Shown piece after piece: positions 1 through 25,729 of a stretch of 25,729 nucleotides of DNA. Location: positions 1-25,729 of IMG/VR virus record IMGVR_UViG_3300020109_000122; one strand, written 5' to 3'. Under the pieces are notes generated by a model. The model did no database searches, had not been told where the DNA came from, and saw nothing but the letters and a program-made list of their open reading frames with translations. Within the stretch, counting starts at the first letter, position 1. Every line of letters starts with the position of its first letter. Position numbers and translations under genes: made by a program. The stretch is from a virus.

Positions 1-51
1 ATCGTGACAGGTATTCGTCAGTCATTCGGTTTGTTTTGTGATTACCTGAGT

Positions 52-80
52 ATCATAGCAGGTCTTGGGGGTGGTGTCAA
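52..80 (-). promoter_or_regulatory. Sigma-70-type promoter reading leftwards out of the window
   Basis: On the minus strand TTGACA (80-75) is followed after exactly 17 bases by TATGAT (57-52). The -35 box overlaps the TGA stop of the fibre-like gene ending at 77. This is a full -35 consensus with a 5/6 -10 box, so it should be read by the host vegetative RNA polymerase. An ATG at 25-23 (starting M-T-D-E-Y) lies about 27 bases downstream of the -10 box and may begin the next gene, but only 8 codons are in the window, so no gene is called. Confidence 0.7.
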
Positions 81-997
81 CCCTTCACATCATAATGATA
101 TCCAGCAATGGATCTTTGAGAATTATCACCTGGATAATCTTCGATAGTTCCTTGATATTCTGAAATAAGTTTCTCAGTATCTTTTCTCTCTGCCATAATG
201 TGATAAAAACAATCAATCGGCATACCACCCTGAGATTGTAAAAAAATTTTATTTTCTCCAATTCTTTTAACTATTACATTCTGATGAGAACCAATAGGAG
301 TTAATGAAACTGTAATTGAGTTTTCATCTATTAACTTAGTCCAATATTCTGGAAGTTCAATAACATTTTTATTTTTAACTCTTCCTCTCACATAAACTGC
401 TGCCTCTGGTCCCTCTACACAAGTATGAGTCAGTCTCCATCCCTTTTTTGTTGGGTGTGGAATATCGAAGTTTTTCTTTGCTGATAGAATATGAGCACCA
501 CATCCTGACATCACTTCACCAGAAGTAATAGAATCTCCTGCTACATGAAAATTTTCAACAACTTTTGCTCCACCTTTAACAACTAAAGATAAATTTTCCA
601 AAGGTTCGCAGGCAACTCCACCACCTGTTGTTTCTGGTATTACTGCAGGAAGAATGTCAGGAACATATCGGGGATCTCCAACAGGAATCAATTCTCCTGT
701 AAATAAATCTTCATATACTGGAGGAGTTGTATCAACCTCAGCAACATCTGATTGTTTCCTATACTCACTTTCAAGAGGTGAAAATGGTATTTGGGGAACA
801 TCTATACTTCTTACCGGACCAATCATCACGGTTGCTTCTATTTGATTAAAAGCAGCAGGATCACCTATGATTGTTGGTCCTTGTATAAAGGCAGATCCTC
901 TTACCTTGGTTGGTCCTGCACCTAAAACATCTTTTGCACTTCCATATCCAACATAAAGTTGGGAATCTGCAACCAAATCATCAGCATTAAATGGCAT
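77..997 (-). CDS. Fibre-like virion structural protein
   Basis: 306 residues, ATG start. The N-terminal half (about 1-140) is rich in G, P, V and T without helices, like a beta-structured virion appendage. The C-terminal part (about 165-290) has FDIPHP (177-182) followed by GWRL and CVEGPEAAVYVRG (193-205), a motif I associate with the C-terminal domain of many phage tail-fibre and neck-appendage proteins. It is the last gene of the long leftward baseplate run, about 150 bases after the spike-like gene, and has its own TAAATA-type late box at 1021-1028. Host-contacting appendage genes often end such clusters. No signal peptide or membrane segment is seen. The structural role is fairly safe; the exact appendage (fibre, whisker or plug) is not determined. 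Confidence 0.6.
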   Translation of the reverse strand: MPFNADDLVADSQLYVGYGSAKDVLGAGPTKVRGSAFIQGPTIIGDPAAFNQIEATVMIGPVRSIDVPQIPFSPLESEYRKQSDVAEVDTTPPVYEDLFTGELIPVGDPRYVPDILPAVIPETTGGGVACEPLENLSLVVKGGAKVVENFHVAGDSITSGEVMSGCGAHILSAKKNFDIPHPTKKGWRLTHTCVEGPEAAVYVRGRVKNKNVIELPEYWTKLIDENSITVSLTPIGSHQNVIVKRIGENKIFLQSQGGMPIDCFYHIMAERKDTEKLISEYQGTIEDYPGDNSQRSIAGYHYDVKG

Positions 998-1020
998 ATT
1001 TAAATCAGTATAATTTTTAA

Positions 1021-1028
1021 TATTTAGA
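1021..1028 (-). promoter_or_regulatory. T4-type late promoter box
   Basis: Minus strand TCTAAATA, 24 bases upstream of the ATG of the fibre-like gene. T4-like cyanophage late promoters have a single -10-like TAAATA box read by gp55 with gp33 and the clamp. Short motif in AT-rich DNA, so only moderately supported. Confidence 0.4.
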
Positions 1029-1045
1029 TTTGAATTAATTTGATA

Positions 1046-1150
1046 TTATAGAATATTTCCAAGATCAGGCACTTCCAACTCAGATGACACCGATAGACGT
1101 TTGTTAGAGTAATTTTAATCAGGGAATTGCTGCCAGGGTGCCCCGCTCAA
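1046..1150 (-). other. Possible remnant of a coding sequence interrupted by TAA
   Basis: Between the spike-like and fibre-like genes the minus strand reads in one frame as L-SGAPWQQFPD, a TAA at 1117-1115, then 22 more codons including KRLSVSSELEVPDLG and a terminal TAA at 1048-1046. Both halves are in the same frame, look protein-like, and the first half is richer in GC than its flanks. No start codon with a ribosome site precedes it. It may be the decayed C-terminus of a lost structural gene. Chance open reading cannot be excluded at this length. Confidence 0.3.
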
Positions 1151-1998
1151 AAAATATTAAACAAGTTCAGATCCGCCGCCTCCGTAGCTGACATTTGATC
1201 AAGTGGGGTGTTGAGGAGGTTTTCCTCAACTCCAACATTTCGTAAAGGTTCGAGCTCTTTTGCTCCAACATTTCTTGTTTCTTGTACTGGAGTCGCTGGT
1301 TTATTTGGTCTTGCTTGACCTCCAGCTCTTTGTGTATTGTTATTTTCAAATACTGTATTATTGTTTCTCCAACCACCTGGTTCTATTTGAAATGCTTGAG
1401 GAACCGTTTTGTGATGTCTTAGATTTGCGGTGGCAGATGTAAGACCCTGAACAAAGGATGCAGAAATATTCATAGATGTATTTGCAACTAGTTCCATATT
1501 TCTTGGAGTAAATATTTTTGCACTTTGTTTTGCTTTTACATCAAAAATTCCTGTATCAACATAAACTGCTTTATTTGAGTTTAGATGAATATTTCCTTTT
1601 CCTTCTGTTCCAGGTCCTTCCGCAATTAAAATAATATCTTGAGCATTTAATCTTATTTTTCCATTTGGAGCAGATAAAACAATATCTCCATTTTCTGCAA
1701 CACAGAAAAAAGCATTAAAATCTGTTGGATTCATTCCATCTGGAACTTTTTGTCCACAAGTAATATTGTGAGAACCTGGAGTAGATTGAATCGTCCATCC
1801 TGATCTATGACCTGTATTATCCAAAGTCATAAAATGCATTGAATCATGCGCTTGAAGCATGACTCCTGATGTTACATTTGATGTTTGTGACGATGCTTTT
1901 GCTCTATGAAGATGTCCAAATTTAATATCACCATGCCTATTTCCATAAACAAGTGCATCAGTATTTTTATTTTCTCCACCCTGACCTGTTTGTGACAT
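1147..1998 (-). CDS. Beta-rich baseplate spike-like structural protein
   Basis: 283 residues, ATG start, beginning one base after the gp5 stop, so co-translated with gp5. Residues about 20-185 are short beta-strand repeats of alternating hydrophobic and polar residues, such as GDIVLSAPNGKIRLNAQDI and GNIHLNSNKAVYVDTG, which resemble the ladder of trimeric beta-helical spikes. The last 90 residues are a disordered N/Q/P-rich tail. In T4 the spike is the C-terminal beta-helix of gp5 itself; here gp5 ends in other repeats and this separate protein follows directly. I infer that it supplies or caps the membrane-piercing needle. I do not recognise a named family. Confidence 0.5.
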   Translation of the reverse strand: MSQTGQGGENKNTDALVYGNRHGDIKFGHLHRAKASSQTSNVTSGVMLQAHDSMHFMTLDNTGHRSGWTIQSTPGSHNITCGQKVPDGMNPTDFNAFFCVAENGDIVLSAPNGKIRLNAQDIILIAEGPGTEGKGNIHLNSNKAVYVDTGIFDVKAKQSAKIFTPRNMELVANTSMNISASFVQGLTSATANLRHHKTVPQAFQIEPGGWRNNNTVFENNNTQRAGGQARPNKPATPVQETRNVGAKELEPLRNVGVEENLLNTPLDQMSATEAADLNLFNIF

Positions 1999-1999
1999 T

Positions 2000-4507
2000 T
2001 TATGCTTCTACGTTAATTACTTCAATACCTTCTGGAATTATATCTAATCCTTCTGGCAAATCTCCAATGCGAATGACTTTAAACACTGGTTGTAGGACTG
2101 CGTTAAATCCAGTTTTTGTTTTGACACTAATGTTTGGAATATCTGTAAATCCTATACCACTATTTAATACGGTTACTTTAATGATCTGTCCATTTTTTCC
2201 AAATTTTGGTCTTAAAACAGCATTATTTGATGGTTCAATCGTAATTTGATCACCTTCTTTATAGTTTGATCCAGGATTTAAAATTTCAATATCCTGTATT
2301 GCCAAAACAACAGGATAAGAACCATTACTTTTTGATGGATATTTTCCTTGTTTTGATTTTGATACTACCTTTTCTGGAGTTGTTAAAGTTCCTGAAGTAG
2401 TGATTCCAATTTTAACCATATGACCCTTACCAACTAAAATTTGTTTTGGTTCACCAAGATTATTATAAATTTCTACTTGAGAACCTGTAGGTAAAGTAAT
2501 TTTTGAACCACTTACAACTCGAATCGTTTCCTTAGGATTATATACAGTATACTTATCTTGAGGGTCATATATCACTGTGTTAGATTCTGTTGCAAAAACA
2601 CTTGCATTTCCACCAACACTTCCATTTTGAGATCTAAGATAATTAACTCCTGGATTAATTGGAACAACACCAATTACAGATCTTGATCCAGTTGGTTGTC
2701 CTGTTGTTGCAATTCCTACGTTATTTCTTGATGTAACTACAAATATTCCTCTGAGATTTGATGATCCAGTATATTGTGCAGTAAATGATCCTTGAATTGG
2801 TACTCCATTTTGTGCAGTTCCTTTTGCAGTTCCTATGATCAGATTATCAGAATTGATTGATCCAACATAAGTTCCAGAAACCTTAACTTTTTTCTCTGTA
2901 ATTCCAGTAAATGTTCCACTGATTGTCGAAGATTCAACACCAGGAGTAATAGAAGCAACTGAAGCTTCAAGTACACCACTTTGAGTTAAAGATGGATTTC
3001 CAAGAATTGGTCTAAGAACTGCTCCACCTCCATCTCCACAAGAGTCACTAATTGATAAAGATGGTGCTGAAGTATAGTTAGAACCAAATGATGACATATC
3101 CAGTCCAAGTATTCCTCCACTGAGTCCTACGATTGCATTTCCAGACGCACCAGATCCACCACCACCAGAGAATGAAATACTTGGTGGACCACAAGGAATT
3201 GCTGACGTATTACAAGGAACAATACTACCACCGCCTGGTGACTGCAATCCTTCAGTTCTTCTCTTCAAATCTTCACTTAATGATTTTTCTATATCTTCTG
3301 CAAATTTAGTGGGACCATCCCAAATACTCCATTCAGTATTCATTTCGCAACTTACTTCAGAATCGCAAACGAATAGATTTAAAATTCCAAGAACAATATC
3401 TGTAATTTGAAATACAACATCTAAGATTGGTCCAACTGCTGCTCCAATTTGTGATGTGATTGCCGAAATTGCTCCTGTAATTTGTCCTAAAATACTACTT
3501 AACAAATTTGCAATAAAAGTTTGAACCGCACAAAGAGGACCATTGATAAATTTTTCAAGCAATTCATCTAAAAGACCTTTTACCAAACTTTTTAGATTGT
3601 TTAATATTTTTTGAAAAGCACAATATAAAGCTTCTTGAAGTCCATCAAGTTTTTTTCCTTCGGCAGAAACTTTATTTGGTTCTAATTCGTCATATATTGG
3701 TTTTAACTCATCCTGAATTTCATTTATAAGCCAACTACGACCGTAATCAAGATAAGATGTGACATATGTTTCAACATAATTCGAAGCAGCAGATGCAATT
3801 CTATCTGGTGAAGATACTAAATCAGAATATCTTCCAGCATCGGATCTATATTTATTGATAGAAGCAATAGTTTTCTTCAATTCAAGTTGAGTTTTTGAAA
3901 TATTTCCCTCTGCTCCAGTGCAAATATAAGGTTTTGGAAGAGTTGCTGGAGTTGAAAGTTTTGTTGCATGATCTATTGCTGCTTGCACCGCACGATTTGG
4001 ATCTATTGATCCAGACTCACTTGAACCTGGATTTGGTGAAAGATCTTTTGTTGATATTTGATAATTTTGAGATAACCCATAATATCCACTTCTTGGAACA
4101 TAACCCAATTCTGGATCACCCTTAAACAACTCAGTTTGGGAATTATTTGGAAGACAACCTATGATGCATGGTTGATTTCCTTCCATACCATCTTTGTAAA
4201 ACCCTATTACAAAATCACCCTGACGAAGATTTGCAGTCTGCTTCGATCCTGCTAATCCACTTCCTGCCGTAACAGGAAGCAGGACATCTGCCATCTCAAG
4301 TTGATCGTCTGGAACATCTTTGACTTGAGTATCTCTTCCAACAACTCTAACTTTATATCTTTTACCCCAACCAGGAATTTCTTCCTTTGTGTGTATTGTA
4401 TCACTTTCATTACCTGCCCAATATTTTTCATCAACAATCTGCCCCATCCAAATATACATTGGACGAGCATGAGATGAATGGGAATCAAAAAATGAGTTAT
4501 TTGTCAT
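2000..4507 (-). CDS. gp5: gp5-like baseplate hub protein lacking a recognisable lysozyme domain
   Basis: 835 residues from ATG 4507. The open frame extends to a TTG at 4513, but the ATG is preferred; it sits just after the preceding stop. Residues about 8-125 are the gp5-type OB-fold (MYIWMGQIVDEKYW, a basic RYKVRVVG strand, then GDFVIGFYKDG and PCIIGCLPN). A central helical part follows, with a long hydrophobic amphipathic stretch (about 300-390). The C-terminal half has Gly/Ser-rich linkers and repeated GSNY...P/AVLRP...G modules, for example around 480-510 and 740-820. T4 gp5 has a lysozyme between its OB-fold and spike; I see no such domain here. The order after the gp27-like gene and before the spike-like gene fits a hub protein. 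Confidence 0.75.
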   Translation of the reverse strand: MTNNSFFDSHSSHARPMYIWMGQIVDEKYWAGNESDTIHTKEEIPGWGKRYKVRVVGRDTQVKDVPDDQLEMADVLLPVTAGSGLAGSKQTANLRQGDFVIGFYKDGMEGNQPCIIGCLPNNSQTELFKGDPELGYVPRSGYYGLSQNYQISTKDLSPNPGSSESGSIDPNRAVQAAIDHATKLSTPATLPKPYICTGAEGNISKTQLELKKTIASINKYRSDAGRYSDLVSSPDRIASAASNYVETYVTSYLDYGRSWLINEIQDELKPIYDELEPNKVSAEGKKLDGLQEALYCAFQKILNNLKSLVKGLLDELLEKFINGPLCAVQTFIANLLSSILGQITGAISAITSQIGAAVGPILDVVFQITDIVLGILNLFVCDSEVSCEMNTEWSIWDGPTKFAEDIEKSLSEDLKRRTEGLQSPGGGSIVPCNTSAIPCGPPSISFSGGGGSGASGNAIVGLSGGILGLDMSSFGSNYTSAPSLSISDSCGDGGGAVLRPILGNPSLTQSGVLEASVASITPGVESSTISGTFTGITEKKVKVSGTYVGSINSDNLIIGTAKGTAQNGVPIQGSFTAQYTGSSNLRGIFVVTSRNNVGIATTGQPTGSRSVIGVVPINPGVNYLRSQNGSVGGNASVFATESNTVIYDPQDKYTVYNPKETIRVVSGSKITLPTGSQVEIYNNLGEPKQILVGKGHMVKIGITTSGTLTTPEKVVSKSKQGKYPSKSNGSYPVVLAIQDIEILNPGSNYKEGDQITIEPSNNAVLRPKFGKNGQIIKVTVLNSGIGFTDIPNISVKTKTGFNAVLQPVFKVIRIGDLPEGLDIIPEGIEVINVEA

Positions 4508-4509
4508 TA

Positions 4510-4725
4510 TCAATCTTCATAAATTCGGCATTCGAGTGAATCTGGATGCGTATCACAATAAAGTTCTAATGGAGTTGGATCATAATCTTCATCAGGATGA
4601 TTTACTTGATACTGTTCTAATGAATCAAGTTCATCTTCTAAATGACGACGACGTTGACCATTTGTATTTGGATCATTTAACTCATCGCGATCGTCATTGA
4701 TATGTTGTTGTAAAGATTTTTCCAT
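4510..4725 (-). CDS. Small acidic protein between hub genes, unknown function
   Basis: 71 residues, ATG start two bases after the gp27-like stop; its TGA is just ahead of the gp5 ATG, so it is sandwiched in a tightly coupled translational array. It is very hydrophilic and acidic (DDRDELNDPNTNGQRRRHLE, then PDEDYDPTPLE) with a predicted short helical coil in the middle and two Cys near the end (YCDTHPDSLECR). No domain is recognised. Position suggests a hub assembly helper or minor hub component, which is inference only. Confidence 0.6.
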   Translation of the reverse strand: MEKSLQQHINDDRDELNDPNTNGQRRRHLEDELDSLEQYQVNHPDEDYDPTPLELYCDTHPDSLECRIYED

Positions 4726-4727
4726 GG

Positions 4728-6044
4728 TTAAAATGGTTTTCTAAAAATGGAATCTCTAACTAAATGTAAAGATGTATAAGAACTGTTCTTAGTTATGCGA
4801 TGTCCAATATCTACTATCATATATATACCACCTTTTCTTTGACTTACTTCAGTGTTTGTTTTGCTTGATATTTCAGGGAAATCGCAATACACTAAGTCGC
4901 CAGCATGTAATCCAAAATCTGCAGGAATTGTGACAGTTAATTTTACATTAAAGAGGTTATTATATCGTGCTGTTGCTTGACGAACAATATCTTCTACGTT
5001 TAAATTATATTCTGTTGATTTTTCCAGTTGTTTTGTTAATGATGAACCTGGAGGAAGAACACCTGGAGTTGACCAATCAGTGATTATATTACTCACTTGA
5101 GACTCATATCCTCCCAGTTTCATTGCATCAGTCCCAAGAGTTGCACTTTCATACTGAACCGCAGCATCCCATAAAGGTTCAACATATTCCTTTGAAAATG
5201 GATTAAGTCTGCGAAGTTGAGATTGAAATTGCCCCATTAATAAACTTTTTTCTAAATCAATTTGACTATCAAAATAATAACTTAGAATTTTATTTGTATA
5301 TCCTGGAGGCAAATCTGTAGTATTATTTTGTATCATAATTCTCTTTGGTCCTTGTTCAAAGAGTTTATCAATAGATCTAAATCTATAACCTCCAGAACCA
5401 CTTCCATCATCAGCAACTTCATAGAAAAAATAACCTGCAGAAATTCCATCCCCACCTTCAGGAACACATTTTTTTGCTAACGATGTAATTAAGTAGAATG
5501 GTTTCTGAACATGTCCAAGAAAAACATAATCGTTAAATCCTGAATCAACAACAACATTCTTTGGTGTTTTTAGACAATCTGTTTTTAAAATTTTAGTAAC
5601 TGCATCAGGAATCTTACCTTCATATCTTTTTGTTACTCTTGTAGATAGAAGATGATTATCTGCAGATTCTTTCGAATAAAAGTCAACTGTAAATGACATA
5701 TTTGCAGATGACTCTTGAACATTTCTATACTCTTTAGAAATTAAAGAATAGTCACCCAAATATGCCAATCTTTGACCATACCCATCAGTTACATCTAAGT
5801 TTGCAACTTCTGCAGCAGTTACGTTAGCATTGTCTTTTTCTACTACCGAAGAACCTATTTTATTTGGTCTATATCCAGCATCAACAATGGTTGCCTTTGC
5901 TCTTACTGTACTATCTAATAAACTCTCATAAAGATTTAATTCTATGGCGCTGGAGGATACTTCTACAGGTTCGTTATAGTGCGAACTGATTACAAATTGG
6001 GAAATATTAGATTCTCCACCTTGAGCGGCAATATTTGCACCCAT
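4728..6044 (-). CDS. gp27: gp27-like baseplate hub subunit
   Basis: 438 residues, ATG start. T4 gp27 (391 residues) forms a trimeric torus with tube-like domains that carries gp5. Here the N-terminus (SNISQFVISSHYNEPVEVSS, then a strand-rich DSTVRAKATIVDAG) and the C-terminus (VKLTVTIPADFGLHAGDLVYCDFP, then GGIYMIVDIGHRITKNSSYTSLHLVRDS) have the hub-protein pattern in which the end of the chain resembles tail-tube-fold proteins. It lies one small gene upstream of gp5, as hub genes usually cluster. The assignment rests on pattern and position; a structural comparison would settle it. Confidence 0.65.
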   Translation of the reverse strand: MGANIAAQGGESNISQFVISSHYNEPVEVSSSAIELNLYESLLDSTVRAKATIVDAGYRPNKIGSSVVEKDNANVTAAEVANLDVTDGYGQRLAYLGDYSLISKEYRNVQESSANMSFTVDFYSKESADNHLLSTRVTKRYEGKIPDAVTKILKTDCLKTPKNVVVDSGFNDYVFLGHVQKPFYLITSLAKKCVPEGGDGISAGYFFYEVADDGSGSGGYRFRSIDKLFEQGPKRIMIQNNTTDLPPGYTNKILSYYFDSQIDLEKSLLMGQFQSQLRRLNPFSKEYVEPLWDAAVQYESATLGTDAMKLGGYESQVSNIITDWSTPGVLPPGSSLTKQLEKSTEYNLNVEDIVRQATARYNNLFNVKLTVTIPADFGLHAGDLVYCDFPEISSKTNTEVSQRKGGIYMIVDIGHRITKNSSYTSLHLVRDSIFRKPF

Positions 6045-6045
6045 A

Positions 6046-9000
6046 TTATCCTATCTTAAGCATTTGATTACTATTACTATTTAATGCTCCTGATCCAAAC
6101 ATTATAGTTGGATTGGAATTATTCATTGGCATAGGAACTGGTTTTTCAACAATAATGGGTTGTATAGCAACTCTCATTCCTTGACCATAAGTTTCATAAG
6201 ATGCAAAGGAATTTAGAATTGGACGTTTTGAGTTTTGGGGTCTTATGAGACCACCACCTTTATAGGCAACGTGAACATGGTCACTATGGCCTTTAGGGTC
6301 ATTCCCTTCATGATAAAGTTGAACTGGTTTTACACCGTTTATTCTATTAAACTCTTCAATTGCTGCAAGAATTTTAGTCTGGTCATCAACACCACGATAT
6401 CCCTGTGATCTATAGGTCTTTGGTCCATATCCACCAATATCAATTGCTCTAGCACCTTGAGAAGCATAGTGAAGAGACCCTCGGTTATGACCACTCTCAG
6501 GCTCCCAAGGTCTATGTTCAGGGTGTCGATGGACACCTGATCCAAAATTACCAAGTCCTTTAGCATCTATAAACCTCCCAAGTTCACCTGCAATTTTACT
6601 TCCCGCAGATCCATAACCAGGACCTAAAGTTGTGTCTAATTGCTCAACAGTGCCTTTAACTATCGTTTGATTGATTTGAGCAGGCATCAATTGACCTGCT
6701 TTAAATTTAGCAATATTTGCACCACCGGGTTCAAATCCAAAAGTATGTCCATGACGACTTTTTTCTGTTGAATCATCAAGATCATCATGTGATTCTTCAA
6801 AAGAATTTGTTCTAAAGTTATCTCTTGGTCCTACAAAAGTTCTTGCATTTTCTTGTTTTGTTTTATCCAACAATGCTGCAGCAATTTTTTCTACAATATT
6901 ACCACTATAACCTTTATATTTTCTTGCAAATGCAATTGCAGATTCCTTTGAATTTATATAACTCCATTCTCTTATTCCACCATATTTCCTTACTGGTCGA
7001 AATTGATTTGGTTGTAAGATGACACCTCTAATACTCTTCGGCCAGCCAGGTAAGGATACTCTATTATAAATTGCTTGAGCAACATCAGCTGCACCTTGAT
7101 ATCCATCCTCCCGTTTATCATTTTCAAAAAGGGCGGCAGTAACAAGTAACCAAAAATCTGGACTATCTGATGTTACACGAATGTTTCCAGGAGTGGTATC
7201 AAGTTTCTGATCATCCTGAACACCTTCACCTTCCTTGCTCTTTTCAGTTTCTTTATTAAGTTCTCTGAGTGCTTCATTTACTCTCTGCTCAATCAATATA
7301 TCAAGCACTTTTGAAATCATTTCACCAGGTTTTACACCTTGATTTACATCAATTCCTCTTCTTGGAATAGTTCCACCATCAGCCATTCCCATAATGGTTG
7401 AAGTAAGATTAGATAGACTCAATGATGTTTGTTGATTTGCGATAGTTTGAATCAAATATCCTAATCCACTACCAATTGATTTGTATATTTTTTTATCTGG
7501 TTTTTGTCCAAGGGCAACATCAACTGCAGCACCCATCAAATTGCCAATGAATGGTATCTTCTTTAATGTTTCTGAGATTTTAGTTAGAGCATTATATGGT
7601 CCAAAATCACGACTGGATGTAGCAGCACCTTGCTGTCCTCCTCCAAATAATCTTCCCAAACCCGATAACCAACCTTCTGGTGGTCTTTCATACTTATTTC
7701 TATTTCTTCCAGGTTTTGAATAAAATGTTCCGATTTTTGATTTTCCACCAACGTCTCTACCTACTTGAGTTTTTTGTGGTTGTATTTTTGGTGGTTTTTT
7801 AGTTCTTGATACACTAATACTTCTTCTTACTCCAGGTTTACCAGAACCAGTTGAAACTGAACCACCACCTTGTTTTTTCTCAATTTCTGCAGATTCTGCT
7901 GGTTCTTTACCTCCAAAAATCACATCATAAAGTGCTGCACCACCTTCACCACCAGCCCAAGCACCAACAAATGCTCCTACTGGTCCACCAGCAGCAGCAC
8001 CGACAGCACCTAAAAGAACAGAACCAATTCCACGAAATGCTGCTTTTCCTAATGGATCTCCAAGTGCCCAAGATAATCCAAATTCAATTAATCCACCTAT
8101 GATAGGAATTCTTCCCATCAAAGGTTTTAAAGTTCTAAGTGCTGCTCGTTGAGCAACTTTTCCTCCAATACCACCAGCACCTTGAGTTATTCTTGGTCCT
8201 GTTCCAGGAAATCTTAAATTGCCACGACCACCTTGAGTTACCCTAGGTTTTTGTCTCAGAGGATTTCTAAGATCTGGTCTTCCTGCTAACCTACCACCAG
8301 AAGTTGTTACACCTCTAAATCCTCTAGCAGCTCCTCTAGCAGCTCCTCTAGCAGCTGCGCCGCCACCAGCACCCCCACGCCCACCAGCAACACCACTTAA
8401 AAATCCAGTTCTAACTGCAGCAAGAGAGGCAATAATCGCAGCATTTAAAACAAGATTTAAATTCTTACTCGTCTCCTCAAAAATCTTTTCAGCATTTTCA
8501 CCGCCGATTTCTTTTGTCTTTTTCTCAATATCATCATAAATGTTATAACTTCCATCAATAAAATTGATTAAAGATGTTGTTAAGTTGACTAAGAATTTAG
8601 ATGTAAAATCAATAACACCACCAATAATTCTTCCAATAAATTGAAGTTTTGGAAGATACTTATAAGTGTTTGTGAATAACCAACCTAAAAAAGTATAAAG
8701 AATAAAGTTTTTAATTCTATCAAGAAAACCAGTTTTTGGTATGAGGTTAGTGGGTAGTCCTATTTTCTTAAATTGTTTTCCTTCTTCAAGTTTACTTTCT
8801 TTTTCTTCAAAATCTTTATTTTCATCATCTTTTCTTTTTCTTTCAAGATCTTTGTTCTGTGTTTTTAAGATATTTTTTAATAAATCATCAATTTGAGACA
8901 GAATTTTTGCATTATCATTTAAAGAAGAATCACTACCTGCTAAAAGTTTATCCGTTGATAATTTTTTGGTTTGAATTTTTTTAATAGGAACAATAAATTT

Positions 9001-9072
9001 ATCTGCCTTTACAATCGCAGAATTAGATGGTTTTTTTGCTGAAGGTAAAAGTTTTTGAGAATTGATTGCCAT
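6046..9072 (-). CDS. Large tail protein with SleB-like hydrolase and M15-like peptidase domains
   Basis: 1008 residues, ATG start, ending one base before the gp27-like ATG. In order: a basic N-terminus; a charged coiled coil (about 60-100); a hydrophobic LDRIKNFILYTFLGWLF segment (117-133); Gly/Ala-rich hydrophobic stretches (about 205-250, 320-385); then two lytic domains. Residues about 638-755 look like SleB/Hydrolase_2 (ALFENDKRED with candidate catalytic E650, AADVAQAIYNRV, VILQPNQF). Residues about 845-937 look like an M15-type zinc D,D-peptidase (SLHYASQGARAID with H868 and D878, then HSDHVHVAY with H932/H934). Its N-terminal part resembles that of the next gene upstream. Likely tape-measure or hub-lumen protein that digests peptidoglycan on entry. 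The domain calls are by motif only. Confidence 0.65.
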   Translation of the reverse strand: MAINSQKLLPSAKKPSNSAIVKADKFIVPIKKIQTKKLSTDKLLAGSDSSLNDNAKILSQIDDLLKNILKTQNKDLERKRKDDENKDFEEKESKLEEGKQFKKIGLPTNLIPKTGFLDRIKNFILYTFLGWLFTNTYKYLPKLQFIGRIIGGVIDFTSKFLVNLTTSLINFIDGSYNIYDDIEKKTKEIGGENAEKIFEETSKNLNLVLNAAIIASLAAVRTGFLSGVAGGRGGAGGGAAARGAARGAARGFRGVTTSGGRLAGRPDLRNPLRQKPRVTQGGRGNLRFPGTGPRITQGAGGIGGKVAQRAALRTLKPLMGRIPIIGGLIEFGLSWALGDPLGKAAFRGIGSVLLGAVGAAAGGPVGAFVGAWAGGEGGAALYDVIFGGKEPAESAEIEKKQGGGSVSTGSGKPGVRRSISVSRTKKPPKIQPQKTQVGRDVGGKSKIGTFYSKPGRNRNKYERPPEGWLSGLGRLFGGGQQGAATSSRDFGPYNALTKISETLKKIPFIGNLMGAAVDVALGQKPDKKIYKSIGSGLGYLIQTIANQQTSLSLSNLTSTIMGMADGGTIPRRGIDVNQGVKPGEMISKVLDILIEQRVNEALRELNKETEKSKEGEGVQDDQKLDTTPGNIRVTSDSPDFWLLVTAALFENDKREDGYQGAADVAQAIYNRVSLPGWPKSIRGVILQPNQFRPVRKYGGIREWSYINSKESAIAFARKYKGYSGNIVEKIAAALLDKTKQENARTFVGPRDNFRTNSFEESHDDLDDSTEKSRHGHTFGFEPGGANIAKFKAGQLMPAQINQTIVKGTVEQLDTTLGPGYGSAGSKIAGELGRFIDAKGLGNFGSGVHRHPEHRPWEPESGHNRGSLHYASQGARAIDIGGYGPKTYRSQGYRGVDDQTKILAAIEEFNRINGVKPVQLYHEGNDPKGHSDHVHVAYKGGGLIRPQNSKRPILNSFASYETYGQGMRVAIQPIIVEKPVPMPMNNSNPTIMFGSGALNSNSNQMLKIG
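8321..8356. repeat. Three perfect 12-bp tandem repeats
   Basis: The plus-strand unit CCTCTAGCAGCT occurs three times without mismatch. On the coding strand it specifies the AARG periodicity around residues 239-251 of the 1008-residue tail protein. This is a length-variable microsatellite in a flexible Gly/Ala/Arg linker. Confidence 0.85.
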
Positions 9073-9073
9073 C

Positions 9074-11854
9074 TTATCCTATTCCCAGTTGTTGTGCGAT
9101 TCTTTGTCTTTCTGATGCAGCTGCTGGAGAAACAGCACTTACCATAGGAACTTTAGTTGAACCACCTGGCATTTTCATATTTCCACCAGAAGATTGTGTG
9201 ATTGGAGGTAATGTAATCGGTGCCATTTTTCCAGTGTTGTATGGAGTTATGTTAGAAACTCTTTTGTTTCTCATTCCAAGTTTTGCTGGGGTTGAATCAG
9301 AATCACTATTGGCAACTAACTGATCAAGAAAACTCTTTCCAACTCTACTCACAGTACCAGATGGAATCATGTATTCTCCTGGTTGTGCTGCAATCAGTTG
9401 TCTATCAGCAGCAGCACCAGGAATGTTCCTTCCAGTGTTTTCTTTAATTAATCCACCACCCTGTCTTCTAATTGGATCTGTTATTTGTTCATATAAATCT
9501 TTTCCTTTTTTCCTTCCTAATTGTTCACCAATCCATCCGCCACCAGGGACACCAGATTGTCTTCCTTTAGTTCCACCAAGCACTCTGCCGCCAGTTTCAA
9601 AAACATTTCTACCAAAAGAATCCAAACCTTCTATTAATCCACCACCCTGTCTTCTAATTGGATCTGTTATTTGTTCATATAAATCTTTTCCTTTTTTCCT
9701 TCCTAATTGTTCACCAATCCATCCGCCACCAGGGACACCAGATTGTCTTCCTTTAGTTCCACCAAGCACTCTGCCGCCAGTTTCAAAAACATTTCTACCA
9801 AAAGAATCCAAACCTTCTATTAATCCACCACCCTGCATACCTATCAATCCACCACCACTACCTCCACTACCTCTTCTACCTCCCATACCACCACCAGCAG
9901 GATTATATTTTGGTGCTGATTTTGCTATTGGATCATTTATTCTTGGTTTATTTTTTAATTTATTTGAAGAATCAATTGATCCCATTATTCTTTTAGCATT
10001 TGCAAGTCTTCTGTCTAGGTGTGGAATTCTAGGAGCCTCATAAGCCTTCATAAAATTAGTAGTTGCATCTATAAGATTTTTTGAACCTAACCAAGTGCTT
10101 TTTGTCTTTCTACCATAAGGAAGTTGAGGTCTCCCTAAAGAATCTGGGTTGCTAGTATCCATTTCATACTTCACGTATGCTAATTGTTGAGATAAATTAT
10201 TGATGATTCCTGGACCAAACATTTTTGTTGCAGTGTCCCACCTTCCAGGTGTTTCCCACTGTGCAATTCCTCTACCAGGACCCCCACGTAGTTGATAAGT
10301 ATTTGGTTTAAGTCCTGGTGCTTCTGTCTCAAAGTTTCCCAAAGCACCAGCAATATGAAAATCCCTTGCCGATGAAAAATTTAATTTCATAGTGTCATAA
10401 GCAGTTTTAAAATTCCCCGATAAGGGGGGACTTGCTTGACTAGTTGCTTTCTTATCACCAATCATACCACCTTGATTAAATCCAACTAAACCACCAAGAT
10501 TTGCAAGACGTAATCCGTTAGAAGTTCTAACTTTGTTTGTAGGGATGAATTGAGGTTTACGATCTTTTACATAATTTGCGACATCAAAACCAGTTTTCTG
10601 ATATATTGCTCCCTGATCTTCGGGTGTAAGAACAACTTCGCCAGGTCTGGCCGCAATCAATTGTGTATCTGGTCCTGCTCCAGTAATAGTAACTCCAGTG
10701 TCACTATCAATTCCATTATATCCACCCTCAACCATTGCACCAGATTTGGCTCTTTGAACAAATCCACCACCACTTACTCCTTGAAGAGAACCAGTTGGAG
10801 ATGGTGGTCTAAGATTACCAGTACTTGGCATTTCATCTGCCATGGGATCGGTTCCTTGAACGGGCAGTGCTTTTCCTCTGTCTACTTTTGCTTGTTGATC
10901 TGCCTGAACAGGCGCTGCTTGCCTTTGTCCCGTAACTTCATTGGCAAGAAGAGCCATTCCTGCAAAAGCAGCAGGAACAGCAACAAAAGGATTCTTAAGA
11001 ACTGGAAGCAATTTTAATAGTTGTTTTCCAAAAAGTTTAACTAATGTAAGTGTTGATTTTACAAATATACCAAAAGGACTTAAAAATAGTAAATACGCAG
11101 CAAGAAGAGACGGCCACCAATCTTTTACAAATCTTACGAGATTGGAAAGTTTTCCTTGGTTTTCTGGATTTTTTAACCAATCCATTAATTGTCCAAATGC
11201 TCTTCCTAAAATTGTAAAGAAGATAAATTTCCAAATTCTATCAAGAATATTTTGTAATGGTGCTACTACAGTTTGAATAATATTTTGAAATGCTTTTTTT
11301 CCTTTTTCTAAATCTTCTTCTTTTTTCTTTCTTCTCTTGTTTTCAGATTCTTTTCTTGATTTTTCACTCGATTTTTGTTGGATGTTGAATATAGATTTCA
11401 AACTACTTAGAATAGAATCTAAAATAGGAGTTATAGACAAATCTCCTTTAGCATCAATAGGTTTATCAACTACCGATACTTTTCCAGTTAATAAAAGTGG
11501 TGCTTTTTTTGTAACGGCAAGTCCAGAAATACTGTCTGCAGTTATTTTCTTTTTCTTTAGTTTAAATCTTCCAGTTTTACTTTTAACTCTTCTAAGTTCT
11601 TTTACCAACAACTCATCTTCTTCTGTAGGAATTTTTTTAGCACCCATTCTAGCGGCAACTAATTTTTCTTTCAGAAGAGTTTGATAAGTACCATAATCAA
11701 TGTCGAATATATCTTCAAGTCCAAGGAAATTTAAGATTCTTTCATCAATTTCTTCGTCAACAAGATCTTCATCTCCTTTACCTTCATATTTTACAAGGGC
11801 GGATTCTTTCTTCCCATCATCCCTTATACTTTTTAGCAGGTCATCGAGATTCAT
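9074..11854 (-). CDS. Large tail protein with Phage_lysozyme2-like domain and 62-residue tandem repeat
   Basis: 926 residues, ATG start overlapping the end of the small ORF upstream by 14 bases. In order: an acidic N-terminus; a charged coiled coil (about 160-190); LDRIWKFIFFTILGRAF (204-220); hydrophobic helices (about 240-305); a first QLIAARPGE motif (398-406); a lysozyme-like domain (about 485-625) with IAGALGNFETE (candidate catalytic E509/E511), GRGIAQWE (527-534) and a RRLANAKRI end; two identical 62-residue repeats (676-737, 738-799); and a second QLIAAQPGE motif (819-827). The GNFE...GIAQW pattern is that of Phage_lysozyme2 tail muralytic domains. The PGE motifs are common in tape-measure and tail-lumen proteins. 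I infer it is a tape-measure or hub protein carrying its own lysozyme. T4 gp29 lies in the comparable position but I see no clear similarity. Confidence 0.65.
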   Translation of the reverse strand: MNLDDLLKSIRDDGKKESALVKYEGKGDEDLVDEEIDERILNFLGLEDIFDIDYGTYQTLLKEKLVAARMGAKKIPTEEDELLVKELRRVKSKTGRFKLKKKKITADSISGLAVTKKAPLLLTGKVSVVDKPIDAKGDLSITPILDSILSSLKSIFNIQQKSSEKSRKESENKRRKKKEEDLEKGKKAFQNIIQTVVAPLQNILDRIWKFIFFTILGRAFGQLMDWLKNPENQGKLSNLVRFVKDWWPSLLAAYLLFLSPFGIFVKSTLTLVKLFGKQLLKLLPVLKNPFVAVPAAFAGMALLANEVTGQRQAAPVQADQQAKVDRGKALPVQGTDPMADEMPSTGNLRPPSPTGSLQGVSGGGFVQRAKSGAMVEGGYNGIDSDTGVTITGAGPDTQLIAARPGEVVLTPEDQGAIYQKTGFDVANYVKDRKPQFIPTNKVRTSNGLRLANLGGLVGFNQGGMIGDKKATSQASPPLSGNFKTAYDTMKLNFSSARDFHIAGALGNFETEAPGLKPNTYQLRGGPGRGIAQWETPGRWDTATKMFGPGIINNLSQQLAYVKYEMDTSNPDSLGRPQLPYGRKTKSTWLGSKNLIDATTNFMKAYEAPRIPHLDRRLANAKRIMGSIDSSNKLKNKPRINDPIAKSAPKYNPAGGGMGGRRGSGGSGGGLIGMQGGGLIEGLDSFGRNVFETGGRVLGGTKGRQSGVPGGGWIGEQLGRKKGKDLYEQITDPIRRQGGGLIEGLDSFGRNVFETGGRVLGGTKGRQSGVPGGGWIGEQLGRKKGKDLYEQITDPIRRQGGGLIKENTGRNIPGAAADRQLIAAQPGEYMIPSGTVSRVGKSFLDQLVANSDSDSTPAKLGMRNKRVSNITPYNTGKMAPITLPPITQSSGGNMKMPGGSTKVPMVSAVSPAAASERQRIAQQLGIG
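9447..9835. repeat. Perfect 186-bp tandem duplication (2.1 copies)
   Basis: Copies at 9447-9632 and 9633-9818 match base for base by eye, and the first 17 bases recur at 9819-9835. The unit is 62 codons, so the frame of the 926-residue tail protein is kept. Each unit starts at a GGGLI motif. The absence of synonymous differences means a very recent duplication, or an assembly effect. Confidence 0.95.
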
Positions 11855-12020
11855 TTTGCTGGTGCTTTGCTTTTTCTTCTTCTAAATGATTTTGCAATAA
11901 TGTAACGTATACGTCCCTTTCCCAAGGAATCATATGTTCAATCTCCCATAATGAATATTTATGATACTGCATCAAAGCAAAATTCATTTTGAAATAACTT
12001 TCCAGATCCATATGGATCAT
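11841..12020 (-). CDS. Small tail-assembly-chaperone-like ORF after gp26, possibly expressed by -1 frameshift
   Basis: 59 residues from ATG 12020, or 56 from ATG 12011. Neither start has a good ribosome site. The sequence MDLESYFKMNFALM then HKYSLWEIEHMIPWERDVYVTLL and a charged tail (EEEKAKHQQ) has the helix-MPWxE pattern of the 'T' part of tail assembly chaperones such as lambda gpG-T. It occupies the place of a small gene that follows gene 26 in this phage group. The frame is open upstream into the end of gp26 and is entered by a -1 slip at T TTT TTC (12035-12029), giving a fusion of about 300 residues. It overlaps the next gene's ATG by 14 bases. Confidence 0.7.
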   Translation of the reverse strand: MIHMDLESYFKMNFALMQYHKYSLWEIEHMIPWERDVYVTLLQNHLEEEKAKHQQNESR

Positions 12021-12035
12021 GCCTATGCGAAAAAA
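12005..12035 (-). promoter_or_regulatory. Candidate -1 ribosomal frameshift signal at the end of gp26
   Basis: The gp26 frame reads GCA AGT TTT TTC GCA TAG. The heptamer T TTT TTC (12035-12029) is in the correct X XXY YYZ register for -1 slippage. After slippage translation continues CGC ATA GGC ATG into the small downstream ORF. Ten bases beyond it lies GATCCATATGGATC (12018-12005), a perfect palindrome that can fold as a 5-bp stem with an ATAT loop and could act as the stimulatory element. The stem is short, so its effect is uncertain. Confidence 0.6.
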
Positions 12036-12742
12036 CTTGCTAACCCTTCCAAAACAACTTCACTTTCAACTTCGGTTTTTGGATTTGTAATCTTAACAGT
12101 ATGAGACAATTTAGGCATTGTCTCAAAGAACTTTTCAATTTGTTTGAACTGACTTGAGTTCATTTGATCTAAGAATTCGATTAGTTCTTTTTTAGTAACA
12201 TCAGATGCTGACCAAACTTCATCCTCAGTGTAGATCTTATCAATACAAGAACCAATCAAATCAAATGACTGATCCATATTATTTTCTGCAGTAAAATCAA
12301 AATTATTTTTAATAAACTGGTCAAGTGATGGATATCTCATTTCCATTATGATATGTTCATCAACCTTGATTTGCTTGTTATGTTCTTCGTTCTTTTGAAC
12401 TTTAATATCATCAATTAAAATTTTAAGAGGAACCATAGTTTCTTCATCATCAGGGCAAATTAAATTAAGTTCAACTTCTTCCCCTACAGATTTTCCTCTG
12501 ATATTTAAGAAAAGATATTCAATATCAAAAGTAGGAAGTGATTCAACCTTAATTGCTTTTGTCTCGATACAATTCTTAAGAACTGCTTTGATTGCTGTTG
12601 TAATCTGTTTAGTATCTTCCGATTCTAATGCAAGAACTAACAGTTTTTCTTCTCTTACAAGAAAAGGTCTATACTTAATTGTTTGTCCAGTTGAAGGCAA
12701 CTCAAGTTCATAAGTTGGTGTAGAAATCTTAGGTAAAGGCAT
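12023..12742 (-). CDS. gp26: gp26-like baseplate hub assembly protein
   Basis: 239 residues, ATG start; T4 gp26 has 208. The protein begins MPLPKISTPTYELELPSTG and continues KYRPFLVREEKLLVLALE, the characteristic opening of the T4 gp26 baseplate family (a short beta hairpin followed by an acidic helix that recurs in tail chaperone 'G' proteins). The rest is acidic with alternating helices and strands, ending in VESEVVLEGLASFFA. A late-type CTAAATAA box lies 27 bases upstream. The slippery heptamer just before its stop suggests that a fraction is made as a longer frameshifted form with the following small ORF. Confidence 0.8.
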   Translation of the reverse strand: MPLPKISTPTYELELPSTGQTIKYRPFLVREEKLLVLALESEDTKQITTAIKAVLKNCIETKAIKVESLPTFDIEYLFLNIRGKSVGEEVELNLICPDDEETMVPLKILIDDIKVQKNEEHNKQIKVDEHIIMEMRYPSLDQFIKNNFDFTAENNMDQSFDLIGSCIDKIYTEDEVWSASDVTKKELIEFLDQMNSSQFKQIEKFFETMPKLSHTVKITNPKTEVESEVVLEGLASFFA

Positions 12743-12768
12743 AATGTCCTATAGAAACTTCAGTGTGA

Positions 12769-12776
12769 TTATTTAG
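12769..12776 (-). promoter_or_regulatory. T4-type late promoter box for gp26
   Basis: Minus strand CTAAATAA in the short gap between the tail-tube-fold gene and gp26, 27 bases before the gp26 ATG. It fits the TAAATA-core late box seen elsewhere in the window. Confidence 0.4.
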
Positions 12777-12795
12777 TCATCAGAATAGAGGATCA

Positions 12796-13560
12796 TTATG
12801 AACCAAAAGGTGTAACGGGTATACGAATTGGTTGATATGTTGTAGTTCCTGGTGTTGGTGGCCCTTGGTATCCAGGAAGTTCATTACCAGGTGCTGATGG
12901 TGCTGTAGTTGGTGAATCAGCTGCAGGAGTATTTCCAATATAATATCTCAAATATGTGAATGAAACAGTACATTTCAACAATTGAGAACTATCATAAGAT
13001 ACTGGCATCGAATTAATGCTGATCGGATAAGCTGCAACAAAATTATACTTTAATGGTGTTCCCTTGTCATTAAATATACTTCCAGAATCTTTTTCAAACT
13101 TTGTAATTGAAAGTGATCCACCTTTAGATCCTCCAGCAACGTAGTCATCAGGAAAAGAAACTCTGTAAGTGGTATTTAACTTTGCAATTGTTTTAGTCTG
13201 TTCATTTACGGCAACTCCAATCCAAGATTCAAAATACTTAATTACATAATAATTTTTAGCATCAACGTAAAAAGTAAAATCGGACCTATCATCATACGCC
13301 CTTCGGTAAGCATATCTTTCAGTTACTCCAGTGTAGTCATCAGTTATTTCATTGGTGAGAAGAGATGATCCAGGTAACGATGCTTCAAAACAAGATAAAT
13401 TAATATAATCTTGAACAGTTGTTGGTGAATCATTAATACTATAAGCTGTAAGTTTTTGTGCAATAGGTGATGGTGCCTGCACTTGAACTAAGTATGTTGA
13501 TGTCAGAGCAGGTCTTAAGAGTTTGCTCTTAAGGTCCGACATTTTGACTGGTGCTGTCAT
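12796..13560 (-). CDS. Tail-tube-fold protein, probable gp54-like tube initiator
   Basis: 254 residues, ATG start. The sequence (SDLKSKLLRPALTSTYLVQVQAPSP, then INLSCFEASLPGSSLLTNEITDDYTGVTERYAYRRAYDDRSDFTFYVD, then NFVAAYPISINSMPVSY and LLKCTVSFTYLRYYIG) has the order of strands typical of T4 gp19/gp54 tube-fold proteins: substrate loops, a 'F.ASLPG' turn and a final strand pair. A P/G-rich tail of about 40 residues follows. At 254 residues it lies between gp19 (163) and gp54 (320). Its neighbours gp48, gp53 and gp26 are baseplate proteins, which favours gp54, the tube initiator, over the major tube subunit. Transcribed divergently from gp4. Confidence 0.6.
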   Translation of the reverse strand: MTAPVKMSDLKSKLLRPALTSTYLVQVQAPSPIAQKLTAYSINDSPTTVQDYINLSCFEASLPGSSLLTNEITDDYTGVTERYAYRRAYDDRSDFTFYVDAKNYYVIKYFESWIGVAVNEQTKTIAKLNTTYRVSFPDDYVAGGSKGGSLSITKFEKDSGSIFNDKGTPLKYNFVAAYPISINSMPVSYDSSQLLKCTVSFTYLRYYIGNTPAADSPTTAPSAPGNELPGYQGPPTPGTTTYQPIRIPVTPFGS

Positions 13561-13561
13561 C

Positions 13562-13569
13562 TATAAATA
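13562..13569 (+). promoter_or_regulatory. T4 late promoter TATAAATA for gp4
   Basis: A perfect TATAAATA lies in the 39-base divergent gap, 30 bases upstream of the gp4 ATG. It is identical to the T4 late consensus -10 element. No -35 box is expected for this promoter class. Confidence 0.7.
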
Positions 13570-13599
13570 CTTTTACTAATATATTATGTAGACGAGATA

Positions 13600-14043
13600 A
13601 TGGGACAAAGTATCAAATCTATCTACAAACCAGAGTATCCAAAGAAATATCAAGGAAATCCTAGTAATATAATTTGTAGAAGTAGTTGGGAAAGAAAATT
13701 TTGTCGTTGGTGTGATTTAAATGAAAGTATTGTTGCTTGGGGTTCTGAAGAAATTGCAGTCAAATATTACGATCCAGTACGACAAAGAGTAAGGTCATAT
13801 TATCCAGATTTCATTATAAAAGTAAAAGAAAGTACGGGACAAATCAAAACTTATATTATCGAAATTAAACCAAAAAGAGAAACAATGCCTCCTAAAAAAA
13901 GGTCGAGAACAACAAAATCTTATTTAAATGAAGTATACACTTTTGCAACTAATCAAGCAAAATGGAAAGCAGCTCAAGAATTTTGCAAGGATAATCAGAT
14001 TGAATTCAAAATTATAACAGAAGATGAGTTGAGCATCAAATAA
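13600..14043 (+). CDS. gp4: gp4-like head completion protein with PD-(D/E)XK nuclease motif
   Basis: 147 residues; T4 gp4 has about 150. ATG start with GAG six bases before it. In T4, gp4 completes DNA-filled heads before tail joining. The sequence shows a nuclease-like core: SSWERKF (E31), YYPDF (D70) and YIIEIKPK (E88, K90), matching the PD-(D/E)XK order, followed by a helix-rich C-terminus (NQAKWKAAQEFCKDNQIEFKIIT). These residues would allow trimming of the packaged DNA end. First gene of the short plus-strand late block; its TAA overlaps the next ATG (TAATG), so translation is coupled. Confidence 0.85.
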   Translation: MGQSIKSIYKPEYPKKYQGNPSNIICRSSWERKFCRWCDLNESIVAWGSEEIAVKYYDPVRQRVRSYYPDFIIKVKESTGQIKTYIIEIKPKRETMPPKKRSRTTKSYLNEVYTFATNQAKWKAAQEFCKDNQIEFKIITEDELSIK

Positions 14044-14426
14044 TGGATAAAGGTTTTGAATCAAGTGTTCAAAAACAATCTCTTAGAGTATCACAACTCA
14101 AAAGAAAACTTGATGGTTCTGAAGATGCAGATATCATCATGATGAACATACTTGAAGTTTTCAAAGAATCTGAGTTTATTCCAGATGTTGGTGGGCATTA
14201 TACCTTCATATACATTCCCAAAACTCCAGACATCACTTATGATGAACATCCATTAGTTGTAGTAACTGAAATTCAAAAATGGGGATTTAAAGGATTTAAT
14301 TATCATTGGAGAATGATGAGAAACTATACTTGGATTGAAATTAAAGGAAAACTTCACGTTGTAAAGTATGAAGAACTTGATGAAATGTTATCTATACCTT
14401 ATGCAAAATTCCGTCTAAATAAATAA
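14043..14426 (+). CDS. Unknown protein between gp4 and gp48
   Basis: 127 residues, ATG overlapping the gp4 stop. The N-terminal 25 residues are basic and helical (KQSLRVSQLKRKL); a predominantly mixed alpha/beta part follows (GGHYTFIYIPKTPDITYDEHP, then WGFKGFNYHWRMMRNYTWIEIKGKLHVVKYEEL). It is rich in aromatic residues, with no Cys, no signal peptide and no membrane segment. I do not recognise a family. Coupling to gp4 and the late promoter upstream suggest a late role in virion assembly. Confidence 0.7.
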   Translation: MDKGFESSVQKQSLRVSQLKRKLDGSEDADIIMMNILEVFKESEFIPDVGGHYTFIYIPKTPDITYDEHPLVVVTEIQKWGFKGFNYHWRMMRNYTWIEIKGKLHVVKYEELDEMLSIPYAKFRLNK

Positions 14427-14442
14427 AAAACTCCTATAAATG
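14418..14442 (+). promoter_or_regulatory. Tandem late-promoter-like boxes before gp48
   Basis: AATAAATA (14418-14425) overlaps the end of the unknown gene and TATAAATG (14435-14442) follows 10 bases later; the gp48 ATG is at 14502. Either may serve as a T4-type late promoter. A strong ribosome site, GAGGAGG, lies just before that ATG. Confidence 0.45.
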
Positions 14443-14501
14443 TCTCATACTCTACAAAAAATTGAGATGATTAATCCTCTTGTAAGTGAGGAGGATTTCT
14501 G

Positions 14502-15797
14502 ATGGCAACGTATGGATCTAGAGATAAAAACCCCTTTGAGATTCCAAAGACTTATGATTTAAATGGAAAACAGGTCCCTAGTAATAACGGAAATGCAAAA
14601 TACTATCTGTTAGTGGACTCGGTAACTGGGGATATCACAATAAAAACTAAAGAGGGAAAACCTCCCAGTTCTGCTGGAGGAAATACTGATTTGGATAGGA
14701 CTGTTGGAACAATTCCAAAAGACGGAGTATTTAAACCAGTGGTTGGAGAAACCACTTCACCTGAAACACAATATTTTACAAGTGCCCAGGGACAAAAAAA
14801 TGTGAAAAATCATGCGGTCATTACTGCACAAAACGCTGGACTTGATCCTCAAAAAGCACAACAATTAATATTTCCAAACACTGCTCTTCCTGCAGGAGGT
14901 GGGACACCAACTACAATACCACAACTTCCATTTTCGCCTGGGCGCGCAGCAGAAACAAAAATTGTAAAATTAGATATTAGATATCCTATTGGACTTGGGA
15001 CTGACCATGATAGAATTTCATTTCAAGCACATCAAATAAATCCAAGAGCACCAGGAGTTATTGGACAAGTTACAAATTTTACAGTTTCACCAAGAGGATA
15101 TACTCCTGCAGATGGTATAGTATACTTAGGAATACAAGCACCTATAAACGATCAAAATACTGTTGCTTGGCAAAGTGGTGAAATTAATTCCATAGATGCA
15201 TTTCTATTGAACTCATCTCTGAATCTTATGAAAAGCCCTGATGCAGCTCAAGCTGGTGCAGATATGATGCAGCAGGCTTTTGACCAAGCAGGTCCAAGTG
15301 CTCCACAAATACAACTTTACATTGCATCTCAAGCTGCTGGAGTTTCTAATGTTCTTTCAAGGTATGGAAATCAAGTTTTAAATCCAAACTTAGAACTTCT
15401 TTTCCAAGGTCCTCAATTAAGACCTTTTACCTTTCAATTTAAAATGTCTGCAAGAAGTCAACCAGAAGCAGATGCAATTAAAACAATTATTAAGTATTTC
15501 AAATTTAATATGGCAGTTAAAATAGAGCCAAGTGGAGTTTTTCTAAATTCACCAAGAGTTTTTAAAATACAGTATCAATATAAAACAGACGGTAATGTAC
15601 ATCTAGGTTTGAATTTAATAAAGGAGTGTGCCTTGACTGCATGTAGTGTTGACTATACACCTCTTGGAAGTTATGCAACTTTTGGTGACGGAACAATGGT
15701 TCGTTATGACATGAACTTACAGTTCCAAGAACTTGCACCAGTTTATGATGTCAATTATCTTGAAACTGTTCCTCCTGATCATCCAATAGGTTACTAA
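14502..15797 (+). CDS. gp48: gp48-like baseplate tail tube cap
   Basis: 431 residues; T4 gp48 has 364. ATG start with GAGGAGG eight bases upstream. gp48 sits on the hub and, with gp54, starts tail tube polymerisation. The N-terminal 140 residues are flexible (YGSRDKNPFEIPKTYDLNGK, an NNGNAKYY linker, a Q-rich helix). The rest is tube-fold-like: KLDIRYPIGLGTDHDRISFQAHQINP, LLFQGPQLRPFTFQFKMSARSQPEADAIKTIIKYFKF, NSPRVFKIQYQY and a final CALTACSVDYTPLGSYATFGDGTMVRYDMNLQF split over strands. LRPFTFQFKMSARS..EA is a recognisable cap-protein motif. gp53 follows after one base. Confidence 0.8.
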   Translation: MATYGSRDKNPFEIPKTYDLNGKQVPSNNGNAKYYLLVDSVTGDITIKTKEGKPPSSAGGNTDLDRTVGTIPKDGVFKPVVGETTSPETQYFTSAQGQKNVKNHAVITAQNAGLDPQKAQQLIFPNTALPAGGGTPTTIPQLPFSPGRAAETKIVKLDIRYPIGLGTDHDRISFQAHQINPRAPGVIGQVTNFTVSPRGYTPADGIVYLGIQAPINDQNTVAWQSGEINSIDAFLLNSSLNLMKSPDAAQAGADMMQQAFDQAGPSAPQIQLYIASQAAGVSNVLSRYGNQVLNPNLELLFQGPQLRPFTFQFKMSARSQPEADAIKTIIKYFKFNMAVKIEPSGVFLNSPRVFKIQYQYKTDGNVHLGLNLIKECALTACSVDYTPLGSYATFGDGTMVRYDMNLQFQELAPVYDVNYLETVPPDHPIGY

Positions 15798-15798
15798 A

Positions 15799-16473
15799 AT
15801 GACAAAACCATATTTCAGACAAGTTCCTAACTTTGATTACATCAGTCGTCTTCAGGACGGTCAGAGTATTGATGATTATGTTGAAGTTAAAAACCTATTC
15901 AAAAGAGCAAAAATAAGAGAAGACATTATTGGTGAACTTGCATATTTTACCAAATATACAATTATTGGAGATGAAAGACCAGATAATGTTGCTTATAAGT
16001 TTTATGGAGATTCAACTTTAGATTGGGTTGTTTTAATTGCAAACAATATTCAAAATATTCAGACAGAATGGCCATTGTCTCAAGAATCCTTTGATAATGT
16101 AATGCTTGGAAAATATGGTTCTTACGAAAACTTATACAGCACAATTCATCATTATGAATCAAGAGAAGTCAGAAACTCTTTAGGTATTGTCATTATTCCT
16201 GCAGGACTTAGAGTTTCTGCGAACTATTCAATTACTTATTGGGATGCAGGAGTGGGAGCAGAAACCATAGTATCAAGTATATCAGTTCCAATTACAAATT
16301 ACGATTACGAACTTAGAATTGAGAATGATAAGAGAAACATATTCATACTTAAACCAGAATATTTAAATATTGTTTTTAATGACTTAGATTCCATTATGCC
16401 ATATAAAGAGGGTTCCACTCAGTATGTGAGCAGAACCCTGAAGAAAGGAGAAAATATTAGACTATTTCAATAA
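15799..16473 (+). CDS. gp53: gp53-like baseplate wedge protein
   Basis: 224 residues; T4 gp53 has 196. ATG one base after the gp48 stop. gp53 clamps wedges around the hub to close the baseplate. The N-terminal half carries the family pattern YFRQVPNFDY, VKNLFKRAKIREDI, the YKFYGDSTLDWVVLIANNI block and WPLSQESFDNVMLGKYGS, followed by a strand-rich region and a short C-terminal segment (EGSTQYVSRTLKKGENIRLF). T4 gp53 ends in a LysM-like fold; whether one is present here cannot be judged by eye. It ends head to head with gp32 with no gap between the two stops. Confidence 0.85.
   Translation: MTKPYFRQVPNFDYISRLQDGQSIDDYVEVKNLFKRAKIREDIIGELAYFTKYTIIGDERPDNVAYKFYGDSTLDWVVLIANNIQNIQTEWPLSQESFDNVMLGKYGSYENLYSTIHHYESREVRNSLGIVIIPAGLRVSANYSITYWDAGVGAETIVSSISVPITNYDYELRIENDKRNIFILKPEYLNIVFNDLDSIMPYKEGSTQYVSRTLKKGENIRLFQ
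16410..16438 (-). terminator. Two-part hairpin inside the end of gp53, possible gp32 terminator
   Basis: GGGTTC (16410-16415) pairs with GAACCC (16433-16438), and inside it CTCA (16418-16421) pairs with TGAG (16427-16430) around a 5-base loop. For leftward gp32 transcripts it lies about 40 bases past the stop and is followed by TCTTTAT, a weak U tract. The T-poor tail and the overlap with gp53 codons make this tentative. Confidence 0.35.
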
Positions 16474-17412
16474 TCACTCATCTACGAGTTTTTGAAAATA
16501 ACTCAGAGTATCATCTTCTTCATCATTTGATTCAAAAGAAGGAAGAGAAGGAGATGACTTACTGCGAGAATAGGATTCTTCCAGTTCCGCAATAATTTTA
16601 TCCTCTTTAGTCGGAGTTGAAACAAGTTCTTCAAGTTCGTCTTCTTGTTCAATAACAGCAGCACGAGCAGAAGATTTTTGTCCCAGCACATATTTCAGAC
16701 GCTTTTCCAAATCTTCATAAGACTTGAATTGATCTGGGGCAACAATAGCAGAAAGAGAATACTCTTTTTTCCACAGTGCTTCCAGAGCATCATCATCGTC
16801 AAAAAGTGCAGAAGAAGAATCAAACTCAGATTTATCGTAATTCCAATAACCTTCTACCTTACGAATCTTAATTCGGAAGTTTGCACCTTTCCAGAAATCA
16901 AAAGGATTGATTGGTTCTTCATCATCAAATTCTGGTTGCATAGAATTCAGAATTTTATCAAAAATTTTCTTTCCATACTTGAAGAGAAATACTTTACCTT
17001 CATTTGCAGGATTTGCAGGATCTTTGATTACATAGATGTTGCTATAATAAGACAACTTACGTTTTTGCTTGCGAACAGTTTCCTTATCCTTTTCACTACC
17101 ACTGTTCCAAAGTTCTCGATTGTGCTCAGAAACTGGATCTTTTTGTCCAATGGTAGTCAAAGAGTTTTCAATATACCAACCTCCAGGACCTTGGAAAGCA
17201 TGTGCATACATTTTTACCCAAGGAAGATCTTCACCCTCTGGAGCAGGAAGAAAACGAATGATCGCAGATCCAACACCGGTTTTATCCATTTCTGGTTTCC
17301 AGAAACGATCATCAACACCACCAGAACCGGTGTTCATTTTCTCAACTTCTTTGACCAGTTTTTCGGTCAGAGAACCAAGTTTAGATTGCTTTTTAAGCGA
17401 TTCAAAAGACAT
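16474..17412 (-). CDS. gp32: gp32-like single-stranded DNA-binding protein lacking zinc cysteines
   Basis: 312 residues; T4 gp32 has 301. ATG with GAGG nine bases before. It coats single-stranded DNA and recruits the replisome. The basic N-terminal cooperativity region (SLKKQSKLGSLTEKLVKEVEK) precedes the OB core with RFLPAPEGEDLPWVKMYAHAF split by loops, WYIENSLTTIG (79-89), KRKLSYYSNIYVIKDP and VFLFKYGKKIFDKI. The C-terminus is acidic and Ser-rich (ESNDEEDDTLSYFQ), the usual partner-binding tail. T4 uses one His and three Cys to hold zinc; here H71 remains but the whole protein contains no Cys, so the zinc site is absent. It is driven by its own sigma-70-type promoter at 17458-17486. Confidence 0.9.
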   Translation of the reverse strand: MSFESLKKQSKLGSLTEKLVKEVEKMNTGSGGVDDRFWKPEMDKTGVGSAIIRFLPAPEGEDLPWVKMYAHAFQGPGGWYIENSLTTIGQKDPVSEHNRELWNSGSEKDKETVRKQKRKLSYYSNIYVIKDPANPANEGKVFLFKYGKKIFDKILNSMQPEFDDEEPINPFDFWKGANFRIKIRKVEGYWNYDKSEFDSSSALFDDDDALEALWKKEYSLSAIVAPDQFKSYEDLEKRLKYVLGQKSSARAAVIEQEDELEELVSTPTKEDKIIAELEESYSRSKSSPSLPSFESNDEEDDTLSYFQKLVDE

Positions 17413-17457
17413 TTGTGTACCTCGTATTAGTTGGATTTGGCCTTTGTGTACTCCTTT

Positions 17458-17486
17458 ATTTTACAGGTCTGACCCAGAAATGTCAA
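17458..17486 (-). promoter_or_regulatory. Sigma-70-type promoter of gp32
   Basis: Minus strand TTGACA (17486-17481), 17 bases, TAAAAT (17463-17458). The first three bases of the -10 box are the TAA stop of the DUF1825-like gene. The transcript would begin about 45 bases before the gp32 ATG. It lets gp32 be made apart from, and more abundantly than, the upstream helicase loader. Confidence 0.7.
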
Positions 17487-17805
17487 TCCTGGATTTCATG
17501 GTTTCCAATAAGGATTCCATATTTTTGAAAATAATACTCATGTCCATGTTTTGAGGAAGACCCATCATAACAGCAGAATCCATGATTCTTTTTTTCATTT
17601 CTTTTGCTTCTGAATCCTCAGATAAACTCAAACGAGTATATAAAACCTGTTGCTTCTTAAGAAGACGTTCTAAGAGATCTACGTGTTCAATTTTTTCTTC
17701 TTTACTCATTGAAGGAAATTTAAATACATTTTTATAAATTTCCTCTTGAAGTTCTGAAATTTCTGCTATTTCAGATCTTACTACCTCAGATTCAAAAAAA
17801 CTCAT
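17461..17805 (-). CDS. DUF1825-like protein of cyanobacterial type
   Basis: 114 residues, ATG start with GGAG six bases before, overlapping the gp59 stop as ATGA. The opening MSFFESEVVRSEIAEISELQEEIYK split over a helix, the middle LLERLLKKQQVLYTRLSLS, and GLPQNMDMSIIFKNMESLLETMK near the end follow the helix order of DUF1825, a small helical family of cyanobacteria (start M-A-F-F-D-S-E-I-V). It is fully helical, highly charged, with no Cys. It lies between the helicase loader gp59 and gp32, where T4 has no gene. Function unknown; a replication accessory or host-interacting role is inference from position. Confidence 0.65.
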   Translation of the reverse strand: MSFFESEVVRSEIAEISELQEEIYKNVFKFPSMSKEEKIEHVDLLERLLKKQQVLYTRLSLSEDSEAKEMKKRIMDSAVMMGLPQNMDMSIIFKNMESLLETMKSRIDISGSDL

Positions 17806-18398
17806 ACTTCTCCTAAAACAACACTCTTAAGAATTTTCTTGTAGTGGAATACATCAATATTTAGAAATGCTGAATATTTTTTGATTTTCAAACTTACGGT
17901 TTCCCATACAGGATCCTGCAACTTCTTATCAAAAACTTTCCCAAACTGCAAAATTTTATCATAGATTACAAGAGTTTCAAGATTAATCTTTCCACTCAAG
18001 AATCTTTTTAGAACTGGAGGATGACCTTTTGAACAATCAAAAGCTTCATCAAACTTAAGATTTTGAAAAAGTTCTTCAGATTGTTCTTTAAATAAGTAAC
18101 TTAAACTTTGATGCCTCTTCATCCATTCAAAGTAAGTTTTTTCGCCAGAGTTGATTATCTCCCCAATCCACAAATTTTGAGGATTGTCCGATGAGACAAA
18201 GTTTGCAACAAAAAAGTTTTCAATCTCACTATCTGATTTATTTCTTGACAACTTCTCAAACCAAAATCTATCTTTTCTTTTATAAAAAGATTGTAAAGAT
18301 GCTCTTGTTTTCTTATTGTACTTGTGATAATCGTATGATTCTTTTGAAAAGTGATTTTTTAGTGCCAAATAGGTCTTATAAGTATCAAAAGGAACCAT
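17802..18398 (-). CDS. gp59: gp59-like helicase loader
   Basis: 198 residues from ATG 18398; the frame is open to TTG 18446, giving 214. T4 gp59 has 217 and loads the gp41 helicase on forks coated with gp32. The sequence MVPFDTYKTYLALKNHF, YDYHKYNKKTRASLQSFYKRKDRFWFEKLS and LWIGEII follows the T4 order (SVYKLYLMIKQHM, YDVIKYN, RRDKYFFQKLSEK, WIGDI). The match to the KLYL helix puts the start at the ATG rather than the TTG. No clear ribosome site precedes the ATG, though GGAGG occurs 45 bases upstream next to the TTG. The order gp33-gp59-gp32 is that of T4. Confidence 0.8.
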   Translation of the reverse strand: MVPFDTYKTYLALKNHFSKESYDYHKYNKKTRASLQSFYKRKDRFWFEKLSRNKSDSEIENFFVANFVSSDNPQNLWIGEIINSGEKTYFEWMKRHQSLSYLFKEQSEELFQNLKFDEAFDCSKGHPPVLKRFLSGKINLETLVIYDKILQFGKVFDKKLQDPVWETVSLKIKKYSAFLNIDVFHYKKILKSVVLGEV

Positions 18399-18454
18399 TT
18401 GAAAAAAGTAATATAAGGAATTTTTGCCGGGATTTTTTTCCTCCAAAAATGGAA

Positions 18455-18712
18455 TTAAAAGATCAATTTTGCACGGGAGGTCTTCTTCAAAAAATTAAGT
18501 TGCATTGCATCACACTTAATTTTTTCTTTCAATGGTTTAGAAATAAGTTTTGGAACTGATTCTAAATCAATGTTGTTTTGCCCACAAAAATAAATGATAG
18601 CATCAATATAATTCATGTTATCATTTTTCTGTACAAGGAGTTCAATCTCTTTTGCAAATCTGGAAGGACAAAAAAACTTATCCTCTAATACTTTTTCTAA
18701 GATGTTCTCCAT
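18455..18712 (-). CDS. gp33: gp33-like late transcription co-activator
   Basis: 85 residues from ATG 18712; an in-frame TTG at 18748 would add 12 unlikely residues. T4 gp33 (112 residues) bridges host RNA polymerase and the sliding clamp on late promoters. Matching features are the helix LVQKNDNMNYIDAIIYFCGQNNIDLE (T4 has VEEFGMSYLEATTAFLEENSIPE), then KLISKPLKEKIKCDAMQLNFL (T4 has KFIPSGIIEKIQSEAIDENLL). The C-terminus SRAKLIF is short and hydrophobic, as expected for the clamp-binding end. It is the first gene after the promoter at 18760-18788. Confidence 0.75.
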   Translation of the reverse strand: MENILEKVLEDKFFCPSRFAKEIELLVQKNDNMNYIDAIIYFCGQNNIDLESVPKLISKPLKEKIKCDAMQLNFLKKTSRAKLIF

Positions 18713-18759
18713 TCTATCAATAACTGTGATGTACAATTTTTTTAACAAAAACTTTTTTT

Positions 18760-18788
18760 AGTATACGACTAAAAAGTATCAAAGTCAA
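18760..18788 (-). promoter_or_regulatory. Sigma-70-type promoter of the gp33-gp59-DUF1825 operon
   Basis: Minus strand TTGACT (18788-18783), 17 bases, TATACT (18765-18760). The TGA inside the -35 box is the stop codon of the exonuclease gene. The gp33 ATG is 48 bases downstream of the -10 box. Confidence 0.65.
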
Positions 18789-19456
18789 GTTGGCATTTTA
18801 TCTTGAACAAACTTTTTGATATATTTTACTAACAATTTAACGTATTTACTTTTATCTTTTTCTTCATAAACAACAAGTTCACCATTTTCACAAGTCATTA
18901 TGATTACAAATTTCTTTACAGATAATCCTGTAAGTTCGTGAAGCATACACGCATAAGCACAACATTGCACAAAATAACCTTCAATCCACTCTCTTGGTTT
19001 TGGTTGTTTTGAAGTTTTAAAGTCAATGATAGAAAGTTCTCCATCAAATTCAGCAATACAATCAACAGTTCCTGCTATCCCGAGAAACTCACTGTAAAGA
19101 CAACCTTCTAATGCGTAGATATTATTTATACGATTTAAAGCTGGAACTGCAATCTGAAACAAATGTTCGGATATAGGAAGAACATCAGAGTTGCAGTCCA
19201 TATTTCTCAGATGATGCTCAATCAACGTGTGAGTATCTGTTCCACGACTTGTTGCTTTACGAGTGATGCGATCTGCTTCTTCGTTTCCTACTTTTTTCCT
19301 CCAAGTAGCAAACTTTTCTTTACTGAAATGACTGATGACAGAAGTTATGGAAACTAATTTTTTGAGTTCATTATTTTTTGGAATTTTATAATAACGAACT
19401 CCATCAATAGTTTCTCTTTCGAGACGAGGAAGTTCTAATTCAACATGTTCAAACAT
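18785..19456 (-). CDS. MGME1-like PD-(D/E)XK exonuclease
   Basis: 223 residues, ATG overlapping the phoH stop (TAATG). The core reads RGTDTHTLIEHHL (H76), GIAGTVDCIAEFDGE (D132), LSIIDFKTSKQPK (D145, K147) and GYFVQCCAYACML (Q164), which is the RecB-type nuclease order found in MGME1/RecB-like single-strand exonucleases, with the D-x-K pair on the central strand and the Q motif on the next helix. The first 45 residues (VSITSVISHFSK) are also family-like. Acts on DNA, probably in recombination or processing of replication ends. It shares its transcript with phoH. Confidence 0.8.
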   Translation of the reverse strand: MFEHVELELPRLERETIDGVRYYKIPKNNELKKLVSITSVISHFSKEKFATWRKKVGNEEADRITRKATSRGTDTHTLIEHHLRNMDCNSDVLPISEHLFQIAVPALNRINNIYALEGCLYSEFLGIAGTVDCIAEFDGELSIIDFKTSKQPKPREWIEGYFVQCCAYACMLHELTGLSVKKFVIIMTCENGELVVYEEKDKSKYVKLLVKYIKKFVQDKMPT

Positions 19457-20205
19457 TAGAGATTCAATTCCATTTTTGCAACGATATATTCTTTAACCAA
19501 TCCAGAACGAACAATATCTTCCGCATTAAACTCAATCAACTGAAAAGATGGCATCACTCTCAAAATACTCATAAAATCTATAATTCCATTTCTCTCGTTA
19601 GTTTTTACAAGATCTGACTGAGTTGCATCACCACAGAACATAATTTTAGAATTTTCACCAACTCGGGTAATGATAGAATCTAATTCATGAAAATTTAGAT
19701 TTTGAAATTCATCCACAATAATAATAGCATTATCAAGAGTTGTTCCACGGATGAATGAGGTACTCCAAAAACTAATTGTTCCTTGAGTTTTCAGATTGCC
19801 ATATAGCATTTCAAACGAAGAGTCATCTGGCATTTCAAACATATACTTTACCATATTCTTATATGGAATTTGATAAAGTGATGATTTGTCCTCATGGTCT
19901 CCAGGAAGAAAACCAATTTCTCTTGTGGCAACTAAAGAACGGACAAGATAAATTTTTTCATAGGGACTTTTTTCGTCTAAAACTTCCCTTAGAGCATTAT
20001 AAAGAGTGATGAAAGTTTTACCAGTTCCTGCTGCACCGTAAGCTACAAGATGTTTACCTTCAGCATATGCTTTAAATAGTGCCTCTTGGTTATCTGTAAG
20101 AGGATCAATTGTCCTCATAATATCCAAGTTTATTGGTTTCTTTCTTTTCATCTGTCTGTTGGTCATACCAAAAGGTACTGGATTCGTAACTTTTTTTCTT
20201 GCCAT
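19456..20205 (-). CDS. phoH: PhoH-like ATPase
   Basis: 249 residues, ATG start. Walker A GAAGTGKT (57-64), a conserved LVRSLVATREIGFLPG block (87-102), Walker B IIIVDEFQN (161-169), and a sensor-like MFCGDATQSDLVK. PhoH proteins are cytoplasmic P-loop ATPases related to helicase motor domains; they are frequent in marine phages and often called phosphate-regulated, although their activity in phage infection is not established. I see no obvious pho box in front of it. It is followed without a gap by the exonuclease, so a joint role in nucleic acid processing is as plausible as one in phosphate stress. Confidence 0.92.
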   Translation of the reverse strand: MARKKVTNPVPFGMTNRQMKRKKPINLDIMRTIDPLTDNQEALFKAYAEGKHLVAYGAAGTGKTFITLYNALREVLDEKSPYEKIYLVRSLVATREIGFLPGDHEDKSSLYQIPYKNMVKYMFEMPDDSSFEMLYGNLKTQGTISFWSTSFIRGTTLDNAIIIVDEFQNLNFHELDSIITRVGENSKIMFCGDATQSDLVKTNERNGIIDFMSILRVMPSFQLIEFNAEDIVRSGLVKEYIVAKMELNL

Positions 20206-20215
20206 TTAGTTATTA

Positions 20216-20458
20216 TTAAAAGGGTTTTACTCTTGCACCAGGCATTTTTGATGCCTTACGGAGGACTTCATTCCATCCAGGATTTTTGTTAACTAACTTT
20301 TGTTGCCACTCACCAACTTCACCAACTCCAGCACATCCTTGAGACCAGTCTTTGTCCCAATCTGGATTTTCTTTTCTCCACTGCTCATATTCTGTCATAG
20401 GCATATAGAGTTCTTTTGTTTCACCAGTTTTTAAATTTTTAACAGGATATGTAGGCAT
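20216..20458 (-). CDS. Conserved-looking small protein before phoH, unknown function
   Basis: 80 residues, ATG start. The opening MPTYPVKNLKTGETKELYM, then EYEQWRKENPDW, resembles the N-terminal beta hairpin of FmdB-type small regulatory proteins and of a small protein common in T4-like cyanophages, but the paired zinc cysteines of FmdB are absent (single Cys). The end is basic (RKASKMPGARVKPF). A late-type AATAAATA box lies 22 bases upstream, so it and phoH could be expressed late. No function can be assigned. Confidence 0.65.
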   Translation of the reverse strand: MPTYPVKNLKTGETKELYMPMTEYEQWRKENPDWDKDWSQGCAGVGEVGEWQQKLVNKNPGWNEVLRKASKMPGARVKPF

Positions 20459-20479
20459 AAGTCAAATCATAAGTACGAG

Positions 20480-20487
20480 TATTTATT
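20480..20487 (-). promoter_or_regulatory. Late-promoter-like box before the 80-residue gene
   Basis: Minus strand AATAAATA, overlapping the end of thyX (its TAA stop at 20485-20483) and 22 bases before the next ATG. Matches the TAAATA-core late motif. Tentative. Confidence 0.35.
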
Positions 20488-21211
20488 CAATACAGATAGA
20501 TGGGGCATCAGAACAATCAGAACAATCTTCTCCACGAGTCCATTCAAGTGCTTCAGATACTGCAGGAAATTGACAAATAAAGATGCAACGAATTGCCTCC
20601 GCAATATCCATATGTTCTTTTTGAGTTCCGTGAGCACTACGAAGATCAATATAATGTATCCATGACCTTACAGATCCAGTCATATAAAGTCTGGTAGGAG
20701 TTGCTAATGGCAATACAAATCTAGCACACTCTTTTGCTACACCTTTTTCAAGAAGACGATCATAAAGACGTTGAGAACCTTCAAAGTGAATACGAATAGA
20801 TTCTAATAGAGTAAGTCGAAGATAATCCGGAAGATTGTCAATTGAATTTTGTCGATTCTTATCATCCTGCCTACGAAGTTCTGGAAGAGGAATTGCTTTG
20901 TTCAATAAATTTGTATCAGCATATCTTTGAGAAAATTCTTGATAAGTAAATGATCTATGCCTCAAAATTTGAGCGGCAATAGCTCTACTCGTATTAATTT
21001 CTACAGTCATTGATGCTTGCTCAAAAATACTCCAGTGTTGATGCTTAATGCAGTATCCTAAGAGTCGCGCAAAGTTTTGATTGGTTTGATTTTGTGGATT
21101 TGAAACACGGGCACAGTATGCCATATGTTTCTCTGCATCTGGTGTTGCAGACACAAACTTTACTTCTGGTTTCATAAACTCAAATTCAGTCAGGATATCA
21201 ATCATTGTCAT
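20483..21211 (-). CDS. thyX: Flavin-dependent thymidylate synthase ThyX
   Basis: 242 residues from ATG 21211; ATG 21175 (MKPEVKFVSATPDAEKHM) is an alternative start nearer the family norm. ThyX makes dTMP from dUMP with FAD and methylene-tetrahydrofolate. The signature RHR-N7-S is present as RHRSFTYQEFS (R84, H85, R86, S94) followed by QRY (95-97). Flanking helices (FEQASMTVEINTSRAIAAQIL, and later RFVLPLATPTRLYMTGSVRSWIHYIDLR split by turns) fit the substrate- and FAD-binding segments. The C-terminus has extra Asp/Cys-rich residues (RGEDCSDCSDAP). The start overlaps the 55-residue gene by 14 bases. It supplies nucleotides for phage DNA synthesis. Confidence 0.93.
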   Translation of the reverse strand: MTMIDILTEFEFMKPEVKFVSATPDAEKHMAYCARVSNPQNQTNQNFARLLGYCIKHQHWSIFEQASMTVEINTSRAIAAQILRHRSFTYQEFSQRYADTNLLNKAIPLPELRRQDDKNRQNSIDNLPDYLRLTLLESIRIHFEGSQRLYDRLLEKGVAKECARFVLPLATPTRLYMTGSVRSWIHYIDLRSAHGTQKEHMDIAEAIRCIFICQFPAVSEALEWTRGEDCSDCSDAPSICIE

Positions 21212-21365
21212 AAAATACTTCGTCGTAATCTACAATGTAAGGTGCAATTTGTTCGTAAGGTAAATCTTGTTTATACTCGTCCGAATCAGAATACACTTCT
21301 GATTTTAGACAATTTACAAGAGATTCTAGATTATGGACAATCAGTTTGAGTTTTTCTTTATCCAT
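21198..21365 (-). CDS. Small acidic protein upstream of thyX
   Basis: 55 residues, ATG at 21365, stop at 21200-21198, overlapping the thyX ATG by 14 bases. The N-terminus is an amphipathic helix (MDKEKLKLIVHNLESLVNCL) and the second half is acidic and Tyr-rich (YSDSDEYKQ, PYIVDYDEVFYDND). It is first in the thyX transcript, 24 bases behind the -10 box of the promoter at 21389-21417, so the leader is very short. Function unknown. The strict overlap implies translational coupling with thyX. Confidence 0.65.
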   Translation of the reverse strand: MDKEKLKLIVHNLESLVNCLKSEVYSDSDEYKQDLPYEQIAPYIVDYDEVFYDND

Positions 21366-21388
21366 TTTAAAATTACTCTAACAAAGTA

Positions 21389-21417
21389 ATTATAGACAAA
21401 AAAAGAGGGGCAGTCAA
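21389..21417 (-). promoter_or_regulatory. Sigma-70-type promoter of the thyX operon, embedded in a terminator
   Basis: Minus strand TTGACT (21417-21412), 17 bases, TATAAT (21394-21389). The -35 box lies in the loop of the terminator hairpin at 21405-21423, and the spacer contains the second arm and the T tract. Confidence 0.75.
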
Positions 21418-21423
21418 CCCCTC
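21398..21423 (-). terminator. Intrinsic terminator of the 58-residue gene
   Basis: Minus strand GAGGGG (21423-21418), loop TTGACTG, CCCCTC (21410-21405), then seven T (21404-21398). It lies 28 bases past the stop of the 58-residue gene and has the standard form of a rho-independent terminator. Confidence 0.85.
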
Positions 21424-21450
21424 ATTTTAACTTAGTTACTTAATAGATGT

Positions 21451-21627
21451 TTACAAACGAGTTAATAATTCTTTACAGATTTTCTTACATATTTGTTTTT
21501 CATCATCACATTCAATTAAACAGTTAAAGTAGTCATTAATCAATTCGCTCTGTTCATTGCATCGGTCAATAGTCTCCTCAAAGTTTTTCCATCCAGCTAG
21601 TTGATTGTAAGAGATTAGATTGTGCAT
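21451..21627 (-). CDS. Small Cys-rich protein, unknown function
   Basis: 58 residues from ATG 21627. The frame extends to 21645, but GGAGG five bases before 21627 decides the start. The sequence begins MHNLISYNQLAGWKNF and has Cys spaced along a helical body (RCNEQSELINDYFNCLIECDD, then ICKKICKELL), five in all. No signal peptide. It resembles small conserved proteins of marine cyanobacteria as far as I recall, but I cannot name a family. It is preceded by, and overlaps by 13 bases, a 20-residue YHGV peptide, and is followed by a strong terminator. Confidence 0.7.
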   Translation of the reverse strand: MHNLISYNQLAGWKNFEETIDRCNEQSELINDYFNCLIECDDEKQICKKICKELLTRL

Positions 21628-21677
21628 AATAACCTCCATGCACAAGGGACACCATGATAAAGAAGTTTTGGTTCATC
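21615..21677 (-). CDS. 20-residue YHGV peptide with strong ribosome site
   Basis: ATG at 21677, stop TAA at 21617-21615. The ribosome site AGGTGAT, four bases before the ATG, is a near-complete match to the 16S anti-SD partner. The peptide contains FYHGVPCAW; its codons TATCATGGTGT differ by one base from the TATCGTGGTGT that encodes YRGV in the two genes just upstream on the same strand, so it looks like a shortened relative. It overlaps the next gene by 13 bases, and that gene's GGAGG lies inside it, so it may act as a leader peptide. Confidence 0.5.
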   Translation of the reverse strand, partial: DEPKLLYHGVPCAWRLLCTI

Positions 21678-21679
21678 TA

Positions 21680-21716
21680 AATCACCTCTTAATTCTACTA
21701 CTATGTAGGTGATTTG
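21680..21716 (-). promoter_or_regulatory. Hairpin that hides the ribosome site of the YHGV peptide
   Basis: On the minus strand AAATCACCT (21716-21708) is perfectly complementary to AGGTGATTT (21688-21680), a 9-bp stem with a 19-base loop. The 3' arm is the Shine-Dalgarno sequence. A weaker rival stem, CTAC with GTAG (inside 21709-21699), shares bases with the 5' arm, so two states are possible. This is the form of a translational attenuator or thermosensor. Confidence 0.6.
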
Positions 21717-21750
21717 TGTTGGTTTCTTAACAATAATTTATGCCTATTAA

Positions 21751-21771
21751 AAAAGGGGGTTGCCCCCCTTT
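21751..21771 (-). terminator. Intrinsic terminator of the YRGV micro-gene operon
   Basis: AAAGGGGG (21752-21759), loop TTGC, CCCCCTTT (21764-21771): an 8-bp stem. On the minus strand it is followed by a run of T, giving a classic rho-independent terminator six bases past the stop of the 28-residue gene. Confidence 0.85.
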
Positions 21772-21776
21772 GAGAT

Positions 21777-21863
21777 TTACTTATACAACCATTGAATATA
21801 GGTTGAAAGTAGAATTGTGCCTAGGACAAATCCAGCAGTTAAAGATATGACAGTTTGCATCAT
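21777..21863 (-). CDS. 28-residue single-span membrane peptide
   Basis: ATG at 21863, overlapping the previous stop as ATGA, with GGAGGAG ten bases upstream. The peptide is one hydrophobic helix (VISLTAGFVLGTILLSTYI) with a short tail ending W-L-Y-K. This is the size and shape of the single-helix subunits of photosynthetic complexes, but I cannot match it to a named one. Third gene of the YRGV operon, ending just before a strong terminator. Confidence 0.6.
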   Translation of the reverse strand: MMQTVISLTAGFVLGTILLSTYIQWLYK

Positions 21864-22021
21864 TTCTTCTCCTCCCAGTTCCAGTTGTTACAAGGACGGT
21901 AAGCAACACCACGATATGTGTTTGTTGAATGTGATGGGGCGTGTGTTTCTGAATACCACTTGCGGTATTGTAGTTTCGGAGTGTGAGTATTATACTTCAC
22001 ACCACGATAAGTTGCTGTCAT
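21860..22021 (-). CDS. YRGV-motif micro-protein (DUF4278-like), second copy
   Basis: 53 residues. ATG at 22021 overlaps the stop of the first YRGV gene, and its TGA overlaps the start of the membrane peptide. It contains TYRGVKY near the N-terminus (4-10) and TYRGVAYRPC (36-45), separated by a polar H/S/T-rich linker, and ends in a W/E/K tail. Paired YRG(V/I)xY motifs characterise cyanobacterial DUF4278 proteins. Function unknown. Confidence 0.65.
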   Translation of the reverse strand: MTATYRGVKYNTHTPKLQYRKWYSETHAPSHSTNTYRGVAYRPCNNWNWEEKK

Positions 22022-22158
22022 CCCTTGGTCCTCTCTTTTACAAACTTGACCCCACGGTAGGTCTCATTGTATTGTTGAGGTTGTTGTTGTGCCTGCTGTT
22101 GTTGCTGACGACGAACTTCAGTGTCATATGCGACACCACGATATACGACTTGTGACAT
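22018..22158 (-). CDS. YRGV-motif micro-protein (DUF4278-like), first copy
   Basis: 46 residues, ATG at 22158 with AAGGAG six bases before. It has VYRGVAYD (5-12) and TYRGVKF (33-39) around a Gln-rich linker (QQQQQAQQQPQQ). The end is basic. It and the next gene share the same motif pair, suggesting tandem duplication. It is the first gene after a long structured leader. The family is common in cyanobacteria, which points to a host origin; its function is not known. Confidence 0.65.
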   Translation of the reverse strand: MSQVVYRGVAYDTEVRRQQQQQAQQQPQQYNETYRGVKFVKERTKG

Positions 22159-22189
22159 TAGGGTTCTCCTTAATTTGATGTTAAAGAGC

Positions 22190-22306
22190 GTTCCTTCCGT
22201 CGGCTTTTGCGTTCTCTATTTGCGAATAGAGAATGAACGACTTCGTTCCGAGTCGGCGTACTTCCGTCTGGTTATTCCAGATGAACGTAGGTGCATTATA
22301 GCACCT
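22190..22306 (-). promoter_or_regulatory. Structured leader and probable promoter of the YRGV operon
   Basis: The minus strand has TATAAT (22300-22295) exactly between the arms of a perfect inverted repeat AGGTGC / GCACCT (22306-22301 and 22294-22289), with a weak -35 (TTGCAT, 16-base spacing) upstream. The leader then contains stems TCTGG/CCAGA (22267-22281), CGACT/AGTCG (22238-22255) and TTCTCTATT/AATAGAGAA (22212-22233, loop TGCG; CGCA as read on the transcript). The sequence GACGGAAG occurs twice. This 182-base gap between speD and the YRGV genes otherwise holds no gene. Confidence 0.55.
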
Positions 22307-22340
22307 TTATAAATTTATGCAAGTTTTTTTGTAACTTTTG

Positions 22341-22667
22341 TTACCGTTCAATATAACTTAACGTATGATTCTGAGAGAACAGTTGTTCAATGATTATATC
22401 ACAACCAATTTTAGGATTACAGTCTCCACAAGTATACACGTCTACCGCAGCTTTTCCTTCCTCAGGCCATGTGTGAATACTAATATGACTCTCAGATAAA
22501 AGACAAAGAACAGTGACTCCCTGCGGATCAAACTTTTTATGTATTGTTTGGCAAACAGTAGCACCGCTCGCTGATGCTGCATTTTCAAGTAAATCTATAA
22601 GAAAACACTCGTCGTTCAAAAGAACAAACGAGCAACCATATAAATTTAATAAAAAATGTTTACCCAT
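22341..22667 (-). CDS. speD: S-adenosylmethionine decarboxylase proenzyme SpeD
   Basis: 108 residues, ATG overlapping the previous gene by 8 bases. The bacterial class-1B enzyme cleaves itself to form a pyruvoyl group and decarboxylates AdoMet for spermidine synthesis. The self-cleavage motif LLSESHISIHTWPE (57-70) is intact: cleavage E59-S60, processing H65, and C80 in YTCGDC as the proton donor. The N-terminus GKHFLLNLYGC is also typical. Slightly shorter than the usual 115-130. Last gene of the glutaredoxin operon. In cyanophages it is counted as an auxiliary metabolic gene; polyamines may help DNA packaging or keep photosynthesis running. Confidence 0.93.
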   Translation of the reverse strand: MGKHFLLNLYGCSFVLLNDECFLIDLLENAASASGATVCQTIHKKFDPQGVTVLCLLSESHISIHTWPEEGKAAVDVYTCGDCNPKIGCDIIIEQLFSQNHTLSYIER

Positions 22668-22842
22668 TTTCCAATTCTTTTAATAAATTACTAACAACTT
22701 TTTCAGTTCCATCCATTTTTTTAACAGTAAACAATGAAGATTTCATGTACTTTTTAATTTTCTTATACTTCTTAAGAAGATTTTTTACCTCATCCTTATA
22801 AAGAGTAATTTCAATTTTTTCTTCACTAAAACCTTCACTCAT
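22660..22842 (-). CDS. Small charged helical protein, unknown function
   Basis: 60 residues, ATG overlapping the preceding stop as ATGA, and overlapping speD at its end. Strongly basic in the middle (LLKKYKKIKKYMKS), with a helix at each end. No domain recognised. Overlaps on both sides show that it belongs to the coupled operon. Confidence 0.6.
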   Translation of the reverse strand: MSEGFSEEKIEITLYKDEVKNLLKKYKKIKKYMKSSLFTVKKMDGTEKVVSNLLKELENG

Positions 22843-23168
22843 TTTCTTTTCCTTTTTTCTGGTGCTCTATAACCCCACAATTTTGGATTTGTTCTACCAT
22901 ATCCAAAATCAATTTTAATTAAAGAACCTGGACCATATTTATCATAGTACATATCAAATATTTTAACTCTGGTTCCCCTACATAAATCCATGAATGTTTC
23001 ATTGTCTATCCGATAGATAACAATGTATGCATCATTTGGAAGAGACGGATCCTTAATTTGTTGCAGAGTTGTTTTTTCAAACAAAATTTCACAACCATAT
23101 CGAGAAAAAACTTCTTTCTTTTCTTCAGGTGTCCATTCGTTCATTTTTTTCTCCGCAACTTTTGTCAT
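22839..23168 (-). CDS. Unknown protein in the glutaredoxin-speD operon
   Basis: 109 residues from ATG 23168, which overlaps the stop of the preceding gene as ATGA; an ATG at 23183 would add five residues. The sequence EWTPEEKKEVFSRYGCEILFEKTT is helical, then strands (DAYIVIYRIDNETFMDLCRG, then RVKIFDMYYDKYGPGSLIKIDFGYGRTNPKLWG) suggest a compact alpha/beta fold, ending in a basic RKRK tail. No family is recognised. Late or early timing is unclear. Confidence 0.65.
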   Translation of the reverse strand: MTKVAEKKMNEWTPEEKKEVFSRYGCEILFEKTTLQQIKDPSLPNDAYIVIYRIDNETFMDLCRGTRVKIFDMYYDKYGPGSLIKIDFGYGRTNPKLWGYRAPEKRKRK

Positions 23169-23674
23169 GAACGTCCACCCCATTGAATATCAGGATAAGC
23201 TTCTTTGACAATATCCAAAGTAATTTTATATTTATCTTGAAGATTTTTGTCTTTTACTAAGCATAAAAGTTCTGCCTCATTCGGATGAAGAGCTTCAAGC
23301 ATCTGAATAAAGATAGTTTCTCTGCGAATCTTTGAAAGGGAATCATTGCCACCCTTTACAAACAAATAAAAGTTTTTATATTCTCTTCTTAAAGATGAAT
23401 GATCAGTTCCTAAAGGACTTTCGTTTGGTCGATAAGGAACTTTACCTTCAGGCAACATTGAAATTACTGTGCCATCAAAGTTCCAAATAAACAATGATTT
23501 AAGTGCATCTGTTGAATATTTTTGAAGGATATTTACCTTTTCTTGTTTTGTTTTTTGCTCATTTACAAGATCGAGAATTTCATTCATAAACGGATTAGGA
23601 GGAAGATTTTTGTCTTTCCTCACTGTCGTTTGTACTTTACTCGTCGTCTTCTTCCTGGTCGTCTGTGTGGTCAT
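23165..23674 (-). CDS. Conserved cyanophage-type protein (DUF6433-like)
   Basis: 169 residues from ATG 23674; the open frame reaches a TTG at 23686. The N-terminal 25 residues are basic and Thr-rich. The conserved-looking body includes LPPNPFMNEILDLVNEQKTK, ALKSLFIWNFDGTVISMLPEG, KVPYRPNESPLGTDHSSLRRE and FVKGGNDSLSKIRRETIFIQMLEALHP. This block recalls DUF6433, a family of marine T4-like phages; the name is from memory and not certain. No catalytic motif is evident. The start lies inside the end of the upstream membrane-protein gene, overlapping by 38 bases. Confidence 0.6.
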   Translation of the reverse strand: MTTQTTRKKTTSKVQTTVRKDKNLPPNPFMNEILDLVNEQKTKQEKVNILQKYSTDALKSLFIWNFDGTVISMLPEGKVPYRPNESPLGTDHSSLRREYKNFYLFVKGGNDSLSKIRRETIFIQMLEALHPNEAELLCLVKDKNLQDKYKITLDIVKEAYPDIQWGGRS

Positions 23675-23867
23675 AATCGTTTTCAAATCTCACTGCTAAA
23701 ATTTCGTCTGGAACTACATTTCCATTTTCATCAAACATTTCAGGATGCATTGATGGAAAATAATTTTTCTCGTAGAAATGTTGTTTTGCCATCCATCCTA
23801 TCACACCTCCCAAGAAAAAGAACATAATTGAAACAAGTGTTCCTATGGTGAGTGTTACTGCTAACAT
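23637..23867 (-). CDS. Small single-span membrane protein with acidic tail
   Basis: 76 residues, ATG with GGGAG eight bases before. Residues about 3-27 are a hydrophobic helix with a GG motif (LTIGTLVSIMFFFLGGVIGWMA). The rest is polar and ends in an acidic run (DYDHTDDQEEDDE). It is probably an inner-membrane or thylakoid-anchored protein with its tail in the cytoplasm. Function unknown; position in the operon between the basic 67-residue protein and DUF6433. Confidence 0.7.
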   Translation of the reverse strand: MLAVTLTIGTLVSIMFFFLGGVIGWMAKQHFYEKNYFPSMHPEMFDENGNVVPDEILAVRFENDYDHTDDQEEDDE

Positions 23868-23884
23868 AGAAGTTCTCCCGAGAG

Positions 23885-24088
23885 TTACCTTTTTTTATAA
23901 TCAAAAGAAAAATCAAATTGAAAATGTATCTCTCTTTTAAGAAGAGAAAACATCTTACCAAATTTAACATGGAATGTTTTTGGTTTTGAAGTACCTCCTC
24001 TTTTATTCCTAAGTAACAATTCAATTCCCCGATTAATTTCGGGTTCATCATTATTTAGTTTGCTTATCTCATCTTTACTATTTCTCAT
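23885..24088 (-). CDS. Small basic protein, unknown function
   Basis: 67 residues, ATG three bases after the glutaredoxin stop. The first 20 residues are acidic and helical, the rest basic with strands (LLLRNKRGGTSKPKTFHVKF, then REIHFQFDFSFDYKKR). No motif is recognised. Its tight spacing on both sides and continuous frame support a real gene. Confidence 0.6.
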   Translation of the reverse strand: MRNSKDEISKLNNDEPEINRGIELLLRNKRGGTSKPKTFHVKFGKMFSLLKREIHFQFDFSFDYKKR

Positions 24089-24091
24089 AGT

Positions 24092-24331
24092 TTAGATAAA
24101 TTTATTCTCTTTCAAATATTTTACAGTATCTACACATCCTCCAATGTGCTCTTGATCATTCAAGATAACTTGAGGGAATGTAGATCCTTGACCAAATTCG
24201 GCGTAAAATTGTTCTTTTGTGAAATCAACGCCTAACTTATAAGTTTTATAATCTATTCCACTTAGTTGAAGAACTTGCTCAACTTTACTGCAATATGGAC
24301 ATCCATTTTTAGAATAAACAGAAAACCTCAT
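24092..24331 (-). CDS. grx: Glutaredoxin
   Basis: 79 residues, ATG start. The dithiol active site CPYC is at 11-14 after the strand FSVYSKNG; TFPQVILND supplies the cis-Pro loop, and GGCVDTVKYLKE the last helix with the GG glutathione-binding turn and an extra Cys. It likely gives electrons to ribonucleotide reductase or reduces thiols during infection. First gene of the operon that ends with speD, behind a near-perfect sigma-70 promoter at 24359-24387. No ribosome site is obvious before the ATG. Confidence 0.9.
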   Translation of the reverse strand: MRFSVYSKNGCPYCSKVEQVLQLSGIDYKTYKLGVDFTKEQFYAEFGQGSTFPQVILNDQEHIGGCVDTVKYLKENKFI

Positions 24332-24358
24332 AGAAATAAAAAAAGTACTTAGTTATTA

Positions 24359-24387
24359 ATCATATGATAATGTTTGATTTTTGTCAA
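24359..24387 (-). promoter_or_regulatory. Sigma-70-type promoter of the glutaredoxin-speD operon
   Basis: Minus strand TTGACA (24387-24382), 17 bases, TATGAT (24364-24359). Both hexamers are identical to the promoter at 52-80. It lies 28 bases before the glutaredoxin ATG and should be read early by the host polymerase. Confidence 0.75.
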
Positions 24388-24511
24388 TTCATATCTTCTT
24401 CAATATCATCTTCAATTATTTTTTAATTATAAACTTTTTATAAGTATACAGTTGAGGCCAAGTATCACGAATGATCTCTGCTAACTTGTAAGGAGTTGTT
24501 GAACTAATCAT
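24384..24511 (-). CDS. Small gene coupled to the glycoside hydrolase, with a possible frameshift at A6
   Basis: The ATG at 24511 overlaps the hydrolase stop (ATGA). Read directly it gives 31 residues (MISSTTPYKLAEIIRDTWPQ, ...) and stops at TAA 24418-24416, right after AAA AAA. One extra A, or a -1 slip on that A run (24424-24419), continues as I-I-E-D-D-I-E-E-D-M-N to TGA 24386-24384, giving 42 residues with an acidic end. Either the gene is truncated by a one-base deletion, or the longer product needs slippage. Function unknown. Confidence 0.5.
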
Positions 24512-25407
24512 AGAATACTATCAATAAAATTTCTATCAGGTTGTAAATTATCTCTATTTCTTAATACGTCACCACCAAATCCATCCATTAACCATAAAGG
24601 TCTATTGTCATTCCAGGCAGTTCTTAGACCTAACACATTCGATGTAAGTGCCCAACTATGATCAGTGTCTAAAATTTGTGGTCCTTTAAATCCAGAAACC
24701 TTACGAACACCTCCTGCTCTTGCTGAGTTACTTGGAGCAATCCAATCAGCACCAACTTTCTTTAACCAAGATTGATCTTTATACACTCCAACAGCATAAC
24801 TCACTCCCACAGGTTTATTGGTAAGTTCCTTTATCCATTTTACCACTTTAGCTTGAAATGTGGGAGCACTTTTACCAGAAAGTTCATTTCCAACTTCATA
24901 GATTACATTGTCATACTTTTCTAAAGTCTTCACAGTCTTACGAACGTGAGCTCTTTGATACTTATTCCAGGGACCAATCGTATGAACTTCAGAAGGATCT
25001 TTTGGTCCAAGACCATTCAGAGGATGATTTTTCCATCCACCATCAAAGTAGGCATTAAATGCGTGATCAAAAAGAACAACACCAGTCACGATGTCTTTCT
25101 TTTCTGCCTGTGAAACTACTTGATCTAAGGCATTATAATACTTTTGATTTAACTCTCCGTTTTTCTTCCACGGAACCACATCTACAGTCGCAACTCCCTT
25201 TGTGTTACTACCATAGAACTTATTATCCAATCTCATTCCCTTGGTTTCTATAGTCCATAATCTTGTAAAGTTTCCAGTAATTTTATCAATTGAAACTTTT
25301 TTACCATTAAATGCCTGAACTATATTCCAAGTATGATTTCCTGCTAATTTTAGAGGAGTTCCATTAAATGTAAAATAATCTTTAACAACTCGAATGCCCT
25401 GAGACAT
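24508..25407 (-). CDS. Clan GH-A-like glycoside hydrolase
   Basis: 299 residues, ATG start. The sequence follows a TIM-barrel hydrolase: YFTFNGTPLKLAGNHTWN (first strand), FTRLWTIE, VVLFDHAFN, WKNHPLNGLGP, the acid/base strand NVIYEVGNE (167-175, E175), then ILDTDHSW (246-252) and RPLWLMDGFGG (269-279). NHTWN, the E-x-x-NE strand and DTDHxW match cellulase-like proteins related to DUF4038/DUF6298 and the apiosidase group. The usual nucleophile Glu near the seventh strand is not clear (WLMDG), so the catalytic pair needs checking. No signal peptide. It could degrade host exopolysaccharide or be a virion depolymerase. The stop is coupled to the small gene at 24511, and a CTAAATA box lies 24 bases upstream. 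Confidence 0.65.
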   Translation of the reverse strand: MSQGIRVVKDYFTFNGTPLKLAGNHTWNIVQAFNGKKVSIDKITGNFTRLWTIETKGMRLDNKFYGSNTKGVATVDVVPWKKNGELNQKYYNALDQVVSQAEKKDIVTGVVLFDHAFNAYFDGGWKNHPLNGLGPKDPSEVHTIGPWNKYQRAHVRKTVKTLEKYDNVIYEVGNELSGKSAPTFQAKVVKWIKELTNKPVGVSYAVGVYKDQSWLKKVGADWIAPSNSARAGGVRKVSGFKGPQILDTDHSWALTSNVLGLRTAWNDNRPLWLMDGFGGDVLRNRDNLQPDRNFIDSIL

Positions 25408-25429
25408 TTTATTAAAGCAATGAATCTGA

Positions 25430-25440
25430 CTTATTTAGAG
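25430..25440 (-). promoter_or_regulatory. Late-promoter-like box before the glycoside hydrolase
   Basis: Minus strand CTCTAAATAAG, 22 bases before the ATG and just after the psbA terminator. Fits the TAAATA-core late box, suggesting late expression of the hydrolase. Confidence 0.4.
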
Positions 25441-25451
25441 ATCACTTATAC

Positions 25452-25476
25452 AAAAAAAGGAACTCCGAAGAGTTCC
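25452..25476 (-). terminator. Intrinsic terminator of psbA
   Basis: Minus strand GGAACTC (25476-25470), loop TTCG, GAGTTCC (25465-25459), then seven T (25458-25452). A 7-bp stem closed by the very stable UUCG tetraloop, 28 bases past the psbA stop: a textbook rho-independent terminator that isolates psbA from the hydrolase gene. Confidence 0.92.
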
Positions 25477-25504
25477 CTTATTATACCATTATTTGATTTT
25501 TATA

Positions 25505-25729
25505 TCAACCGATTGTTGGAGCAGTCATAAGAGCAACAGGGGTTGCTTCGGCAGCAGCAAGATCCAAAGGAAAATTATGTGCGTTTCTTTCGTGCATCAC
25601 TTCCATACCAAGTCCTGCACGGTTGAGGATGTCTGCCCAGGTAGGAATGACACGGTTCTGACTATCAATCAGTGACTGGTTGAAGTTGAAGCCATTCAAA
25701 TTGAATGCCATCGTGGATACACCAAGAGC
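25505..25729 (-). CDS. psbA: Photosystem II D1 protein, 3' end (partial)
   Basis: Only the last 74 residues are in the window; the gene continues beyond the right edge. The sequence [17 protein letters not shown] leads to [17 protein letters not shown], which holds the manganese-calcium cluster ligands equivalent to H332, E333, H337, D342 and the terminal A344. The 16-residue extension [16 protein letters not shown], removed by the host CtpA protease, is kept. So the encoded D1 should mature normally in the thylakoid and replace host D1 during infection. The base composition is richer in GC than the flanking genes, as expected for a host-derived gene under strong codon constraint. Confidence 0.97.

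Follow-up and report, generated by a model that had tools for sequence, protein, structure and literature searches.

A conserved predicted −1 frameshift signal in the gp26 tail-assembly chaperone gene of a T4-like cyanophage

Gene content of the gp26 locus

The window analyzed here, a stretch of 25,729 nucleotides from the IMG/VR virus record IMGVR_UViG_3300020109_000122 (positions 1 to 25,729), holds the tail module of a T4-like cyanophage of the Kyanoviridae type. Read along the minus strand, the tail tube gene is followed by gp26, by a small open reading frame (ORF) in the −1 frame ending at 11841, and then by ORFs of 926 and 1008 amino acids. The genes and signals of interest are the following.

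12796..13560, minus strand: tail tube protein gene, directly upstream of gp26 (PF23849, phrog_45)
12023..12742, minus strand: gp26, zero-frame product of 239 aa, putative short tail-assembly-chaperone form and analogue of lambda gpG or TAC-N (PF12322, E 1.2e-75; phrog_150, E 3.3e-81; N-domain model matching 2OB9, 3FGX and 3KLU)
12044..12050, minus strand: candidate frameshift stimulator, Shine-Dalgarno-like GGAAGGG, 8 nt 5' of the heptamer (enriched in relatives; codon covariation)
12029..12035, minus strand: slippery heptamer T_TTT_TTC, in register (conserved in relatives)
12023..12025, minus strand: zero-frame stop TAG, one sense codon (GCA) past the heptamer (read from the sequence)
12005..12018, minus strand: candidate stimulator, 5-bp stem with an AUAU loop (GAUCC-AUAU-GGAUC), 10 nt 3' of the heptamer (compensatory changes, GC to AT and back, and CG to TA)
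11841..12029, minus strand: −1 frame extension of 62 aa (RIGMIH...NESR) plus stop, gp51-like or T-like domain (phrog_634 'baseplate hub assembly catalyst', E 1.2e-26; also the C-terminal part of the gp26 profile phrog_150)
11841..12742, minus strand: predicted frameshift fusion of 300 aa, analogue of TAC-NC or gpGT (from coordinates; collinear with T4-type gp51)
9074..11854, minus strand: 926-aa gene overlapping the end of the −1 ORF, candidate tape-measure or tail lysozyme protein (Phage_lysozyme2, E 5e-15; tape-measure role suggested by position)

The 3' end of gp26 reads GCA AGT TTT TTC GCA TAG, and the heptamer at 12035..12029 therein lies in the register of tandem −1 slippage, as had been claimed in an earlier note made from the sequence, with one sense codon between it and the stop. 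Translated past the slip, the −1 frame gives FF-RIGMIHMDLESYFKMNFALMQYHKYSLWEIEHMIPWERDVYVTLLQNHLEEEKAKHQQNESR and remains open as far as the TGA at 11843..11841, in agreement with the claim that it runs into the small ORF to give a protein of about 300 residues. The palindrome GATCCATATGGATC occupies 12018..12005, starting 10 nt past the heptamer, and no Rfam family was matched in the interval 11800–12300. The MPWxE pattern that the note had ascribed to the small ORF is represented in the window by IPWER, MPWE being found in many relatives. Neither of the two ATGs near its beginning (12020 and 12011) has a Shine-Dalgarno-like sequence in front, and the description of the small ORF as lacking a good ribosome site was thus borne out. 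The downstream 926-aa ORF is large and occupies the expected place for a tape measure, and it matched no tape-measure family; in Pelagibacter phage HTVC008M the 'putative tail tape measure' lies one small gene further downstream.

Predicted fold of gp26

The AlphaFold2 model of gp26 was a confident one, with a pLDDT of 86.5. The top three matches of its N-domain (residues 1–96) in the VIA comparison were HK97 gp13 2OB9 (Z 8.0), 3FGX (Z 7.9) and YqbN 3KLU (Z 7.3), followed by a next row at 4.9; all three belong to one family, and Z values of 7.3–8.0 fall within the range that may be attained between unrelated folds. These three structures are all described as tail-assembly chaperones (PMC9603447). 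Foldseek by itself also returned 2OB9 as the best match, at a weak E of 0.72, while a profile search of solved structures with gp26 gave chance-level matches only (caspase-3, MtrB) and no lambda-type tail-assembly chaperone (TAC) family was matched in Pfam at the threshold used. Because the Foldseek match is weak and chance may give a Z of about 8, the modeled fold of the N-domain, closest to that of solved tail-assembly chaperones, is taken as supporting evidence and not as proof.

Conservation of the slippery heptamer and the −1 frame

Relatives of gp26 were taken from viral contigs and phage records, which yielded 272 usable loci (195 with distinct ends), and the small domain was located in them by tblastn; a non-redundant set comprised 161 genes with less than 90% nucleotide identity to one another. 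An in-register T_TTT_TTC or T_TTT_TTT located 1–3 codons before the stop, together with an open −1 frame into the small domain, was present in 270 of 272 loci and in 193 of 195 distinct ends. These loci include those of Kyanoviridae, HTVC008M, Sinorhizobium phage phiM7, Stenotrophomonas phage BUCT608 and Variovorax phage V45v66, and among Straboviridae those of Aeh1, Aswh_1, LPCS28 and nt-1. The remaining two of the 272 belong to the divergent Vibrio phages K362 and K475, which carry a TAATG stop/start overlap in place of the heptamer.

All 161 non-redundant genes contain the in-register T_TTT_TTY, and TTTTTTY occurs only twice elsewhere in them. Synonymous constraint, scored over 170 columns, is strongest at the two slip Phe codons (ranks 1 and 2), the first of them being TTT in all correctly aligned cases, and the codon 5' of the pair always ends in T, yet alternates between AGT, TCT, AAT, GAT, GCT and GGT. 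On the tree, the heptamer positions underwent zero changes while the neighboring third positions underwent about 20 each. The conservation of the heptamer is thus far beyond chance.

The small domain is likewise always in the −1 frame across the 161 relatives. The zero-frame codon right after the heptamer varies at its second base (GCN, GGN, GTN, GAN); this base is silent in the −1 frame, where it stands third in the Arg codon CGN. Further 3' the change counts have a period of three in the −1 frame. Beyond the heptamer it is the −1 frame that is under selection. Conservation of both heptamer and frame offset, which the note had proposed to examine, therefore holds in 161/161 genes, and the findings it had named as contrary, a small ORF in a different frame or a T run broken by synonymous changes, were encountered in 0/161.

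Elements flanking the slip site

Upstream of the heptamer, at an element that the earlier note had not named, a Shine-Dalgarno-like score of at least 4.5 was obtained in 92% of the 161 relatives, compared with 9% of control stretches. The Glu-Gly codons that form this motif alternate between GAA GGG and GAG GGH (two-by-two table: 44, 12, 4, 87), and their changes coincide on 22 shared branches, of 32 and 26 with a change, a count that short-range recombination could inflate, as it could the co-change counts of the stem below.

Downstream, a 5-bp stem whose loop is AUAU or ACAU is found in 77/161 relatives, in the versions GGUCC/GGACC, GAUCC/GGAUC and GGUUC/GAACC. Double changes from G-C to A-T occurred about 17 times and from C-G to T-A four times, the branches of change being shared in 16 cases, of 18 and 20. 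In a linkage control the two stem pairs rank 5–6 of 1381 site pairs, every higher rank being held by neighboring bases, and in a shuffling test 97.9% of cells were paired against 92.1% in shuffled data, with 25 double-change cells against 8.8. Folding energies of −5.1 and −7.1 kcal/mol were calculated for the two common versions and −4.7 kcal/mol for the third. The shared change branches and the rank of 5–6 of 1381 rule out a chance palindrome, and the presence of the stem in only 77/161 relatives rules out a universal stimulator. The palindrome placed ten bases downstream by the earlier note is therefore a real, covarying stem in 77 of the 161 relatives, and the rest do not have it.

The Shine-Dalgarno-like sequence and, in this lineage, the short hairpin probably raise slippage. 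As regards the stem only, it is possible, though less likely than not, that the palindrome serves instead to hide the internal ATGs at 12020 and 12011 and so prevents the small domain from being made alone. The G of ATG 12020 falls within the stem, which also overlaps ATG 12011, and its distance from the heptamer is long, the 10-nt spacing exceeding that usual for bacterial −1 sites. A role as slippage stimulator and a role in hiding the ATGs could both be true.

Relationship to T4 gp26 and gp51

The gp26 profile phrog_150 covers the whole of T4 gp51 (249 aa; E 2.6e-84) and the small-ORF profile phrog_634 its C-terminal part, whereas the match of T4 gp26 (208 aa) is confined to the short part. 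Alignment of T4-type gp51 with the predicted fusions required no insertion or deletion across the junction, and the short T4-type gp26 and the long T4-type gp51 are collinear with the two predicted products of cyanophage gp26. Therefore, the same two products appear to be encoded by two genes in T4 and, through predicted −1 slippage, by one gene in the phage of the window. The G / G-T arrangement of lambda-type chaperones suggested by the earlier note is consistent with this comparison, since the gene follows the tail tube gene, its modeled fold most resembles solved tail-assembly chaperones and T4 gp51 is a natural in-frame fusion. In the split-gene phages no slippery heptamer is found at the end of gp26; T4-like members keep the Phe-Phe pair as TTC TTT and others have lost it.

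As Straboviridae hold both arrangements and the frameshifting one is also found in other families, frameshifting is likelier to be the ancestral state on this distribution. In the gp26/gp51 tree, T4-type gp51 forms one clade (100%) and most T4-type gp26 another (81%), with EC-F2 gp26 apart and the deep branches weak. Our broader proposition is that the gp26 site has a three-part, dnaX-like signal, of a kind not found described for tail chaperones, and that T4 gp26 and gp51 originated from a duplicated ancestral frameshifting gene of which each copy kept one product; we give it even odds.

Proposed decoding of gp26

The gp26 site is, on the comparative evidence, a real and strongly conserved −1 frameshift signal in a putative tail-assembly chaperone gene, and the gene almost certainly gives rise to two predicted proteins of 239 and 300 aa (probability roughly 0.93), because a −1 slip by some ribosomes at its end would append a second domain. 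For most ribosomes translation would end at the TAG, with the 239-aa gp26 as product. A minority would slip by −1 while tRNA-Phe occupies the P and A sites on T_TTT_TTC, both tRNAs re-pairing with UUU; these would miss the TAG and add the 62 residues of the gp51-like domain to yield the 300-aa fusion, the Shine-Dalgarno-like sequence upstream and, in this lineage, the short hairpin downstream probably raising the frequency of the slip. If lambda gpG/gpGT is a guide, the short form would coat the tape-measure protein in many copies, and the long form, in few copies, would recruit tail tube subunits. The slippage itself, its rate and these protein roles are what we infer from the signal and the homology described above.

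Very improbable in comparison is the reading that corresponds to the database annotation, in which the small ORF is a separate gene for a short gp51, re-initiated at ATG 12020 or 12011 after the gp26 stop, and the T run is incidental. The records of syn9, HTVC008M, phiM7 and nt-1 list it as a gene of its own, a 'baseplate hub assembly catalyst', an in-frame ATG stands at codon 6 in 99/161 relatives, and the TAATG overlap in Vibrio K362/K475 also accords with it. However, 37/161 relatives have no ATG before the conserved core, 30/161 have no ATG, GTG or TTG there, and 125/161 lack a Shine-Dalgarno-like motif at any start. A separate gene is consequently not the general explanation; it would moreover leave unexplained the invariant in-register heptamer with its fixed frame and the fact that T4 gp51 is a fusion. 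The clear independent start that the earlier note had named as contrary to its proposal is ruled out as a general rule by the 30/161 genes without any start codon between slip site and core. Re-initiation at ATGs 12020/12011, just past the stop, could also make the small protein alone.

Least probable of all, to the point of being negligible, is transcriptional slippage, whereby RNA polymerase would add or drop a U on the T run so that some mRNAs carry the fusion in one frame: a run of 6–8 T is present in all frameshifting relatives, but it is only 6 T in most of them, which is short for such slippage, it ends in C in nearly all, and the exact register, the Shine-Dalgarno-like motif and the stem are those expected for ribosomal slippage instead.

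Comparison with known systems and annotation

Frameshifting in TAC genes is classic and widespread among phages, the programmed −1 frameshift of lambda gpG/gpGT (Levin 1993; Xu 2004) being reviewed in PMC5009743. With lambda, gp26 shares a short chaperone, a −1 slip near its end, a C-terminal extension and a location after the tail tube gene; it differs in its slippery heptamer and in having a stem and a Shine-Dalgarno-like motif. The same 2016 review named T4 as the exception to tail frameshifting (PMC5009743), and T4 now gains a clear relation to the rule.

The core frameshift idea is not new, as Vladimirov, Gautam and Davidson 2022 (Virology 566:9-15) is cited in the PRFect paper (PMC10885494) for the pairing of a short gene with a long fused one in some T4-like phages, and in the paper on phage Adele (PMC12846349) for the poly-T slippery sites of TAC-N genes in T4-like phages. 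The T4-like TACs of Vladimirov et al. 2022, as represented in these citing papers, would, so far as can be judged, fall into one protein family with gp26 (phrog_150/PF12322). The TAC genes of Adele, Vandenendeviridae and Andersonviridae (PMC12846349) likewise show a poly-T −1 site conserved where TAC-N ends and a long open −1 frame that is usually annotated as a hypothetical gene; they differ in their motif, GTTTTT as against T_TTT_TTC, and belong to different phage families. The earlier note was right that gp26 is not usually annotated as a frameshifting gene, a joined CDS being found in none of 24 annotated regions examined, although the idea itself appears to have been published already.

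What is possibly new here is the three-part signal, its breadth, and an explanation of the "truncated gp51" of cyanophages and the "missing gp51" of Aeh1. Sullivan et al. 2010 (PMC3037559) remarked that gp51 of cyanophages and vibriophages is without its first ~200 residues, cyanophage gp51 being only ~20% of the T4 length, and that Aeh1 has no gp51. Cyanophage gp51 would be short because gp26 supplies the rest by frameshift. Aeh1 carries both the heptamer and an unannotated domain in the −1 frame, and its gp51 is for that reason not missing. Across hundreds of T4-like phages this would correct how a conserved gene for virion assembly is annotated, its second product now appearing as a tiny separate 'hub assembly catalyst' or being missed.

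The −1 signals of Escherichia coli dnaX and IS911 share three parts with the gp26 site, namely an upstream Shine-Dalgarno-like element, a heptamer and a downstream stem, and differ from it in a poly-A heptamer, a larger stem and a shorter spacing. Natural and well conserved, the gp26 site lends itself to study with reporters in E. coli or cyanobacteria.

Variant ends of gp26 and the small gp51-like domain

Downstream of gp26, a gap of about 165 nt is left unannotated in Aeh1, LPCS28 and Aswh_1 and contains the gp51-like domain in the -1 frame; gp51 was recorded as missing from Aeh1 in 2010 (PMC3037559). The gaps lie as follows (positions within each gp26 locus, L):
L167 2217-2384, Aeh1
L170 2711-2875, LPCS28
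L176 2705-2869, Aswh_1

The gp26 relatives of Vibrio phages K362 and K475 end without the heptamer T_TTT_TTC, the predicted -1 slip site (L174 around 2579 and L173 around 2723, respectively), and a stop/start overlap at the gp26 end, reading CTT TTC AAG TAATGG in K362, leads into the same -1-frame domain. The tail tube gene is absent directly upstream in both. This arrangement is possibly a third way of making both proteins, via coupling.

Among the split-gene phages, which carry gp26 and gp51 as two genes, two have gp51 broken by a frame change, probably from sequencing errors in base runs:
L277 2500-3250, ZZ1, match of 749 nt
L290 2501-3246, second phage, match of 746 nt

Other features of the window

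Two adjacent large tail ORFs downstream of the chaperone gene differ in their cell-wall hydrolase domains:
9074-11854 (-), 926-aa ORF, Phage_lysozyme2
6046-9072, Hydrolase_2

The former contains an exact tandem repeat of 186 bp (9447-9835; 2.1 copies, 100% identical) encoding a repeated 62-aa Gly-rich segment, which is either a recent duplication or an assembly effect.

A 299-aa ORF (24508-25407) looks by eye like a glycoside hydrolase and has no Pfam match. The same stretch holds:
19456-20205, phoH
20483-21211, thyX
22341-22667, speD
24092-24331, glutaredoxin
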